The notes beneath the pieces were generated by a model. That model worked only from the letters and a program-made list of their open reading frames with translations. It did not search any database and was not told the DNA's origin. DNA of 64,000 nt, taken from positions 1,054,001 through 1,118,000 of the forward strand of contig NZ_CP135916.1 of assembly GCF_032391395.1 (NCBI RefSeq), written 5' to 3'. Source of the stretch: Sphingomonas sp. Y38-1Y (GTDB taxonomy: Bacteria > Pseudomonadota > Alphaproteobacteria > Sphingomonadales > Sphingomonadaceae). Every line of letters begins with the position of its first letter. Position 1 is the stretch's first letter. The translations under genes and the position numbers were made by a program. Shown in pieces: positions 1 through 64,000 of the stretch.

Positions 1-1049
1 AGATCGTCATCGAGCGGATGGAGCTGGCGGGCGAGGGCGCGCTGATGGCGCTGCTCGAACGCAACAAGGCGCGGTTCGAGGCGGAAGGGCTGTTCGCCAA
101 GTCGCGCGCGCGGGCACCGCTGCCGTTCATGCCGAGGGTGATCGGCGTCGTCACCTCGCCCACCGGCGCGGTGATCCGCGACATCCTCCACCGGCTGGAG
201 GATCGCTGCCCGACCCATGTGCTCGTCTGGCCAGTGAAGGTGCAGGGCGACGGGTCGGCGAACGAGGTGGCGGCGGCGGTGCGCGGCTTCGATGCGATCG
301 CCCCCGGCGGGCCGTTGCCGCGTCCCGACCTGGTCATCGTCGCGCGTGGCGGTGGGCCGATCGAGGATCTTTGGGCCTTCAACGAGGAAGCGGTGGTGCG
401 CGCGGTCGCGGGGTGCTCGATCCCGATCATCTCGGCAGTGGGGCATGAGACCGACACGACATTGTGCGACTATGCCGCCGACCTGCGCGCGCCGACGCCG
501 ACCGCGGCGGCGGAGATCGCGGTGCCCGTCCGTGCCGACCTGATCGAGCAGGTGGCGATGATGGGGCTGCGCACCGACCGCTGCGTGCGGCGATATCATG
601 AGCGCGGCGGCGAGAAGCTGACGGCGCTCGCACGGCTGATGCCGAAGCGCGACGCGCTGCTCGGGCCCCAACGCCAGCGCGCGGACGACGCCGGGGCGCG
701 GCTGGTGCGCGGGCTGGAGCGGCGGCTGACGGTGTCGCGCGGTCAGCTCGACCGTGCGGGGGCGGTGCTGCGGCCGGCGCTGCTCCACCGGCGGATCGAG
801 CGGGCGGGGGCGGCGCTCGCCTCCGGCGCCCGCGCGCTCGCGGCGAACGATCCGGCGCGGCCGCTGGAGCGCGGCTATGCCTATGTCGAGGGGCGTGTGA
901 GCGGGCGCGTGGTGGCCGACACGGGCGCGGCGCGGGCGGCGGGGGCGCTTCGCCTCCACTTCAAGGACGGCACCGTCGACGCGCGGGTTGAGCGCGGGGC
1001 CGGGCGTGCCTACACTGGTGAGACGCCCGAACAGCCCGATCTATTCTGA
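1..1049 (+). CDS. xseA: exodeoxyribonuclease VII large subunit, 3' part (5' end outside window)
   Basis: This is the catalytic large subunit of exonuclease VII, which degrades single-stranded DNA to oligonucleotides together with XseB. The reading frame is already open at base 3, so about 348 C-terminal residues are present and the N-terminal OB-fold lies before the window. Family motifs are visible: [33 protein letters not shown] and [20 protein letters not shown]. They are followed by the Arg-rich helical region and a short C-terminal tail with the usual RGYAYV segment. The DUF2093 gene follows after 30 bases, probably in the same transcript. Confidence 0.96.
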
Positions 1050-1079
1050 AGGAGCCCCGGCGACGGGGATGCGACGCTC

Positions 1080-1280
1080 ATGCTGATGTCGAACACCGCC
1101 CGTCCCGCGCGCCTCCACTACATGGCCAACGGCTTTCGCGTGCTGACGCCGGGCGATCATGTCGTGTGCGCGGTGACGGGTGAGCGGATCGCGCTCGACA
1201 CGCTGAAATACTGGAGCGTGGGGCGGCAGGAAGCCTATGCCAATGCCGAGGTCGCGACGAAGGCTCTGGCCGGCGCGTGA
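1080..1280 (+). CDS. DUF2093 domain-containing protein
   Basis: A 66-residue cytoplasmic protein of unknown function from a family common in alphaproteobacteria. The conserved core (YMANGFRVLTPGDHVVCAVTGERI, shown here only to identify it) is followed by the hallmark LKYWSVGRQEAY. No signal peptide or membrane segment is visible. It lies 30 bases after xseA, and its TGA overlaps the GTG of the peptidase gene in GTGA, so translational coupling is likely. The ATG at 1086 is an alternative start. Confidence 0.85.
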   Translation: MLMSNTARPARLHYMANGFRVLTPGDHVVCAVTGERIALDTLKYWSVGRQEAYANAEVATKALAGA

Positions 1281-2101
1281 TCGCGCGGCGAGGGGTACTG
1301 GCAGGGGCGGGCGCGGCGCTGATCGCCGGGCGCGCCGCGGCGCAGGGTGACGGCTTCGCGCTGTCGGGCATGCCGCAGCAGGGGGCGCTGGTGCTCGGCA
1401 CCGTGCCCCGGGGAACCACGGCGCTGACGCTGGATGGCTTGGCCGTCGAGGTGGCGCGCGATGGACGCTTCGCGATCGCCTTCGACCGGGATGCGGGGCC
1501 GAGCGCGCGGCTGGTCGCGCGCGGATCTGGCGTGCTGCTCGACCGCACGCTGACCGTCGCGCCGCGGGCGTGGCGGATCGAGCGGCTGCCGACGCTGCCG
1601 CGCGTGTCACAGCCGAGCGCCGAGTTCCAGCGCCGCCGCCCGCCCGAACTCGCCCGCATCGCGGCGGCGCGCGCGAAGCAGACCGGCGCGGAGGGTTGGC
1701 GCCAACGCTTTGCCTGGCCGGTAACGGGGCGCATCTCGGGGCTGTTCGGATCGCAGCGTATCTATGCGGGGGAGCCGGGCGCCTATCATGGCGGCGTAGA
1801 CGTCGCGAGGCCGACGGGCACGCCGGTCGCGGCACCCGCCGATGGCGTCGTCATCCTGGCGGCCGACGCGCCGTTCACGATGGAGGGCAACCTGCTGATG
1901 ATCGATCACGGCATGGGGCTGAACAGCGCGTTCCTGCATCTGTCGCGCATCGATGTGCGCGAGGGCGATGCGGTGCGACAGGGGCAGCCGGTCGGCGCGA
2001 TCGGCGCGACGGGGCGGGCAACCGGACCGCATCTCCACTGGGGCATGAAGTGGCGCGACGCGCGGATCGACCCGCTGCTGATCGCGGGGCCGATGCCCTA
2101 A
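1277..2101 (+). CDS. M23 family (LytM-type) metallopeptidase, exported
   Basis: A predicted zinc endopeptidase acting on peptidoglycan cross-bridges, 274 residues. The N-terminus (MIARRGVLAGAGAALIAGRAAAQ) is an Arg-Arg signal peptide of Tat type, so the product is probably periplasmic. The LytM domain covers about residues 155-265. Its metal ligands are visible as HGGVD and the HLHWG (HxH) motif near the C-terminus. A non-catalytic region with beta-strand character lies between. The start is GTG, overlapping the upstream stop codon in GTGA. Coding ends 90 bases before a large inverted repeat. Confidence 0.88.
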   Translation: MIARRGVLAGAGAALIAGRAAAQGDGFALSGMPQQGALVLGTVPRGTTALTLDGLAVEVARDGRFAIAFDRDAGPSARLVARGSGVLLDRTLTVAPRAWRIERLPTLPRVSQPSAEFQRRRPPELARIAAARAKQTGAEGWRQRFAWPVTGRISGLFGSQRIYAGEPGAYHGGVDVARPTGTPVAAPADGVVILAADAPFTMEGNLLMIDHGMGLNSAFLHLSRIDVREGDAVRQGQPVGAIGATGRATGPHLHWGMKWRDARIDPLLIAGPMP

Positions 2102-2190
2102 GCGGTACGGATCGCGCGAGGGCCAAGGATGATCCACGACCTCAGCCAGCCGATCCGTCGTTCACCAGTCACGGCAATGCCGCAAGCAGC

Positions 2191-2270
2191 CGTGCTCCCG
2201 CGCAGGCGGGAGCCCAGAGCCAAGCAGGGCCTCGCTCGTGGCCCTGGGCTCCCGCCTGCGCGGGAGCACG
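2191..2270. repeat. long inverted repeat, family A (GTGCTCCCG)
   Basis: Two perfect 27-base arms, 2191-2217 and 2244-2270, are separated by 26 bases. The ends read CGTGCTCCCG and CGGGAGCACG. It lies between the convergent M23 peptidase and cmk genes and can form a very stable hairpin on either strand. No U-tract follows. A short relative of the same family sits at 42648-42671. Confidence 0.9.
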
Positions 2271-2296
2271 GTAGGGAACGGGAAGGCAATCCCTAA

Positions 2297-2383
2297 CCCC
2301 GTTCGTGCTGAGCTTGTCGAAGCACGTGTTCGGGGCGAGCGACGCTCGCGACACGTCCTTCGACAGGCTCAGGACGAACGGGG
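2297..2383. repeat. long inverted repeat, family B (CCGTTCGT...CTTGTCGAAG)
   Basis: The outer arms CCCCGTTCGT (2297-2306) and ACGAACGGGG (2374-2383) enclose inner segments GAGCTTGTCGAAGCACGTG and CACGTCCTTCGACAGGCTC. The element is therefore an imperfect palindrome over its whole 87 bases. Related copies occur at 19826-19867, 33028-33113 and 58467-58499. Here it is stacked directly after the family A repeat in the same convergent junction. Confidence 0.88.
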
Positions 2384-2390
2384 AGAGTGG

Positions 2391-3020
2391 TCAGCTGCGG
2401 CTGGCCCGCCGGGCGTCAACCAGCGCGATCGCCTTTTGCACCGCGGCTTCGATCGAGAGGAAGCTCGTGTCCAGCGCCGCGGCGTCGGCGGCCTGGCGGA
2501 GCGGGGCTTCGCTGCGGCGGCTGTCGCGGTCGTCGCGGGCGCGAATGTCGGCGAGGACGCGGTCGAGGCTGACGTCGATGCCGTGGCGCCGCAGTTCCTC
2601 GTGCCGGCGGCGGGCGCGGATCGTCGGCGTCGCCTTGACGAACAGCTTGGCGTCGGCCTCCGGCGCGATGACCGTGCCGATGTCGCGCCCGTCGAGCACG
2701 GCGCCGCCCGGCTGCTGCGCGAAGCGGCGCTGGCGCTGGAGCAAAGCGGAGCGGACCAGCGGGTGCGCGGACACGACCGACGCGGTCTTGCCGACGTGGT
2801 CGCTGCGCAGGTCGGGCGAGGCGAGCAGCGCTTCGTCGAAGTCGCACATCGCGACGACGTCGGCCTCGCGCGTCGGATCGAGCCCTTCGGCCAGCACCCG
2901 GGCGGCAACCGCGCGATAAAGGAGCCCGGTGTCGAGGTGCGGCAGGCCGTAGTGCTTCGCCAGCGCCCGCGCGATCGTGCCCTTGCCCGATGCGGCGGGT
3001 CCGTCGACGGCGATGATCAT
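2391..3020 (-). CDS. cmk: cytidylate kinase
   Basis: Transfers phosphate from ATP to CMP/dCMP for CTP and DNA precursor supply. At 209 residues it is a normal-length Cmk. The N-terminal P-loop GPAASGKGT is followed by LDTGLLYRA, the central LDGRDIGTVI and a C-terminal LDTSFLSIEAAV helix, all typical of the family. Its ATG overlaps the last four bases of aroA (3017-3020), so the two genes form an aroA-cmk operon. The rpsA gene that often follows cmk in alphaproteobacteria is absent here; two large inverted repeats lie downstream instead. Confidence 0.96.
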   Translation of the reverse strand: MIIAVDGPAASGKGTIARALAKHYGLPHLDTGLLYRAVAARVLAEGLDPTREADVVAMCDFDEALLASPDLRSDHVGKTASVVSAHPLVRSALLQRQRRFAQQPGGAVLDGRDIGTVIAPEADAKLFVKATPTIRARRRHEELRRHGIDVSLDRVLADIRARDDRDSRRSEAPLRQAADAAALDTSFLSIEAAVQKAIALVDARRASRS

Positions 3021-4360
3021 GCGTCGAGCCAGGTCGGCTGCGCGCCGAGCTTCTGCGCGGTCGCGACGAAATCGGGATAGCTGGTGGCGATCGGTGCGGC
3101 ATCGTCGATCGCGATTGGCTGCGCGGCATTCATGCCCGCAACCGCCATCGCCATCGCGATGCGATGGTCGAGCAGCGACGCGACGCGCTCGCCGCCGGTC
3201 CCCGCCAGCGGCTCGCCGTCGCGGCCCTCGACCGTCAGCCCGTCCTCATGCTCCTCGACGCGCACGCCCGACAGGCCGAGCGCCGCCGCCATCGCGGCGA
3301 TGCGGTCCGATTCCTTGACGCGCAGCTCGTGCGCGCCGCGCGCGATCGTGCGCCCCTTGGCGAACGTGGCGGCGACGAACAGCACGGGATATTCGTCGAT
3401 CATGCTGGGCGCGAGATCGGGCGGAACCTCGATCGCCGACAGCGGAGCGTGGCGGACGCGCAAATCGGCGACGTCCTCGCCGCTGATCGTGCGCGCGTTC
3501 AGCCGCTCGATCGACGCGCCCATCATCGTCAGCGCCTGGATCAGGCCGGTGCGGGTCGGGTTCATCAGCACGTTGCGGATGACGATGTCGGAGCCCGGCA
3601 CGATCGAGGCGGCGACCATCCAGAAGCCCGCGGACGACGGATCGCCCGGCACGTCGATGTCCTGCGGGCGGAGCTCGGCCTCGCCGCGGATCGAGACGAT
3701 TTCGCCCTCGACGGTCAGTTCGGCGCCGAAGCCGCGCAGCATCCGCTCGCTATGATCGCGCGTCGGCACGCTCTCGATCACGCGGGTGATGCCGGGGGTG
3801 TTGAGCCCGGCGAGCAGCACCGCCGACTTCACCTGGGCCGAGGCGACGGGCAGGCGGTATTCGATCGGCACCGCGGGGCACAGGCCGCGCATGGTGAGCG
3901 GCAGGCGGTCGCCGGGACTCGACGTGAACTCGGCGCCCATCCGCGACAGGGGCTCGGTCACGCGCGCCATCGGGCGGCGCGAAAGGCTGGCGTCGCCGGT
4001 GAAGGTCGCGGTGATCGGATGGCTGGCGACGATGCCCATCAGGAGCCGCGTCGAAGTGCCCGAATTGCCCATCTCGAGCGCGGTCTGCGGCTGGAGCAGC
4101 CCGCCGACGCCGACACCCGACACGCGCCACTCGCCATCCTCGCGCCGCTCGACCGAGGCGCCCATCGCGCGCATTGCCGCGGCGGTGGCGAGCACGTCCT
4201 CGCCCTCCAGCAGCCCGCGGATGCGGCTTTCCCCAACGGCGAGACCCGAGAACATCAGTGATCGGTGGCTGATCGACTTGTCGCCGGGCACCGTCACCTC
4301 GCCCGTCAGCGGGCCGGCGGCGGCGATGGCGAGCGGGCGGGGGGCGACGTCGGCATGCAT
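3017..4360 (-). CDS. aroA: 3-phosphoshikimate 1-carboxyvinyltransferase (EPSP synthase, class II-like)
   Basis: Condenses shikimate-3-phosphate with phosphoenolpyruvate in the chorismate pathway. I place the start at the ATG at 4360 (MHADVAPRPL), giving 447 residues. The frame stays open upstream, but that extension would run into the divergent gene and has no family similarity. GDKSISHRS lies near residue 26, GNSGTSTRLL near 98, then DASLSRRPMARV, SAQVKSAVLLAGLNTPGIT, VPGDPSSAGFW and IDEYPVL. The SAQVKSAVLLAGLNTPG and NVLMNPTRTGLI blocks match the Agrobacterium CP4-type class II enzymes. The residue corresponding to CP4 Ala100 is Gly here. Confidence 0.96.
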   Translation of the reverse strand: MHADVAPRPLAIAAAGPLTGEVTVPGDKSISHRSLMFSGLAVGESRIRGLLEGEDVLATAAAMRAMGASVERREDGEWRVSGVGVGGLLQPQTALEMGNSGTSTRLLMGIVASHPITATFTGDASLSRRPMARVTEPLSRMGAEFTSSPGDRLPLTMRGLCPAVPIEYRLPVASAQVKSAVLLAGLNTPGITRVIESVPTRDHSERMLRGFGAELTVEGEIVSIRGEAELRPQDIDVPGDPSSAGFWMVAASIVPGSDIVIRNVLMNPTRTGLIQALTMMGASIERLNARTISGEDVADLRVRHAPLSAIEVPPDLAPSMIDEYPVLFVAATFAKGRTIARGAHELRVKESDRIAAMAAALGLSGVRVEEHEDGLTVEGRDGEPLAGTGGERVASLLDHRIAMAMAVAGMNAAQPIAIDDAAPIATSYPDFVATAQKLGAQPTWLDA

Positions 4361-4466
4361 GGGCGCGGGCTTTTGACAGGGGGCTTGCACTATGGCAAGG
4401 CGCCCGCCACTTCGCGGGGCTCTTCCAAGACCCGGAAATCTCATCATCCGAAAGGCGATACACGGC

Positions 4467-4787
4467 ATGGTCAAGCCGGAATGGGGCACGAAGCGGTCGT
4501 GCCCGAAATGCGGAACCCGCTTCTACGACCTTACCAAGGACGAGCCGGTCACCTGCATCAACTGCGGTTATGCGTGGGAGCCCGAGCCCATCCTGAAGTC
4601 CAAGCAGCCGCTGCCGTTCGAGGCGGTCAAGGCCGCGCCGGTCAAGGACAAGGAAGCCGATTCGGACCTGGGTGACGATCTCGACATCGACACCGAGGAC
4701 GACGACACCCCCGCCGACGACGATGTCGATCTGGGCGGCGACGACGACCTGGGCGTCGAGGCGCCCGACAACGACGACGAAAATTAA
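4467..4787 (+). CDS. TIGR02300 family zinc-ribbon protein
   Basis: A 106-residue protein of unknown function from a family widespread in alphaproteobacteria. The start MVKPEWGTKRSCPKCGTRFY is the family N-terminus and fixes the ATG at 4467; an upstream in-frame ATG at 4392 is unlikely. Two CxxC pairs (CPKC and CINC) form a probable zinc ribbon. The second half is an Asp/Glu-rich low-complexity tail (DDDLDIDTEDDDTPADDD type). It is transcribed divergently from aroA. No catalytic motif is visible. Confidence 0.88.
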   Translation: MVKPEWGTKRSCPKCGTRFYDLTKDEPVTCINCGYAWEPEPILKSKQPLPFEAVKAAPVKDKEADSDLGDDLDIDTEDDDTPADDDVDLGGDDDLGVEAPDNDDEN

Positions 4788-4826
4788 GGGTCGCGGTCCG
4801 GGCAGCGTGGCTGTCCGGGCCGACCC

Positions 4827-4854
4827 GGCAAGGCTCGCGAAAAGCGCGCTTGCC
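4827..4854. other. hairpin between the TIGR02300 gene and tRNA-Ala
   Basis: The perfect arms GGCAAG (4827-4832) and CTTGCC (4849-4854) carry further pairing inside them. A second weaker stem, CCGGGCAG/CTGTCCGG, lies just before. No T-run follows, so this is at best a weak terminator or a processing structure upstream of the tRNA. Confidence 0.4.
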
Positions 4855-4896
4855 AAAGCCCAGAAGCGCCTCTAAGGGGCGCCTTCCCGGAACGAT

Positions 4897-4972
4897 GGGG
4901 CCGTAGCTCAGCTGGGAGAGCGTCGCAATGGCATTGCGAAGGTCAGGGGTTCGATCCCCCTCGGCTCCACCA
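4897..4972 (+). tRNA. tRNA-Ala (anticodon GGC)
   Basis: A 76-base cloverleaf with encoded CCA. The acceptor arm is GGGGCCG/CGGCTCC, the D-arm GCTC...GAGC, the anticodon arm TCGCA-ATGGCAT-TGCGA (anticodon GGC, reading GCC) and the T-arm AGGGG-TTCGATC-CCCCT. The acceptor contains the G3:U70 wobble pair, the classic alanine identity element, which independently supports the assignment. Confidence 0.97.
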
Positions 4973-5108
4973 TCGGTTCCGCGCTGCCGCTTGCGGCATT
5001 CCTGACATCATCGAGGTTTACGTCGGCCGGGCTAGTCGGTTCGATTAGATACATGCGCCTGCGCTTGTGGGACCAAGGGTCGTCGCCAAGCGCAAGGAGT
5101 CGGACGAC

Positions 5109-6464
5109 ATGGTCGGCGCGGTATCGAACTCGGCAGAAGCCAACACCCGTCTGGAGGCGAACAACGCGCCGCCGCCCGAACCCGGCGGCAGCCACCGCGT
5201 GCGCGCGGGCGAGACGCTGTCGGGGATCGCGGCGCGATACGGCACCGACGTCGGCACGCTGGCGCAGCTCAACGACATCCGCAATCCGAACCTGATCCAT
5301 CCGGGCCAGCAGCTTTCGCTGCCGCAGGGCGCCACCCAGTCGCACCTGATCGAGCATGGCGACACGATCGGCGGCATCGCGCGGGCGAACGGCGTCAGCA
5401 CGCAGGCGCTGCTCGCCGCCAATCCGCAGGTCGCCAATCCGGACCGCATCTATCCCGGCGATACGCTGACCATTCCCGCCGCCGATGCGCGGGTGCAGGG
5501 CCAAGCGGTGACTGGCAACGACAATCGCGTCGCCGCGGTCGAGGGTCCGACGCGGGTCGAGAACGGCACGCTGCGCCTGAGCGAGACCGATGTCGTCAAC
5601 CTGAAGAAGACGCTCCAGACCGAATGGGTGCAGACGGCGGGCGAGGGGCAGGCGCACGGGATCATCGACACGATCCTCAACCGCACCGCGTCGGGCCATT
5701 GGGGCGACAGCGTTTCGGATGTCGTCAACGCGTACAACCAGTTCAGCGACATCAATGGGCCGATCGCGCGCCGCGACGGTCGCAACGCGGTCGAGGATTT
5801 GCCCGCAAGCAGCATCAGCACGCGCGTCGACACCCTCGTCGACAGCTATCTCGCCGAGCGGGCAGGGGGGCGCGCTTCGTCGATCGGGTCGCACCTCAAC
5901 TACGCCAATCCGAACTATTCGAGCGCCAACAATCTCGGCTGGATCAATGCGCTGGACGGCCCGGTGCTGGGCCGGGGCGATGCCGTCCATCACCACGGCA
6001 CGACGCCCGAATTGCAGCGGCACCGGCCAGGCGACTTCGCGGTCGCGCTGCCGGGGAGTGCAGAGGCGCCGGCGCTGGCGCCCGCGGCCGCGCAGCAGGG
6101 CGGCAGCGTCGACGGCAATGCCGCCGCGGCGGCGAACGACGTCGCGATCAAGGGATCGACGGTGCGGATCGGCCAGCTCGACACGTCGATGGAGCCCGCG
6201 ATCCGCGCGGCGGCACAGGCCGCCGACCGGCTCGGCCTGCCGCAGCCGGTCATCACCTCGGGCAACGACAGCCGCCATTCGAACGGATCGCTGCATTACG
6301 AGAATCGCGCGCTCGACTTCCGCGGCAACAACATCAGCGTCGAGCAGGGCCGCGCCTTCCAGAACGAGATGCGGCGGCTTTTAGGGCCCAATTACGACGT
6401 GGTGTTTGAAACCTTTGCCAATCGCAGCAACAATCACCTGCATGTGGAATACGACCCCCGCTGA
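5109..6464 (+). CDS. LysM x2 / SleB-like / M15-like multidomain cell-wall hydrolase
   Basis: A predicted peptidoglycan-binding and -cleaving protein of 451 residues. Two LysM repeats (about 29-71 and 79-122; [17 protein letters not shown], then [17 protein letters not shown]) bind glycan. Residues about 165-300 resemble SleB-type cell-wall hydrolases ([21 protein letters not shown]). The last 100 residues carry [13 protein letters not shown] and NNHLHVEYD, the H...D and HxH ligands of M15-type D,D-peptidases. The start at 5109 has AAGGAG at 5094-5099. No signal peptide is obvious, so the export route is unclear. Such modular proteins also occur in phages, but no phage genes are nearby. Confidence 0.8.
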
Positions 6465-6468
6465 TCGG

Positions 6469-6930
6469 ATGCGCCGCTCGCTCGCCGCGCTCGGCCTGAT
6501 CCTCGCCGCCGCCTGCTCGCCCGCGAGCGAGGCGCAGCCGCCCGCGCCGGAGCCGACGCGGGCGGCGCCGGCGGTGGTGGAGGCTTCGCCGACGCCCTCG
6601 CCGACACCGAGCGAGGGAGCGTCGCGGGTTATCGGCAAGACCGACATGACGCTGCGCGGCAAGCCGGCGTGCCGAGTCGCCTTCGCCTATGCCGGACGGC
6701 CCGATGAGGACCTGTTCTGGGAAGAGCCGTGCGCCAACGTCACCGCCAAGCTGATGACGCAGGCAGATCTCGAGTCGCTCGGCAAATGGGACCGCCTCGA
6801 CGAATTCGCGCGCAAGTTCATCGCGGCGCGGCCGGACGGCAAGGTGCTCTATGTCGAGGGCAGCTTCTCCGCCTCCGTTTATCCGATCGGCACGACCGGG
6901 GAGACCTACGAGGTTTCGGTCACCGACTGA
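6469..6930 (+). CDS. putative lipoprotein, unknown function
   Basis: A 153-residue protein with a lipoprotein signal (MRRSLAALGLILAAACSPAS; lipobox LAAAC), followed by a Pro/Ala/Thr-rich linker and a small globular C-terminal domain. That domain contains two cysteines (PACRV and EEPCANV) that could form a disulfide. The ATG at 6469 lies 4 bases after the preceding stop, so the gene is probably co-transcribed with the wall hydrolase. I do not recognise the globular domain. Confidence 0.7.
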   Translation: MRRSLAALGLILAAACSPASEAQPPAPEPTRAAPAVVEASPTPSPTPSEGASRVIGKTDMTLRGKPACRVAFAYAGRPDEDLFWEEPCANVTAKLMTQADLESLGKWDRLDEFARKFIAARPDGKVLYVEGSFSASVYPIGTTGETYEVSVTD

Positions 6931-6960
6931 GTACTTGACTCATAACTCTACATATGTTGG

Positions 6961-7269
6961 ATGTGGGGGATGGGAAGGACTCGACGCCCCTCGCCGCAAA
7001 TGCTCTCGCTTGTCGCCGCGCTCGCCGCGGCGGCGCCGCAGCGGCTGCATGGTTATGACCTGATGAAGGCGACGGGGCTCGCCTCCGGCACGCTCTATCC
7101 GCTGATGATGCGGATGACCGAGCAAGGGCTGGTCGAGGCCGAATGGCAGGCGCCGGCGCAGCCCGGCCGCCCGCCGCGCCACGCCTATCGACTGACCGCC
7201 ACCGGGCTGGAGCTCGCGCGCTCGATCGAGGACGAGGGCCGCGCGCCCGGTGGGGCGCTGCCGGCATGA
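6961..7269 (+). CDS. PadR family transcriptional regulator
   Basis: A 102-residue winged-helix regulator. The PadR signature HGYDLMKATGLASGTLYPLM is followed by the wing region (EWQAPAQPGRPPRHAYRLT) and a short C-terminal helix. The ATG at 6970 (MGRTRRP) is an equally good start. The gene ends in ATGA, overlapping the membrane-protein gene. The short intergenic region upstream is unusually AT-rich for this genome and contains the palindrome ACATATGT at 6950-6957. That could be an autoregulatory site, but this is only an inference. Confidence 0.85.
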   Translation: MWGMGRTRRPSPQMLSLVAALAAAAPQRLHGYDLMKATGLASGTLYPLMMRMTEQGLVEAEWQAPAQPGRPPRHAYRLTATGLELARSIEDEGRAPGGALPA

Positions 7270-7892
7270 GCGCCGCGCGCTGGATCGTCGCGCTCGCGGC
7301 GCTCAGCCTGGGCCAGAGCCGCCGCGCCTGGGGCGAGGCGATGATGGCCGAGTTCGAAGCCGCGGAGGAAGACGGCCAGCCGCTTCGCTTCGCGGTCGGA
7401 TGCCTGATCGGCGCGTGGCGGACGATGCCCACGAACGAGGAGGGACGCTTTCGGCTGGCGAGCTATGTCCTCGCGATCGGGTTGATGGTCCCGGTCGGCA
7501 CCGCGCTCCTGATCGCGGCGGCGCTCGGCTTTCCTTTTGTCGAGACGCGGGGCGGCGTCGCCGATTTCCTGGCGGGCGGATCGCATCCGTCGCTGCTCAA
7601 CGTCGGCAACTTCACGATCGCGCCGTCGCTGTGCGCGGTGATGCTGGCGCTGGCGCTCTGCCATCTGCCGCTCGCCTGGTGGACGCTGGACGGCAATTGG
7701 CGCGGCGTCGCGGCGATGACGCGGTTCGGGGCGGCGGCGATCACCACGCTGGCGATCGTGACGACGCTGGTCGCGCTCAATCCGCTGCCGCTCCTGATGC
7801 CGCTGGCCGCGCTGGGCGTCGAACTGGCCGGGATCGCGGTGCTGATCGGCTGGCAGGCGACGCTGACGGGGGAGGCAATCGGCACGGCATAG
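7266..7892 (+). CDS. integral membrane protein coupled to a PadR regulator
   Basis: A 208-residue protein of unknown function, translated from an ATGA overlap with the PadR gene. The N-terminal part (RRAWGEAMMAEFEAAEEDGQPLRFAVGCLIGAW) resembles the soluble segments found in membrane proteins that pair with PadR-like regulators. It is followed by about four hydrophobic segments (near residues 60-85, 115-135, 150-170 and 180-200). The PadR-membrane protein pair probably forms a regulatory unit for envelope stress or drug response, but the signal is unknown. Confidence 0.7.
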   Translation: MSAARWIVALAALSLGQSRRAWGEAMMAEFEAAEEDGQPLRFAVGCLIGAWRTMPTNEEGRFRLASYVLAIGLMVPVGTALLIAAALGFPFVETRGGVADFLAGGSHPSLLNVGNFTIAPSLCAVMLALALCHLPLAWWTLDGNWRGVAAMTRFGAAAITTLAIVTTLVALNPLPLLMPLAALGVELAGIAVLIGWQATLTGEAIGTA

Positions 7893-7922
7893 CGACCGCG
7901 CCATTACGGAGAGGGCTGGAGC

Positions 7923-8984
7923 ATGGACGGCACGAGGGTTCGGGCGCCGAGGGACGGCGCGCGCGCGGCGATGATGGGCTTGCTGCTGGCATTCGGCGGC
8001 GGAAGCGCGTGGGCGCAGACGCGCGAGGAAGTGCGGATCGCCTCCGCGCCCGGCGTCACGCTGGCGGGAACGCTGCACCTGCCGGCGCGTGGGTCGCGGC
8101 ATCCGCTCGTGGTCGTGGTCCAGGGAAACGGGCGCAATGCGCGCGGCGGTTATGGCGAGATCATCAAGCGGCTGAACGCCGACGGCATCGCCGCGCTGGA
8201 ATATGACAAGCGCGGCGTGGGACAGTCGACCGGCACCTATGAGGAGGACGTACCCAAGCTCGTCGCCGATTGCGCCGCAGCGGTGGCGGCGATGCGCGCG
8301 CGCGGCGACATCGACGGCAGCCGCATCGCGCTGTTCGGGCACAGTCAGGGCGGCGTCGTCACGCCGGCCGTCGCGGTCGGCGATCCGCGCATCGCGGCGG
8401 TGGTGATGGCGGGCGGCTCGGTCGGCGACGGGCTCCCGTATCTGAAGCGCGCGATCCGCAACCAGATGCTCGCGGCCGGTCGTCCGGCGCCCATGGTCGG
8501 GCCTGCGGTCGAGGCGGTCGGCGCGCTGCTCCAGGCGCGGATCGACAAGCGGGAAGATGCCGCGATCGTGCCGCTGCGCGCGGCGGTGGTCGAGCGGTTC
8601 CTGGCCGCCGGTTTCACGCAGGCGGAGGCGAACGGCGGGCTGGCGATGATCGACACGCCGCAGGCCTGGCAGATCGACAAGCTGCGCGCGGGCAGCGACC
8701 TCAAGGCGCTGCGCATTCCCGTGCTCGCCATCTTCGGCAGCAGGGATCCGCTGGTCGTCGCCTCCGACGAGGCACCGGCGGCGACCGCGGCGCTGGCGGG
8801 CAATCCGCGGGCGCGCGTCGTCGTGCTTCAGGGCCTGAGCCACTGGTTTCAGGAAGGCGCGGTGACCGGCAATGCCGAGGAAGTCGAGCGGCTCGGCCCC
8901 AACATGGGTTCGCCGCGGGTCGTGACGCTGGTCGGCGACTTCGTTCGCGACGCGGTCAGTCCGATGCGTGCCGCGAGCCGATGA
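7923..8984 (+). CDS. alpha/beta-fold hydrolase, exported
   Basis: A 353-residue serine hydrolase with an N-terminal hydrophobic signal ending near AWAQ. The catalytic triad is visible: nucleophile elbow GHSQGG, Asp in FGSRDPLVV and His in GLSHWF. It resembles the dienelactone hydrolase/acyl-peptidase-like alpha/beta hydrolases often annotated as 'alpha/beta fold hydrolase'; the substrate is unknown. Its last 29 bases overlap the 3' end of the opposite-strand membrane protein gene. Confidence 0.85.
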   Translation: MDGTRVRAPRDGARAAMMGLLLAFGGGSAWAQTREEVRIASAPGVTLAGTLHLPARGSRHPLVVVVQGNGRNARGGYGEIIKRLNADGIAALEYDKRGVGQSTGTYEEDVPKLVADCAAAVAAMRARGDIDGSRIALFGHSQGGVVTPAVAVGDPRIAAVVMAGGSVGDGLPYLKRAIRNQMLAAGRPAPMVGPAVEAVGALLQARIDKREDAAIVPLRAAVVERFLAAGFTQAEANGGLAMIDTPQAWQIDKLRAGSDLKALRIPVLAIFGSRDPLVVASDEAPAATAALAGNPRARVVVLQGLSHWFQEGAVTGNAEEVERLGPNMGSPRVVTLVGDFVRDAVSPMRAASR

Positions 8985-9729
8985 CGACCCCTGCGACGAC
9001 GAGGATCGCGGCGAGGATGACCGCACTCGCGATCGCCGCCGATTCCTGCCCGCCCGCCGCATAGATCGCGGCGAGCGCCCAGAGAAACACCCCGGCATAC
9101 GGCAGGTTGCCGCGACCCCGCAGCAACGCGGCGAGCGCGATTCCACCGGCGACGAGGATCACCGCGCCGCCGATCACGCCCGCTGCATCGCCACCCTCGA
9201 CCCCGTAGAAGCGCAGGCTCGCGGCGATGTTGACCGTGGTGGCGACGGTCAGCCAGGCGGCGAGCGCGCTGAGCGGCAGATAGGCGAACCAGCGCTCGCC
9301 CGTGGTCAGACGCGCATCGGACAACGCGCTATAGGCGACGAGCAGGCAGCCGAGCGTCCAGGCGATGATGACCACCGACACGGCGCCGAGGCCATAGACC
9401 TGCGTGTAGGCAGCCCACAGCGCGTTGCCGAGAAAGGCGCCCGCGGCGGGCATCCGCACGCTCGCCGCCACCGCGTTGCCGCGCTGCGCGGGCAATGCCT
9501 GCCAGATCGCGAACAGGAGCGAGCCCGTGTAGAGCGCGCCCCAGATCGAGAACGCCCAGCCTGCGGGCGTGATGAGCGTCCGCACCGCATCCGATTGCGA
9601 CCCGATCGGCTCACCCAGGCCGAGCAGCGGCAGCGTGGGCGTGACGATCTGGAGCACGGCGCAGAGCAGGACAAGAAGCTGCGGCGTGCCGAAAGCGGGC
9701 GCGGGGGCGGATTGGAAGCGGGTGGCCAT
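8956..9729 (-). CDS. TspO/MBR-like tryptophan-rich membrane protein
   Basis: A 257-residue integral membrane protein with about seven hydrophobic segments. The segment TPAGWAFSIWGALYTGSLLF resembles the PxGWxFxxxWxxLY region of TspO/MBR proteins, and further Trp-rich segments follow (NALWAAYTQVY, ERWFAYLPLSALAAWLTVAT). It is longer than bacterial TspO (about 160 residues), so it may belong to a TspO-related family of unknown ligand. It is transcribed convergently with the alpha/beta hydrolase and shares 29 bases with it. Confidence 0.65.
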   Translation of the reverse strand: MATRFQSAPAPAFGTPQLLVLLCAVLQIVTPTLPLLGLGEPIGSQSDAVRTLITPAGWAFSIWGALYTGSLLFAIWQALPAQRGNAVAASVRMPAAGAFLGNALWAAYTQVYGLGAVSVVIIAWTLGCLLVAYSALSDARLTTGERWFAYLPLSALAAWLTVATTVNIAASLRFYGVEGGDAAGVIGGAVILVAGGIALAALLRGRGNLPYAGVFLWALAAIYAAGGQESAAIASAVILAAILVVAGVVIGSRHASD

Positions 9730-9782
9730 GATCGGCCAACGCGCATACTGCAGGCTTGTTGCAGCATGCCGCGCCGAGCCCG

Positions 9783-10025
9783 TCAGTCGGCGATCGCCGA
9801 ATAGAGGAGGGTGGGGATGCCGATCAGCGCGATATAGCGCCAGATGCCCCAGTCGCCGCCCGACGCGGCTTCAGGGCGCGCCTCATGGTCGACGCAAAGG
9901 TCGAAGCGGCTCGAGAAGAAATGGCGCGGGCGGTTTTCGAGCACGCCGCGGCTGTCATGGTCGGGATGCTCGAGCATGATCGGCTCGGACCGACGATCGC
10001 CGGCATCGGGGGGCAGATTGGTCAT
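9783..10025 (-). CDS. small hypothetical protein with C-terminal membrane segment
   Basis: An 80-residue candidate whose polar N-terminal part is followed by a single hydrophobic C-terminal segment (WGIWRYIALIGIPTLLYSAIAD), as in a tail-anchored protein. The ATG at 9977 (MLEHPDHDSRG) is an alternative start. No clear ribosome-binding site is seen at either start. It lies just upstream of the TspO-like gene on the same strand. I do not recognise the family. Confidence 0.5.
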   Translation of the reverse strand: MTNLPPDAGDRRSEPIMLEHPDHDSRGVLENRPRHFFSSRFDLCVDHEARPEAASGGDWGIWRYIALIGIPTLLYSAIAD

Positions 10026-10272
10026 GGGGCAAGGTCCGCTTGTTCAGGGTGCGCGAGGCCGCGCACTGCGGCTCGTGCATCAGGGCGAAGGATCCCGAAC
10101 CCGCGCGATCCGCCGGGTCCGGGCTAGACGCGTGCGGCGAGTTGCCCGGCATGGGCGCGAAAACGCTCGAAAAGGGCGGTCGCGGACATGGGCCAAGTGT
10201 GGCCGGCGCAACGCCACTTTGCAAGCCGCAACGGCCCGTTATGGTGCGCAGCAATCAAGGAGAGGGGGCGGG

Positions 10273-10602
10273 ATGTCGGACATGGCGAGGGAGGCGGAAC
10301 AGGGCCGCGCGGCACGGATCGCGGCGGACCCGCGCTATCGCGATCTGGTGCGGCGGCGGAACCGCTTTGGCTTCGTCCTCACCGCGATCGTGCTCGTCGT
10401 CTATTTCGGCTTCATCCTGCTCGTCGCGTTCGACAAACCGCTGCTGGCGGCGCCGATCGCGGGCGGGGCGACGTCGCTGGGCATCCCGATCGGGATCGGC
10501 ATCATCCTGCTCTCGGTCGTGCTGACGGGCGTCTATGTCCGCCGCGCCAACACCGATTATGACGCGGCGCTCGCCGCCATCGTCGCGGAGCATGGCGCGT
10601 GA
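10273..10602 (+). CDS. DUF485 membrane protein, partner of ActP-type symporter
   Basis: A 109-residue protein with the DUF485 pattern: the soluble start [15 protein letters not shown], then two hydrophobic segments ([18 protein letters not shown] and [19 protein letters not shown]) and a short polar tail. In many proteobacteria a DUF485 protein is encoded directly before ActP, as here, where the genes overlap in GTGA. AAGGAG starts about 14 bases before the ATG. The region 10026-10272 upstream holds its promoter; I see no other feature there. Confidence 0.88.
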
Positions 10603-12251
10603 GGGCGACCCGGCTCGTCGCCATGCTGGCCTTGCTGGGGCTGCCGGCGGCGGCGCTGGCCGACACGATCGGTGCATCGGAGCAGCAGGCGACCAACTGG
10701 ACCGCGATCGGCATGTTCGGCGCGTTCGTGCTCGCGACGCTCGGCCTCACGCGCTGGGCGGCGGGACGGACCAAGACCGCGGCCGATTTCTATACGGCGG
10801 GCGGGGGGATCACCGGGTTCCAGAACGGGCTGGCGATTGCGGGCGACTTCATGTCGGCGGCGTCGTTCCTCGGCATCTCGGCGCAGATCTTCGCCGATGG
10901 CTATGACGGGCTGATCTACTCGATCGGGTTTCTGGTCGGCTGGCCGATCCTCCTTTTCCTGATGGCGGAGCGGTTGCGCAATCTGGGTCGCTTCACCTTT
11001 GCTGATGTCGCGAGCTTCCGCTTCGCGCAGGGGCCGGTGCGCGGCTTCGCCGCCACGTCGACGCTGCTCGTCGTGCTCTTCTACCTGATTGCGCAGATGG
11101 TGGGGGCGGGGCAGCTCATCAAATTGCTGTTCGGCCTGCCATACCCTTACGCGGTCGGCATCGTCGGCGTGCTGATGACCTTCTACGTGCTGTTCGGCGG
11201 CATGACCGCGACGACCTGGGTCCAGATCGTCAAGGCGGCGCTCCTGCTGGGTGCCGCGAGCTTCATCGCGATCGCGGTGCTGTGGCGCTACGGCTTCTCG
11301 CCCGAGGCGCTGTTCGCCGATGCGGTCGCGGTCAAGGGGACGCGCGCGATCATGGGGCCGGGCGGGTTCATCAAGGATCCAGTGAGCGCGATCTCGCTCG
11401 GCATCGCCCTGATGTTCGGCACCGCGGGGTTGCCGCACATCCTGATGCGCTTCTTCACCGTCCCCGATGCCAAGGCGGCGCGGACGTCGGTGCTGTGGGC
11501 GACGGGGTGGATCGGCTATTTCTATTGCCTGACCTTCATCATCGGCTTCGGCGCGATCGTGCTGGTGGGGACGGACCCGAGCTTCCTCGATGTCGAGGGC
11601 GGCCTGCGCGGCGGCCGCAACATGGCGGCGATCCATCTGGCGCAGGCGGTCGGCGGCAATCTGTTCCTGGGCTTCATCTCCGCCGTCGCCTTCGCGACGA
11701 TTCTCGCGGTGGTCGCCGGGCTGACGCTGTCGGGCGCGTCGGCGGTCAGCCACGACCTCTATGCCAGCGTGTTCCGGCGCGGACGCGCGGACAGCGCGGC
11801 CGAGCTTCGCGTGTCGCGGATCACCGTGCTCGTGCTAGCGGTGGTCGCGATCCTGCTGGGCATTGCGTTCGAGAAGCAGAATGTCGCGTTCATGGTCAGC
11901 CTCGCCTTTGCGCTGGCGGCCTCGAGCAACTTTCCGGTGCTGCTGCTGTCGCTGTTCTGGAGCGGATGCACGACGCGAGGCGTGGTCGCGGGCGGGCTGA
12001 CAGGGGCGCTCAGCGCGTTCGGGCTGACGATCCTGTCACCGGCCGTGTGGGTGACGGCGCTGGGCAATGCGGCGCCGATCTTCCCCTATGATAGCCCGGC
12101 GATCTTCTCGATGCCGCTTGCCTTCTTCGTCATCTGGCTGGTGTCGGTGACGGACCGCAGCGGCCGGGCGGCGGTCGATCGCAGCGGCTTCCTGGCGCAG
12201 CAGGTGCGTGCGGAGACGGGAATCGGCGCGGCGGCGGCGAGCAGCCACTAG
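10599..12251 (+). CDS. actP: cation/acetate symporter family protein (solute:sodium symporter)
   Basis: A 550-residue inner-membrane transporter of the SSS family, most like ActP, which takes up acetate and other short monocarboxylates with cations. It has a cleavable-looking signal ([13 protein letters not shown]), then about 13 membrane segments. Family features include [32 protein letters not shown], the sodium-site region and [17 protein letters not shown]. The start is GTG, overlapping the DUF485 stop. The substrate is inferred from the family and the DUF485 pairing. No acetyl-CoA synthetase gene is adjacent. Confidence 0.87.
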
Positions 12252-12322
12252 CGGGAGACTATACGCGCTGAGTCCTTGGTCGGACTGGTGTCGAACAGGC
12301 GGGAGCGCTTTCCCCTGACGAC

Positions 12323-12424
12323 CTCCCCGGCGAAGGCCGGGGTCCAGTTGAGGGACGCAGATGATCGGCGTTGCGCGTCGTCACTACGGCCTTCCCACCT
12401 GGACCCCGGCCTTCGCCGGGGGAG
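12323..12424. repeat. long inverted repeat, family C (CCCCGGCGAAGGCCGGGG)
   Basis: The left arm at 12323-12346 (CTCCCCGGCGAAGGCCGGGG then TCCAG) and the right arm at 12399-12424 are complementary except for one inserted G. About 52 bases lie between them. Each arm is itself partly palindromic. It sits between convergent actP and the GMC oxidoreductase gene; a second copy is at 42696-42799. Confidence 0.88.
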
Positions 12425-12456
12425 CAAAAGTTGGAAAGGACTGAGAACCCGCAAAC

Positions 12457-12480
12457 CCCCGCCGCATCGCTGCGGCGGGG
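12457..12480 (-). terminator. probable intrinsic terminator of the sugar operon
   Basis: The perfect 10-base arms CCCCGCCGCA (12457-12466) and TGCGGCGGGG (12471-12480) have a 4-base loop. Read on the minus strand the stem is followed by GTTTGCGG. The U-tract is short, but the hairpin starts only 7 bases past the stop of the GMC gene, the last gene of the operon. Confidence 0.6.
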
Positions 12481-12487
12481 ATTCGGA

Positions 12488-14167
12488 TCAGGCCTTCATC
12501 TGCTTGAACGCGTGGTCGGCGGCGCGGGCGGTCATCGCCATGAAGGTCAGCGACGGGTTGACGCACGACACCGACGCCATCTGCGCACCATCGGTGACGT
12601 AGAGGTTGGACGCGTCGTGCGCCTGGCTCCAGCCGTTCAGCACCGATGCGCGCGGATCGGACCCCATGCGGGCGCCGCCCATCTCGTGAATCGCGTCGCC
12701 GGGGACATGCTCGCCCTCATAGCTCGACACGTTGAGCAGGCCAGCACCCTTCAGCATCGCCTCGCCCTGCACGCGGGCATCGGCCATCATCTTGAGCTCG
12801 TTCTCGCGGAACGTGACGTCGAACTTCATCTGCGGCACGCCGAAACGATCGACCTTGGTCGGGTGCAGCGAGACGCGATTGTCCTTATAGGGCAGGCATT
12901 CGCCGAACGCGGTCATGCCGAACTTCCACGGGCCATAGCGGCGCATCGCGTGCTTCATCGACGCGCCGAAGCCGACCGGGCCGGCAGGGCTGCGTTGCGC
13001 GGAGCCCTGATAGCCATAGCCACGGCGGAAGCCCACGCCCTCCTCGCGGCCGATGTTGCGGAAGCGGGGGATATAGACCCCGCCTGGCCGCCGGCCATAT
13101 TCGATGAGGTCGGTCATGCCCGGGATCTCACCGTCGATGCTGACGCGGAAGATGTGGTCCATGACGTAGCGGCCCAAAGTCCCGCTATTGTCGAAATGGC
13201 TCCGCTCGCCGCCCGGCGCGCGCGAGTTCATCAGGATCTGCACCGATCCCATCGCCGAAGCGCACAGGAAGACGAGATCGGCGTTCACCGTCTCCGCCTG
13301 GCCGGTCTTGGCATCGATGTAGCGGACGCCGGTCACGCGCTTGGCGCGCGGATCATATTCGAGGTTGGTGACGACGGCGTCGGCCTGAAGCGTCAGCCGC
13401 CCGGTCGCCCGCGCGGCGGGCAGGGTAACCGCCTGAGTTGAGAAATAGGCGCCGAACGAGCAGCCATTGCCGCACTGGTTGCGGTGCTGGCACTTGGTGC
13501 GGTTCTGCTCCGGCTTGTCCTCGGTGATGTTGGACAGGCGCGTGTTGATGAGCTTGCGGCCGGGGAACTTGCCCTCCAGCTGCGTCTTCAGCCACTTCTC
13601 CGCGACGTTCATCGGCATTGGCGGCATGAATTCGCTGTCGGGCAGATAGGGCAGGTTCTCACGCGAGCCCGACACGCCGATATACTTCTCGACCTGGCTG
13701 TACCAGGGGACGAGGTCGTCGTAGCCGATCGGCCAGATGCCATCCACGCCTTCGCGCTTGTTCGCCTCGAAATCCTCGGGCGCCCAGCGGAAGCTCCAGC
13801 GACCCCAGATCAGCGACTTGCCGCCGACCGCGCCGGGACGGATCCAGTAGAACTTGCTCCCGTCCTCATAGGCATAGGGGTTGAGCCGGTCGTCATTGTA
13901 GAACTGGCGGTTGCTCGGCGCGACATAGCCATAGCGCGCGATCGAATAGTCGCTGTCGCGCAGCGGCTTGGGCATGATGTTGCGCGCCGGCACCTCGAAG
14001 GCGGGCTTGCCCTCATAGGTATAGTCGTCGCTGTGCTCGACCATCTTGCCGCGATCGAGCATCAGGACGCGCAGGCCCTTTTCGGTCAGTTCCTTGGCGG
14101 CATATCCGCCGCTGACTCCCGATCCGATGACGATCGCATCGAAGCGGTTGGTGGAAGCAGTCTGCAT
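12488..14167 (-). CDS. GMC family oxidoreductase (probable sugar/glucoside dehydrogenase large subunit)
   Basis: A 559-residue FAD-dependent oxidoreductase. The Rossmann motif GSGVSGGYAAKEL lies at residues 15-27, and the C-terminal GMC signature runs near DGAQMASVSCVNPSLTFMA, with His/Asn as the expected active-site pair. There is no signal peptide of its own. Its partner is the gluconate-2-dehydrogenase subunit-3 protein two genes upstream in the operon, which carries an Arg-Arg signal, so hitchhiker export through Tat is likely. By family this type oxidises sugar hydroxyls, including C3 of glucosides. No cytochrome c subunit is encoded here, so the electron acceptor is unknown. Confidence 0.87.
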   Translation of the reverse strand: MQTASTNRFDAIVIGSGVSGGYAAKELTEKGLRVLMLDRGKMVEHSDDYTYEGKPAFEVPARNIMPKPLRDSDYSIARYGYVAPSNRQFYNDDRLNPYAYEDGSKFYWIRPGAVGGKSLIWGRWSFRWAPEDFEANKREGVDGIWPIGYDDLVPWYSQVEKYIGVSGSRENLPYLPDSEFMPPMPMNVAEKWLKTQLEGKFPGRKLINTRLSNITEDKPEQNRTKCQHRNQCGNGCSFGAYFSTQAVTLPAARATGRLTLQADAVVTNLEYDPRAKRVTGVRYIDAKTGQAETVNADLVFLCASAMGSVQILMNSRAPGGERSHFDNSGTLGRYVMDHIFRVSIDGEIPGMTDLIEYGRRPGGVYIPRFRNIGREEGVGFRRGYGYQGSAQRSPAGPVGFGASMKHAMRRYGPWKFGMTAFGECLPYKDNRVSLHPTKVDRFGVPQMKFDVTFRENELKMMADARVQGEAMLKGAGLLNVSSYEGEHVPGDAIHEMGGARMGSDPRASVLNGWSQAHDASNLYVTDGAQMASVSCVNPSLTFMAMTARAADHAFKQMKA

Positions 14168-14190
14168 GGAAATCCCCTCCCGGAACGCGC

Positions 14191-15024
14191 TCAGTACCGC
14201 AGCGCGCGGAGCGTCTTGAAGCTGGTGGTGATATCGGGAAGATAGGGCGCGGGCGCCTGGTCGTTCTCGACATAGAAGTGGCGCACGCCTGCGCTCGACG
14301 GGCGGCGGAACAGGGCGGCGAAGTCGATCGTGCCCGCGCCGACCGCGGTCATCGACTTGTCCGCGCGCATGTCCTTGACGTGATAGGCGTAGAGACGCGG
14401 GCTGAGCCTGTCGATCAGCGCGCCGGCATCCTCGCCCGCACGGATCGCCCAGAACAGGTCGAGCTCCACCTTGACGAGCTTGGGATCGGTCGCGGTGAGA
14501 AAGCGGTCGTAGAGGCTGACGCCGTCGGGCTTCGTCGTGAACTCGAAGTCGTGATTGTGATAGGCGAAGCCGAGGCCCGCATTCGCCAGTCCCTCGGCAA
14601 AGCGGGTGAAGTTGGGAAGCGCCGCGGTCCAGCCCGCTTCGGTACGATACTGCTCGGTCATGTAGGGGAGGACGACGGTGTCGGCGCCGAGCGTCTTGGC
14701 GCGCGCGATCGTCCCGGCCATGTCGCCGAGCAGCAGGTCGTAGCCGACATGGATCGACGGGCAGCGAAGGCCGAGCCGGTCCATCGTCCGGCGCAGCATC
14801 GCGGCGTCCATCTTGTCATAGCCGCCGCCGCCATATTCGACTTCCTTGTAGCCGATGCGCGCGACCTTCCCGAGCGTGCCGGCCGGATCCTTCTCGAAGA
14901 TGTCGCGGACGGTGTAGAGCTGGAGGCCGATCCGCGCGATCGACTTGGCGGCGGCGAGGCGCGGGAGCGCACCGATGGCGAGCGTGGCGCCGGCGGCACC
15001 CATGAGCGTGCGGCGATCGATCAC
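14191..15024 (-). CDS. sugar phosphate isomerase/epimerase family protein, exported (TIM barrel)
   Basis: A 277-residue protein beginning MIDRRTLMGAAGATLAIGALPRL, an Arg-Arg (Tat-like) signal. The mature part is an AP-endonuclease-2-like TIM barrel (IGLQLYTVRD at its start). Candidate metal ligands are Glu in KEVEYG, Asp/Glu in VELDLFW, His in AYHVKD and Glu in FYVEND. It overlaps the upstream small-subunit gene by 4 bases. Relatives act on keto-sugars as isomerases, epimerases or C-glycoside deglycosidases. In this operon a 3-keto-sugar substrate is a reasonable inference. Confidence 0.82.
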   Translation of the reverse strand: MIDRRTLMGAAGATLAIGALPRLAAAKSIARIGLQLYTVRDIFEKDPAGTLGKVARIGYKEVEYGGGGYDKMDAAMLRRTMDRLGLRCPSIHVGYDLLLGDMAGTIARAKTLGADTVVLPYMTEQYRTEAGWTAALPNFTRFAEGLANAGLGFAYHNHDFEFTTKPDGVSLYDRFLTATDPKLVKVELDLFWAIRAGEDAGALIDRLSPRLYAYHVKDMRADKSMTAVGAGTIDFAALFRRPSSAGVRHFYVENDQAPAPYLPDITTSFKTLRALRY

Positions 15025-15593
15025 GAGCTGTAGACCTTGTTCACATTCGCATAGGGGAAGGCGCCGTTATATTCGCCGGGCACCGGGAGATATTCGCGCT
15101 CCACGGTGATGCCGATCTCCGACGTGTAATAGCCGGTGATGACGAGCTGTCGGAACCCGTCGAAGAAGGTCTTTCCGCCCGGCAGCTGGTCGTTCATCGC
15201 CAGCGTCAGCAGCGCGTCCTGCTGCGCCGGCTTCGCCTTCGCGCCCGTCACCTTGTAGTCGCGCATCGACCGCGCCTCGATCAGGTCGAGCCCTTCCAGG
15301 ATCGGCTTGCGCTCGTCCGGGTAGGACCAGTCGGCGAGCAGCTTTTCGATATAGGCGGGGACGCCCGCGGCGATCGCGCCCGGCGTGTCGGTCGTGGGGA
15401 TCACCCGCTCGGACAGCGCGGTCATCAGTGCGCGCTGCGCGGGCGTGAAGACCTGAACCGTCGCCGGTCCTTCGCTGATGACGGGCGGCGCGCCCTTCAC
15501 CTGCGCGGCGGCGGCGGCGCGCGCGATCGGGGCGAACGCCCCGGCGCCGAACATGGCGACCACGCCGGCGAGCGCGGTTCTACGGTCGATCAC
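15021..15593 (-). CDS. gluconate 2-dehydrogenase subunit 3 family protein
   Basis: A 190-residue small subunit of a GMC-type dehydrogenase. The Arg-Arg signal (MIDRRTALAGVVAMFGAGAFA) is followed by the family core FTPAQRALMTALSERVIPTTDTPGA and a C-terminal half with FFDGFRQLVITGYYTSEIG. Such subunits chaperone and export the flavoprotein subunit. It overlaps both neighbours by 4 bases (15021-15024 and 15590-15593), which implies translational coupling. The GMC gene follows after one intervening TIM-barrel gene. Confidence 0.85.
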   Translation of the reverse strand: MIDRRTALAGVVAMFGAGAFAPIARAAAAAQVKGAPPVISEGPATVQVFTPAQRALMTALSERVIPTTDTPGAIAAGVPAYIEKLLADWSYPDERKPILEGLDLIEARSMRDYKVTGAKAKPAQQDALLTLAMNDQLPGGKTFFDGFRQLVITGYYTSEIGITVEREYLPVPGEYNGAFPYANVNKVYSS

Positions 15594-16393
15594 TTGGCCA
15601 CTCCTTCAAGGTCCTGCGCGATCGCCGCTTCCGGCAGCGGGCGCACCCAGATGTTTCGGAACGATACGGGCGAGTCGTGATCCTGAAGCTGAATGGGGAG
15701 CGCATCAGGATGCGGCTTGTAGCTGGAAACGGTGCGCCAGATTGTCGTGCCCAGCATCGCCTGATGGTTCTGGACGAGCACGCCGTTCAGGAACGCGGTG
15801 ATGTAGGCGGGGCGAAGCAGCTTGCCCGACGCATCGAAGCGCGGCCGCTCGAATACCACGTCATAAGTCTGCCACTCGCCGGGCTTGCGCGAGGCGTTCA
15901 CCAGCGGCGGCTTCCAGCCATAGATCGCGCCGACCGTGCCGTCGGCATAGGTCGGGTTCTGGTACCCGTCGAGGATCTGGATCTCGTACCGCTCCATGAA
16001 CCAGATGCCGCTGTTGCCGCGATCCTGCGAGGTCCGGGTCGGCGGATTGGGGCTCATGAATTCCAGGTGGAGCTGGACGTCGCCGAAGCTCTGCTTGGTG
16101 GTGAGATTGCCCGCACCCTTGGGGATCGTCATCGCGCCGTTCGCGACCGTCCAGGGCGCCTTGCTGGGCGTCCAGGCGTCGAGCGAGCGGCCGTCGAACA
16201 GCACCACCGCGTCGGCGGGCGGGGCGCCGGGCTGGGCCGCAGGCGTGGTGACGGTGGGATAAGGGCGGTCGGCGTCGTGGACTCGCCACTTGCCGCCGGG
16301 CAGCACCGGCGTGTCCGTGAACCCCGGCTTGTCCTGTGCCGCGGCGGGGCCCGCCACCAGCACCGCCGCCAGCGCGGCCGCTCGCATCATCAT
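15590..16393 (-). CDS. DUF1080 domain-containing protein, exported (3-keto-disaccharide hydrolase type)
   Basis: A 267-residue secreted protein. I choose the first ATG of the triplet MMMRAAALAAVLVAGPAAAQ, at 16393, because AAGGAG at 16402-16407 sits 8 bases upstream. The DUF1080 fold covers about residues 65-260 (VVLFDGRSLDAW, FGDVQLHLEFMSP, NSGIWFMERYEIQILDGY, FRNIWVRPL). Members of this family hydrolyse or eliminate 3-keto-glycosides made by a C3 dehydrogenase. The neighbouring GMC pair and TIM-barrel proteins fit that pathway. Confidence 0.88.
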   Translation of the reverse strand: MMMRAAALAAVLVAGPAAAQDKPGFTDTPVLPGGKWRVHDADRPYPTVTTPAAQPGAPPADAVVLFDGRSLDAWTPSKAPWTVANGAMTIPKGAGNLTTKQSFGDVQLHLEFMSPNPPTRTSQDRGNSGIWFMERYEIQILDGYQNPTYADGTVGAIYGWKPPLVNASRKPGEWQTYDVVFERPRFDASGKLLRPAYITAFLNGVLVQNHQAMLGTTIWRTVSSYKPHPDALPIQLQDHDSPVSFRNIWVRPLPEAAIAQDLEGVAK

Positions 16394-16406
16394 CGTTCCT
16401 GCTCCT

Positions 16407-17315
16407 TCAGGCCGCGTCGATCGCGCGATAGGCGGCGACCAGCCGATCCTCGCCCGCGCGGCCCTTTGCCGAATTGCCATGTTCCATGCCGATTACGCCC
16501 GAATAGCGGCGCCCGCGCAGCCATTTGACGATATTGGCATAGTTGATCTCGCCCGATCCCGGCTCCTTGCGGCCGGGATTGTCGCCGAACTGGATATAGC
16601 CGATCTCCGACCAGCATTCCGTCATCGCGGGGATCAGGTTCCCCGACTGGATCTGCTCGTGATAGAGGTCGGCGAGGATCTTGACCGAGGGGCGATCGAC
16701 GCCGCGCGCGACGGCGTAACCCTGCGCGATCGTCTGCATATAGACGCCCGGATGATCGGTGCGCGTGTTGAGCGGCTCCATCACCAGCACCAGGCCCGAG
16801 GCCTCGACGAGGTCGGCGGCGCGGCGCATCGTGTCGACGACGCGCGCGGTCTGGACGTCGAGCGGGATACGCGGGTCCATGAAGCCGGTGACGACGGTCG
16901 CGTGGCGCGCGTTCAGCCGCTTGGCGACGTCGAGCGACGCCTTGATCCCGGCAAGATAGCTTTCGCGATCGGCATCGTCGTTGCCGCCCAGGCGCGGGCG
17001 CATCTCGCTCCAGCGCGGCATGCCGGCGACGAACACGCCCATCGTCATGCCGCGATCCGCCAGCATCTTGGCCATGCGCGTCTGCTCGGCGACGGGGCGC
17101 TTGGCCGCCTCGTTATCCTCCCAGGCGGTGAAGCCCTGGTCGGCGGCATAGGCGATCTGTTCGAACAGCCCGCCGCGACTGGCGAAGCTGCCCTCGTGCG
17201 GGGCATAGCCCAGCGAGAAGCGTGCAGCGTTCGACCGCGGCGCCTGCGCACAGGCGGCGGCGAGCGGCGCGGCGACCGCGGCGGCGCCGATCAGGGCCCG
17301 GCGCGACAGCGTCAT
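16407..17315 (-). CDS. hydroxypyruvate isomerase-like TIM-barrel protein, exported
   Basis: A 302-residue protein with the signal MTLSRRALIGAAAVAAPLAA followed by ACAQ: a twin-arginine motif together with a lipobox (LAAAC), so it may be a Tat-exported lipoprotein. The mature part is a sugar isomerase TIM barrel with metal-ligand candidates Glu in VMEPLNTR, Asp/His in ILADLYHEQIQ, Asp in IQFGDNPGR and Glu in GMEHG. The DNPGR segment is typical of hydroxypyruvate isomerase/Hyi-like proteins. Its ATG overlaps the MFS gene's stop (17312-17315). Confidence 0.84.
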   Translation of the reverse strand: MTLSRRALIGAAAVAAPLAAACAQAPRSNAARFSLGYAPHEGSFASRGGLFEQIAYAADQGFTAWEDNEAAKRPVAEQTRMAKMLADRGMTMGVFVAGMPRWSEMRPRLGGNDDADRESYLAGIKASLDVAKRLNARHATVVTGFMDPRIPLDVQTARVVDTMRRAADLVEASGLVLVMEPLNTRTDHPGVYMQTIAQGYAVARGVDRPSVKILADLYHEQIQSGNLIPAMTECWSEIGYIQFGDNPGRKEPGSGEINYANIVKWLRGRRYSGVIGMEHGNSAKGRAGEDRLVAAYRAIDAA

Positions 17316-18562
17316 GCGACCATCCGGCCGCTTGTGTCGTCGCGGAAGGTGAACTGGAAGAGGAGCGCGATGACCGCGGCGGCGATCGCCGGATACCACC
17401 ACATCGCCTGCCAGTCGGCGATCGTCGGGCTGGCGGGAAGCTGCGCATACAGAAGCCCGCCGATCTGCGAGCCCAGCAGCATGCCGAGGCCATAGGTGAA
17501 CAGCGTCAGCATCCCCTGCGCCTGTGCATTGACGCCCTTCGGCTGGGCGATCGTCTGCGTATAGATCGCGCCGGCGACGAAGAAGAAGTCGTAGCAGACG
17601 CCGTGGAGCGCGACGCCCAGATACACCGCCCACAGCCCCGAGCCGCCATCGCCGATCGCGAACAGCGCATAGCGCAGCGCCCAAGCGGCCATGCCGACCA
17701 GCAGCAGCGGCTTCACGCCGAAGCGGCGATAGAGGAACGGCATCGAGAACATGAAGACGAGTTCGGACATCTGCCCGATCGCCAGCGTCCCGCCGACATT
17801 CTCGATCCCCGCCGCGCCGACATAGGGCGAGGCATAGGCATAATACATGGCGAGCGGGATCGAGATCAGCGTCGCGCAGGCGACGAACACCAGGTACGAG
17901 CGCTGGCGCATCAGCCCGAACGCCTCGACACAGAGCACCTGGCGCACCAGGCTCTCGTCGCTCGGCTTGTCGGGGGCCACGTTGGGGAGGGTGATGCAAT
18001 AGAGGCCGAGCGCGACCGAGACGACCGCGGCGATCGTGAAGATCTGCGGGCTGGCCGACAGCCCGGCCCAGCCGATGATGAGGCCCGAGGCGATCCAGCC
18101 GATCGTCCCGAATGCGCGCACGAACGGAAAGCGGTCGACACGCTCGCCGAAGCTCTTGAGCGCGATCGTGTTCGCCAGGCCCACGGTCGGCATGTAGAGG
18201 ATCATGTAGCAGAGCAGCAGCAGGACGAAGGTGCTGCCCCCCTCCGGCGTGATGAAGCGCGGCAGCACGAACAGCAGCGCGCCGCCGACCAGATGCAGGA
18301 TCACCATCAGCGACTTGGGGCTGAAGAAGCGCGACGCGGCCATGCCGAGCAGGAAGGAGCCGACGATCGAGGCGATCGGCCCGACCGAGAACGCGTTGGC
18401 GATGAGGTTGCCGATGCCCACCGTCTGCATGACCAGGCCGAGCGTCACCGCGCCCGCGCCCCAGACGAAGAATTGCATGAACATCAAGGCGCTGAGACGC
18501 AGCGTCAGCGCCCCCGAGCCCGGACGCGCGAGCCCGTCCATCGTCCCTTCCGCAGCGGTCAT
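17312..18562 (-). CDS. NupG-like MFS transporter
   Basis: A 416-residue, 12-segment major facilitator protein of the nucleoside:H+ symporter (NupG/XapB-like) branch. The segments LRLSALMFMQFFVWGAGAV and LGVALHGVCYDFFFVAGAIY plus AQAQGMLTLFTYGLGM are characteristic. It is the first gene of the six-gene operon, divergent from the LacI gene. Given its downstream partners, uptake of a sugar or glycoside derivative is more likely than of nucleosides; this is inference from context. Confidence 0.85.
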   Translation of the reverse strand: MTAAEGTMDGLARPGSGALTLRLSALMFMQFFVWGAGAVTLGLVMQTVGIGNLIANAFSVGPIASIVGSFLLGMAASRFFSPKSLMVILHLVGGALLFVLPRFITPEGGSTFVLLLLCYMILYMPTVGLANTIALKSFGERVDRFPFVRAFGTIGWIASGLIIGWAGLSASPQIFTIAAVVSVALGLYCITLPNVAPDKPSDESLVRQVLCVEAFGLMRQRSYLVFVACATLISIPLAMYYAYASPYVGAAGIENVGGTLAIGQMSELVFMFSMPFLYRRFGVKPLLLVGMAAWALRYALFAIGDGGSGLWAVYLGVALHGVCYDFFFVAGAIYTQTIAQPKGVNAQAQGMLTLFTYGLGMLLGSQIGGLLYAQLPASPTIADWQAMWWYPAIAAAVIALLFQFTFRDDTSGRMVA

Positions 18563-18628
18563 CCCGTCCTCCCCGTGGGTGCGGTCGCGCCGCCCATCGA
18601 ATCGAAGCCTATTGGCGATGATCCGCGA

Positions 18629-18642
18629 TGTAAAGGATTACA
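18629..18642. promoter_or_regulatory. candidate LacI-family operator
   Basis: The perfect inverted repeat TGTAA-AGGA-TTACA lies in the 124-base divergent region between the MFS and LacI genes. It is AT-rich against a GC-rich background and is 44 bases upstream of the LacI start. The position suits joint control of the operon and autoregulation of the repressor. Confidence 0.6.
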
Positions 18643-18686
18643 CGGGAGGGATCGACACGCCCCGCCGCACGCCGCATGAAGTGGCC

Positions 18687-19682
18687 ATGACGACGATCAT
18701 CGAGGTCGCGGCGGTCGCGGGGGTTTCCACCGCCACGGTCTCGCGTGTGCTGACGCGGCCCGATCGGGTGGCCGAGCCGACGCGGCTTCGCGTGCTCGAA
18801 GTCGTCGAGACGCTGGGTTACCAGCCCAACATGGCGGCGCGGAGCCTGCGCACGCTGCGCGCGGCGCGGATCCTGCTGACCGTGCCCGACATCTCGAACC
18901 CGTTCTTCGCGAGCGTCATTCGCGGTGCGGAGGAAGCGGCGCGCGACGCAGGCTATGCCGTGGTGCTGGGCGACACGCGCCACGATGTCGAGGTCGAGGA
19001 CCAATATGCCGACATGTTGCTGCGGCGAGAGGTCGACGGGCTGGTCTTCCTGGGCCATCGGCTGCCCGAGCGGCTGGCGGCTTTGGTCGGGCAGGGCGAG
19101 GGGCGGGCGCCGATCGTCAACGGGTGCGAATATTCGCCCGATATCGGCGTGCCGAGCGTGCATATCGACAATGCGGCGGCGGCGGCGGATGCGATGGAGC
19201 ACCTGATCGCGCTTGGCCACCGCTCGATCGGGATCGTCACCGGACCGACGATCAGCCCGATCACGCGCGATCGCCTTGCCGGGGCGATGGCGGCGGCGGC
19301 GCGCGTGGGGATCGAGCCCGAGGTGCGGACCGGCGACTATTCGGCCAACTCCGCCTTTGCCGCGGCGCGCGAGCTGATCGCGGGCGGCGTGACGGCGATC
19401 TTCTGCTTCAGCGACGAGATGGCGCTGGGCGCGATCGGTGCGGTGGGGCAGGCGGGGCTGTCCTGCCCCGGCGACGTGTCGGTGGTGGGGTTCGACGACC
19501 TGCCGCTCGCCCGCTTCTGTCACCCGGCGCTGACGAGCGTCGCCCAGCCCAAGGGCGCGATCGGGCGGCAGGCGATCGAGTTGCTGGTCGAGATCCTGCG
19601 CGGCGGCGCGCCGGCGGCCGCGGCGGTGACGCTGGCGCACGAGCTGGTGGTGCGCGGGAGTACGGCGCCGCCGCGGGCTTGA
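18687..19682 (+). CDS. LacI family transcriptional regulator
   Basis: A 331-residue repressor. The N-terminal DNA-binding domain TTIIEVAAVAGVSTATVSRVL fixes the start at 18687, although the frame is open further upstream. It continues with the hinge region YQPNMAARSLRT. The periplasmic-binding-protein-like effector domain (ILLTVPDISNPFFASVIRGA, VDGLVFLGH, CFSDEMALGAIGA, VVGFDDLPLARFCHPALTSV) binds a sugar-type ligand. Divergent orientation to the sugar operon makes it that operon's probable regulator. Confidence 0.92.
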   Translation: MTTIIEVAAVAGVSTATVSRVLTRPDRVAEPTRLRVLEVVETLGYQPNMAARSLRTLRAARILLTVPDISNPFFASVIRGAEEAARDAGYAVVLGDTRHDVEVEDQYADMLLRREVDGLVFLGHRLPERLAALVGQGEGRAPIVNGCEYSPDIGVPSVHIDNAAAAADAMEHLIALGHRSIGIVTGPTISPITRDRLAGAMAAAARVGIEPEVRTGDYSANSAFAAARELIAGGVTAIFCFSDEMALGAIGAVGQAGLSCPGDVSVVGFDDLPLARFCHPALTSVAQPKGAIGRQAIELLVEILRGGAPAAAAVTLAHELVVRGSTAPPRA

Positions 19683-19690
19683 GCTCTCTT

Positions 19691-19815
19691 CGTCACCCCG
19701 GACTTGTTCCGGGGTCCACTCGTCCGCGCGTGCGGAGGCAAATTGGTGGGCGTGACGAATCCACTGAGGGCAAGGCCTGCGGCCCGGTGGACCCCGGAAC
19801 AAGTCCGGGGTGACG
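19691..19815. repeat. long inverted repeat, family D (CGTCACCCCGGACTTG)
   Basis: Two perfect 29-base arms, 19691-19719 and 19787-19815, begin CGTCACCCCGGACTTGTTCC and end with the complementary GGGGTGACG. A 67-base spacer lies between. The element fills the convergent junction of the LacI and rsmA genes and could terminate both transcripts. The second copy, at 28069-28163, has a different spacer. Confidence 0.9.
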
Positions 19816-19825
19816 AGTTATTCTT

Positions 19826-19867
19826 CCGTTCGTCCTGAGCTTGTCGAAGGACGTGCCAAGCACGAAC
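19826..19867. repeat. partial family B repeat
   Basis: A single arm (CCGTTCGTCCTGAGCTTGTC then GAAGGACGTG) is followed by only the tail CACGAAC. It looks like a family B element with most of its second arm missing. It abuts the family D repeat and ends just before the rsmA stop codon. Confidence 0.75.
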
Positions 19868-19869
19868 CG

Positions 19870-20691
19870 CTAGCCCAGCGCCTTCGCCAGCGCGCAGAAT
19901 TCCGCGACGCTCACCGTCTCCGCGCGACGGGTCAGCTCGATGCCGATCCTCTCAGCTGCCTCGACCGCGCCGGGCACGCCCTTGAGGCTGGTGCGCAGCA
20001 TCTTGCGTCGCTGGCCGAACGCGGCGGCGGTCAGGCGCTCAAGCGTCGGGAGCCGCACGCCCTCCGGCGCGTCGGCGGGCACGACATGGACGACCGCGGA
20101 CATCACCTTGGGCGGGGGGGTGAAGGCCGAGCGGTGGACGGGCATCGCAATGCGCGGGATCGAGCGCCACTGCGCCAGCACCGCCAGCCGGCCATAGGCG
20201 TCGCTGCCCGCGGGCGCGACGATGCGGTCAGCGACCTCGCGCTGAAACATGAGCGTCAGGCTCTGCCACCAGGGCCGCCATTCGGTGCTGAGCCAGCCGA
20301 CGAACAACTCGGTTCCGACATTATAGGGGAGGTTGGCGACGATGTGCGGCGCGCCGGCGAACAGCGTGCGGTGGTCGATCGCCAGCGCGTCGCCCTCGAT
20401 CACGCGCAGGCGATCTGGATAGGCTTCGCCCAGTTCGGCGAGGGCGGGAATGCAGCGGCGGTCGCGCTCGATCGCGGTGACGCGGGCCCCCGCGCCGAGC
20501 AGCGCGCGGGTGAGGCCGCCGGGGCCGGGCCCGATCTCCAGCACCTCGGTGCCGTCGAGATTGCCGGGCACCCGCGCGATGCGGTCGAGCAACTGGCCGT
20601 CGAACAGGAAGTTCTGGCCGAGCGCCTTGCTGGCGGTCAGGCCGTGCCTGGCGATGACCTCGCGAAGCGGCGGCAAGTCGGGGCGGGTCAC
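19870..20691 (-). CDS. rsmA: 16S rRNA (adenine(1518)-N6/adenine(1519)-N6)-dimethyltransferase
   Basis: Dimethylates the two adjacent adenines in the 3'-terminal hairpin of 16S rRNA during 30S maturation. At 273 residues it is a normal-length RsmA/KsgA. It shows [19 protein letters not shown] motif [16 protein letters not shown], the catalytic [10 protein letters not shown] and a C-terminal helical domain. It overlaps pdxA by 4 bases and is the last gene of the lptD-surA-pdxA-rsmA cluster, the same order as in many proteobacteria. Confidence 0.97.
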
Positions 20692-21704
20692 GCGGCGTCG
20701 TAGATTCGGCGGCGCTCGGCCGCCTGCGCCGCCATGCGGATCGCGGCGATCATCGCGCCCGGCTCGGCGGTGTTGGTGCCCGCGATCGCAAAGGCGGTGC
20801 CGTGATCGGGCGAGGTGCGGACGATGGGCAGCCCGAGGGTCAGGTTGACGCCCTCGTCGAAATGCAACGTCTTCAACGGGATCAGCGCCTGGTCGTGATA
20901 GCAGCAGAGCGCGGCGTCATAGGTGGCGCGCGCGCGGGCGTGGAACATCGTGTCGGCGGCGAGCGGCCCGATCGCGTCGACGCCCTCGTCGCGCAGGATC
21001 GCGATCGCGGGCTCGAGCACCGCAATCTCCTCGTCGCCCAGCGCGCCGCCTTCGCCCGCATGCGGGTTGAGCCCGGCAAAGGCGAGGCGCGGCCGCTCGA
21101 TCCCGAAATTGCGGGTCAGGCCGCGCACGGTCGCGCGCGCCTTGGCAAGGACGAGGTCGACGGTCAGCAGCCCGCGCACCGCGGACAGCGGCACATGGGT
21201 GGTGATCGGCACGACGCGAAGGGTCGGACCGGCGAGCATCATCACCGCATTGGCATGGGCGATCCCGCACCGCTCCGACACGAACTCGGTCTGGCCCGGA
21301 TAGTGGAAACCGATCGAATAGAGCTGCGACTTGGAAACCGGCCCGGTGACGAGCGCGCAGGCGGCACCCGCCTGGGTCAGGCCCATCGCGAGCTCGAGGC
21401 TCTGCAGCGCACAGCGGGCGCCGTCGACATCGGGGCGGCCGGGCACGACGTCGCCGGCATCGGCCACGTTCATCACCGGCAGCGCGTCGCCAAACGTCGC
21501 GGCGGCCTGCTGCGGCGTGTCGATCCGAGCCAGCGGACCGCGCCACACGCGCTCGATCGCGCGCGCGTCGCCGACCGCGAAGAAGGGGTCGAGCGCGTGG
21601 ACGTCGCGCGCCGCCCAGGCCTTGGCGACGATTTCCGGCCCGATCCCCGCCGGGTCGCCCATCGAAACGGCGATCGGGCGGGAGGGAGCGCCGCCCGCGC
21701 CCAC
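20688..21704 (-). CDS. pdxA: 4-hydroxythreonine-4-phosphate dehydrogenase
   Basis: Oxidises 4-phosphohydroxy-L-threonine in pyridoxal phosphate synthesis. I use the GTG at 21704, one base after the surA stop, giving 338 residues; the next ATG would delete the conserved start [16 protein letters not shown]. Other family blocks are [36 protein letters not shown], and metal-binding His residues including [12 protein letters not shown] near the C-terminus. Co-transcription with surA and rsmA is implied by the 1-base gap and 4-base overlap. Confidence 0.95.
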
Positions 21705-21705
21705 C

Positions 21706-23043
21706 TCAGCGATACTCGACGATCGCGTCGCGGCGAAGATCGCGCAGCATGCGCTGGGCGCGCAGATTGACGCGCTCCTGCTCCAGGCCCTGCTGGATCT
21801 GCGCGGCCGACGGCTGGGCGGCGACACGCGGATCGTCGCGGCCGCAGAGCACCAGCACGCGGACGCCATCCTCGGGCGAACCGAAGGGCGGCGTCGCCTG
21901 GCCGACCTGAAGCTTCAGCATGATGTCCTGCAGCTGGGGCGGCAGGTCGCGGATGCGGATCGCGTCGTTGTCGACGACCTCGGCACCGATCGTCTGCGCC
22001 ACCTTGCTGACGTTGCCGCAGCCCTGGATCGCCTGCGTCGCCTTGGCGAAATCGGCGGCGCGCGCCTGAAGCTGGGCCTGGTTGAGACCGGCGGGGAACT
22101 TGAGCGCGAGCTGGCGCAGGCTCAGCTTGGCATCGCGCGGGTCGGCGCCGAGCACGGTGCGCTTGTCGACGAGGTAAAGGAGCGAATAGCCGCCCGGCAC
22201 CTCGATCGGGCCGGCGATCTGGCCGACTTGCATGCTCGAGGCGGCGGCGGCGAGCTGCGGCGGGATCATCGCCGGGCGCACCCAGCCAAGGTCGCCGCCG
22301 ACCGACTTGGTCGTCGCTTCGGAGAAGTTGGTGGCGAAATACTCGAACGGCGCGCCTTCGCGCATCTTGGCGACCATGGTCTTCATCGCCTCGCCCACTT
22401 CGGCCGCGCGCTCGGGCGGGGCGGAGAGATAGACTTCGCGGAGGTTGTATTCCTCGGTGCCCTTGGCCTGTTCGAGGCGGTCGATGATCGCCTTGACCTC
22501 TTCGTCGCCGACGCTGATGAACGGCTCGACCCGGCGGCGCAGCAGGCGCTGCCACGCGAGCTCGCCCTCGATCTGGCGCTTCAGCGACCGCTCCGACGAG
22601 CCGATCTGCGTCAGGTACGCGCGCATCTGCTCCGGATTGCGCTCGAAATTGCGCGAGACGCGGGTGAAGCTCTGCTCGATCTCCTGCGGGGAGACGGTGA
22701 TCTCGTTGTTCTTGGCTTCCTGGATCTGGAGCGTCTCGTCGATCAGCTGGCGCAGCACCTGAAGCCGGAGCTGGTCGCGCTCCTCCTCACGGACCTGAAT
22801 GCCACGAAGACCGGTGATCATGCTCATCCGCTGATCGACGTCGGTGCCGGTGATGACCGCGTCGTTGACGATCGCGGTGGGCTTGCGGATGTTCGGATCG
22901 GCCTTGCCGAAGATCTGGAGATTCTGGGGCAGGTTGAGGCCCGCCTGCGGCGTCTGCGCCTGATCGCCCACGGTCTGCGCCGCGCCAATGCCCGCCGCCC
23001 CGGCGAGCAGCAGGCCCGCCACCATCTTCAACGTCGTTGCCAA
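21706..23043 (-). CDS. surA: SurA-type periplasmic peptidylprolyl isomerase/chaperone
   Basis: A periplasmic chaperone with parvulin activity that delivers outer-membrane proteins. I take the TTG at 23043, preceded by GAGGG at suitable spacing, giving 445 residues and a clean signal peptide (TTLKMVAGLLLAGAAGIGAAQ, ending before TVGDQ). The N-terminal SurA domain (IVNDAVITGTDVDQRM, VLRQLIDETLQIQEAKNNEI) precedes a parvulin domain near residues 215-320 (REVYLSAPPERA, GGDLGWVRPAMIPPQL, VEVPGGYSLLYLV-like) and a C-terminal helix. It lies 71 bases after lptD. Confidence 0.92.
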   Translation of the reverse strand: MATTLKMVAGLLLAGAAGIGAAQTVGDQAQTPQAGLNLPQNLQIFGKADPNIRKPTAIVNDAVITGTDVDQRMSMITGLRGIQVREEERDQLRLQVLRQLIDETLQIQEAKNNEITVSPQEIEQSFTRVSRNFERNPEQMRAYLTQIGSSERSLKRQIEGELAWQRLLRRRVEPFISVGDEEVKAIIDRLEQAKGTEEYNLREVYLSAPPERAAEVGEAMKTMVAKMREGAPFEYFATNFSEATTKSVGGDLGWVRPAMIPPQLAAAASSMQVGQIAGPIEVPGGYSLLYLVDKRTVLGADPRDAKLSLRQLALKFPAGLNQAQLQARAADFAKATQAIQGCGNVSKVAQTIGAEVVDNDAIRIRDLPPQLQDIMLKLQVGQATPPFGSPEDGVRVLVLCGRDDPRVAAQPSAAQIQQGLEQERVNLRAQRMLRDLRRDAIVEYR

Positions 23044-23114
23044 GTCGATACCCTCATGCCGCGCACGCGCGCCCACTTCGCGGGTCACTAATCCCCCCAC
23101 GATGAACGCTGCCT

Positions 23115-25367
23115 TTAGCGGCCCAGGTTCGTGAACGCCAGCGTCAGCAGGAAGCTGTTGCCGGCGCGCGCATCGCCATTGTCCTGATAGTCGCGGCGCC
23201 AGGTGAGGCCGAGGCGGACACAATCGTCCTCATACTGGACGCCCAGGCGGTGGCGGATCGGCTCGAACCCGTCGGACACCGACAGCGGATCCTCCTCGCG
23301 GTCGGTCAGGTCGACGGTGGCGGAGCCGAACGCCGACCAGAAACGCGCAAAGGCGACGCGGCCGCCGACGCGAAGCTCCTCACGGTCGCGAAGATCCTCC
23401 AGCTCCTGGTTGTTGTTGCGGTTGAGGCGGAGATAGCCGACCAGCGCATAGGTCTTGCGCGAGCCGATCGTCGCATCGACCTCGTTCCGGCGGATCGCCA
23501 GCCCGTCCTTGTCCAGGCGATAGCGGTGGGTGAAGCCGACGAACTGGCCGACGCGCACTTCGGTCCGGCCGACGAAATCCGACCAGCGATCGGTGAGGCC
23601 GGTGCCCTCGGGGAAGATCGACGGGCGCTGGCTCAGGCGATAGCTTTGGCCGACATTGGCGTTGATCGCCACGCCGGGCAGGTCGAGTGCGTAGTCGACA
23701 CCGTAAGTGAAGCGCGTCGAATCCTCGAACCGGTCGTAGCCGGGGAAGCGGTTGAGCGCGAAGAGGTTCGAATCCTCCAGATCGACGGCGCGCGCATCCT
23801 CGTTGGGGATCGAGAGATTCTCGATCCGCGGCGCGGCCACGACCTGGACGCGGGGCGTGATGCGCTGGTCGCCGCCGAACGCCTCGCCGATGAAGGGCCA
23901 TTTGACGTCGACAGCGACGGCGCCGATGCCGCGCGCATGAAAGCCGTCCTCGCCGCGATAGAGCGGCGTCGCGGTCAGCGCCGACCCTTCGGTGTTGTAG
24001 AGGTCGCCGCGGGCATAGGCGCTGAACGTCACCTCCTGGCCCCAGTCGGTGATCCGCCGAAGCTCCCACAATGCCGACGCAAAGGCGCGCTGCGTGTCCT
24101 GTCCGCCGTTGCGCGATATGGCGAGGCTGTTGAGCTGGAGCGTCACCCGCCCGCCGAGCCAAGGATCGGTCAGGCGGTGGCGAAAATCGATCTCGGGCAG
24201 CGCGACCGGCTGGATCTGGCCGGCATCGTCCAGGCGGAGCGACTGCACCGCCCAGCCCTGGATCGAGAAATAGCTGTTCTCGCTGATCCGCTGGACGCCG
24301 ATGTTGCTGCGCAGCCGGTCGTCGCGCGAAATGTCGTAGCGGCGCAGGAACGTCTTGTCGGTCGCGACCCGGATCGATCCGAACGCGCTCCAATTAGGAT
24401 CGAACTGCGCGCGGCCGACCGCATCGATATAGCCGCGGAACGCATTCTGCGTCTCGGGCGCGACGCCCGTCTCGGTGATGAGGTCGTCGCTGCGGCTGGA
24501 ATAGGTGCCATAGGCGGTGACGTTGAACGCGCCGAGCGAGGTATATTGCCGGTAATTGCCCTCGATCATCGGCAGCGCGCCGGTGAAGACGTGCGGCGTG
24601 ATCGTCAGGTCGCGATTGGGGCCGATGTCGAAGTGATAGGGCAGCGCGAACTCGAGCCCGTTCACGCGGCTGATGCGGATCTGCGGCGCGAGCAGGCCGG
24701 GCGCGCTTCCCTCGCCGATGACGTGGCTGAAGGCGGGAAGCGGCAACGACAGGCCGAACAGCGTGATGCGCGCGCCCTTGTAGCGGATGCGCCGCTTGTC
24801 GGGATTATAGGTGACCTCGGCCGCGGTGATCTTCCAGCTCGGCTCCTTGGGACAGCCGTCGCTCGTCTCGACCGCGCAGGGGGTATAGGCCGCCTTGGTC
24901 ACGCGCAGCACGCCGCCATTTTCGCGCACGCCGCGCTCGGCGGCGATTCGGCCACCCTGTTCCAGGACGACGAGCATGTTGTTGACGACGCCGTCCCTGA
25001 GCGTGTCGGTCAGCTCGATGCGGTCGCCGTAAGCGACGTCGCCCTCCGGATTGGTGACCGCGATGTTGCCCTCGGCCACCACTTGCCCGGTCTTGCGGTT
25101 CCAAGTGACCTTGTCGGCGCGCAGCCGCTCCCCCTGGCGGAACAGGCGCACGTCGCCGGTCGCGTTCACCAGCTCGGCGTCGAAGTCGTATTCGAGCTGG
25201 TCGGCGGTGAAGTCGATCTGGTTGTCCGACCGCGGCGTCGCGGTCTCGATCGGCGGCGGCAGCGCGGCACCCTCGGGCGTCTGGAGGTCCTGCGCCGCGG
25301 CGATCGCGGGCAGGGTCAGCCACAGACAGGCGGGCAGCGCGGCGGTACGCAACAGGGCCAGGCGCAT
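23115..25367 (-). CDS. lptD: LPS assembly outer-membrane protein LptD
   Basis: The outer-membrane translocon that inserts lipopolysaccharide together with LptE. I choose the ATG at 25367 (MRLALLRTAALPACLWL), which gives a signal peptide ending at AIAAAQ; 750 residues. The OstA/LptA-like beta-jellyroll (IDFTADQLEYDFDAELVNATGDVRLF) covers about residues 45-170. A 26-strand-type barrel follows, ending in NSFLLTLAFTNLGR with aromatic-rich strands. Cysteines near CAVETSDGCPK and ECDDC-like DDCVRLG could form the usual inter-domain disulfide. Confidence 0.94.
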   Translation of the reverse strand: MRLALLRTAALPACLWLTLPAIAAAQDLQTPEGAALPPPIETATPRSDNQIDFTADQLEYDFDAELVNATGDVRLFRQGERLRADKVTWNRKTGQVVAEGNIAVTNPEGDVAYGDRIELTDTLRDGVVNNMLVVLEQGGRIAAERGVRENGGVLRVTKAAYTPCAVETSDGCPKEPSWKITAAEVTYNPDKRRIRYKGARITLFGLSLPLPAFSHVIGEGSAPGLLAPQIRISRVNGLEFALPYHFDIGPNRDLTITPHVFTGALPMIEGNYRQYTSLGAFNVTAYGTYSSRSDDLITETGVAPETQNAFRGYIDAVGRAQFDPNWSAFGSIRVATDKTFLRRYDISRDDRLRSNIGVQRISENSYFSIQGWAVQSLRLDDAGQIQPVALPEIDFRHRLTDPWLGGRVTLQLNSLAISRNGGQDTQRAFASALWELRRITDWGQEVTFSAYARGDLYNTEGSALTATPLYRGEDGFHARGIGAVAVDVKWPFIGEAFGGDQRITPRVQVVAAPRIENLSIPNEDARAVDLEDSNLFALNRFPGYDRFEDSTRFTYGVDYALDLPGVAINANVGQSYRLSQRPSIFPEGTGLTDRWSDFVGRTEVRVGQFVGFTHRYRLDKDGLAIRRNEVDATIGSRKTYALVGYLRLNRNNNQELEDLRDREELRVGGRVAFARFWSAFGSATVDLTDREEDPLSVSDGFEPIRHRLGVQYEDDCVRLGLTWRRDYQDNGDARAGNSFLLTLAFTNLGR

Positions 25368-25504
25368 GCGAATCGGTCTTGTCCCCTTTGAGCCCGCGGG
25401 CCGCTTCGCTCCCCGGACAGGCCGCTCCCTATCGCATCGCACAACGCGTCGCGCAATCGAGCGGGTTTTGCCGAAGGCCAAGGGTCCCTAGATGGGCATA
25501 ATGA

Positions 25505-25529
25505 CTCGTGCGACGCTTGGTTGCACGAG
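25505..25529. other. inverted repeat in the lptD-pepA divergent region
   Basis: The 7-base arms CTCGTGC (25505-25511) and GCACGAG (25523-25529) are separated by 11 bases, about 35 bases before the pepA ATG. It could be an operator or a stem in the pepA leader. No known motif is recognised. Confidence 0.4.
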
Positions 25530-25562
25530 CGCAACGACGCCGAACGAAAGGTGCGCCCGCGC

Positions 25563-27023
25563 ATGAAGATCGAGTTCCAGTCCGACCTGCCCGACCTCCA
25601 AGACATCGCGATCGCGGTGCCCAAGGGCGCGGTGCCCGGCCTCGACCGGCTCGACGCGGCGGCGCGCACGCTGGTCGAGGGCGCGGTCAAGGCGGCGAAG
25701 TTCGAGGGTGAGGCGGGATCGGTCGCCGAGATCTTCGTGCCCAAGGGAGATGGCGTCGGCCGCGTCATCCTGATCGGCACGGGCTCGGGCGCCGGTGCGG
25801 ACCTCGAAAAGGCGGGCGGCGCGCTCGCCGGACGATATGAGACCGCGGGCATCGAGGCGATCGGCGTCGACCTGTCGGCGGCGGGCGTCGATGCGGCGGG
25901 CGCGGCGCGGTTCGCGGGCGCGGCGGCGCAGCGCGCGTGGCGCTTCGACATCTATCGCACGACGCTGACCGAGAAGCAGAAGCCGACGATCCAGCGGCTG
26001 GTGATCGCGGGCGCGGACGACGTCGAGGATGCGTGGCGAGAGGCGGATGCGCTGACGCAGGGTCTGGAGCTCACGCGCACGCTCGTCGCCGAGCCGCCGA
26101 ACATCCTTTATCCCGAGACCTTCGTCGAGCGTTGCCGGCACCTGGAGGAACTGGGCGTCACGCTGACCATCCTGGACGAGGCGGCGATGGGCGAGCTCGG
26201 CATGGGCGCGCTGCTCGGCGTCAGCCAGGGGTCGGCGCGTGAAGCGCGGCTGCTGGCGATGCACTGGAACGGCACCGGCACCGACGGCGATCCGACGATC
26301 GCGCTGGTCGGCAAGGGCGTGACCTTCGACACCGGCGGCATCAGCCTCAAGCCCGGGCCGGGCATGGAGGACATGAAGTGGGACATGGGCGGCGCGGGCG
26401 CCGTTGCGGGTGCGATGAAGGCGCTGGCGATGCGCAAGGCCAAGGCCAACGTCATCGGCGTCGTCGGCCTGGTCGAGAACATGCCCGACGGCAATGCGCA
26501 GCGGCCGGGCGACGTCGTCAAGTCGATGTCGGGGCAGACGATCGAGATCCTCAATACCGATGCCGAGGGGCGGCTGGTGCTGTGCGACGTACTGACCTGG
26601 GTCCAGCGCAACCACCGGCCCAAGACGATCGTCGACCTCGCCACGCTGACCGGCGCGATGATCATCGCGCTCGGCAACGAGCATGGTGGGCTTTTCTCGA
26701 ACGACGACGCGCTGGCGGACGCGCTGCTTTCGGCGGGGCGCGAGACGGGCGACAAGCTCTGGCGCTTCCCGCTGTCGCCGGCCTATGACAAGCTGATCGA
26801 CAGCCCGATCGCCGACGTGAAGAACGTCGGCCCGCGCGGCGCCGGATCGATCACCGCGGCGCAGTTCCTCCAGCGCTTCGTCGAGACGGGTACCGCCTGG
26901 GCGCATCTCGACATCGCCGGCATGGTCTGGGCGGACAAGCCGAGTGCGACCTATGACAAGGGCGCGACGGGCTATGGCGTGCGGCTGCTCGACCGGCTGG
27001 TCCGCGACCTGGCCGAAGGCTGA
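25563..27023 (+). CDS. pepA: leucyl aminopeptidase (M17)
   Basis: A cytosolic manganese/zinc aminopeptidase that releases N-terminal residues from peptides. I use the ATG at 25563 (MKIEFQSDLPDLQD), 486 residues. The M17 catalytic domain shows VGKGVTFDTGGISLKPG, the metal/carbonate region KWDMGGAGAVAG, and the family signature NTDAEGRLVLCD. A variable N-terminal domain precedes it. holC follows after 20 bases, the arrangement also seen in enterobacteria, so pepA-holC is probably an operon. Confidence 0.96.
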   Translation: MKIEFQSDLPDLQDIAIAVPKGAVPGLDRLDAAARTLVEGAVKAAKFEGEAGSVAEIFVPKGDGVGRVILIGTGSGAGADLEKAGGALAGRYETAGIEAIGVDLSAAGVDAAGAARFAGAAAQRAWRFDIYRTTLTEKQKPTIQRLVIAGADDVEDAWREADALTQGLELTRTLVAEPPNILYPETFVERCRHLEELGVTLTILDEAAMGELGMGALLGVSQGSAREARLLAMHWNGTGTDGDPTIALVGKGVTFDTGGISLKPGPGMEDMKWDMGGAGAVAGAMKALAMRKAKANVIGVVGLVENMPDGNAQRPGDVVKSMSGQTIEILNTDAEGRLVLCDVLTWVQRNHRPKTIVDLATLTGAMIIALGNEHGGLFSNDDALADALLSAGRETGDKLWRFPLSPAYDKLIDSPIADVKNVGPRGAGSITAAQFLQRFVETGTAWAHLDIAGMVWADKPSATYDKGATGYGVRLLDRLVRDLAEG

Positions 27024-27043
27024 GCGGTAAAGGGGCGGGCGCG

Positions 27044-27481
27044 GTGCAGGTCGACTTCTATCACCTGACGCTACGCCCGCTGGGTCGCGCGCTGCCGCAG
27101 ATCGCCGAGAAGGTGCTGGCGGGCGGGGCGCGGCTGCTGGTCGTGAGCGGGGACGAGGGGCAGCGAGCAACGCTCGACCGGCTGCTCTGGACCTATTCGC
27201 CCGACAGCTTCCTCCCTCACGGCCTGGCGGGCGAGGACGGGGAGGGCATCCAGCCCGTGCTGATCGCGCCCGAGCCGGTGGCGGCGAACGGCGCGCGCAT
27301 GGTTGCGATCGTCGACGGCACGTGGCGCGAGGCGGCGCTCGGCTTCGACCGGGCGTTCCACTTCTTCGACGACGACAGCGTGGGCGCAGCGCGCGCGGCG
27401 TGGCGGGGACTGGCCGATCGCGACGGCGTGGAACGGCGATACTGGAAGCAGACCGAGCGCGGCTGGGAACAGGCCGCCTGA
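27044..27481 (+). CDS. holC: DNA polymerase III subunit chi
   Basis: The chi subunit of the clamp-loader complex, which links polymerase III to single-strand binding protein. It has 145 residues and a GTG start. The N-terminal VDFYHLTLRPLGRALPQIAEK, central DRLLWTYSPDSFLPHGLAGE and the C-terminal YWKQTERGWEQ are the family pattern. It lies 20 bases after pepA. Confidence 0.9.
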   Translation: MQVDFYHLTLRPLGRALPQIAEKVLAGGARLLVVSGDEGQRATLDRLLWTYSPDSFLPHGLAGEDGEGIQPVLIAPEPVAANGARMVAIVDGTWREAALGFDRAFHFFDDDSVGAARAAWRGLADRDGVERRYWKQTERGWEQAA

Positions 27482-27557
27482 CACGCTTGCACGGGCGCGG
27501 CGCGGGCACTAAGGCGCGCGCCATTCACTCCCACGACAAACAAGGAAGTCGACCGTC

Positions 27558-27980
27558 ATGGCCGTCACGCGCACCTTTTCGATCATCAAGCCCGACGCCA
27601 CGCGCCGCAACCTGACCGGCGCCGTCACCAAGATGCTCGAGGAAGCCGGCCTTCGCGTCGTCGCCTCCAAGCGCATTCAGATGACGCGCGAGCAGGCCGA
27701 GGGCTTCTACGGCGTTCACCGCGAGCGCCCCTTCTTCAACGACCTGGTCGAGTTCATGATCTCGGGCCCCGTCGTCGTCCAGGTGCTCGAGGGCGAGGAC
27801 GCGGTGACGCGCAACCGCGACATCATGGGCGCGACCAACCCCGCCAATGCGGAGCCCGGCACGATCCGCAAGGAACTGGCCGAATCGATCGAGGCGAACA
27901 CGGTCCACGGGTCGGACTCGGAAGAGAATGCCAAGATCGAGATCGACTTCTTCTTCAAGGGCGACGAGCTCGTCGGCTGA
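27558..27980 (+). CDS. ndk: nucleoside diphosphate kinase
   Basis: Equilibrates nucleoside di- and triphosphates through a phosphohistidine. It has 140 residues, the standard length. It shows [44 protein letters not shown] and the active-site histidine in [15 protein letters not shown] lies about 10 bases before the ATG. An intrinsic terminator follows 26 bases after the stop. Confidence 0.98.
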
Positions 27981-28006
27981 TCAAAGCGGTTCTTCGCTGA
28001 TCCGGA

Positions 28007-28043
28007 CCGGGTCGGAGGGATGCCTCCGGCCCGGTTTTGTTTT
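28007..28043 (+). terminator. intrinsic terminator after ndk
   Basis: The stem is formed by CCGG (28007-28010) plus CGGAGG (28013-28018) with the complementary CCTCCG (28023-28028) plus CCGG (28031-28034). It has a GATG loop and a GT/GC internal mismatch, and is followed by TTTTGTTTT. This is the clearest rho-independent terminator in the window. Confidence 0.9.
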
Positions 28044-28068
28044 GGGCAACGATTGCCCCACACCCACC

Positions 28069-28163
28069 CGTCACCCCGGACTTGTTCCGGGGTCCACCGG
28101 TCCGCGAACCAGCGGCCGCTTGGCTGGCGGCATGATGGACCCCGGACCAAGTCCGGGGTGACG
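28069..28163. repeat. long inverted repeat, family D
   Basis: The 28-base arms 28069-28096 and 28136-28163 begin CGTCACCCCGGACTTGTTCC and end in GGGGTGACG; one position differs between arms (TTGTT versus CCAAG). The spacer is 39 bases. Same family as 19691-19815, again in a convergent junction (ndk and the small lipoprotein gene). Confidence 0.9.
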
Positions 28164-28198
28164 ACGGGGACGGGGCTGTCCCGGACCGCAAGCACGAA

Positions 28199-28228
28199 AA
28201 AGGGGCGCCCGGGTCGGGACGCCCCTTT
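28199..28228 (-). terminator. intrinsic terminator of the small lipoprotein gene
   Basis: The perfect 9-base arms AAAGGGGCG (28199-28207) and CGCCCCTTT (28220-28228) are present. On the minus strand the stem runs into a five-T tract (TTTTTCGTGC), so it terminates the gene at 28275-28532. On the plus strand the T-run is three bases. Confidence 0.85.
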
Positions 28229-28274
28229 CTCTATTCGAGTTCCTGACGGCGGCGCCGGAGCGCCGCCGACGCGA

Positions 28275-28532
28275 TTACATCGCGTTGGTCAGGTTCGCCT
28301 CGCCGATGTCGTCGGCGTTGTCGGCAGCCGCCTCGAGGTTGTCGGCAGCGTTCTCGAGCGCAGCGGCCTCGGCCTCGTTGCTCGTCGCGTCAGCGGCGGC
28401 CTCGAAGTTGTCGGCCTCGGCCTCGAGGTTCGCCGCCAGCGCGTCGCCGGCGTTCTCGGCGGGGGTGCCCTGGTTGCACGCGGCCAGAGACATCAGGCCG
28501 GCGGCAGCAGCGACAAACACGATCTTCTTCAT
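28275..28532 (-). CDS. small Ala/Asn/Glu-rich lipoprotein
   Basis: An 85-residue lipoprotein: signal MKKIVFVAAAAGLMSLAAC with lipobox SLAAC, then a strongly helical, acidic tail of repeated EAAADN/ENAADN/EAEADN-type units. The repeats suggest a coiled-coil or Lpp-like helix, but I do not recognise a named family. The ATG at 28532 follows a GGGAGC ribosome-binding site; upstream in-frame starts lack a signal peptide. It has its own terminator at 28199-28228. Confidence 0.8.
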   Translation of the reverse strand: MKKIVFVAAAAGLMSLAACNQGTPAENAGDALAANLEAEADNFEAAADATSNEAEAAALENAADNLEAAADNADDIGEANLTNAM

Positions 28533-28653
28533 GCGTTTGCTCCCAAGCAAATCCGTTTCGTGGCCGGCCCGAATGCCGTCACGAAGCTGCCGCATTAGCG
28601 CCCGTTTCGGGAGCGTCAACGCTTAATTCTACTCAAACCATAGGAAAGCGCGC

Positions 28654-30018
28654 TCAGTTCGTCGCAGAAATCGGCTCCTGCGCGTCGGCGACCACGGCCA
28701 GCATCGCCGTCCACGCTGCCACATTCTGCCTCAATTGAACGGGATCGACCTTGTCGAGCGTATCGTCGGGCGTGTGGTGCAGGTCGAAGTAGCGGGTGCC
28801 GTCCTGTTGCAGATCGACGCCGGCGACGCCAGCCGAAATCAGCGCCGCGACGTCCGCGCCGCCGCCGGCGTGCTGCTTGCTCGCGGCAATGCCGAGCGGC
28901 GCGAGCGCGGCGGCGAGGCGATCGGCCAGTGGCTGGTTGGCGGGCGCGAACTTCGTATCGACGCGCCAGATGCGGTCGGCGCCGAAGTCGGATTCGGCGG
29001 CAAGCACGTGGTTGTCGCCCTTGTGCGCCTCGAAATAGGCGCGGCCGCCGAACACCCCCACTTCCTCGGACCCCGCCCACAGCACGCGGATGGTGCGGCG
29101 CGGGCGGCCCGCGTCCATGATCCGCTTGGCCGCGGCGGCGACGATGCCGCAGCCCGCCGCATCGTCGATCGCCCCGGTGCCGAGGTCCCAGCTGTCGAGG
29201 TGGCACGCGACGACGACGATCCCCGCAGCCGGATCGCGGCCCGGCACCTCGGCGATGACGTTGCCCGACTGGCGCGTGCCGAGGATGCGCGGGGTCAGCG
29301 TCAGCTTGAGCCGCACCGGCGCACCGCGACCGATCAGCCGCTCGAGCTGTTCGGCGTCGGGCACGGCAAGCGCGGCGGCCGGGATCGCGGTCGTGCCGGC
29401 GGGGAAGACGGTGCTGCCCGCATGCGGCATCCGGTGGCTGTCGGTGCCGACCGAGCGGATCAGGATCGCGGCCGCCCCCTTCTGCGCGGCGATCGCCGGA
29501 CCCGTGCGGCGGACGGGGCCGTAATAGCCATATTGGCTGCCGTCCTGCGTGCGCGTCATCGCGTGGCTGACGAACGCGATCTTGCCGGCGAGCGAGCCGT
29601 CGGGCGCGTCCTTGAGATCGTCGAGCGAGGGAAAGAAGACGACCTCGCCCTCCAGGCCCGTCTCGGGGGTGGCGCCCGAATTGCCGAGCGCGGTGAGCAC
29701 CAGCGGCTGCGAGCTGTCGCCCAGCACCTCCGCCCGCTCCGCACCACGCACCCAGGTCTGGAGCGGGAAGGGCTCGTCGCGGACGTTCTTGAAGCCCATC
29801 TTGCTAAGCGTGCTGACCGCCCATTTGCGCGCCCGCGCTTCCTCCGGCGTCCCCGCCAGCCGCGGCCCCAGTTCGGTCGTGATCGCCTCCGTGATCGCAT
29901 AGGCGTAATCGTCGTCGAGCGCGGCGTCGCGCAGCGCCGCGACGCGGTCCTCGGGCGAGTCCTGAACGGGGGCGGGATGGGCGAGCGCGGCGACCGCGGG
30001 CAGGATCAGGCTGAGCAT
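28654..30018 (-). CDS. M28 family metallopeptidase with PA-like insert, exported
   Basis: A 454-residue secreted zinc aminopeptidase/carboxypeptidase. The start at 30018 (MLSLILPAVAALAHPAP) gives a signal peptide. A PA-like region spans about residues 110-250. The M28 catalytic core follows, with ligands visible as His/Asp in ACHLDSWDLGTGAIDDAAG, Glu-Glu in WAGSEEVGVFG, Asp in AAESDFGAD and His in DLHHTPDDTLDKVD. It is divergent from ettA with about 120 bases between. Confidence 0.9.
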   Translation of the reverse strand: MLSLILPAVAALAHPAPVQDSPEDRVAALRDAALDDDYAYAITEAITTELGPRLAGTPEEARARKWAVSTLSKMGFKNVRDEPFPLQTWVRGAERAEVLGDSSQPLVLTALGNSGATPETGLEGEVVFFPSLDDLKDAPDGSLAGKIAFVSHAMTRTQDGSQYGYYGPVRRTGPAIAAQKGAAAILIRSVGTDSHRMPHAGSTVFPAGTTAIPAAALAVPDAEQLERLIGRGAPVRLKLTLTPRILGTRQSGNVIAEVPGRDPAAGIVVVACHLDSWDLGTGAIDDAAGCGIVAAAAKRIMDAGRPRRTIRVLWAGSEEVGVFGGRAYFEAHKGDNHVLAAESDFGADRIWRVDTKFAPANQPLADRLAAALAPLGIAASKQHAGGGADVAALISAGVAGVDLQQDGTRYFDLHHTPDDTLDKVDPVQLRQNVAAWTAMLAVVADAQEPISATN

Positions 30019-30139
30019 CCCGCCTTGGTACCCGCTGGCGCTCGCGCGTAAAGGCCCCCTCGTTGCCAACCGGCGGCGCCATCGCTATCTCGCTCGCCGA
30101 CTTTCCATCCCTGCCGAACCCCTTTGCCGGAGACCCGCC

Positions 30140-31819
<1,680 letters not shown>

Positions 31820-31827
31820 TCGCACGC

Positions 31828-33012
31828 ATGGCGGTGGTCGAGGACGCACAGGGCGACATGGCCCCGCCGGGCGGCGATGCGATCGCCTATCGGCTGGGTC
31901 AGCAGCGCATCCTTGCCGAGTTCGGCATGGCGGCGCTGCGGTCGCGCGACATCGGCGAATTGCTTCAGCGCGCGACCGAGCTGTGCGCGCGCGGCATGTC
32001 GGCGCGCTTCGCCAAGTTCCTGGCGGCGCCCGATGCCGAGGAGCGGATGCGTGTCGAGGCGGGCGTTGGCTGGGCCGAGGGCGTGGTGGGCGTGGCGAGC
32101 CTGGGCGGCGACGCCGGGTCGCCTGCCGGCTATGCCTTCATGACCGGCGAGCCCGTCATCTCGAACCATCTGGAGGCCGAGGAGCGGTTCCGGACGCCCG
32201 AGCTGATGGCGGAGCACGGCATCCGCCGCGCGATCAACGTGCTGGTCGAGGCGGACGGCAAGCGGTTCGGCGTGCTCGAGGTCGACAGCCCGGAAGAGGG
32301 GATCTTCGACGCTGACGACCTCGCCTTCATGCAGGGCTTTGCCAATCTGATCGGCGTCGCGATCGAGCGGCAGCAGGCGGAGGCGCGGCTCGCCGCGTCG
32401 GTCGAGCATCAGGAACTGCTGGTCCGCGAGGCGAGCCACCGCGTCAAGAACAGCCTGGCGCTCGTGTCGGCGATGCTGACGCTTCAGATGCAGGCCGACG
32501 ACGATCCGCGCGTCACCCGCCTGTTGGGCGACGCACAGGCGCGAATCACCGCGATCGCGCAGACGCACGACCAGTTGTGGCGCGGGGCGCGGGTGGGCAT
32601 CGTCGCGCTCGACGACCTGGCTTGCGGGCTCGCCAACGCGCTGGCCGAGCAGGCGCCGCTCCACCGCATCGACTGTCATGCCGAGCCGATCGAGCTGAGC
32701 GCCGACACCGCAATCCCGCTGGGGCTGATCCTCACCGAGCTCGTCACCAACGCGATCAAATACGCCTATCCCGAGGGCGAGGGCGGGCCGATCGCAATCC
32801 GCATCGCCCGCGCCGGGGACTCGATCGAGACGGTGGTCGAGGACGAAGGGGCGGGGTTGCCCGCGGACTTCGACCTCAAGGCGCAGTCGCGCCGAAGCCT
32901 GGGCACGCGGATGATCGCCAGCCTGACGCGGCAATTGGATGGCGAGATCGAGCTAGGCGCGCGCGCCGGGCGCTCCGGCACGCGCGCGGTGCTGGTGTTT
33001 CCGGCGCCGTAA
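31828..33012 (+). CDS. GAF-domain sensor histidine kinase (HisKA_2/HWE-like)
   Basis: A cytoplasmic 394-residue kinase with no membrane segment. An N-terminal GAF domain (about residues 25-180; VGVASLGGDAGSPAGYAFMTGEPV, GVLEVDSPEEGIFDADDLAF) senses a small ligand or light/redox cue. The dimerisation/phospho-acceptor helix VREASHRVKNSLALVSAML contains the H-box of the HisKA_2 type. The ATPase domain has TELVTNAIKYAYPEG and VEDEGAGLP. Kinases of this type often feed the PhyR-NepR-EcfG general stress response in alphaproteobacteria, but no response regulator is encoded beside it. Confidence 0.88.
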   Translation: MAVVEDAQGDMAPPGGDAIAYRLGQQRILAEFGMAALRSRDIGELLQRATELCARGMSARFAKFLAAPDAEERMRVEAGVGWAEGVVGVASLGGDAGSPAGYAFMTGEPVISNHLEAEERFRTPELMAEHGIRRAINVLVEADGKRFGVLEVDSPEEGIFDADDLAFMQGFANLIGVAIERQQAEARLAASVEHQELLVREASHRVKNSLALVSAMLTLQMQADDDPRVTRLLGDAQARITAIAQTHDQLWRGARVGIVALDDLACGLANALAEQAPLHRIDCHAEPIELSADTAIPLGLILTELVTNAIKYAYPEGEGGPIAIRIARAGDSIETVVEDEGAGLPADFDLKAQSRRSLGTRMIASLTRQLDGEIELGARAGRSGTRAVLVFPAP

Positions 33013-33027
33013 AAAGGAAAGCGCCCA

Positions 33028-33113
33028 CTCCGTTCGTCCTGAGCTTGTCGAAGGACGTGTCACGAGCGGTAGCGTTCGAAACATGTGCTTCGACAAGCTC
33101 AGCACGAACGGAG
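33028..33113. repeat. long inverted repeat, family B
   Basis: The outer arms CTCCGTTCGT (33028-33037) and ACGAACGGAG (33104-33113) enclose inner GAGCTTGTCGAAGGACGTGT and the complementary CTTCGACAAGCTC. It is imperfectly palindromic along 86 bases. It lies between the convergent sensor kinase and TadE-like genes. Confidence 0.88.
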
Positions 33114-33159
33114 AAATGGATGCTCACCGCCGGCCAAGCACGAACGGCCGGCTAGAAGA

Positions 33160-33804
33160 TCAACAGGTCGACGGGGTCTCGCCGGCCACTGCCACCACGC
33201 CGTTGGTGCCCGCATCGAGCGCCCGGCGGTCGCGGACCATCATCGAGGCGGTTTCGGTCATGTCGAGCGACGGCGCCCAGGCGGTCTTCACCAGCGGCTG
33301 ATAGGTGTAGAAGACCTCCACCCACATCGTCGCGCCATCGGGCGGCGCGATCACCTGGCGACCCGCGGGGCCGACACCGGTCAGGTTGGTCTTGGTCGCG
33401 TCATAGGGCGACGTATAGGGCTTGTCGCCGCGGCAGCGCTGCCAGCGGATGCGATAGCGGCCAGAATTGGCGGGATCGTTCTCGACGCTCGACACCTTTA
33501 CCCGCCCGCGCTCGTAGAGCTTGAGCTCGCCCGCCTGGAGGCCGGCACCGGTCAACAGGTCGTTGATATCCGTCTCGTTGATCGTCTTCTGCTGAAGCTG
33601 CGTGCCAGTGCCGATCCGCGCCGAATTGTCGGCCAGATGCAGCGCGATCTGGCTGATCCGCATTCGCGTGATGATGTAATTGGTGATCTCCGCGCCCGTC
33701 AGCCCGATCAGCAACAGGATCGGCAGGTAGAAGGCGTATTCGATAATGATGACGCCCTCACGCGCGGGCGCGAGGCGGCGGAGCGTGGTGAGGAGCCGCG
33801 TCAT
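33160..33804 (-). CDS. TadE-like pseudopilin
   Basis: A 214-residue protein with one N-terminal hydrophobic segment after a Glu (GVIIIEYAFYLPILLLIGLTGAEI), the TadE pattern in which the prepilin peptidase cleaves before the hydrophobic stretch. The C-terminal part is extracytoplasmic. It starts at the ATG at 33804, overlapping the neighbouring TadE gene by 4 bases. It is the last gene of a three-gene set (vWA protein, TadE, TadE) of the Flp/Tad tight-adherence type. The rest of the Tad machine is not in this window. Confidence 0.82.
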   Translation of the reverse strand: MTRLLTTLRRLAPAREGVIIIEYAFYLPILLLIGLTGAEITNYIITRMRISQIALHLADNSARIGTGTQLQQKTINETDINDLLTGAGLQAGELKLYERGRVKVSSVENDPANSGRYRIRWQRCRGDKPYTSPYDATKTNLTGVGPAGRQVIAPPDGATMWVEVFYTYQPLVKTAWAPSLDMTETASMMVRDRRALDAGTNGVVAVAGETPSTC

Positions 33805-34415
33805 GCCGGGCAATTCCGCCAGACGGGCGCGGTATAGCTGCCCTGGTCTGAATAGGGCTGGTTCTTGAGCACCGTCGTTGCGACGATCTTTGCATTGGCC
33901 GTATCGTCGCCGAACAGCTTCAGCAGCGGCGTCATCCGCGGATAGGTGACGGTCACGGTCACGACCGTCGCATCCTTTGCCCCGCCCTGACCGTCATTAC
34001 CGCCGTCGGCATCCCAGACACCGTTGTTGTTCGCGTCTTCATAGGGCTCGCCCTTGTCGCAGCGCCCGTTCCGGTTGGTGTCGGTCCAGTCCTCCGCCCT
34101 CGCGGCGGCCGCGTCGGAGAAGGTGCGGTAGTAGCGCCGCTTGATGTCCAGCGTGGCATTGTTCGCCAGCGCTTTCACATGGCTACGTACCCGCGTGTCG
34201 AGGATCGCCTGCTGCCCCTCGGTCGTGTTGCTCTCCAGCGTCGCGTCGCGCGCGACCTTTTGCAGCACGCCCTGGAGCGCACCGCGCATGTAGAGCGTGT
34301 GTCCGAAGTCGAAGATGCCCAGCAGCACCATGCAGAAGGTCGGCGCGATGAAGGCGAATTCGACCGCGGACACGCCGCGCCGGTCGCGGGCGAGGGGACG
34401 AAGACCGGCGATCAT
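33801..34415 (-). CDS. TadE-like pseudopilin with acidic calcium-binding-like insert
   Basis: A 204-residue TadE/TadG-family protein: RRGVSAVEFAFIAPTFCMVLL is the cleavage and hydrophobic region. The mature domain has an unusual Asp/Asn-rich insert at about residues 111-140, with two EF-hand/dockerin-like loops (DTNRNGRCDKGE and DANNNGVWDADG) whose residues 1, 3, 5 and 9 are Asp/Asn. Calcium binding is an inference. It overlaps both neighbours by 4 bases, so the trio is one operon. Confidence 0.82.
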   Translation of the reverse strand: MIAGLRPLARDRRGVSAVEFAFIAPTFCMVLLGIFDFGHTLYMRGALQGVLQKVARDATLESNTTEGQQAILDTRVRSHVKALANNATLDIKRRYYRTFSDAAAARAEDWTDTNRNGRCDKGEPYEDANNNGVWDADGGNDGQGGAKDATVVTVTVTYPRMTPLLKLFGDDTANAKIVATTVLKNQPYSDQGSYTAPVWRNCPA

Positions 34416-36409
34416 TGCGTGAGCCTCAACGCGGAGATCTGGTCGGCGATCGAACGGAAGGTCTGCTGGAGCTGCGTCGAATTACGCGCGGAGAAGAAGC
34501 GCCCTTCCGAGGCACATGACCTCATGCGGCCCTCGATGGAGGTGTTCTTGTCGCCGAACCAGATCACCCAAAGCGTAATGTTCAGATTCTTGGTCGCTTC
34601 GCAGAGTGCCGCAGTGCGCGCATTGACCTGCTGCGTCAGGGTGCCGCTCGTTCCACAGCCCTCGGTCGGCGCCGCACCAGGGTCTGTCTGGCGCCGGTCG
34701 AACCATGCGATGCCGTAGGCTTGGTAATTGTCGGCATCGGTACAGGTATCGCCGTCCGTCATGAAGATGAGATGCCGCTCGATCTCGCCGCCCTGTGGCG
34801 TGAATTCGTTGTCGGTACGGAACAGTCCGGTCGGCGAGAGAAGACGCGCGCCCCAAAGCAGGCCGATGTCGTGGTAGGTGTTTCCACCCGGAGTCAGCGA
34901 GTCGACGTAGCTGCCGAAGTTGCCGGGGTCCCAGTCCTGAAGGCGACGAGCCGGGGTCGGGCATGAATAGGCACGACCGGTGAAGTTCGTGAAGGTCGTG
35001 ATCTCTGCCTGGTTGTAGGCGGAGCTATTGCTGTAGGTCGACCGGCGTACATAGGTCGCGCCGCCGATCGCCGGTGCCCACAGCGTGTCGGCGTCGCCCG
35101 AACTGGGCACCTCGTTGATCTGAAGGTCGTGTGCCGCGGCGGGAATCGGCTGATAGTTCGACTGGCGAACGGTCGCGCGCTCCTCGATGCAGCCATCCCA
35201 GCGAATTGTAGAATTTACATATCCGTTGCCGATCGGCAGATCGATCGAGTCGTTCCAGCTCGTCCCACTCTTGAGCGGGCCGACGTCGATGCGGACGGGC
35301 TTGTAGCGCCAGGCGGGGGTCGGGATTGCGTTCTTGCTGCCTTGCACTGCGCGGGTCAGATAGCTTCGGCGATAGACGGTCCGTTCGCGCTCCTGCAGCT
35401 GACAGACTTTCCCAGAGCTGTTGTACACGCCCTGATAATCGCGCTGCGTGAACGGTACGTCGGCAACGAACCATGCATCGTTTTCGAGTTGGCCGTTGAT
35501 CGCGCCGCCGTCCGCCTGTTCATAATCGTCGGCTGGCGGGTTTGAGCAGCTCGTACCGTTCGACTGGAAATAACCGGCTCCGCGGTTCTTCCACGCACTC
35601 CAACTGCTTGCAGGTCCACGAAGCGTGTTGTCGTAAAAGGAATTCCAGACACCCCAGATCGCGCTGATCTCACGCGACTGATACGTCCACTCGTCCGCCA
35701 TCCATGCTGGCTGTAGCAGGCGCCCGACATTGGCGTTGGTCGCATACGGAACGAAGCCGAACCGCACCTGCACGGCGCTGCCAACCCCTCCGCTTGGAGC
35801 GTCGCCATCGCAAGCCGCATCGGTGTCGAGCTTGGCAACGATCTCGTAGAAGCACTTCACCGCCACGCGTAGACCATCGATCTTCGGTCGGCTGTCACCC
35901 GACAGCGTTTCGCCCATCGAACCGGTCGTATCGAGGACAAACATGACGTCGGTGTTGGGAAGCCGCATCTCGGTCTCGCACGTGACCTCAAGCTTTTCGG
36001 TCGTCTTGCCGAGGACGCGCATCAGCGTCATCGGCAAGATCGCGGACGCATTGCCCGTCACCTTGCCCGCGCTTTCGCTGAAGCTTCGCGTGATCGTGTT
36101 CGAGCCATAGGCGTCGGTGCGGATGTTGGCGTCGAAGAAGCGCTCGGCCATCGACCGCGGCATGTAGCTCGACTGCGCCCAGGTGCCGCCGCCCATCGCC
36201 TTCCGCCCCGCCAGCGCGCCGGCGTCGCAGGCGTGCTGAAGCCGCGTCTTGACGATGTACATGCGCGACAGGTCGAAGCCGCCGCCGATCATGCCGCACA
36301 GCGGGATCATCGCCGCGGCGACGATCGCGATCGTGTTGGCGCGCGTGTCATGGACAAGCCGCGCGAGGAACCCGCCGCTTGCCCAAGCCTTTAAGCCGTT
36401 CAACCCCAT
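34412..36409 (-). CDS. TadG-like pilus assembly protein with von Willebrand factor A domain
   Basis: A 665-residue protein with an N-terminal membrane anchor (TRANTIAIVAAAMIPLCGMIGG) typical of TadG, and a vWA domain beginning near residue 151. The MIDAS motif VLDTTGSMGE has Asp160; a second Asp lies in IFMTDGDTCTD. A large insertion with many Tyr/Trp/Ser/Asn residues separates the two halves of the vWA fold. It probably anchors or tethers at the cell surface. Its stretch of DNA from about 34.4 to 36.0 kb looks less GC-rich than its surroundings. Confidence 0.87.
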   Translation of the reverse strand: MGLNGLKAWASGGFLARLVHDTRANTIAIVAAAMIPLCGMIGGGFDLSRMYIVKTRLQHACDAGALAGRKAMGGGTWAQSSYMPRSMAERFFDANIRTDAYGSNTITRSFSESAGKVTGNASAILPMTLMRVLGKTTEKLEVTCETEMRLPNTDVMFVLDTTGSMGETLSGDSRPKIDGLRVAVKCFYEIVAKLDTDAACDGDAPSGGVGSAVQVRFGFVPYATNANVGRLLQPAWMADEWTYQSREISAIWGVWNSFYDNTLRGPASSWSAWKNRGAGYFQSNGTSCSNPPADDYEQADGGAINGQLENDAWFVADVPFTQRDYQGVYNSSGKVCQLQERERTVYRRSYLTRAVQGSKNAIPTPAWRYKPVRIDVGPLKSGTSWNDSIDLPIGNGYVNSTIRWDGCIEERATVRQSNYQPIPAAAHDLQINEVPSSGDADTLWAPAIGGATYVRRSTYSNSSAYNQAEITTFTNFTGRAYSCPTPARRLQDWDPGNFGSYVDSLTPGGNTYHDIGLLWGARLLSPTGLFRTDNEFTPQGGEIERHLIFMTDGDTCTDADNYQAYGIAWFDRRQTDPGAAPTEGCGTSGTLTQQVNARTAALCEATKNLNITLWVIWFGDKNTSIEGRMRSCASEGRFFSARNSTQLQQTFRSIADQISALRLTQ

Positions 36410-36431
36410 GCCCCGCGCCCACGCCCCGTAT

Positions 36432-36461
36432 TTGACAACTCAGTCCGATCCGGCGCTATGC
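36432..36461 (+). promoter_or_regulatory. probable sigma-70-type promoter of the squalene/phytoene synthase-like gene
   Basis: A perfect -35 TTGACA (36432-36437) is followed after 18 bases by CTATGC (36456-36461) as a weaker -10. The start codon is 31 bases further on. The region is also the divergent promoter zone for the TadG-like gene. Confidence 0.5.
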
Positions 36462-36492
36462 GCGCGCAAGCGATAAGCCGGATTGAAGCGAC

Positions 36493-37185
36493 ATGGTTAA
36501 CGCCGCCGAAACCGCCGCAGCCGGCGTGGAAGCTCGCGCGGCGGAGCGGCGGCTGATCCTTTCCTACGCGCCTGTGGACGGCCGCGCGCGGCTGGCGGCG
36601 CTGCTCGATCTGGACGCGACGCTCGCCGAGGTGATGCGCCAGATGCGCGAACCGATGATCGCGCAGATGCGGCTGACCTGGTGGCACGATGCCGTCGCGC
36701 GGCTCGACACCGCGCCGCCGCCCGCGCAGCCGGTCTTGGTGGCGCTCGCCGCCGCGCTGCCCGACAGCGGGGTCGCGGGGAGGGAAGTCGCGCTGCTCGT
36801 CGAAGGCTGGGAAGCGCTGCTGGAGGGCGATCCGCGCGAGGCCGAGGTGCGCGCTGCCTTTGCCACGGGGCGGGGCGCGCGCCTGTTCGCGCTGGCGGCG
36901 CGCGGGGCTTCGGTTGACGGCGTGGAGGATGCGGGCCGGGGCTGGGCGCTCGCCGACTTGTCGCGATCGCTGACCGATGCGGGCGCAGCATTGGCGGCGC
37001 GCGAGGAGGCGGCGGCGTTGCTCGCCCCCCCGCTGTCGCGGCGGTGGCCGCGGCGCCTACGTGCGTTGGGGGCGCTCGCGCATCAGGCGGCGATGGACCT
37101 GCGCGCCGATCCCGCCGCGCCGCTGCCCGCGGCGACTCCGGGGCGGATCGCGCGGCTTGGCTGGCACCGGCTGACGGGACGCTGA
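36493..37185 (+). CDS. squalene/phytoene synthase family protein
   Basis: A 230-residue member of the trans-isoprenyl head-to-head synthase superfamily. It contains the helical core region (LSYAPVDGRARLAALLDLDATLAEVMRQMREPMIAQMRLTWWHD is the recognisable block). Canonical Asp-rich motifs of real phytoene synthases are not clear, and it is shorter than those enzymes. It is closer to the NDUFAF6-like/unassigned branch, so a catalytic role is uncertain. It is divergent from the tad genes. Confidence 0.72.
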   Translation: MVNAAETAAAGVEARAAERRLILSYAPVDGRARLAALLDLDATLAEVMRQMREPMIAQMRLTWWHDAVARLDTAPPPAQPVLVALAAALPDSGVAGREVALLVEGWEALLEGDPREAEVRAAFATGRGARLFALAARGASVDGVEDAGRGWALADLSRSLTDAGAALAAREEAAALLAPPLSRRWPRRLRALGALAHQAAMDLRADPAAPLPAATPGRIARLGWHRLTGR

Positions 37186-37231
37186 GGATCGGCTAGGATC
37201 GCGACCGCAACGATTCCAGGGGGATGGGGCG

Positions 37232-37702
37232 ATGTGGCGATACTGGGTGGGTGCACTGGCGGCGCTGCTGCTGGCGGGGGCAGGCCTGTTTCTCTTCCGG
37301 TCGAGTGCGACGGCGGACGTGATCCTGCCACCCGCGCCGCCCCCGCTCGCCGTGCAGACGAGCGCCGACGCCGACGCACCGGTGGCCGCGGTGCCGGAGG
37401 CGGCGCCCAAGACGCGGGAGGAGAAGCGCTTCAACCGCTACGACAAGGACCGCGACGACCGCATCACCCGCGAGGAATATCTGGCGAGTCGGCGAAAGGC
37501 GTTCGCCCGGCTCGACGCCAATGGCGACGGGCGGCTGAGCTTCGAGGAATGGGCGGTGAAGACCACCGACCGCTTCGCCGACGCGGACAAGGACAAGTCG
37601 GCGACGTTGGACCGCACCGAGTTCGCGACGACGGCACCCAAGCGAAAGGCGCCGCGACGGCGAGTGGATTGCCCGCCCGCCAGGGCGGAGGCGGAGGACT
37701 GA
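37232..37702 (+). CDS. membrane-anchored EF-hand protein
   Basis: A 156-residue protein with an N-terminal hydrophobic anchor (WVGALAALLLAGAGLFLF), a Pro/Ala-rich linker and three EF-hand loops with complete ligand spacing: residues 71-82 (DKDRDDRITREE), 95-106 (DANGDGRLSFEE) and 119-130 (DKDKSATLDRTE). The C-terminus is basic. It probably binds calcium in the periplasm. Its stop is only 4 bases from the convergent trmFO stop, and no repeat or terminator fits between. Confidence 0.85.
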   Translation: MWRYWVGALAALLLAGAGLFLFRSSATADVILPPAPPPLAVQTSADADAPVAAVPEAAPKTREEKRFNRYDKDRDDRITREEYLASRRKAFARLDANGDGRLSFEEWAVKTTDRFADADKDKSATLDRTEFATTAPKRKAPRRRVDCPPARAEAED

Positions 37703-37706
37703 CGCG

Positions 37707-39053
37707 TCAGGCCGCCACCATCTCCAACCCGGCCGTCCACTCGCGAAAGGCGGCGCGGGCGCGGGAGGTGTACATGAGCTTGCGGTCCGCCTTCTTCGTC
37801 CGGCCCTCGATCGGCGGGAACAGGCCGAAATTGACGTTCATCGGCTGATAGTCTTCCGCCCCGTCCGCGCCGGTGATGTGCGACAGGAGCGCGCCGAGGG
37901 CCGTCTCCACCGGCGGTGCCGCCAACCGCTGCCCCGTCAGTTCGGCGATCGCGAAGCGCGCGGCGATCAGCCCGATCGCGGTGCTCTCAACATAGCCCTC
38001 GCAGCCGGTGATCTGGCCCGCGAAGCGCAGGTTCGGCCGCGCCTTCAGCCTCAGCTCGCCGTCGAGCAGGTCGGGCGAGCGGATGAAGGTATTGCGGTGG
38101 AGGCCGCCCAGCCGCGCGAACTCCGCGCCTTCGAGGCCCGGGATGGTGCGAAAGATGCGCAGTTGCTCGCCATGCTTCAGCTTGGTCTGGAAGCCGACCA
38201 TGTTCCACAGCGTGCCCGAGGCATTGTCCTGGCGAAGCTGCACGCAGGCATAAGGCCAGCGGCCCGTGCGCGGATCGTCGAGGCCGACGCCCTTCATCGG
38301 GCCGTAGCGCAGCGTCTCGACCCCGCGCTCGGCCATCACCTCGATCGGCATGCAGCCTTCGAAATAGGGGACATGCTCCCATTCCTTGAACGCGGCCTTC
38401 TCGCCCGCGATCAGCTCGGCATGGAAGGCGGCATATTGATCGCGATCGAGCGGGCAGTTGATATAGTCCTTGCCGTCGCCTGCCGGCCCCGCCTTGTCCC
38501 AGCGCGACTGCTTCCAGGCGACGCTCATGTCGATCGAGTCGGCGTGCACGATCGGCGCGATCGCGTCGAAAAAGGCGAGCGCGTCGGCGCCGGTCGACTG
38601 GCCGATCGCCTCCGCCAGCGACGGCGCGGTCAGCGGCCCGGTGGCGACGATCGCGGGCGTGTCGGTCGGGAGCGTGTCGACGCGCTCGCGCACGATGGTG
38701 ATGTTGGGATGCTCGGCCAGCGTGCGCGTCACCTGGTCGGAAAAACGGTCGCGATCGACGGCGAGCGCCGAGCCGGCGGGAAGCTGATGCGCGTCCGCGG
38801 CGGTCATGACGAGCGAACCCAGGTCGCGCATCTCGGCATGCAAAAGCCCGACGGCATTGCGCTCGGCATCGTCGGAGCGGAAGCTGTTCGAACAGACGAG
38901 CTCGGCAAAGCCGTCGGTCTGGTGCGCCGGCGTCGTGTCGCCGCCGCCGCGCATTTCGGAAAGCTTCACGCGAAGTCCGGCCTTCGCGAGCTGCCAGGCA
39001 GCTTCCGAACCGGCGAGCCCGCCGCCGATGACGTGGATGTCGTGCTGTGTCAT
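37707..39053 (-). CDS. trmFO: methylenetetrahydrofolate-tRNA-(uracil(54)-C5)-methyltransferase
   Basis: A FAD/folate-dependent enzyme forming ribothymidine at position 54 of tRNA. It has 448 residues from the ATG at 39053. It shows [19 protein letters not shown] at the N-terminus, [20 protein letters not shown], the catalytic-region [30 protein letters not shown], and C-terminal [15 protein letters not shown]. The small membrane gene pair lies 39 bases upstream, so read-through is possible. Confidence 0.96.
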
Positions 39054-39092
39054 TCGGGGCAGATAGGCCACTCCGCCAGCGTTGGACAGGGG

Positions 39093-39521
39093 TCAGGCGG
39101 CGGCGAGCTGGCGCAGCAACGTCCGGCGCGCGACCAGCGCGCAGAGCGCACCGGTGGCGGCAAGGGCAAAGGTCTCGGGTGCGCCGACGTCGGTCAGGAA
39201 GGCGAGCGGGGCGATCGGCGCCGCACCGGCGATCGTCCAGACCGGCGCAAGGCGGCCGACTCCCGATCGAGCGAGCGGCGTCAGCACCATCGCCGCGACC
39301 AGGCAGGGCAGGATCGTGATCGCGAACCCGAACGGGATCGACATCGCCATGATGCCGACGACAACGCCGATGGCGTCCGGCTCGATCGCCATCGGCGGGC
39401 CGCTCGCCGCGGCGATCCCCATTGCCAGCAGGAAGCTGGCGATGAAGATCGGCCCGGCGGCCAGCGCTGCCATGACCGCTGCCCTGCCGCCGCGTGGGCC
39501 GGGATGGTCGACACAGGGCAT
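39093..39521 (-). CDS. hypothetical four-segment membrane protein
   Basis: A 142-residue hydrophobic protein of unknown function with four predicted membrane segments. The first covers PIFIASFLLAMGIAAASG; the last is near FALAATGALCALVA. It follows the 126-residue membrane gene after 3 bases, so both form an operon that the GbsR/MarR-type repressor probably controls. The ATG at 39473 is an alternative start. Confidence 0.7.
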   Translation of the reverse strand: MPCVDHPGPRGGRAAVMAALAAGPIFIASFLLAMGIAAASGPPMAIEPDAIGVVVGIMAMSIPFGFAITILPCLVAAMVLTPLARSGVGRLAPVWTIAGAAPIAPLAFLTDVGAPETFALAATGALCALVARRTLLRQLAAA

Positions 39522-39524
39522 CGC

Positions 39525-39905
39525 TCAGGCGCCCGGCTGGACGGCGGGGCGGGCGGCGAACCAGCCTTCGACGGTGCGGCCGAAATGCGCGATCGCGCCC
39601 ATGTTGAAGAAGTGCATCACACCGACGACGATGACCGCAAGGCCGACCTTGGCGCTGAGGAAGCGGATCGCGCCGGCGAGCGTGGTGGGTTCCTGACCCA
39701 GGCTGAGCGTCAGTGCGATGAAGCCGATGTTGACGAGATAGAAGCCGACGACGAGCAGGTGGTTGGTGGAGCGGGCGAGTTCCGCATTGTGGCCGAAGCA
39801 CTGGATCAGGAACACCTCTCCGTTGCGGGACAGCGTTCGCGCGACCCAGACGGTGATCGCCAGCGTGATCGCGAGATAGAGCGCGTAGGCGGTTTCGACG
39901 AGCAT
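39525..39905 (-). CDS. conserved hypothetical membrane protein under GbsR/MarR control
   Basis: A 126-residue protein with three to four membrane segments (YALYLAITLAITVWVA, NHLLVVGFYLVNIGFIALTL and VGLAVIVVGVMHFFNMGAI). Function unknown. The ATG is preceded by GGAGAAG. Its promoter (-35 TTGCAG at 39947-39952, -10 ATACCG at 39923-39928, minus strand) has its spacer filled exactly by a copy of the GbsR/MarR palindrome at 39929-39946. Confidence 0.75.
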   Translation of the reverse strand: MLVETAYALYLAITLAITVWVARTLSRNGEVFLIQCFGHNAELARSTNHLLVVGFYLVNIGFIALTLSLGQEPTTLAGAIRFLSAKVGLAVIVVGVMHFFNMGAIAHFGRTVEGWFAARPAVQPGA

Positions 39906-39928
39906 CGATCTTCTCCTTTCATCGGTAT

Positions 39929-39946
39929 TTTCGGTAAGAACAGAAA
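39929..39946. promoter_or_regulatory. GbsR/MarR operator copy in the membrane-module promoter
   Basis: TTTCGGTAAGAACAGAAA (plus-strand reading) matches the perfect palindrome at 40533-40550 in 15 of 18 positions. It occupies the spacer between a -35 TTGCAG and a -10 ATACCG on the minus strand, a position that would block RNA polymerase. Confidence 0.7.
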
Positions 39947-39968
39947 CTGCAACGCAAATAAAGGCGGC

Positions 39969-40526
39969 TTACGGCTCCGGCTTGCTGCCCTTGAACGGGG
40001 TGACGAAGCGGGCGACCTTGCCGCCCAGCTTCATCAGCGCGATCAGGGTCGGCTTGGGCAGGCGGCGGACCTGTTCGTACCAGTTGCCGAGCGTCGAGAT
40101 GAACTCGTGCATCCGCACGATCCGCTCACGCACCATCGGCGGGGCGGTCTTGTCGTCGCGGAGCCGCTCCGCCAGCTCGCCGAGCAGCGCGATCGTCGGG
40201 TCGATCTCGCGCCGCTTGCGCTCGGCGGCGATGCGCAGAAGCATTTCCCACTGGTCGCTTTCGGCGACGAAATGGTCGCGGCGGTCGCCCTCGACATGGA
40301 CGCGGCGGACGATCGAATAGCCGAGCAGCTCCTTGAGCGCGGTCGACACGTTGGATCGGGCAAGGCCCAGCGCCTCGGTGATCTCGTCGGCGGGGAGGGG
40401 GCGATCGGCCAGGTAGAGCAGCGCATGGATCTGCGCCACCGACCGGTTGACGCCCCATTGCGTCCCCATCTCGCCCCAATGGAGGACAAAGGCTTTTACG
40501 TCGGGATGTTCGAGAAGCGACTTCAT
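39969..40526 (-). CDS. GbsR/MarR family transcriptional regulator
   Basis: A 185-residue winged-helix regulator of the GbsR-like branch (long C-terminal helices). The DNA-binding part is VNRSVAQIHALLYLADRPLPADEITEALGLARSNVSTALKELLGY. I use the ATG at 40526; a TTG two codons earlier is possible. A perfect 18-base palindrome lies 6 bases upstream, so autoregulation is likely. The downstream genes on the same strand carry a second, imperfect copy. Confidence 0.86.
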   Translation of the reverse strand: MKSLLEHPDVKAFVLHWGEMGTQWGVNRSVAQIHALLYLADRPLPADEITEALGLARSNVSTALKELLGYSIVRRVHVEGDRRDHFVAESDQWEMLLRIAAERKRREIDPTIALLGELAERLRDDKTAPPMVRERIVRMHEFISTLGNWYEQVRRLPKPTLIALMKLGGKVARFVTPFKGSKPEP

Positions 40527-40532
40527 CGTCAA

Positions 40533-40550
40533 TTTCTGTAATTACAGAAA
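40533..40550. promoter_or_regulatory. perfect 18-bp palindromic operator upstream of the GbsR/MarR gene
   Basis: TTTCTGTAATTACAGAAA is a perfect 9+9 palindrome, 6 bases before the regulator's ATG. A possible -35 TTGACT lies at 40558-40563 (minus strand). The palindrome would cover the -10 region or transcription start. Confidence 0.8.
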
Positions 40551-40567
40551 TAACGGGAGTCAAGCGA

Positions 40568-41770
40568 TCAGCGCCAGCTGTCCAGCCACATCCAGTGGTT
40601 GAAATCCTGCGGGTCGGACAATGCCGCGCCGCTGATGATCGGATAGAAATAGGCGAACAGTCCCACCGCGAGCAGCGCGAACGCCGGCTCGATCCAGCGC
40701 AGACGCGTAGGCAACAGGCTGAGCGCCGCGGCACAAGCGAGCGCGGCGAAGATGCTGGAGAGGTGGTAATAATAATAGAAGCCGAGGCTCTTGGGGATCG
40801 CCGCCCAGATCGCGATCGAGAAGACCCAAAGCTTACCGACCAGCGCATGGCGCCCCCGCGCCCACAGGCACGCGGCGATCGCGACCAGCCCACCCCACAT
40901 GATCGCCGGATTGCCGATCAGCAGCACGCCGCGCTGAACGCCCATGTCGGGCTCGTAATAATACCAGATCGGGCGAAGGAGGAGCGGCCAGCTCCACCAG
41001 TCAGATTGGTAGGGATGCGGCTGGAGGATCTGCGTCTGCGCCTCGTACATCCGCTGCTGGAGCATCAGCAGGTCGCCGGGGCGGACGGCGTCGACGACGT
41101 AGAAGAAGGTCGGCACGAAGGTCGCGACATAGACGACGATCGCGACGATCCCGAGCGGGACGGCAAGCGCGAGGCCCACGACCGGCCGTCGCCGCTCGAC
41201 CGCCACGAGGCCGAGGCATGCGAGCGCGACATAGGGCGCTGCGGCCCACTTCACTGCCACCGCCGCGCCAAGCAGCACCCCGGCCAGCGCCGTGCGCAAC
41301 CCGCGCGCGCCGGGCGGCGCGCTCGCGGCCCAGACGGTTGCTGCCAACCCGCCGGTCACAAATGCGCCCAGGAACCCGTCGAGCATCGCCACGCGCGCCT
41401 GGATGAAGACGGTCTGGTTGATTGCCACGAACAACGCGCCGAACGCCGCCGTTCGCAGCGACCCGAACAGAAGGAAGAGCAGCGCGAACCCGGCCGCGAC
41501 CGTCGCCGCGCCGGCAAGCGCGGGCATTGCACGCCAGCCGATCGGTCCGTCGCCGAACAGCCCGATGCCGATCGCGATCAGCTCCTTGGCGAGCGGCGGA
41601 TGCTCAGTGTTGGCGGGGTGCGCGAGCTCCAGCATCGTGCGCGCGGCGGGTACATAATGGACCTCGTCGAACACCAGCCCGCTTGGACGGCCCAGATGCA
41701 CCGCGAACAGCGCGAACGCTGCGAGCGCGACCAGCAGGCAGACGAGGCGGGGACGGTCGGCAAGGCGCAT
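40568..41770 (-). CDS. PMT/ArnT-like phospholipid carrier-dependent glycosyltransferase
   Basis: A 400-residue membrane glycosyltransferase of the GT-C fold (GT39/GT83-like). The first periplasmic loop contains the DEVHYVPAARTML block with the Asp-Glu pair expected to bind the dolichyl/undecaprenyl-phosphate sugar donor, followed by ANTEHPPLAKELIAIGI. About ten membrane segments follow. The acceptor (protein, lipid A or glycan) cannot be read from the sequence. Confidence 0.85.
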   Translation of the reverse strand: MRLADRPRLVCLLVALAAFALFAVHLGRPSGLVFDEVHYVPAARTMLELAHPANTEHPPLAKELIAIGIGLFGDGPIGWRAMPALAGAATVAAGFALLFLLFGSLRTAAFGALFVAINQTVFIQARVAMLDGFLGAFVTGGLAATVWAASAPPGARGLRTALAGVLLGAAVAVKWAAAPYVALACLGLVAVERRRPVVGLALAVPLGIVAIVVYVATFVPTFFYVVDAVRPGDLLMLQQRMYEAQTQILQPHPYQSDWWSWPLLLRPIWYYYEPDMGVQRGVLLIGNPAIMWGGLVAIAACLWARGRHALVGKLWVFSIAIWAAIPKSLGFYYYYHLSSIFAALACAAALSLLPTRLRWIEPAFALLAVGLFAYFYPIISGAALSDPQDFNHWMWLDSWR

Positions 41771-41866
41771 CGCCCGTTGCTGTAGCGCGCGAGGCGGGCG
41801 GCGGAAACGTCCGACGGATCGATCCAGTTGATTGTCGCTTGAGGCGCGCAGGCGTAACGATCGTGC

Positions 41867-42646
41867 ATGCGCCGTCTCCTCCCGCTCTGCCTCGTGCTCG
41901 CGCCTTCACCGCTGATGGCGCAGGAGGAGCCGATCTGTGCGGATCGACCGGGGCTGGGCTCGCCGCCCTGTGCGACGCCCGCGGGCCGCGTGGTCGCCGA
42001 ACTCGGCCTGGCGGACTGGACGCTCGACCGCATGCCGGGCGAGCGCAGCGACACGATCGTCGCGGGTGATCTGCTGGTGCGGATCGGCCTTGCCGACGGG
42101 TTGGAGGCGCAGGTCGGCTGGACGTCGTTCGGAACACTGCGCGAGCGGGAAGACGGCGCCGTGTCGCGCCAGTCCAGCATCGGCGACGCGCGGTTCGGAA
42201 TGCTCAAGACCATCGTCGAGGGCGATCCGGTCGAGGTGTCGGCACTGGCGCGCGTCAGCGTGCCGATCGGCGGCGAGGCAATCGGTGCGGGCGACTGGGG
42301 CGTCAGCCTGCTCGCCCCCACCGAGATCGCACTGGGCGGGCCGTTCTCGTTCGAGCTCACGCCGTCGATCGCGGCTTCGGTGGACGAGGATCGATCCGGG
42401 CGGCACCTCGCCTATGGCAGCATCTTCGGGATCGGCGCCGACCTGAGCGACACGGCGCTGGCGAGCATCGAGATCGGCGTGACCGAGGACGACGATCCGC
42501 ACGGCGCGTCGACGCCGGTGCTGCTGGGGATGTCGGCGGGGTGGCGGCCGAACCCGAACTTCCAGATCGACTGCGGTGCGAATGTCGGCCTCAACGAGGA
42601 TGCCGATGATCTGGAGCTGTACGTCGGCATTTCGCGGCGGTTCTAG
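41867..42646 (+). CDS. outer-membrane beta-barrel protein (Phenol_MetA_deg/transporter-like)
   Basis: A 259-residue exported protein: signal MRRLLPLCLVLAPSPLMAQ, then alternating strands (LEAQVGWTSFGTLRERE, ARFGMLKTIVEG, VSALARVSVPIG) and a C-terminal ELYVGISRRF ending in Phe, the usual barrel terminus. The pattern resembles the MetA-pathway-type 'transporter' family. Its substrate is unknown. A short hairpin (42648-42671) starts 2 bases after the stop. Confidence 0.75.
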   Translation: MRRLLPLCLVLAPSPLMAQEEPICADRPGLGSPPCATPAGRVVAELGLADWTLDRMPGERSDTIVAGDLLVRIGLADGLEAQVGWTSFGTLREREDGAVSRQSSIGDARFGMLKTIVEGDPVEVSALARVSVPIGGEAIGAGDWGVSLLAPTEIALGGPFSFELTPSIAASVDEDRSGRHLAYGSIFGIGADLSDTALASIEIGVTEDDDPHGASTPVLLGMSAGWRPNPNFQIDCGANVGLNEDADDLELYVGISRRF

Positions 42647-42647
42647 C

Positions 42648-42671
42648 GTGCTCCCGCCTTCGCGGGAGCAC
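42648..42671. repeat. short family A hairpin after the outer-membrane protein gene
   Basis: The perfect 10-base arms GTGCTCCCGC (42648-42657) and GCGGGAGCAC (42662-42671) have a CTTC loop. It carries the same core as the long family A element at 2191-2270. It sits 2 bases past the stop codon and has no T-run; it may act as a terminator or RNA 3' end protector. Confidence 0.8.
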
Positions 42672-42695
42672 CTCGGAAGGCTCCAGACAGAGCTT

Positions 42696-42799
42696 GTACC
42701 CCGGCGAAGGCCGGGGTCCAGGCGGGAAGGCCTCAATGATCTAGCGGAGCGACCAATCACGATCGTCCCCCACCTGGACCCCGGCCTTCGCCGGGGTAC
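42696..42799. repeat. long inverted repeat, family C
   Basis: The 27-base perfect arms 42696-42722 and 42773-42799 begin GTACCCCGGCGAAGGCCGGG and end GCCGGGGTAC, with a 50-base spacer. Same family as 12323-12424. It lies in the convergent junction between the outer-membrane protein gene and rpoH. Confidence 0.9.
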
Positions 42800-42823
42800 A
42801 AAGGTGGGAGGATCAGCGCTCCG

Positions 42824-43729
42824 TCAGGCCATCGCCAGCAGGCGCTTTTCGCCCGCCAGCCGCATCATCGCCTTTTGCAGCTTCTCGAACGCGCGCACCT
42901 CGATCTGGCGGACGCGCTCGCGCGACACGCCGTACACCTGCGACAGCTCCTCGAGCGTCTTGGGGTCGTCGGTGAGTCGACGCTCGGTCAGGATGTGCTT
43001 CTCGCGATCGTTGAGGTCGTCCATCGCCTCGACGAGCATCGTGTGGCGGACGTCCGCCTCCTGCGCCTCTGCGACGCGCTGGTCCTGAAGCGGCTCGTCG
43101 TCGGCGAGCCAGTCCTGCCACTGGCTTTCCGAATCCTCGCGCATCGGCACGTTGAGCGACGTGTCGCCGCCCATCGCCATGCGGCGGTTCATGCTGACGA
43201 CCTCGTCGGCGGTGACGCCCAGATCCTTGGCGATCTTGGCGACGTCGTCGGGATGGAGGTCGCCATCCTCGAATGCGTCGAGCTTGGCCTTCATCCGGCG
43301 AAGGTTGAAGAACAGCTTCTTCTGGGCCGCGGTGGTGCCCATCTTGACGAGGCTCCACGAGCGCAGGATGAATTCCTGGATGCTCGCGCGGATCCACCAC
43401 ATCGCATAGGTGGCGAGGCGGAAGCCGCGATCGGCCTCGAACTTCTTCACGCCCTGCATCAGCCCAATATTGCCCTCGCTGATGAGCTCGCTGACGGGCA
43501 GGCCATAGCCGCGATAGCCCATCGCGATCTTGGCGACGAGGCGAAGATGGCTGGTGACGAGCTGCGCCGCCGCCTCGGGATCCTGATGCTCCTCGAACCG
43601 CTTGGCGAGCATGTATTCCTGCTCGGGGCTCAGGATGGGAAATTTCTTGATCTCGGAGAGATACCGGTTGAGGCTCGCCTCACCGCCGAGCGCGGGGATC
43701 GTCGCAGGGACGTTGCTACCGCTGGCCAT
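42824..43729 (-). CDS. rpoH: RNA polymerase sigma-32 factor RpoH
   Basis: The heat-shock sigma factor. It has 301 residues from the ATG at 43729, preceded by GGGAG. Region 2 shows LNRYLSEIKKFPILSPEQE, VSELISEGNIGLMQGVKKFE and FRLATYAMWWIRASIQEF. The RpoH box QKKLFFNLR follows SLVKMGTTAA, which separates it from RpoD. Region 4 is LEELSQVYGVSRERVRQIEVRAFEKLQ. Sphingomonads often carry two rpoH genes; only one is in this window. It follows the rluD-like gene by 69 bases. Confidence 0.96.
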   Translation of the reverse strand: MASGSNVPATIPALGGEASLNRYLSEIKKFPILSPEQEYMLAKRFEEHQDPEAAAQLVTSHLRLVAKIAMGYRGYGLPVSELISEGNIGLMQGVKKFEADRGFRLATYAMWWIRASIQEFILRSWSLVKMGTTAAQKKLFFNLRRMKAKLDAFEDGDLHPDDVAKIAKDLGVTADEVVSMNRRMAMGGDTSLNVPMREDSESQWQDWLADDEPLQDQRVAEAQEADVRHTMLVEAMDDLNDREKHILTERRLTDDPKTLEELSQVYGVSRERVRQIEVRAFEKLQKAMMRLAGEKRLLAMA

Positions 43730-43755
43730 GACCAATTCTCCCTTATCGATGAGGC

Positions 43756-43785
43756 AGTATCGCTGCCGTGGGTGCACCGCGGCAA
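43756..43785 (-). promoter_or_regulatory. candidate rpoH promoter
   Basis: On the minus strand, TTGCCG (plus-strand CGGCAA at 43780-43785) is followed after 18 bases by GATACT (plus-strand AGTATC at 43756-43761). Position and spacing suit a housekeeping promoter in the 69-base gap before rpoH. The match is moderate. Confidence 0.4.
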
Positions 43786-43798
43786 TCTTGCCCGAAGG

Positions 43799-44752
43799 CT
43801 ATACGACAAGCCGGTTGAACAGTTCCTGCATGTCGGCGGGTATCGCACTGTCAAACGACAGGGCGTGGCCCGTCACAGGATGGATGAACCCCAGCCGGGC
43901 GGCGTGCAACGCCTGGCGGCGGAAACCCAGCGTTTCCAGGACCGGACGGTGAACCGCCTTAGTCCTGCCATACACCGGGTCGCCGAGCAAGGGGTGCCCG
44001 ATCGAGGCCAAGTGGACGCGAACCTGATGCGTCCGTCCGGTCTCGAGCCGGCATTCGACGAGCGCCGCGTCGGCCAGCGGCTGGACGAGGCGCCAATGGG
44101 TGACGGCATGCTTGCCGGCATTGGCGCCGACGATCGCCATCTTCTTGCGATTGGCGCTCGAACGGCCGATCCGCGCGTCGACGGTGCCGCTGCCGATGGT
44201 CGGCCGCCCGGCGACGATCGCGGCATAGCGCCGGTCGATGCTGTGCGCCTTGAACTGGCGCGAAAGCCCCTCGTGCGCGCGATCGTGCTTGGCAGCGACG
44301 ATCAGCCCCGACGTATCCTTGTCGATGCGGTGGACGATGCCGGGCCGCGCGACGCCGCCGATCCCCGACAACTGCCCCGCACAGTGATGCAGCAGCGCGT
44401 TGACCAGCGTCCCGTCCAGGTTGCCCGCAGCGGGGTGGACCACCAGCCCGGCCGGCTTGTCGACGACGATCAGATGCTCGTCCTCATGCGCGATGACGAG
44501 GTCGATCGCCTGCGCCTCGTTATGCGCCGGCGCCGGCGCGGGGATCGCGACGCTGAACTGCATGCCGGCCGCGGCCTTTCGTGCTGGGTCGCGGACCAGG
44601 CCCTCGCTGGTCGAAACCGCGCCCGCGGCGATCAGCGCCTTCAGCCGCTCGCGCGACAGGCTGGGCACCGCGTCGGCGAGTGCGCGGTCCAATCGCCAAC
44701 CATTCGCGGTCTCGGCGATCGTCGCATCGATGGTGGAAACCCCCCGGTCCAT
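43799..44752 (-). CDS. rluD: RluA/RluD family 23S rRNA pseudouridine synthase
   Basis: Converts specific 23S rRNA uridines to pseudouridine. It has 317 residues from the ATG at 44752. An N-terminal S4-like RNA-binding domain (LDRALADAVPSLSRERLKALIAAGAV) precedes the catalytic domain with VVDKPAGLVVHP, the HRIDKDTSGLIV block holding the catalytic Asp, and ETGRTHQVRVHLASIGHPLLGDPVYG. Its position directly upstream of rpoH, as in other alphaproteobacteria, supports RluD, though RluA/RluC members look similar. Confidence 0.9.
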   Translation of the reverse strand: MDRGVSTIDATIAETANGWRLDRALADAVPSLSRERLKALIAAGAVSTSEGLVRDPARKAAAGMQFSVAIPAPAPAHNEAQAIDLVIAHEDEHLIVVDKPAGLVVHPAAGNLDGTLVNALLHHCAGQLSGIGGVARPGIVHRIDKDTSGLIVAAKHDRAHEGLSRQFKAHSIDRRYAAIVAGRPTIGSGTVDARIGRSSANRKKMAIVGANAGKHAVTHWRLVQPLADAALVECRLETGRTHQVRVHLASIGHPLLGDPVYGRTKAVHRPVLETLGFRRQALHAARLGFIHPVTGHALSFDSAIPADMQELFNRLVV

Positions 44753-44769
44753 TCTTGTAGGGGAAATGG

Positions 44770-45183
44770 GTGCCAGGTGTAACGATTTCAAGGGCGGCGC
44801 ACGCCGAGATGCTCGCCGCGGCGCGTGCCGCGGACGGGCTGGAGGCCTGTGGATTGCTGCTCGGCAAGGGCAACGCCATCGAAGGGGCGAGCGTGGCGGC
44901 GAACGTCGCAGCGACGCCGGCGACCCGGTTCGAGATCGATCCCGCGCACCTCTTGGTCGCGCACCGGTCGGCGCGGGGTGGTGGCGCGGCGATCCTGGGC
45001 TATTGGCACTCGCATCCCTCCGGTCTGGCGGAGCCGTCGGCGACCGATGCGGCGATGGCCGATCCCGACGGGCGCATCTGGGCGATCGTCGCCGATGGCG
45101 CACTCGCCTGCTTTCGCGCGGTGGCCAATGGCGAGGTCCACGGGCGTTTCACCGCATGCGCATGGTCGATCGGCCCGGATTGA
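44770..45183 (+). CDS. M67 family (JAMM/MPN+) metallopeptidase
   Basis: A 137-residue JAB1/MPN-type protein. The zinc motif is complete: Glu in LEACGLLLG and HSHPSGLAEPSATD (HxH plus a downstream Asp). The start is GTG at 44770 with AGGGGA at 44759-44764, 17 bases from the divergent rluD start. Relatives cleave isopeptide or ubiquitin-like bonds, or work with ThiS/MoaD-like proteins. No such partner is encoded nearby, so the substrate is unknown. Confidence 0.86.
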   Translation: MPGVTISRAAHAEMLAAARAADGLEACGLLLGKGNAIEGASVAANVAATPATRFEIDPAHLLVAHRSARGGGAAILGYWHSHPSGLAEPSATDAAMADPDGRIWAIVADGALACFRAVANGEVHGRFTACAWSIGPD

Positions 45184-45248
45184 ACCGCTTGCCTTGCGCG
45201 GCGAGTTCCCGACGTGGCACAAGGCGCGCCGTCAAAGGGGAAGTTATT

Positions 45249-45893
45249 TTGCCGACAAGTCCCACCGAGTTTGCGAGCCTGCTCTGCTCGCGCCTGTGTC
45301 ACGACCTGCTCAGTCCGGTGGGGGCGCTCAACAACGGGCTGGAACTGCTCGCCGACGAGCATGACCCGGAGATGCGGGCCCGCTGCCTCGAACTGCTGGC
45401 GGACAGCGCGCGCGCCTCGGCCAACAAGCTCAAATTCTTCCGGCTGGCGTTCGGTGCCGCCGGCGGCTTTGGCGAGCTGGTCGACACGCGCGAGGCGAAG
45501 GCGGCGATCGAGGGGCTGTTCGTCGACAACCACCGGCTCCAGCTCGGCTGGATGCTGGAGGCGGGGCAGCTGCCCAAGCCCGCGATCAAGGTGCTGCTCA
45601 ACCTTGCGCTGATCGCCGGCGACGCGCTGGTGCGCGGCGGGCGGCTCGACATCGGCGCCGAGGCGGATGGCGACGTGGTCGAGATCGTCGTGCGCGCAGA
45701 CGGGCCGCGTATTGTCCTCGATCCCGAACTGCGCACCGCGCTGGAGGGCGAACTGCCCGCCGACGGACTTTCCCCGCGGTCGGCGGCGGCGCATCTGGTC
45801 CACAGCCTGGTCGCCGAAAGCGGCGGCACGCTTCAGGTTTCGCCCGCCGAGGCCGAGGTGCTGCTGTTCGGCGCACATTTCGGCCAGCAGTAA
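45249..45893 (+). CDS. chpT: histidine phosphotransferase ChpT-like
   Basis: A homodimeric phosphotransferase that in Caulobacter passes phosphate from CckA to CtrA and CpdR. The phospho-acceptor helix is FASLLCSRLCHDLLSPVGALNNGLELL, with a degenerate ATPase-like second domain after it (SAAAHLVHSLVAESGGTLQV). A TTG at 45249 with AGGGGAAG 5 bases upstream gives 214 residues; no in-frame ATG lies close by, so the start is uncertain. It is followed after 54 bases by cheA. The location links cell-cycle phosphorelay and chemotaxis genes. Confidence 0.85.
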   Translation: MPTSPTEFASLLCSRLCHDLLSPVGALNNGLELLADEHDPEMRARCLELLADSARASANKLKFFRLAFGAAGGFGELVDTREAKAAIEGLFVDNHRLQLGWMLEAGQLPKPAIKVLLNLALIAGDALVRGGRLDIGAEADGDVVEIVVRADGPRIVLDPELRTALEGELPADGLSPRSAAAHLVHSLVAESGGTLQVSPAEAEVLLFGAHFGQQ

Positions 45894-45947
45894 ACCCTGC
45901 CTTAACTGCCCGCGCACCAAGGTGCCTCGCCGATCGGGCGGGGGACC

Positions 45948-48269
45948 ATGGACGAGCTGCTTCAGGAATTCATCGCCGAGACGCGGGAGACCGCCGAGGC
46001 GCTCGCCGGTGAGATCGTCGCGTGGGAAGCCGCCCCCGACGATCGCGCGCGGCTCGACGGCATCTTCCGCTTCGTCCACACCGTCAAGGGAAGCTGCGGG
46101 TTCCTCGACCTGCCGCGGCTCGAGCGGCTGGCGCACGCCGCCGAGGATGCGCTCGCCGAGGTTCGCGACGGCCGCCGCACGCCCGACCGTGCGCTGGTCG
46201 ACGCCGTGCTCGCGATCGTCGACCGGATCGGCGAGATCGTCGACGCGATGGATCGCGGCACCGCGCTGGACGATGGCGGCGAGGACCTGCTGATCGCGGC
46301 GCTGGCGGCGTCCAGCGCGCCCGCGGCGATCGACCTGCCCAGCGCGTCCGCCAGCCCCGTCGCCGCGCGCGCGCCGATGCGCAGCGTCCGCCTGGGCGTC
46401 GACCTGCTCGACCGGATGATGTCGGGCATGTCGGAGATGGTGCTGGCGCGCAACGAGCTCGCCCGCCGCATGCGCGCGAGCGAGGTCGATCCGGCCGCGG
46501 AGGCTGCGCTGGAGCGCCTGTCATCCACCGTCGCCGAGATGCGCGAGACGGTGACGCGCACGCGCATGCAGAAGATCGATGCGCTGTTCTCGCCGCTGCC
46601 GCGGCTGGTGCGCGATACCGCCGGGGCGCTCGGCCGGCGCGTGTCGCTGGAGATCGAGGGCAGCGACGTCGAACTCGATCGCGAGATGATCGAGGTGATG
46701 CGCGATCCGCTGGTCCACATCATCCGCAATTCGATCGACCACGGGATCGAGGATCCCGCCGTCCGCCGCAACGCCGGCAAGCCGGAAGCGGGGCGGCTGA
46801 CCGTTTCCGCGCGCCAGGCGGGCAACCAGATCGTCGTCGAGGTGACCGACGACGGCCGCGGCATCGATATCGAGCGCGTCATCGCCAAGCTGGTGCGCGG
46901 CGGACAGGACGAGCACCAGCTCCGCTCGTTGCCCGCGCAGGAGAAGCTGGCGCTGATCTTCGAGCCCGGGCTCAGCACCAAGGATGCGGTGACGGCGGTG
47001 TCCGGGCGCGGCGTCGGCATGGACGTGGTGCGATCGGCGATCGACGGCATCGGTGGCCGGATCGAGCTGGACAACGCGCCGGGCCGCGGTCTGCGCATCG
47101 CCATCCACGTGCCGCTGACGCTGTCGATCCTCTCGACGATCGTCATCGCGCTCGGCAACCAGCAACTCGCAATTCCGCGCAGCGTAATCGAGGAGATCGT
47201 CTCGGTGCGCGCCGCGGGCGTGCGGCTCGACCGGCTGGGTGGGCGCAGCGTCGCGACCGTGCGCGGGCGGCGGCTGCCAATGGTGACGCTGGGGCGGCTG
47301 CTCGGCATCGCCGACGCCGGGATCGAGCCGGCGATGCTCGTCATCGCCAATGTCGGGCCGGGGGCGCTGGCGATCGGCGTCGACGACGTGCTCGACCATG
47401 AGGAACTCGTGATCCGCCCCGCCGCGCTCGCGGTGATGTGCGCGGGTGTCTATGCCGGGCAGGCGCTGCCCGACAGCGGGCGGCCGATGCTGCTGATCGA
47501 TTGCGCGGGTGTCGCGCATCGCGCGGGGCTGAACTTCCGCCGCGATGCCGCACCGGTCGAGGTCGAGGAGACGGCCGCCGAAGCGCCGGGGCTGGCGGCA
47601 CTGACGTTCCGGGATCTGGACGGTGCGCGTCGGGCATTGCCGGTGGCGGCGGTCGACCGCATCGAGTCGGTCACCGCCGACCAGATCCACCGGACCGGCG
47701 GCCGGTTGCGGCTGTTGATCGAGGGCGTGCTGGTTCCGCTCGCGGCGCTCGGCACGCTGCCCGCCGGTCGCTTCGCGGCGCTCCGCCTTCGCGACGGTCA
47801 GTCCGAAATCGCCTACGCCATCGCCGAGGCGAGCGACATCGTCGACCTGCCCGTCGATTTGGCGGGCCCGGCGTCGCCGGGGGCGATCGCCGGAGTGGCG
47901 CTGATGGACGACGAACCCGTCGAGCTGATCGATCCCTTGTGGCTGTTCGCCGGCCATGCCGATGTCGCCGCGGCCGATCACAAGCCCGTCTGCCTGCTCG
48001 ACGAGCATGACGGCGGATGGATGGCGACCTTCCTGGCGCCGATGCTGCGCGGGGCAGGCTGGCGCGTCACCGGACGGCTGGCGCCCGGCGAGCAGGCCGA
48101 TGTCGTGATCCGCCTGGATGCCGAGGCGGAGGCGCCGGCGCCGGAGGGCGCCGCGATCGTCAGGCTCGTCACCGATCCCGCCGCTGCCGAGGCGAGCGGC
48201 GCCATCCACCGTTATGACCGCGAGCGATTGCTCGCCGCGGTCGGTGCCCGCCTGGGAGCCGCGCGATGA
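45948..48269 (+). CDS. cheA: chemotaxis histidine kinase CheA with extra C-terminal domains
   Basis: The central chemotaxis kinase, 773 residues. The P1 Hpt domain has His44 in RFVHTVKGSCGF. No P2 CheY-binding domain is evident; an Ala/Ser-rich linker leads to P3 dimerisation (LGVDLLDRMMSGMSEMVLARNELARR). P4 ATPase has DPLVHIIRNSIDHGIEDP, VTDDGRGID and GRGVGMDVVRSAI. P5 and a second CheW-like domain follow (to about residue 650). Residues 679-773 look like a receiver-type fold (CLLDEHDGGWMATFLAPMLRGAGWRV) with altered acidic-pocket residues. It overlaps cheW by 4 bases. Confidence 0.93.
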   Translation: MDELLQEFIAETRETAEALAGEIVAWEAAPDDRARLDGIFRFVHTVKGSCGFLDLPRLERLAHAAEDALAEVRDGRRTPDRALVDAVLAIVDRIGEIVDAMDRGTALDDGGEDLLIAALAASSAPAAIDLPSASASPVAARAPMRSVRLGVDLLDRMMSGMSEMVLARNELARRMRASEVDPAAEAALERLSSTVAEMRETVTRTRMQKIDALFSPLPRLVRDTAGALGRRVSLEIEGSDVELDREMIEVMRDPLVHIIRNSIDHGIEDPAVRRNAGKPEAGRLTVSARQAGNQIVVEVTDDGRGIDIERVIAKLVRGGQDEHQLRSLPAQEKLALIFEPGLSTKDAVTAVSGRGVGMDVVRSAIDGIGGRIELDNAPGRGLRIAIHVPLTLSILSTIVIALGNQQLAIPRSVIEEIVSVRAAGVRLDRLGGRSVATVRGRRLPMVTLGRLLGIADAGIEPAMLVIANVGPGALAIGVDDVLDHEELVIRPAALAVMCAGVYAGQALPDSGRPMLLIDCAGVAHRAGLNFRRDAAPVEVEETAAEAPGLAALTFRDLDGARRALPVAAVDRIESVTADQIHRTGGRLRLLIEGVLVPLAALGTLPAGRFAALRLRDGQSEIAYAIAEASDIVDLPVDLAGPASPGAIAGVALMDDEPVELIDPLWLFAGHADVAAADHKPVCLLDEHDGGWMATFLAPMLRGAGWRVTGRLAPGEQADVVIRLDAEAEAPAPEGAAIVRLVTDPAAAEASGAIHRYDRERLLAAVGARLGAAR

Positions 48270-48697
48270 CCGAATTGTTCCTGATCGCCCAGGTCGCGGG
48301 TCAGGCGATCGCCGTCGCCTCCGCCTCGGTCGAGTCGGTGGTGGACCTTGCCGAAGTGACGCCCGCGCCACTCGCCGCTCGCAACGTGCTGGGCCTTACG
48401 ACGCTGCGCAGCCGGATCGTCACGGTGCTCGACACCGCGGGTGCGCTGACGGGCGAGGCGACGATCGCGCCGCCCGGCCGCGCGATCGTCTCGGCGATCG
48501 ACGGGCATCATTATGCCTTCGTGGTCGACGCGCTGGACGACGTCGCCGATTTCGCCGTCCAGCCGCTTGCGAGCGGGATCGCGCTGTCGGGCGCTTGGGC
48601 GCATGCCGCCACCGCCCTAATCGAGCGCGACGGCGATCCGGCATTGGTCATCGACCTGTCGGCATTGGTCCCGAACGGACAAACCCGCGCCAATTAA
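48266..48697 (+). CDS. cheW: chemotaxis adaptor CheW
   Basis: A 143-residue CheW-fold adaptor coupling receptors to CheA. It shows LFLIAQVAGQAIAVASASVESVVDLAEV at the start, VLGLTTLRSRIVTVLDTAGAL in the middle and LVIDLSALV at the end. It overlaps cheA by 4 bases. The 63-base gap after it contains a short AT-rich patch (GATTACAATACCC) that could hold a secondary promoter for cheY. Confidence 0.92.
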   Translation: MTELFLIAQVAGQAIAVASASVESVVDLAEVTPAPLAARNVLGLTTLRSRIVTVLDTAGALTGEATIAPPGRAIVSAIDGHHYAFVVDALDDVADFAVQPLASGIALSGAWAHAATALIERDGDPALVIDLSALVPNGQTRAN

Positions 48698-48760
48698 CGC
48701 GGTGATTACAATACCCATGCAAGGGTGGGCTGGGCGCAAGTAAACAGGGTAGGGCGTTTG

Positions 48761-49126
48761 ATGAAAAGCTGTCTGGTTGTCGACGACTCCAAGGTGATCC
48801 GTAAGGTCGCTCGCCACATCCTCGAAGGATTGTCCTTCGAGGTGCGCGAGGCCGCGGATGGCCGCGAGGCACTCGACGCCTGTCTCGATTCGCCGCCCGA
48901 CGTGGTGCTGCTCGACTGGAACATGCCGGTCATGAGCGGCATGGATTTCCTTCGCGCGCTTCGCGAGACCAATCTGGGCGCCAAGCCCAAGGTGGTGTTC
49001 TGCACGACCGAGAACGGCATGGCCTATATCCGCGCCGCGATCGAGGCGGGGGCCGACGAATATGTGATGAAGCCTTTCGACCGCGAGACGCTGCAGTCGA
49101 AGCTCCAGATCGTCGGCATGGCGTAA
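48761..49126 (+). CDS. cheY: chemotaxis response regulator CheY
   Basis: A 121-residue stand-alone receiver domain that carries the phosphoryl signal to the flagellar motor. The ligands are complete: acidic pair in LVVDDSKVIRK, phospho-acceptor Asp in LLDWNMPVMSG, Thr in VFCTTEN and Lys in YVMKPFDRE. I use the ATG at 48761 (MKSCLVVDDSK). It lies 13 bases before cheB. Confidence 0.94.
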   Translation: MKSCLVVDDSKVIRKVARHILEGLSFEVREAADGREALDACLDSPPDVVLLDWNMPVMSGMDFLRALRETNLGAKPKVVFCTTENGMAYIRAAIEAGADEYVMKPFDRETLQSKLQIVGMA

Positions 49127-49139
49127 GGATCGACGCCCG

Positions 49140-50201
49140 GTGGCGACGAATGCTGCGATCGGGGACATGGAGGCAGCGCCCGTCCAGGTGCTGATCGTCG
49201 ACGATTCGATCGTCGCGCGCGCGGTGCTTCGCCGGATCATCGAAGGCGATCCACGTTATCACGTCGCCGCCGCCGTCGGCGATGCGCGGGCGGCGATCGC
49301 GTTCCTGATGCAGGAGCGCGTCGACATCGTCCTCCTCGACATCGAGATGCCGGGTGAGAGCGGGCTGAGCGCGCTGCCGGAAATCCTGCGGGCGGGGCGC
49401 GGCGCGCGCGTGCTGATCGTGTCGTCGACCAGTGCACCGGGCGCGGAGGCGAGCGTTCGCGCGCTGGCGCTGGGCGCCGCCGACACGCTGGTCAAGCCCG
49501 GTGCGGGCGTGCTCGCGGGCCGGTTCGCACAGGCGCTGGCCGAACGGCTGGCGCGATTGTCGAGCGAGTCGCACGCCGCCGCCGAACCCTTCGAAGAGAT
49601 TGCGGCGCCCGTCGGCCAACGGCGCGAAGTGCCGCGGGTGATCGCGATCGGCGCCTCGACCGGCGGCATCCACGCGCTCGGGCGGTTGCTCGGGGAGTTC
49701 GATGCCGGCTGCTCGTCGCCGATCCTCGTGACCCAGCATCTGCCGGCATCGTTCATGCCCTATTTCGCGGCGCAGCTTGCGCAGCTCGCCAAGCGGCCGT
49801 GCCTGGTGGCCGAGGATCGGATGCGGCTGCGAGCGGGCCATCTTTATGTCGCGCCGGGCGACGCGCATCTGACGTGTGCGGCGATGACCGATGGGTATCT
49901 GATCCGGCTCGACCGGCGGCCGGTCGAAAGCGGCTGCCTGCCGTCCGTCGATCCGATGCTGGCGAGCGTCGGCGACGTGTTCGGCACCGGCGCGGTCGGC
50001 GTGGTGCTGAGCGGGATGGGTCGCGACGGGGCCGTCGGGGCCCGGCGATTGATCGACAATGGGGGGACGTTGATGGCTCAGGATCGCGAGACGTCGGTCG
50101 TCTGGGGAATGCCCGGCGCGGTCGCGTCGTTCGCGGAGGCGGTGCTGCCGCCCGAGGCGATCGGCCGCGCGCTGCGCCAGCGCTTCGAGGGCGCACGATG
50201 A
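49140..50201 (+). CDS. cheB: chemotaxis protein-glutamate methylesterase CheB
   Basis: Removes methyl groups from and deamidates chemoreceptors under CheA control. It has 353 residues with a GTG start; an ATG at 49167 is possible. The receiver domain (LIVDDSIVARAVLRR, VLLDIEMPGESG) is followed by the methylesterase domain with the catalytic Ser in IAIGASTGGIHAL, His in VTQHLPASF and Asp in LSGMGRDGAVGARR. It overlaps cheR in ATGA. Confidence 0.95.
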   Translation: MATNAAIGDMEAAPVQVLIVDDSIVARAVLRRIIEGDPRYHVAAAVGDARAAIAFLMQERVDIVLLDIEMPGESGLSALPEILRAGRGARVLIVSSTSAPGAEASVRALALGAADTLVKPGAGVLAGRFAQALAERLARLSSESHAAAEPFEEIAAPVGQRREVPRVIAIGASTGGIHALGRLLGEFDAGCSSPILVTQHLPASFMPYFAAQLAQLAKRPCLVAEDRMRLRAGHLYVAPGDAHLTCAAMTDGYLIRLDRRPVESGCLPSVDPMLASVGDVFGTGAVGVVLSGMGRDGAVGARRLIDNGGTLMAQDRETSVVWGMPGAVASFAEAVLPPEAIGRALRQRFEGAR

Positions 50202-51037
50202 CGCTCAGGCCGCCACCGGGGGCGCCGCCGCAAGTGGGTGCGATGGGCATCATCGCGTCGCTGCTCGAGCAGCGCACGGGCCAGCAGCTTGCGCCCAATC
50301 GCGCGTGGCGCATCGATGCGACGCTGAAGCCCCTGCTTCGCGAGCGCAGGCTCGCCGATTTCGACGCGCTGGTCGGCGCCCTGCTCGGCGCGCGCGACCC
50401 GACGCTGGCCGACGCGGTGATCGAGGCGCTGCTCAACCAGGAGACGAGCTTCTTTCGCGACGCCGGCGTGCTCGAACAGGTGGTCGAGGCCGCCGCCACG
50501 ATGGCGAGCCAGACCGGGCGGCTGCGCATCTGGTCGGCGGGCTGCTCGACCGGGCAGGAGCCGCTCAGTCTGGCGATGCTGTTCGCCGAGCGGCCGGCGG
50601 TGCCGATGCCCGACATCCAGGCGACCGACGTGTCCACCGGTGCGCTGGCACGCGCGCGGTCGGGCCGCTACTCGCAGTTCGAGATGCAGCGCGGGTTGCC
50701 GATCCGGCGGCTGATGCAGTGGTTCGACGCGGCCGGCGACGACTGGGTGGCCAAGTCCGAACTGGTCGACCGCATCCGCTATCGCCGCCAGAACCTTGCG
50801 GCCGATCCGGTGCTGCCGGGCAAGTTCGACATCATCCTGTGCCGCAACGTGCTCCTCTATTTCAGCCCGCCGGTCCGCAGCCGGGTGCTGGACGCGCTCG
50901 CCTGTGCGCTGCGGCCGGGCGGGATGCTGGTGCTGGGGGCGGGCGAGACGGTGATCGGTCAGACCGACCGACTGTCGCCCAGCCGCGAGTGGCGCGGCTT
51001 CTATGGCATCGCGGAGGCGCCGCGCCGCTGCGCGTGA
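50198..51037 (+). CDS. cheR: chemotaxis protein methyltransferase CheR
   Basis: Methylates chemoreceptor glutamates using SAM. It has 279 residues. The N-terminal helical domain holds ALLNQETSFFRDAGVLE. SAM motif I is RIWSAGCSTGQEPLSLAML, followed by IQATDVSTGALARARSGRY and FDIILCRNVLLYFSPPVR. The start overlaps the cheB stop by 4 bases (50198-50201). It is the last chemotaxis gene; no receptor (MCP) gene is in the window. Confidence 0.95.
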   Translation: MTLRPPPGAPPQVGAMGIIASLLEQRTGQQLAPNRAWRIDATLKPLLRERRLADFDALVGALLGARDPTLADAVIEALLNQETSFFRDAGVLEQVVEAAATMASQTGRLRIWSAGCSTGQEPLSLAMLFAERPAVPMPDIQATDVSTGALARARSGRYSQFEMQRGLPIRRLMQWFDAAGDDWVAKSELVDRIRYRRQNLAADPVLPGKFDIILCRNVLLYFSPPVRSRVLDALACALRPGGMLVLGAGETVIGQTDRLSPSREWRGFYGIAEAPRRCA

Positions 51038-51078
51038 CGGGACTTGCGCGGGGCCTCGCCCCGCCGCAAGCAGGAACA

Positions 51079-51765
51079 ATGCAGCCGATCGAAGCGCCAT
51101 CGCCCAATTTCGACGCGCGAACGGCGCCGATCTCGATGATCGTGCTCCATTATACCGGCATGGAAACGGGCGAGGCGGCGCTGGCGCGGCTGCGCGATCC
51201 CGAGGCGAAGGTATCCTCGCATTACCTGATCGAGGAGGATGGCCGCGTCTTCGTGCTGGTCGACGAGGACAAGCGCGCCTGGCATGCGGGGCGCTCGCAC
51301 TGGCGCGGGATCAGCGACGTCAACTCGGCGTCGATCGGGATCGAGATCGTCAATCCCGGGCACGAGTTCGGCTATCGCGACTTTCCGGAGGCACAGGTCA
51401 ACGCGGTCATCCGCCTCGTCGCGGGGGTCAAGGACCGCTACTCGATCACGCGCGGCAACGTCGTCGGCCATTCGGACATCGCGCCGACGCGCAAGAAGGA
51501 TCCGGGCGAGCTGTTTCCCTGGAGCAAGCTCGCCCGCCTCCGCCTCGCGCTGCCGCGTCCGACCAGGGGGCTGATGGACCCGCACTGGAACGAGGCGAGC
51601 TTCCTCCTCGCGCTCGAGCGGTTCGGCTATGAAGTGACCGATCCGCGGGCGGCGATCATGGCGTTCCAGCGCCGCTTCCGCCCCGAGATGATCGATGGCG
51701 AGATGGATGCCGAGTGCCGGATGCTGCTGCTGGCGCTGCTGCTCCCCCAGCCGCAGGGCGACTGA
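51079..51765 (+). CDS. AmiD-like N-acetylmuramoyl-L-alanine amidase
   Basis: A 228-residue zinc amidase (Amidase_2/PGRP type) that cleaves MurNAc-L-Ala bonds, with a C-terminal peptidoglycan-binding-like segment (FLLALERFGYEVTDPRAAIMAF and FRPEMIDGEMD). The metal ligands and active-site residues are His in IVLHYTGMETG, the WHAGRSHWRG block, and His/Asp in VVGHSDIAPTRKKDPGELFPW. No signal peptide is visible, so cytoplasmic muropeptide recycling is as likely as a periplasmic role. The ATG at 51079 follows AGGAA. Confidence 0.88.
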   Translation: MQPIEAPSPNFDARTAPISMIVLHYTGMETGEAALARLRDPEAKVSSHYLIEEDGRVFVLVDEDKRAWHAGRSHWRGISDVNSASIGIEIVNPGHEFGYRDFPEAQVNAVIRLVAGVKDRYSITRGNVVGHSDIAPTRKKDPGELFPWSKLARLRLALPRPTRGLMDPHWNEASFLLALERFGYEVTDPRAAIMAFQRRFRPEMIDGEMDAECRMLLLALLLPQPQGD

Positions 51766-51836
51766 AGCGCGGTCATCCACAGCAATCTTCCGCCGGGCGG
51801 TGGACAGGCGATGGCGGGGACGCTTTACGGCCCGCC

Positions 51837-52037
51837 ATGCCGATCATCGCCACCATCATGAACTCGACCACGGGCCAACCCATCCAGAAGATGTCGTTCG
51901 GCCGGATGCCCAAGCCTTGGGCGACCTTCAACCTGGAGTCCGGCGAACTGGTAAAGGCCGACCGCGTCGAGGTGGGCAAGCCCGCGCCGGGCAAGGTCGT
52001 CGTTCCGGTCGCGGTCTGGGTCACGCCAAAGGCCTAG
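51837..52037 (+). CDS. small hypothetical protein (66 residues)
   Basis: A candidate gene whose product reads like a folded mini-protein: MPIIATIMNSTTGQPIQKMS, then FGRMPKPWATFN and a Val-rich basic C-terminus (PAPGKVVVPVAVWVTPKA). No known family is recognised. Its TAG shares the CTAG palindrome (52034-52037) with the stop codon of the convergent acyl-CoA ligase gene. A competing minus-strand frame exists, but it lacks protein-like composition. Confidence 0.5.
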   Translation: MPIIATIMNSTTGQPIQKMSFGRMPKPWATFNLESGELVKADRVEVGKPAPGKVVVPVAVWVTPKA

Positions 52038-53731
52038 CCCTCGGCGGTCACTTCCTTCAGCAGGTCCTTGCGGCTCAGCTTGCCGATCATCGTCTTGGGC
52101 AGCGCGAGGCGGACGACGACTTCGTCCACCCGCTCGTGCTTGCCGAGTTGCGGGTTGAGCCAGTCGCGGATCGCCTCTGCGGTCGCGTCGCTGTCCGCCT
52201 CCAGCGTCACATAGGCGCGCGGGACTTCGCCGCGATAGGTATCGGGCATGCCGAGCACCAGCGCCTCTCGCACGGCGGGGTGGTGATAGAGGATCGCCTC
52301 GATCTGGCTGGGAAACACCTTGAAGCCGCCGACCGCGATCATGTCCTTCAGCCGGTCGACGATGCGGATGAACCCGTCCTCGTCGATCGTGCCGACATCG
52401 CCGGTGCGCAGCCAGCGCGTGCCCGCCGCATCGGTGACGAACACCTCCGCGTCGGCGTCGGGGCGTTGCCAGTATCCGCACATGATCTGCGGGCCGGCGA
52501 CGACGATCTCGCCGGGCTCGCCATCGGGGGCGGGGCGGCTGGGGTCTTCCTTGTCGACGAGCGCGACGCGGGTGCCGGCGATCGGCTGGCCGATCGTGCC
52601 GGGCTTGCCCTCCGCCTCATAGGGGTTGGCGGAGACCACGCCCGAGCTTTCGGAAAGGCCATAGCCCTCGATCAATGTCGCGCCGGTCGCCGCCTCGAAG
52701 CGCTCCTTGAGCTCGGCCGGGAGCGGCGCGCCGCCGGAGATGCAGACGCGCAGCGACGAGAGGTCGGTCTGGGCGAGTTTGGGATGGTCGAGCAGCGCGC
52801 GGTACATCGTCGGCACGCCCGGCAGCGCTGTCGCCTTGGTCCGCTGGATCGCGGCAAGCACCTGCCCCGCATCGAAACGCGGCAGCAGCACGATCTCGCC
52901 GCCGGTCAGCACCGTGCGGTTGAGGACGCAGGTGTTGGCGAAGACGTGGAACATCGGCAGCGCGCCGAGGATGCGGTCCGTCGTCGTTTCGACCTCGGGG
53001 TCGAGCAGCGACACCTGCCGCGCATTGGCGGACAGGTTCTGGTGGCTCAGCATCGCGCCCTTGGGCACGCCGGTGGTGCCGCCGGTGTACTGGATGAGCG
53101 CCAGGTCGCGCTCCGGATCGAGCGCCGGGGTGCCGCACGCGCCGTCGTTGGCGATCAGCCTGGAAAAGGCGAGGATGCGCGGATCATCGGGCTTCTCGGC
53201 GATCTCCTTGGCCTTGAACCAGCGGTAGAGCACCGACTTGGTCGTTGGCAGCGCGCCCGCGACCGATCCCACCACCAACCGCTCCAACGCACTCTTCTCC
53301 AGCACTTGAAGCGCGGTTGGCAGGAGCGCGGTGGCGGACAGCGTGAAGAGGAGGCGCGTGCCCGAATCCTCGACCTGATGCGCCAGTTCGTCGACGGTGT
53401 AGAGCGGCGAGAAATTGACCGCCGTGGCACCCAGCTTGAGGATGCCGTAATAAGCCGCGAGATAATGCGGGACGTTGGGCAGGAACAACCCGATGCGATC
53501 GCCGGGACCATAGCCGAGCTGCGCAAGGCCGCAGGCGACGCGGTTGGCACCGTCCAGCGTCTCGGCATAGCTGAACTTGCGGCCGAGAAAATCGATCAGC
53601 GGCCGGGGACCGTGCGCCTTTGCCGACGCCTCGAACAAGGCGGTCATCGTCTCTGGCGGGAAGGCGCGATCCCACGCACCCGGGTGGCGGTATCGTTGCC
53701 GCCAGACGTTCTCGTCCTCTCTCATTGACAC
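52034..53731 (-). CDS. long-chain acyl-CoA synthetase (AMP-binding, FadD-like)
   Basis: Activates a carboxylic acid to its acyl-CoA through an adenylate. It has 565 residues. The ATP-binding loop YTGGTTGVPKGAMLSH, the IEGYGLSESSGV block, WLRTGDVGTIDEDGFIRIVDR and the C-terminal hinge with LPKTMIGKLSRKDLL (catalytic Lys) are all present. The start is a GTG at 53731 or the ATG two codons on; the transcript is nearly leaderless. An inverted-repeat operator overlaps its promoter. Medium/long-chain or aromatic specificity cannot be told from sequence. Confidence 0.92.
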   Translation of the reverse strand: MSMREDENVWRQRYRHPGAWDRAFPPETMTALFEASAKAHGPRPLIDFLGRKFSYAETLDGANRVACGLAQLGYGPGDRIGLFLPNVPHYLAAYYGILKLGATAVNFSPLYTVDELAHQVEDSGTRLLFTLSATALLPTALQVLEKSALERLVVGSVAGALPTTKSVLYRWFKAKEIAEKPDDPRILAFSRLIANDGACGTPALDPERDLALIQYTGGTTGVPKGAMLSHQNLSANARQVSLLDPEVETTTDRILGALPMFHVFANTCVLNRTVLTGGEIVLLPRFDAGQVLAAIQRTKATALPGVPTMYRALLDHPKLAQTDLSSLRVCISGGAPLPAELKERFEAATGATLIEGYGLSESSGVVSANPYEAEGKPGTIGQPIAGTRVALVDKEDPSRPAPDGEPGEIVVAGPQIMCGYWQRPDADAEVFVTDAAGTRWLRTGDVGTIDEDGFIRIVDRLKDMIAVGGFKVFPSQIEAILYHHPAVREALVLGMPDTYRGEVPRAYVTLEADSDATAEAIRDWLNPQLGKHERVDEVVVRLALPKTMIGKLSRKDLLKEVTAEG

Positions 53732-53732
53732 G

Positions 53733-53762
53733 AGTGTAAGCAGGTTGACGTGTCCGTCAACC
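53733..53762 (-). promoter_or_regulatory. promoter of the acyl-CoA ligase gene with overlapping inverted-repeat operator
   Basis: On the minus strand, -35 TTGACG (plus-strand CGTCAA, 53755-53760) and -10 TACACT (plus-strand AGTGTA, 53733-53738) are separated by 16 bases. The perfect inverted repeat GGTTGACG-TGTC-CGTCAACC (53743-53762) covers the -35. The start codon is about 2-8 bases past the -10, so the mRNA should be leaderless or nearly so. Confidence 0.7.
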
Positions 53763-53775
53763 GGCGATCAGGCGT

Positions 53776-53976
53776 TTAGCGGACGCTGCGTTCGGCCTGG
53801 CGGAACAGCAGCGTGACGGCGATCGCGCCGATCTCCAGCGCCGCCTCGACCTTGGCTGGGCCATGCGCGGGATCGGTGTCGAGCGACAGGCGGATCTGGC
53901 CGAGCGGCGGCTTGACCGCGATCAGCGCCGCAAAGGCGAGCAGCGCGATGGCGAGACCCAGTCGTCGGCGCTGCAT
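53776..53976 (-). CDS. small membrane-anchored hypothetical protein
   Basis: A 66-residue candidate: basic start MQRRRLGLAIALLAFAALIA forms a signal anchor, followed by a polar stretch (RLSLDTDPAHGPAKVEAALE) and a second hydrophobic segment (IGAIAVTLLF). No family is recognised. It lies on the same strand upstream of the acyl-CoA ligase, 44 bases away, with the ligase's own operator in between. Confidence 0.55.
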   Translation of the reverse strand: MQRRRLGLAIALLAFAALIAVKPPLGQIRLSLDTDPAHGPAKVEAALEIGAIAVTLLFRQAERSVR

Positions 53977-54027
53977 GGCGATCGGCTTTCCTGAAATGGC
54001 CCGTGGTTGGTGCGCAGTTTAGCGTAT

Positions 54028-55728
54028 TCAGGCGACCGCCGCGAGCCCCTCGATGATGCGCGCGCGGTCGCGGCCGCCGGCTTTCGCATCATAGAGCGCG
54101 CGGTCGGCGTTCTGGTAGAGCCGCTTCCAGTCGAGATCGGTGGCGAGCGGGCCGCTGCACGCGCCGATGCTGGCGGTGACGGCCAGGTCGAAGGGCATGC
54201 GCGTCGCGCGCAGCCGGGCGAGCAATTGCACCGGATCGATCGGCGCGTTCGCGTGCGCGACCAGCGCGAACTCCTCGCCGCCCAGTCGTGCGACCAGCGT
54301 GTCTGCGACGCCCATCTGGCGCAGCACGCGGGAGACGACGCGGAGCACCTCGTCGCCGCCGTCATGGCCGAGCGTCTCGTTGACCATCTTGAAATGGTCG
54401 ATGTCGAGCAGGATCAGCTGCTGGCGCCCCTCGCGCCCGATCGCCTGCGCCAGGAACGCGCGGCGGTTGAGCAGGCCGGTCAGCGGATCGGTCGCGGCGA
54501 GCAGCCGGTCGACGACCGACGCGGCCACCGCCTTGTCCCGCTCCGCCGACAACAGGCGGATCCGGTAGGCGATCGCAAGACTAGAGAGCAACGCCTCCAC
54601 CGCCATCGCGATCAGCGTCGAATTGTCGAGCCAGAAGTTCCAGGGCACCAGGTTCATCGACTGGGCGATGCGCGTGACCGCGGTGCCGATCGGCGCGACC
54701 CAGGCGAGCGCGAACATCCAGATATACGCACTTCGCCGCGCGAACGCACGCCAGACGATCAGCGGGATCACCGCCACCAGCAGCGCGCAGCAGACGGTGA
54801 AGGCGAAGTCGAGCTCGACCATCCAACGATGCGCGAACAGCGCGACACCGATGCCGATCGCGAACATCAGCACGATGACGCCCTCGACCATGCGGCCAAG
54901 GCCCCCTTCGAACACGCGCGCCTCGAAATAGGTGCGCGCGAACAATAGCGCGGCGGCGGCGGACGCGGCCAGCGTCATGTAGTTGATGCGCAGGCGATTG
55001 TTGTTGTCGAGCGTCGGCATCAGCCACGCGAGCAGCCCGGAACTGGACAGCGCATAGAGCAGCAACAGCGCCAGCATCAGGCAATAGGCGAGCTGGAACC
55101 CGTGGCGCAGCGCCCGCCACAGCGCGAAATTGAAGATGAGCAGCGCGATCGCCAGCCCGCCGAACGCGGCATAGATCGTCGCCATGTAGAGGTTGGATCG
55201 ATCGCTCTGCTTCTCGGTCGAGACATGCACGCCATTGAGCACGCCGCGACGATTGGCGGCGCCATCTAGCCGCCAGACGATCCGGGTGATCGGAGAGGCG
55301 GCAGCAGGCACCGCATATTCGACGATCGCGCCGAGCTGAAGCTGGTGGGTGAGCTGGCGCGAGTCGGCGACGATCCAGTCGACCTGGCCGTTCGCATGGA
55401 CGAGGCCGACGGTGGTGCGCGCCTGCCACAGGCTGGCGGTCCGCAGTCGCAGGTCGCCTTCGCTCGCATTCAGGGAGAGGGGCCCGGTCGCGGCCCAGAA
55501 ATCGCCCTGGCCGTACCGCGTCTGGCGCCCGTCACAATCGAGCGCGATGCGACCGGCGATGAGGTCCGTGATGCGCTCGCCCGACCGCACCGGCGCGATG
55601 CACACCGCAAGCCGCTGTCCCGTCAGCCCCGCCTGTCCCCAGGCCGGCGATCCGGCAGGCAGCAACGCTGCCAACGCCGTGCACAGCACGGCGAGCAAGA
55701 ATTTCCCACACCCCACGAGCCGGACCAT
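54028..55728 (-). CDS. diguanylate cyclase with 7TMR-DISM sensory module
   Basis: A membrane enzyme of 566 residues making cyclic di-GMP. A signal peptide (LLAVLCTALAALLPAGSPAWG) precedes a periplasmic 7TMR-DISM extracellular domain (about residues 30-180) and seven membrane segments (about 185-400, starting YMATIYAAFGGLAIALLIFNF). The C-terminal GGDEF domain (about 410-560) shows DPLTGLLNRRAFL, LILLDIDHFKMVNETLGHDGGDEVL and an intact GGEEF active site. The RxxD inhibitory I-site expected just before GGEEF is not present. Confidence 0.92.
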   Translation of the reverse strand: MVRLVGCGKFLLAVLCTALAALLPAGSPAWGQAGLTGQRLAVCIAPVRSGERITDLIAGRIALDCDGRQTRYGQGDFWAATGPLSLNASEGDLRLRTASLWQARTTVGLVHANGQVDWIVADSRQLTHQLQLGAIVEYAVPAAASPITRIVWRLDGAANRRGVLNGVHVSTEKQSDRSNLYMATIYAAFGGLAIALLIFNFALWRALRHGFQLAYCLMLALLLLYALSSSGLLAWLMPTLDNNNRLRINYMTLAASAAAALLFARTYFEARVFEGGLGRMVEGVIVLMFAIGIGVALFAHRWMVELDFAFTVCCALLVAVIPLIVWRAFARRSAYIWMFALAWVAPIGTAVTRIAQSMNLVPWNFWLDNSTLIAMAVEALLSSLAIAYRIRLLSAERDKAVAASVVDRLLAATDPLTGLLNRRAFLAQAIGREGRQQLILLDIDHFKMVNETLGHDGGDEVLRVVSRVLRQMGVADTLVARLGGEEFALVAHANAPIDPVQLLARLRATRMPFDLAVTASIGACSGPLATDLDWKRLYQNADRALYDAKAGGRDRARIIEGLAAVA

Positions 55729-55768
55729 CGCACCGCTTGCTAAACGAGCGGTAAATGTCGCCTTCGGT

Positions 55769-56740
55769 TCAGCCGATCAGGCGTGCACGGGCGGCAACAT
55801 ATTCGGCCGCGAGCCGATCGACCCGGTCGGCGACGCTCTCCACCGCCTGCACCGCGCCGATGCCCTGACCCGATCCCCAGATGTCGCGCCACGCCTTTGC
55901 CTTGCTGCCGCCGCCCGAGCCGAAGTTCATCGCGCTGGGGTCGCTGGCGTGCAGATTGTCGGGATCGAGCCCCGCCGCCTCGATCGAGGCGCGCAGGTAG
56001 TTGCCGTGCACGCCGGTGAAGAGGTTGGTGTAGACGATGTCGGCCGCGCGCCCGTCGACGATCCCCTGCTTGTATGCAGGGTCGGCATTGGCCTCGACCG
56101 TGGCGATGAAGGGCGAGCCGATATAGGCAAGGTCCGCGCCCGCCGCCTGCGCCGCGAGCACCGCGCCGCCATTGGCGATCGCGCCGGACAGGAGCACCGG
56201 CCCGTCGAACCAGTCGCGCACTTCCTGGACGAAGGCGAAGGGATTGAGCCGCCCGGCATGGCCACCCGCGCCGGCGGTGACGAGGATCAGGCCGTCCGCG
56301 CCCTTTTCCACCGCCTTGTGCGCGAAGCGGTCGTCGATGACGTCGTGGAGCGTGATCCCGCCCCAGCCATGCACGGCGGTATTGAGTTCCTCACGCGCGC
56401 CGAGCGACGTGATGACGATCGGTACCCGCCACTTGGCGCAGGTCTCCAGATCGGCCTCAAGCCGGTCGTTGGACTTGTGGACGATCTGGTTGACCGCGAA
56501 CGGCGCGGCGGGCGTGTCGGGATGCTCGCGGTCCCAGGTCGCGAGTTCCTCGGTGATGCGGTGCAGCCACTCGCCGAACAGCGCCTGCGGCCGGGCATTG
56601 AGCGACGGGAAGGAGCCGACGATCCCCGCCTTGCACTGGGCGATCACCAGCTCGGGACCCGAGACGATGAACATCGGGCTGGCCACGATCGGCAGCCGGA
56701 GACGGTCGAAGAGTGGAGGAAGCGCCATGACCCGTTTCAT
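55769..56740 (-). CDS. nitronate monooxygenase family flavoprotein
   Basis: An FMN-dependent TIM-barrel protein of about 323 residues related to 2-nitropropane dioxygenase and to the FabK-like group. The start MKRVMALPPLFDRLRLPIV is at 56740, with an ATG at 56728 as alternative. Key blocks are LPIVASPMFIVSGPELVIAQ, CKAGIVGSFPSLN, the FMN-phosphate region ILVTAGAGGHAGRLNP and LLSGAIANGGAVLAAQAAGADLAYIGSPFIAT. The substrate may be a nitronate or a related compound; the assignment within the superfamily is tentative. Confidence 0.82.
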   Translation of the reverse strand: MKRVMALPPLFDRLRLPIVASPMFIVSGPELVIAQCKAGIVGSFPSLNARPQALFGEWLHRITEELATWDREHPDTPAAPFAVNQIVHKSNDRLEADLETCAKWRVPIVITSLGAREELNTAVHGWGGITLHDVIDDRFAHKAVEKGADGLILVTAGAGGHAGRLNPFAFVQEVRDWFDGPVLLSGAIANGGAVLAAQAAGADLAYIGSPFIATVEANADPAYKQGIVDGRAADIVYTNLFTGVHGNYLRASIEAAGLDPDNLHASDPSAMNFGSGGGSKAKAWRDIWGSGQGIGAVQAVESVADRVDRLAAEYVAARARLIG

Positions 56741-56783
56741 AGCGCAACTCAAAAGCCTGTCCAGCGCCGCCGGACGGGCGAGT

Positions 56784-57011
56784 TCAGCGCGCGGCGGTCA
56801 GAACCTCGAACATCGGGCCCGTGGCGCCCATCGCCATCGCCATCGCGACGGCGGCGAGCAGCAGCGCGAGCACCGACGACATCGACATCAGGCCCCAGCC
56901 CATCGCGATCACCACGGTCGGGTTCGGCTTCGACTCGCGCCGGTTCTTGTGCGCGATCATCAGGATCAGCCCAGCGCACAGGCCATAGAGAAACACCGCG
57001 AACTCAATCAT
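56784..57011 (-). CDS. small two-segment membrane protein
   Basis: A 75-residue hydrophobic protein: MIEFAVFLYGLCAGLILMIA forms the first membrane segment, then the polar loop HKNRRESKPNP and a second long segment of Ala/Met/Leu. No family is recognised. A sigma-70-type promoter is placed well: TTGAGG (plus-strand CCTCAA at 57062-57067), 17 bases, AGATAT (ATATCT at 57039-57044). Confidence 0.62.
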   Translation of the reverse strand: MIEFAVFLYGLCAGLILMIAHKNRRESKPNPTVVIAMGWGLMSMSSVLALLLAAVAMAMAMGATGPMFEVLTAAR

Positions 57012-57038
57012 CGAACTTTGTTCCCGCCCGGATGAAAA

Positions 57039-57067
57039 ATATCTGCCCTGTGTCCCGCTATCCTCAA
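57039..57067 (-). promoter_or_regulatory. probable promoter of the small membrane protein gene
   Basis: Minus-strand -35 TTGAGG (57062-57067) and -10 AGATAT (57039-57044) with 17-base spacing lie in an AT-rich patch, 28 bases upstream of the ATG at 57011. The 114-base gap also holds a small CCGAG/CTCGG hairpin near 57084-57098 that may end the upstream EamA transcript. Confidence 0.55.
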
Positions 57068-57125
57068 ATGGTTAATCCTTCAACCGAGTCGCGCTCGGCT
57101 CGCCGCAATGCAACAAGGTCTCGCC

Positions 57126-58016
57126 TCAGCGGCGCAGCAGCGGCAGCGCGATGCCCGCGAGGATGAGCAGCATGCCCAAACCGTGGTAGGCCTGGAGTGC
57201 TTCGCCGAGCAGCGCCGAGGCGAGCAGCGCGCCGAACAGCGGCAAGAGCGCGATCATCCGCCCCGCACTTGCCGGGCCGACGATCCCGACGGCTCGGTTG
57301 TAGAGCGCATAGGCGAGCGTCGAGGGAAAGATCGCGACATAGGCCACGCCCGCGAGCGCCCGCGGAACCGGATCGATGCCGCGCCCGGCGATCCATTCGG
57401 TCGCAGCGGCCGGCAGCATCGCCGCGACGCCGATCGCAAAGGTGACGGCAAGGAAGCTGGCGGGCGCGATGCCCGGCCGGCGGCGCAGCAGCGAGGTGTA
57501 GAGCGCCCAGACGACGACGCTCGCCAGGATCAGCGCGTCGCCCGGATTGAGGTGGAAGTTCGCCGCAACGTGCCAGTCGCCGCGGAACACCACGACCGCG
57601 ACGCCCAGCGTGGCAAGCACCACTGCCGCCACCTCGATCGGGCGCGCGCGGATGCCGAAGCCCGCGCGATCGATCAGCAGCACCAGCGCGGGCACCCCCG
57701 CCTGGAGCAGCAGCGCATTGCTCGCGGTGGTGGCGGCCAGGCCCGAATAGAGGAGCGCGTTGAACGCCGCGATGCCGAGCAGCCCGAGCAGCAGCAGCAT
57801 GCGCCAGTGCCGGACGATCACCACGCGATCCGCGGCGAGCGACCGCCAGGCGAAGGGCAGCACGATCGCGAGCGCGCCCGTCCAGCGGAGCAAGGCGAGC
57901 GTCAGCGGTGCCACATCCTCCCGGATCGCGCGCCCGACGATCGAGTTGCCGGCCCAGAACAGCATGACGATGGCGAGCATCGCATAGGCGCGGGCGGGGG
58001 AGTCGGGGCGGGTCAC
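57126..58016 (-). CDS. EamA (DMT superfamily) transporter
   Basis: A 296-residue ten-segment exporter of the drug/metabolite transporter superfamily with two EamA repeats. The first begins AYAMLAIVMLFWAGNSIVGRA; the second begins near GDALILASVVVWALYTSLLRRRPGIAPASFLAVTFAIG. I use a GTG at 58016, because it puts the start directly before the first segment; a TTG at 58082 would add 22 low-complexity residues. The substrate is unknown. Confidence 0.85.
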   Translation of the reverse strand: MTRPDSPARAYAMLAIVMLFWAGNSIVGRAIREDVAPLTLALLRWTGALAIVLPFAWRSLAADRVVIVRHWRMLLLLGLLGIAAFNALLYSGLAATTASNALLLQAGVPALVLLIDRAGFGIRARPIEVAAVVLATLGVAVVVFRGDWHVAANFHLNPGDALILASVVVWALYTSLLRRRPGIAPASFLAVTFAIGVAAMLPAAATEWIAGRGIDPVPRALAGVAYVAIFPSTLAYALYNRAVGIVGPASAGRMIALLPLFGALLASALLGEALQAYHGLGMLLILAGIALPLLRR

Positions 58017-58114
58017 GACCGGGCTCTGCCGCCCCCCGCCGGACGATGCAACGGCCGGTAAGCCGGGCGCCGCTGTCGACAAGCCGCTGAAGCCACGTTA
58101 GGTTACCGGCAAAG

Positions 58115-58441
58115 ATGCGGTCGCCCACTCCCGACTCCCAGCAAACGATGCAGCGGATTCGCGTTGCCCTGACCGGGCTCGCGGCTGTGGTGCTGCTCAT
58201 CGGCCTGGCCGGCGCGATCTTCAGCGCGGTCGATCGTAATGCGCCCGTCGAGGCGGCCGGCGCCGCGCGGCCCGATGTCGTCGCCAACCTGACCGGCGCC
58301 GCCCCCGGCCCGAACGCCGAAGCCGCGGTGGTCGACGAACCGCTCGCCGAACTCGGCGTCGCGCCGAGCAAGTCGGCAAGCGAACCGGTCAACGTGACCG
58401 TAGTCGAGCAGCCGCCGAACCCGGGCGCGCCGCAGCCTTAG
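58115..58441 (+). CDS. hypothetical protein with single membrane anchor
   Basis: A 108-residue protein with one N-terminal hydrophobic segment ([20 protein letters not shown]) and an Ala/Pro-rich, probably disordered periplasmic tail ([18 protein letters not shown]). The ATG at 58148 is an alternative start. No family is recognised. Confidence 0.6.
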
Positions 58442-58466
58442 TTCAAGGCATCCGCGGTATCTCACA

Positions 58467-58499
58467 CCCGTTCGTCCTGACAGGCTCGGCACGAACGGG
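58467..58499. repeat. short family B inverted repeat
   Basis: CCCGTTCGT (58467-58475) and ACGAACGGG (58491-58499) flank CCTGACAGGCTCGGC. It carries the outer arms of the family B element with most of the inner CTTGTCGAAG arm deleted. It is the only copy in this window not in a convergent junction. Confidence 0.8.
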
Positions 58500-58564
58500 G
58501 AGACGGGATGCCCATTGGCCGCGTCCATGCTACTGGGGACCGGCCACAATGACAGGAGGCGAAC

Positions 58565-58809
58565 ATGGCAAAGCATCGCGACCCGTTCGACCAGCCCTGC
58601 TTTCGAGCGCACGTTTAAGCGCCGCAAGGGCTATCCGTCCGAGACTCAGGTGAAACGAGGCCTGCGCTTCGTTCATGGCGACAAGGAACTCGTCGAGAAG
58701 CTGGGCCGGAACGATCCGTGCCCGTGCGGCTCCGGCCACCGGTTTCAAGCGGTGCTGCCTCGCCTCCGGATGCTTTCGATGGTGCCGGACGGCACGATTA
58801 TTGGCGTGA
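58565..58809 (+). pseudogene. SEC-C motif protein gene with two frameshifts
   Basis: An excellent ribosome-binding site (AGGAGG at 58554-58559) precedes the ATG ([10 protein letters not shown]), but the frame stops after 17 codons. The C-terminal SEC-C zinc motif ([14 protein letters not shown]) is in a different frame, and its last part (KRCC, from AAGCGGTGCTGC) in a third. Removing one C from a CCC run near 58605 and one T from the TTT run near 58743-58745 restores a single frame of about 80 residues ending at 58809. It is either a decayed gene or carries two indel errors in the assembly. Confidence 0.75.
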
Positions 58810-58900
58810 GTGACACACATCGGCGAGGCTGGCGGCCGGCGCGACGAACCGTTGCCGCGCCTCCATCGCTTGGTAACCCGATTGCGCTAGGGCGGCGGGG

Positions 58901-60004
58901 ATGACCAAGCCGATGTCGCTCGCCGAATTCGATCGCCTGCCGCCTGCCCACCATGTCGAGACGGTGGTCGGGCTGTCGGCGGCGATCGATGTCGTCGCGG
59001 CGCGCGCACGGCCGACGCACCGGTTCCTGCGCTATGGCTGGTTCGCTGCGGCGCTCGCGGCCTATGGCGGCGCGGCGCGGACGCTGACCGTGGTGCGCGA
59101 GGGGGCGCCGGTGGCCGCGCTGCCGATCGTGCCGGCGGGGCCGGGCGTGATCGGCATGGCGGCGGTGCCCGGCTGCTACTGGCCGATGCGCAGCTTTCCG
59201 GTTGCCGAGGATGCCGGGATCGAGGCGGGCGAGGCGCTGCTCGGCGAACTCGGCAAGAGCGTGCGCGCGCTGCGGCTCGGCCCCGTCTATGACGACGATC
59301 CGGCGCTGGCGTTGCTGCGCGCGGGTGCGGCGGCGCGCGGATGGCGCGCCATGCCGCGGGATGTCGCGCCGAGCTTCCTGCTCGACATGGCGGCGCTCGC
59401 GGCCGAGGGGCCGTTCCCGCGGCTGTCGACGCTCAAGAAGAACCGCTTCCACGAAAAGCATCTGGGCGCGCATGGCAGCCTCGACTGGTCGTTCGTCAGC
59501 GGCGCCGACTGGACCGATGAGGCCTTCGACGCGCTTGCCACCGTCGAGGAGGGCAGCTGGATCGCTGACCGTACCGATGGCAGCGATGCCAAGTTCACGG
59601 GCGCCGGCCATGGCGCATTCTGGCGCGCCGCCGCGGCGGATCCGGTGCTGGCGCAGATGATGTGGGCGGCGGTGCTGCGCGTCGACGGGCGGCCGGCGGC
59701 GTTCAGCTTCGACATGAACGTCGGCGACCTCAAATACGCGATCGCCAACAGCTATGTCCCCGATTACGCCAAGCATTCGCCGGGCAAGCTCCTTTACTAT
59801 CGCAACCTCGTCCGTGCGCGCGAGGATGGGATCGCGCGGGTCGACTGGGGCGCGGGCGACAGCGGCTACAAGCGCGTGATCGGCGCCGAGCCGGGGCCGA
59901 TGATCCGCGACTGGCTGTTCGTGCGGCCGGGCCTCGCCTCCGCGGTCGCGCGCCTGTTCGAGTCCCGCTGGACCGGCAGCGGCCAGCCGCAAACATCCGT
60001 CTAG
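58901..60004 (+). CDS. GNAT-like (BioF2/CelD-type) acetyltransferase
   Basis: A 367-residue cytoplasmic protein with a duplicated GNAT-like fold. The N-terminal half is variable; the second half holds [20 protein letters not shown], an EEGSW block and [13 protein letters not shown], typical of the BioF2-like/CelD-BcsL acetyltransferases found with exopolysaccharide or cellulose genes. The acceptor is unknown. The molybdoenzyme genes begin 46 bases later. Confidence 0.75.
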
Positions 60005-60050
60005 CCGCGCGCATCGCGCCGCGTTAGCCTGTGCCTCGAAGGAGAGGCGC

Positions 60051-60560
60051 ATGGCATTGATCGTCAACGGGATCGAGGCGCCGCCGCCCGCCGATCCGCG
60101 GGTCTCGCTCGCCGATTATCTGCGCGACCATCGCCACCTGACCGGCACCAAGATCGGCTGCAACCAGGGTGCCTGCGGGGCGTGCACCGTGCTGGTCGAC
60201 GGTACGCGGATGCTCTCCTGCCTGATGCTGGCGGTACAGGCCGACGGGCGATCGGTGACGACGATCGAGGGGCTGGGCACACCAGAGGCGCTCCACCCGC
60301 TCCAGGCGGCGTTCGTCGAGCATGACGGGCTCCAGTGCGGCTATTGCACGCCCGGACAGATCTGTTCGGCGGTGGCGATGGTCGAGGAACTGCGGCGCGG
60401 GATGCCCAGCCATGTCACCGGCGACGTGGGCGAGACGACGATCGCGCCGACGCGCGAGGAACTGCGCGAGCGGATGAGCGGCAATCTGTGCCGCTGCGGC
60501 GCGCACAACGGCATCATCGCCGCGATCGAGGATGCGTTCGGGCTGGAGACCGCGGCGTGA
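60051..60560 (+). CDS. molybdenum aldehyde/xanthine oxidoreductase, [2Fe-2S] subunit
   Basis: The 169-residue iron-sulfur subunit of a xanthine oxidase family enzyme. The plant-ferredoxin-type cluster motif is GTKIGCNQGACGACTVLVDG with a downstream Cys in MLSCLML. The second cluster lies in the C-terminal helical domain (LQCGYCTPGQICSAV and GNLCRCGAHNGI). Unlike E. coli PaoA it has no Tat signal, so the complex should be cytoplasmic. The gene overlaps the FAD subunit in GTGA. Confidence 0.93.
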   Translation: MALIVNGIEAPPPADPRVSLADYLRDHRHLTGTKIGCNQGACGACTVLVDGTRMLSCLMLAVQADGRSVTTIEGLGTPEALHPLQAAFVEHDGLQCGYCTPGQICSAVAMVEELRRGMPSHVTGDVGETTIAPTREELRERMSGNLCRCGAHNGIIAAIEDAFGLETAA

Positions 60561-61537
60561 CGCCCTTCACCTATGTCCGCGTCAGCGACGCCGCCGATGC
60601 GATGCGGCTGGAGGGCGCTGCGCGCTATCTGGGCGGCGGGACCAACCTCATTGACCTGATGCGTGAAGGGCTGGAGACGCCCGCGGCGCTGGTCGACGTT
60701 ACCGGGCTCAACGACGCGATCGAGGAGACCGAAGGCGGCGGGCTGCGCATCGGTGCGGGCGTGCGCAACAGCGCGATGGCCGAGCACCCGCTGGTGCGGA
60801 CGCGCTATCCGCTGGTGTCGCGCGCGATCGTCGCGGGCGCCTCGGCCCAGATCCGCAACATGGCGACGCTGGGCGGCAACCTGATGCAGCGGACGCGCTG
60901 CACCTATTTCTACGACACCGTCGGGTCGCGCTGTAACAAGCGGGTGCCGGGCGAGGGATGCGACGCGCAGGGCGGGTTCAACCGCATCCACGCGATCCTG
61001 GGCGCGAGCGCGGCGTGCGTTGCGACGCACCCGTCCGACCTGTGCGTCGCGCTGACCGCGCTCGACGCGGTGGTGCATGTCGAAGGGGCGGCGGGCGCGC
61101 GCACGATCCCGATCGGCGAGTTTCACCTGTTGCCCGGCGACACGCCCGATCGGGAGACGGCGCTGGCGCCGGGCGAGCTGATCGTCGCGGTTGAGCTGCC
61201 GGCGCTGCCGATCGCGATGCACGCGCGCTATCGCAAGGTGCGCGACCGGGCGAGCTATGCCTTTGCACTCCTCTCGGTCGCCGCGGCGCTGCGCGTCGAG
61301 GACGGCCTGGTTGCCGAGGTGCGGCTGGCGCTCGGCGGAGTCGCGCACCGGCCGTGGCGCGCGCACGCGGCGGAGGCGGCGCTGATCGGCCAGCCCGCCG
61401 GCGAGACGAGCTTCCTCGCCGCCGCGGAGGCCGAACTCGCCGCGGCGGTTCCGCTTCGCGACAATGGGTTCAAGATCGAGCTGGCGCGGCGGACGATCGC
61501 CGCGGTGCTCGGCGAGCTTTCGGAGACGGGCGCATGA
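60557..61537 (+). CDS. molybdenum aldehyde/xanthine oxidoreductase, FAD subunit with extra Cys cluster
   Basis: A 326-residue FAD-binding subunit (CoxM/PaoB-like) with a GTG start. FAD-site motifs are YLGGGTNLIDLMREG and NMATLGGNLMQRTRC. The segment CTYFYDTVGSRCNKRVPGEG followed by CDA supplies the extra cysteines that hold a [4Fe-4S] cluster in PaoB-type subunits. That points to an aldehyde oxidoreductase of the PaoABC branch rather than xanthine dehydrogenase. It overlaps both neighbours in the operon (4 bases each). Confidence 0.9.
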   Translation: MTPFTYVRVSDAADAMRLEGAARYLGGGTNLIDLMREGLETPAALVDVTGLNDAIEETEGGGLRIGAGVRNSAMAEHPLVRTRYPLVSRAIVAGASAQIRNMATLGGNLMQRTRCTYFYDTVGSRCNKRVPGEGCDAQGGFNRIHAILGASAACVATHPSDLCVALTALDAVVHVEGAAGARTIPIGEFHLLPGDTPDRETALAPGELIVAVELPALPIAMHARYRKVRDRASYAFALLSVAAALRVEDGLVAEVRLALGGVAHRPWRAHAAEAALIGQPAGETSFLAAAEAELAAAVPLRDNGFKIELARRTIAAVLGELSETGA

Positions 61538-63870
61538 GCATCCTCGACGGCGCCAAGCAGCGCGCACAAGGCCTGGCGATGGCGGCGCTGACCAAGGCGG
61601 TGGCGCTCGCCCCCGACAAGTGGATCCCCGGCGGCACGCCCGATCCGCTGATCCGCCGCCAGAATGGCGAAGTAGGCAAGCCCGTCTCTCGCCTGGACGG
61701 ACCGATGAAGGTCGCGGGGCAGGCGCGCTTCGCCGCGGAGTTCGAGGCGCCGAACCTCGCCTACGCCGCGATCGCGCATGCCGGCGTGGCAAAGGGGCGG
61801 ATCGCAACGCTCGACACCGCGGCGGCGGAGGCGGTGCCGGGCGTCGTCCTCGTCATGACGCATCGCCACGCACCGCGGCTCAACCCGCCGCCGGTGTTCA
61901 TGTCGGCGTCGAAGGCGGCGTTCCCCGACGACGTGCCCATCCTTCAGGACGACCGCATCCACTGGAACGGCCAACCCATCGCCATCGTCGTCGCCGACAG
62001 CCAGGAAGCCGCGCGGGAGGGCGCGAGCCTGATCCGCGCAACCTATGCCGAGGAAGCCGCGGTCACGAGCTTCGCGGTCGCGCGTGCGAAGGGGCCGAAG
62101 CAGGCGACCTTCATGATGCAGCCGCTGCGCAACGAGATCGGCGACGCCGAGCGCGCGTTGGCGACGGCGCACTACCGGATCGACGCCACCTATTCGACGC
62201 CCCGGCACAACCACAATGCGATCGAGCTGCATGGGCTCACCTGCCTGTGGGACGAGGACGGCACCCTTCGCATCCACGACACCACGCAGATGGTCGCGCA
62301 TGAGGCGTGGTCGGTCGCGCGCGTGTTCGGCCTGCCCGAGGAGAAGGTGATCGTCACGTCGCCCTTTGTCGGCGGCGGGTTCGGCGGCAAGGGACTGTGG
62401 CAGCATCAGGCGATCGCCGCCGCCGCGGCGAAGCTGGCCGGGCGGCCGGTGCGGCTGATGCTGTCGCGCGAGAGCGTCTACCGCCTGGTCGGCGGACGCG
62501 CGCCGACCGAGCAGCGCGTGGCGCTGGGCGCCGATGCGGAGGGCAAGCTGACCGCGCTGATCCACACCGGCGTCACCGCCAAGTCGCCCGCCAGTGCAAT
62601 GCCCGAGCCGTTCATCCTGCCGACGCGGAGCGCCTATGCCGCCGAGACGATGCTGCTCGACGTGCAGACGGTCGAGATCGACTCGCTCGCCAACACCTTC
62701 ATGCGCGCGCCCGGCGAGGCGGTGGGTACGTTCGCGCTGGAATGCGCGATCGACGAGCTGGCCGAGGTCGCCGGCATCGATCCGATCGAGCTGCGCATCC
62801 GCAACGAGCCCGACAAGGACCCGGTGAGCGGCCTCGCCTTTTCCGGACGCCATCTGGTCGAGGCGTACCGGACCGGCGCCGAACGCTTTGGCTGGGACCG
62901 GCGATCGGCCGCCCCGCGCTCGCGCCGCGAAGGCGAATGGTGGGTCGGCATGGGCTGTGCGACCGGCACCTATCCCTATTACCGGATGCCCGGTGCCGCC
63001 GCGCGGATCACGCTGACCGCGGCGGGCGAAGCGGTGATCCACATCGCCGCGCACGAAATGGGGATGGGCACTGCGACGGTGCAGGTCCAGATCGCCGCCG
63101 ACCGGCTAGGCCTCGACCCCGCGGCGATCCGCTTCAACTATGGCGACTCGACCTTGCCGGGCGCGGTGATGGCCGGCGGGTCGCAGCAGACCGCGGCGAT
63201 CGGCGCGTCGGTGGTGGCGGCGCAGCGCGCGCTGGTCACCGAACTCGTCAAGCTGGCCGGCAACGACTCGCCGATCGCCGGCGCCAAGCCCGACGAACTG
63301 GCGTGCCGCGACGCGGGTCTGTGCCGCGGCGACGATCCGGGGGCGTTCGAGAGCTATGCCTCGATCCTCGCGCGCGCCAACCGGGCGGAGGTGAGCGTCG
63401 AGGCGACGCCGCCGATGCCGCTCGAGCTGATGCACTGGTCGATGCACAGCCATTCGGCGATGTTCGCGGAGGTGCGCGTCAATGCGGTCACCGGCGAGGT
63501 GCGCGTCAGCCGCTTTCTCGGCAGCTTCGATTGCGGGCGCATCCTCAACCCCAAGACGGCGGCGAGCCAGTTCCGCGGCGGCATCATCATGGGCCTGGGC
63601 CTCGCGCTGATGGAGGAGACGCAGTTCGACGAGCGCAAGGGACGGGTGATGAACCCCAGCCTCGCCGAATATCATGTGCCGGTGCATCTGGACGTCCCCG
63701 ACATCGAGGTAATCTGGACCGACATTCCCGATCCCCACACGCCAATGGGTGCGCGCGGGATCGGCGAGATCGGCATCACGGGGACGGGCGCCGCGGTTGC
63801 CAACGCGATCTACAATGCGGTCGGCCGGCGCGTGCGCGACCTGCCGATCACGCTCGACAAGCTGCTGTGA
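61534..63870 (+). CDS. molybdenum aldehyde/xanthine oxidoreductase, molybdopterin subunit
   Basis: The 778-residue catalytic subunit binding the molybdenum-pterin cytosine dinucleotide cofactor. Visible are SRLDGPMKVAGQARFAAE, VTSPFVGGGFGGKGLWQHQ, FMRAPGEAVGTFALECAIDE, MGMGTATVQVQIAADRLGLD and the C-terminal MGARGIGEIGITG, whose Glu is the catalytic base in this family. The ATG overlaps the FAD-subunit stop. Together the three genes encode an alpha-beta-gamma oxidoreductase for aldehydes or N-heterocycles. An XdhC/PaoD-type maturation gene is not present in the window. Confidence 0.94.
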   Translation: MSILDGAKQRAQGLAMAALTKAVALAPDKWIPGGTPDPLIRRQNGEVGKPVSRLDGPMKVAGQARFAAEFEAPNLAYAAIAHAGVAKGRIATLDTAAAEAVPGVVLVMTHRHAPRLNPPPVFMSASKAAFPDDVPILQDDRIHWNGQPIAIVVADSQEAAREGASLIRATYAEEAAVTSFAVARAKGPKQATFMMQPLRNEIGDAERALATAHYRIDATYSTPRHNHNAIELHGLTCLWDEDGTLRIHDTTQMVAHEAWSVARVFGLPEEKVIVTSPFVGGGFGGKGLWQHQAIAAAAAKLAGRPVRLMLSRESVYRLVGGRAPTEQRVALGADAEGKLTALIHTGVTAKSPASAMPEPFILPTRSAYAAETMLLDVQTVEIDSLANTFMRAPGEAVGTFALECAIDELAEVAGIDPIELRIRNEPDKDPVSGLAFSGRHLVEAYRTGAERFGWDRRSAAPRSRREGEWWVGMGCATGTYPYYRMPGAAARITLTAAGEAVIHIAAHEMGMGTATVQVQIAADRLGLDPAAIRFNYGDSTLPGAVMAGGSQQTAAIGASVVAAQRALVTELVKLAGNDSPIAGAKPDELACRDAGLCRGDDPGAFESYASILARANRAEVSVEATPPMPLELMHWSMHSHSAMFAEVRVNAVTGEVRVSRFLGSFDCGRILNPKTAASQFRGGIIMGLGLALMEETQFDERKGRVMNPSLAEYHVPVHLDVPDIEVIWTDIPDPHTPMGARGIGEIGITGTGAAVANAIYNAVGRRVRDLPITLDKLL

Positions 63871-63880
63871 GACCCGGAGC

Positions 63881-64000
63881 ATGAGTGTGCTGCTGACAAT
63901 CGCGCTTCAGACCGCGACGCTGGGCGCGACCAACTACAAGGTCGACGCACCGATGGCGGTGCCCGCGGGCAAGCCGAGCTTCGCCGACGAGTTCGACGGG
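63881..64000 (+). CDS. probable glycoside hydrolase family 16 protein, 5' end only
   Basis: The first 40 codons of a gene cut by the window end. The start MSVLLTIALQTATLGATNYK is followed by SFADEFDG at the edge. A (D)EFDG block preceded by F is the conserved beginning of GH16 endo-glucanase/agarase/laminarinase domains. CGGAG lies just before the ATG. It begins 10 bases after the molybdoenzyme operon. The family call rests on one short motif. Confidence 0.6.
   Translation, partial: MSVLLTIALQTATLGATNYKVDAPMAVPAGKPSFADEFDG

Follow-up and report, generated by a model that had tools for sequence, protein, structure and literature searches.

Six neighbouring genes in the stretch of DNA analysed here (64,000 nucleotides of a Sphingomonas genome, referred to as the window) probably encode enzymes that oxidize and split sugar-containing molecules after export beyond the inner membrane, with subsequent import of one of the pieces. 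We propose, with a probability of about 0.7, that this operon makes up the exported half of a glycoside pathway running through oxidation, elimination, hydration and reduction. A sequence-only reading of the same DNA had proposed a 3-keto-glycoside pathway that would differ in chemistry and topology from the known Bacteroides system, all of it external. The pathway assignment is retained, as one of the encoded TIM barrels is lyase-like by sequence, fold and active site and the Tat motifs are conserved, but the claims of newness and of wholly external chemistry are not. The periplasmic LacABC plus DUF1080 route of Caulobacter (PMC9007349) and the flavoenzyme GlycDH-OGE-HYD-Gfo route of Agrobacterium (PMC10628242) have already been published.

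Gene content and organization

The operon and its divergent regulator gene are composed as follows:

12488..14167, minus strand: GMC flavoprotein dehydrogenase, 559 aa (Pfam PF00732/PF05199, GMC_oxred_N/C)
14191..15024, minus strand: TIM2, Tat-signal candidate 3-keto-glucoside 1,2-lyase (beta-eliminase) of the AtOGE/AL1/BT1 type (AP_endonuc_2)
15021..15593, minus strand: SUB3, Gluconate_2-dh3 small subunit with Tat signal IDRRTAL (PF13618)
15590..16393, minus strand: DUF1080 protein (3keto-disac_hyd, 3-keto-disaccharide hydrolase family) with Sec-type signal (PF06439)
16407..17315, minus strand: TIM1, Tat-signal hydroxypyruvate-isomerase-like TIM barrel (AP_endonuc_2)
17312..18562, minus strand: MFS importer, nucleoside:H+ symporter-like (Nuc_H_symport, PF03825)
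18629..18642, plus strand: LacI operator candidate TGTAAAGGATTACA, between lacI and the MFS gene
18687..19682, plus strand: divergent LacI-family regulator (PF00356 and Peripla_BP_3)

Open reading frames and Pfam families confirm the seven genes named earlier and their strands. Their description as mostly overlapping applies to three of the five junctions (4 bp each), the other two being gaps of 13 and 23 bp. Two starts were revised: LacI most likely begins at or near 18687 rather than at 18231, the start of a long open reading frame (the orthologue in locus L051 begins four residues earlier), and for DUF1080 the start at 16393 is probably to be preferred to 16480. Pfam and NCBIfam profile scores were obtained with TIM1 as 16407-17285 (10 residues short), DUF1080 from 16480 and LacI from 18231; later comparisons used the corrected starts of these three.

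The gene order was searched for in relatives, as suggested by the sequence-only reading: TIM1-DUF1080-SUB3-TIM2-GMC occurs in this order, uninterrupted by other searched-for genes, in 66 of the 80 best among 305 related loci (matches below 60 bits and overlapping weaker matches removed), so the order is conserved beyond chance.

Dehydrogenase, lyase candidate and DUF1080 protein

In the PDB, the GMC protein is matched best by chains of fructose dehydrogenase and of glucose dehydrogenase (E 7.6e-38 to 3.2e-36). It has the FAD motif GSGVSG, no signal of its own, and a cysteine motif, C226-x5-C232-x3-C236, that is kept in 67/67 orthologues and that we take to resemble a 3Fe-4S motif. SUB3 scores 108.1 bits against PF13618 (Gluconate_2-dh3; Pfam gathering score 23.4), with no relevant solved structure among its PDB matches (best E 0.18), and the GMC protein is likely to cross the membrane together with this Tat-signal subunit. 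Our literature search returned no paper joining glucoside 3-dehydrogenase with GMC plus subunit, nor one that links GMC and 3-keto to gluconate 2-dehydrogenase subunit 3.

The 3-keto-glycoside assignment is well supported by comparison of TIM2 with characterized sequences. TIM2 belongs to AP_endonuc_2 (53 bits, Pfam) and matches solved 3-keto-beta-glucoside lyases in the PDB; all eight AtOGE residues E39, H66, H132, H134, E161, D163, H189 and E233 (AtOGE numbering) are identical in TIM2, and these metal/catalytic positions are invariant in 81/81 sequences. The fold of its structure model fits the AtOGE/AL1/BT1 class of 3-keto-beta-glucoside 1,2-lyases, with AL1 and BT1 at least 2 Z above the inosose dehydratase IolE. 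TIM2 is thus a candidate 3-keto-glucoside 1,2-lyase by sequence, fold and active site. Its assignment as IolE was considered and rejected (47 bits, with an NCBIfam cut-off of 290 for TIGR04379).

The DUF1080 protein exceeds the Pfam gathering score of PF06439 (145.7 versus 26.8 bits) and matches 4qhz in the PDB (E 6.9e-57); its profile also reaches 8rr2, 8tda and 8v31. The histidine of a QDH motif is invariant and aligns with residue 250 of the 8rr2 chain, counted along the chain. The available text on a Bacteroides lyase reports H275 (PMC13273386), in a protein or numbering that may differ from those of the 8rr2 chain and of DUF1080.

TIM1

TIM1 is also a member of AP_endonuc_2 (114.5 bits, Pfam), and we propose that it is a keto-sugar isomerase or epimerase. 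As an exported barrel with no assigned role, it is a new pointer from this analysis. The structure model is of moderate quality (pLDDT 75.2, with residues 183-194 below 50). Two more specific roles may be considered. It is possible, if doubtful, that the operon serves galactosides such as lactose: the GMC enzyme would yield 3-keto-galactosides, and TIM1, acting as a C4 epimerase like YcjR of E. coli, would convert these to 3-keto-glucosides before cleavage.

Slightly less probable is a rescue role, in which TIM1 would be a 2-keto/3-keto isomerase for glycosides that have had their keto group shifted from C3 to C2, a form unusable by the lyase. The nearest NCBIfam families of TIM1 are the hydroxypyruvate and 2-oxo-tetronate isomerases, enzymes that move a carbonyl, but TIM1 falls far below both cut-offs (125 versus 353.45 bits for TIGR03234, and 109 versus 325 bits, respectively). 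The drift itself is described in the available text of PMC10628242 as spontaneous in C-glucosides, where simulations also show a misfit of the 2-keto form in the eliminase PuCGE.

Export signals

Signals were assessed by motif and hydropathy rather than by SignalP, in orthologues of at least 45% identity, taking the start codon nearest to that of the query. A twin arginine within the first 22 residues is conserved in TIM1 (75/78), TIM2 (77/80) and SUB3 (79/79), in agreement with the Tat signals previously claimed for both barrels and the small subunit. It is found in 0/77 hydratases (HYD), 0/78 Gfo/Idh reductases (GFO), 0/67 GMC proteins, 3/78 cytochromes c and 9/73 DUF1080 proteins. A test for AxA did not discriminate, GFO being positive in 77/78. 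The lipobox read earlier in TIM1 has no counterpart, a lipobox-like Cys occurring in 0/78 orthologues, and the idea of TIM1 as a lipoprotein was dropped. The earlier placement of oxidation, cleavage and isomerisation outside the cytoplasm is upheld for oxidation and cleavage by the conserved Tat motifs, but the absence of signal motifs from HYD and GFO argues against all of the chemistry being external.

Linked and unlinked hydratase, reductase and cytochrome c

HYD, GFO and a cytochrome c are found in the cluster in 78 of the best 80 of 305 related loci, the two exceptions (L124 and L139) being on contigs of 7.1 and 6.2 kb. The clustered cytochrome c has CxxCH in 78/80 loci and a signal-like N-terminus in 70/78, and the linked hydratase scores 606 bits against a glucal hydratase versus 47 bits against IolE. 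The sequence-only reading had left carrier and end product open; the clustered cytochrome c suggests a carrier, and hydratase plus reductase predict glucose as the product, so that the absence of a sugar kinase is no puzzle.

The window operon has no linked HYD, GFO or cytochrome c. The same reduced operon was seen in the four top-scoring MFS relatives among 20 genus loci examined, in a survey that took 20 genomes from 77 matching among 201 (matches below 50 bits removed; the ten highest-scoring in order, with ties lower down skipped, and the rest by choice). One more distant locus also lacks the three genes (matches below 40 bits removed). A separate sample comprised 20 loci from 26 matching genomes. 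The reduced operons of five genus genomes retain all six genes, with 69-89% identity to the window. An unlinked, adjacent HYD-GFO pair is present in all five reduced-operon genomes and in G103, one pair having an in-frame stop; in the window genome it lies at G000:C1:3574854-3577009, in a locus with its own GMC/SUB3, GH3 and MFS_2 genes.

The persistence of the reduced operon in five genomes, and a HYD-GFO locus that has its own set of genes and is without the LacI operator, could indicate that the external pathway is complete as first proposed, that import concerns a keto-sugar or hexose already in its final form, and that gene loss has made the operon independent, with HYD-GFO serving another substrate. 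We consider this unlikely, as HYD and GFO are clustered in 78 of the best 80 loci and the adjacent pair is still encoded elsewhere in all five genomes and G103. A cluster for inositols or polyols, with IolE/IolI-like barrels and a GMC polyol dehydrogenase, is highly improbable given the TIM2 score far below the IolE cut-off, the lead of AL1 and BT1 over IolE, and the far higher score of the linked hydratase against a glucal hydratase than against IolE.

Proposed pathway

Our best model, drawn from gene content and order, conservation, motif-based signals and active-site residues, has oxidation and elimination outside, then import, then hydration and reduction inside. GMC and SUB3 would oxidize the glycosyl C3 hydroxyl outside the inner membrane and pass the electrons to a c-type cytochrome. 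A beta-elimination by TIM2 across C1-C2 would then cleave the bond and release the aglycone, or the second sugar, together with 2-hydroxy-3-keto-glucal; DUF1080 would also cleave, perhaps alpha-linked or disaccharide substrates, and TIM1 would isomerize or epimerize a keto-sugar intermediate. The MFS protein would take up the product, which a cytoplasmic hydratase and Gfo/Idh reductase would convert to glucose. In the window genome the unlinked HYD-GFO pair is presumed to serve the operon, the cytochrome being likewise unlinked. The reduced lineage is a natural experiment on whether unlinked cytoplasmic enzymes allow the exported half to work, and the model gives a testable role to every part of a widespread, mostly unassigned cassette, including the TIM2 lyase, the linked hydratase and reductase and the cytochrome c carrier.

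A bolder joint proposal, to which we give clearly less than even odds, is that GH4-like glycosidase chemistry is split across the inner membrane, with the glucal imported and TIM1 a new exported keto-sugar epimerase/isomerase. On the outer side, flavin and cytochrome c would hand the electrons on to the respiratory chain, and elimination would break the bond; the imported compound would be the unsaturated 2-hydroxy-3-keto-glucal, with hydration and NAD(P)H reduction inside, and TIM1 would widen the route, for instance from glucosides to galactosides. If true, this would mean that glycosides feed a redox loop linking NAD(P)H to the respiratory chain, and would settle the unassigned transporter, epimerase and reductase roles of the Caulobacter lactose locus.

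Comparison with known systems

LacA of Caulobacter and GlycDH of Agrobacterium are presumably of GMC type. The term GMC is used in neither PMC9007349 nor PMC10628242, as far as their available text goes. The lactose pathway of Caulobacter crescentus consists of periplasmic LacABC and a DUF1080 protein (CCNA_01705); the available account leaves open the fate of 3-ketogalactose and the functions of transporter, epimerases and reductase, and assigns no role to the two epimerases (PMC9007349). These open points become directly testable in Sphingomonas through the cassette. LacABC has three dehydrogenase subunits (the nature of LacC being unstated in that account), whereas the window operon has only GMC and SUB3; by the published description, the Caulobacter locus also has a reductase, and the window operon has none linked to it. 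In a profile search, PF06439 and PF13618 both matched in the Caulobacter vibrioides control genome.

The Agrobacterium operon GlycDH-TAT-AtOGE-AtHYD-Gfo resembles the window operon in combining a flavoenzyme dehydrogenase, a Tat partner and an eliminase. The chemistry is shared as well: its beta-eliminase is a metal-dependent TIM barrel, followed by a hydratase and a Gfo reductase; HYD and Gfo are linked there, whereas the window operon is without the linked pair and adds DUF1080 and TIM1 (PMC10628242). The available text of that study mentions neither periplasm nor cytoplasm. A related Rhizobium eliminase and HYD show no signal peptide, whereas TIM2 has a Tat-type one.

In Alistipes and Bacteroides the first oxidation is carried out by NAD-dependent Gfo/Idh-type enzymes rather than by a GMC protein. 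Their AL1 and BT1 are, by PDB title, 3-keto-beta-glucopyranoside-1,2-lyases, the barrel type proposed for TIM2, and the Bacteroides BT2156-2160 genes include BT2157, a DUF1080 protein to which PMC9007349 gives the name 3-ketotrehalose hydrolase. The levoglucosan enzymes LgdA/B1/B2/C of Bacillus smithii form a comparable four-enzyme series of oxidation, elimination, hydration and reduction, but there the dehydrogenase is NAD-dependent and genes for a sugar ABC transporter are present, and exported enzymes are not described in the available text (PMC7676230).

Transporter and regulation

The MFS protein scores 283.7 bits against PF03825 (Nuc_H_symport, Pfam) and stays below the nucleoside permease cut-off of TIGR00889 (275.2 versus 446.1 bits). 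An orthologue or relative is present in 62 of the best 80 of 305 loci and a different MFS protein in 15. Among the 62 loci that carry this MFS protein, 50 have a LacI orthologue of 70-78% identity encoded divergently to it; these 50 related lacI-MFS pairs were defined by a LacI identity of at least 60% and a gap below 400 bases. A 12-mer core of the 14-bp operator candidate occurs in 45 of the 50 intergenic regions, on the opposite strand in the window. A search for a common operator at the unlinked HYD-GFO locus found none within 2 mismatches in L015. The 14-bp site itself recurs with at most 2 mismatches in 20/20 related loci, and 18629..18642 is its sole exact copy in the genome. This conserved candidate operator is a further new pointer, to regulation, through which LacI would repress the operon.

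Gene content of the window operon and of the full cassette

The window operon consists of six genes on one strand and a divergent LacI gene, all with Pfam matches above cut-off, and an acetate symporter ActP-like gene precedes it in window coordinates, on the plus strand.

Features of the window operon and its surroundings
10599-12251, plus: acetate symporter ActP-like gene
12488-14167, minus: GMC flavoprotein dehydrogenase
14191-15024, minus: TIM2, Tat-signal TIM barrel
15021-15593, minus: SUB3, Gluconate_2-dh3 small subunit
15590-16393, minus: DUF1080 protein
16407-17315, minus: TIM1, Tat-signal TIM barrel
17312-18562, minus: MFS importer
about 18687 to 19682, plus: LacI gene

Three of the five junctions between the operon genes are 4-bp overlaps. 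The genome (G000; 3.58 Mb, single contig) contains six DUF1080 and five Gluconate_2-dh3 matches, and the operon is therefore one among several such loci.

A SUB3-alignment scan of named genomes, in which the relatives were nearly all from Sphingomonas or other Sphingomonadales, yielded 305 loci, the best 80 of which were kept. TIM2, GMC and SUB3 were found in all 80, TIM1 in 78 and DUF1080 in 74. Three further genes, encoding another TIM barrel (HYD, a candidate hydratase), a Gfo/Idh/MocA protein (GFO) and a cytochrome c, were each present in 78, the two loci without them being short contigs. The common order in Sphingomonas is lacI (divergent), MFS, HYD, GFO, cytochrome c, TIM1, DUF1080, SUB3, TIM2, GMC. 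In 15 of these 80 loci, a second arrangement has a different MFS protein and a divergent GFO; it occurs on a Sphingomonas parapaucimobilis plasmid, where the genes bear RefSeq names.

The cassette is not universal across the family at large: in a family-wide sample, 26 of 149 genomes had a SUB3 match of any kind and 10 a close one (62% or more). Counting the window, there were 13 loci with a close SUB3. Eight of them carry the complete set of five core genes (TIM1 to GMC), two have only a distant DUF1080 and no TIM1, and three are lone GMC/SUB3 pairs. Cassette parts are also kept, with lower identity to the queries, in Xanthomonas sacchari, Hymenobacter, and Palleronia and Paracoccus plasmids (HYD 65–73%, DUF1080 47–53%, GMC 47–48%, TIM2 31–38%, TIM1 27–34%, SUB3 27–28%). 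The Xanthomonas and Hymenobacter loci are annotated with a nucleoside permease as well as a cytochrome c, whereas the annotation of the Palleronia and Paracoccus stretches shows an ABC importer and lacks a cytochrome c.

The nearest matches of GMC are fructose dehydrogenase and glucose dehydrogenase chains, and a C-x5-C-x3-C motif, similar to the 3Fe-4S motif of these enzymes, is kept in all 67 orthologues. All 78 cassette cytochromes contain CxxCH. HYD of L051, a related locus with the full cassette, matches PDB 8ro4, named 2-hydroxy-3-keto-glucal hydratase, over its full length (606 bits); this glucal is the product of the Agrobacterium eliminase AtOGE (PMC10628242). GFO fits the reductase step described for Agrobacterium (PMC10628242) and for the Bacillus smithii levoglucosan route (PMC7676230).

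The reduced six-gene form

HYD, GFO and the cytochrome gene are all absent between MFS and TIM1 of the window, which overlap by 4 bp. MFS matches were found in 77 of 201 genomes searched, and 20 related loci of the genus were examined. The four with top-scoring MFS (777–784 bits) have the same six-gene form, and the remaining 16 carry all three extra genes. Since the MFS/HYD and cytochrome/TIM1 junctions of L051 are likewise ATGA overlaps, a clean loss of the three genes would be possible. In another genus, L055 (G103:C1:2044500-2060500) has the five core genes, and MFS, HYD, GFO and cytochrome c are all absent from its 16 kb; this is possibly an independent reduction.

All six reduced-locus genomes have, at the cut-offs used, one HYD with adjacent GFO elsewhere; HYD of genome G174 contains an in-frame TGA. 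In G000 the pair lies at 3574854-3577009, neighboured by GMC (46%), SUB3, GH3 and MFS_2, and cytochromes of 43–47% identity occur in three places.

Predicted topology

N-termini of orthologues were searched for RR in the first 22 residues and for a 14-residue stretch whose hydropathy averaged more than 1.6. RR was found in SUB3 (79/79), TIM2 (77/80) and TIM1 (75/78), in a few DUF1080 (9/73) and cytochrome c (3/78) proteins, and in no HYD (0/77), GFO (0/78) or GMC (0/67). The hydrophobic stretch was present in SUB3 (74/79), TIM2 (74/80), TIM1 (60/78), DUF1080 (64/73) and cytochrome c (70/78), in two of 67 GMC, and in no HYD (0/77) or GFO (0/78). From these counts, oxidation and cleavage look external, and hydration and reduction cytoplasmic. 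The sequence-only reading, which placed oxidation, cleavage and isomerisation outside the cytoplasm, is supported for oxidation and cleavage; that all of the chemistry is external is not supported. GMC, without a signal of its own, probably travels with SUB3. As a Rhizobium eliminase relative lacks a signal and lies beside ABC importer genes, cleavage may occur on either side of the membrane, depending on lineage.

The same reading had suggested that chemistry and topology would differ from those of the known Bacteroides system. The chemistry is already published, as is a periplasmic 3-dehydrogenase paired with DUF1080; the dehydrogenases concerned (Caulobacter LacA, Agrobacterium GlycDH) we take to be GMC-type. 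The term GMC is absent from the texts of PMC9007349 and PMC10628242. No account of the predicted split, with the lyase half exported and the hydratase-reductase half in the cytoplasm, or of the six-gene form, was found in the open-licence papers searched; these may partly be in print already.

A candidate LacI operator

A motif with two palindromic arms, TGTAA-N4-TTACA, recurs in the lacI-MFS intergenic regions. Its 12-mer core was found in 45 of the 50 related regions, and the window has it on the opposite strand. The window copy, TGTAAAGGATTACA at 18629-18642, is the sole exact one in G000. A backward control pattern gave three matches in G000 at two-mismatch stringency, so only this exact copy counts there. 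With at most two mismatches, the candidate operator was found in all 20 related loci, including the four reduced ones, and was absent from the unlinked HYD-GFO locus of G000. The four reduced loci (L170-L173) keep it upstream of MFS, with no LacI match adjacent within the stretch examined. A second operator-like site in G000, TGTAAACGGTTACA at G000:C1:535675-535688, has two mismatches to that of the window.

Other related loci

G000 contains a second 3-keto-glycoside-type locus (L015, G000:C1:3563000-3580000, 6672-16420) with GMC, SUB3, MFS_2, HYD, GFO and a GH3 glycosidase. L013 (G000:C1:2197000-2214000, 6599-8906) is a lone GMC/SUB3 pair with 71% and 63% identity to those of the window, and no lyase, DUF1080 or transporter lies near it in that stretch; L057 and L059 likewise hold lone pairs. 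L063 has, at 8590-10468, a tandem pair of genes that adjoin GMC and SUB3; their N-termini are identical in the portion compared, and each is 34% identical to TIM2. L014 (G000:C1:2359000-2377000, 8932-11912) combines a Gluconate_2-dh3-like protein with an RR N-terminus, GMC (27%) and an adjoining cytochrome c (47%), and is probably a different oxidation system. Finally, L016 (G000:C1:2850000-2869000, 9457-14256) has a single open frame with two DUF1080 matches, adjoining two Gfo/Idh-like proteins with RR N-termini, and is perhaps an NAD-type exported 3-keto-glycoside locus.
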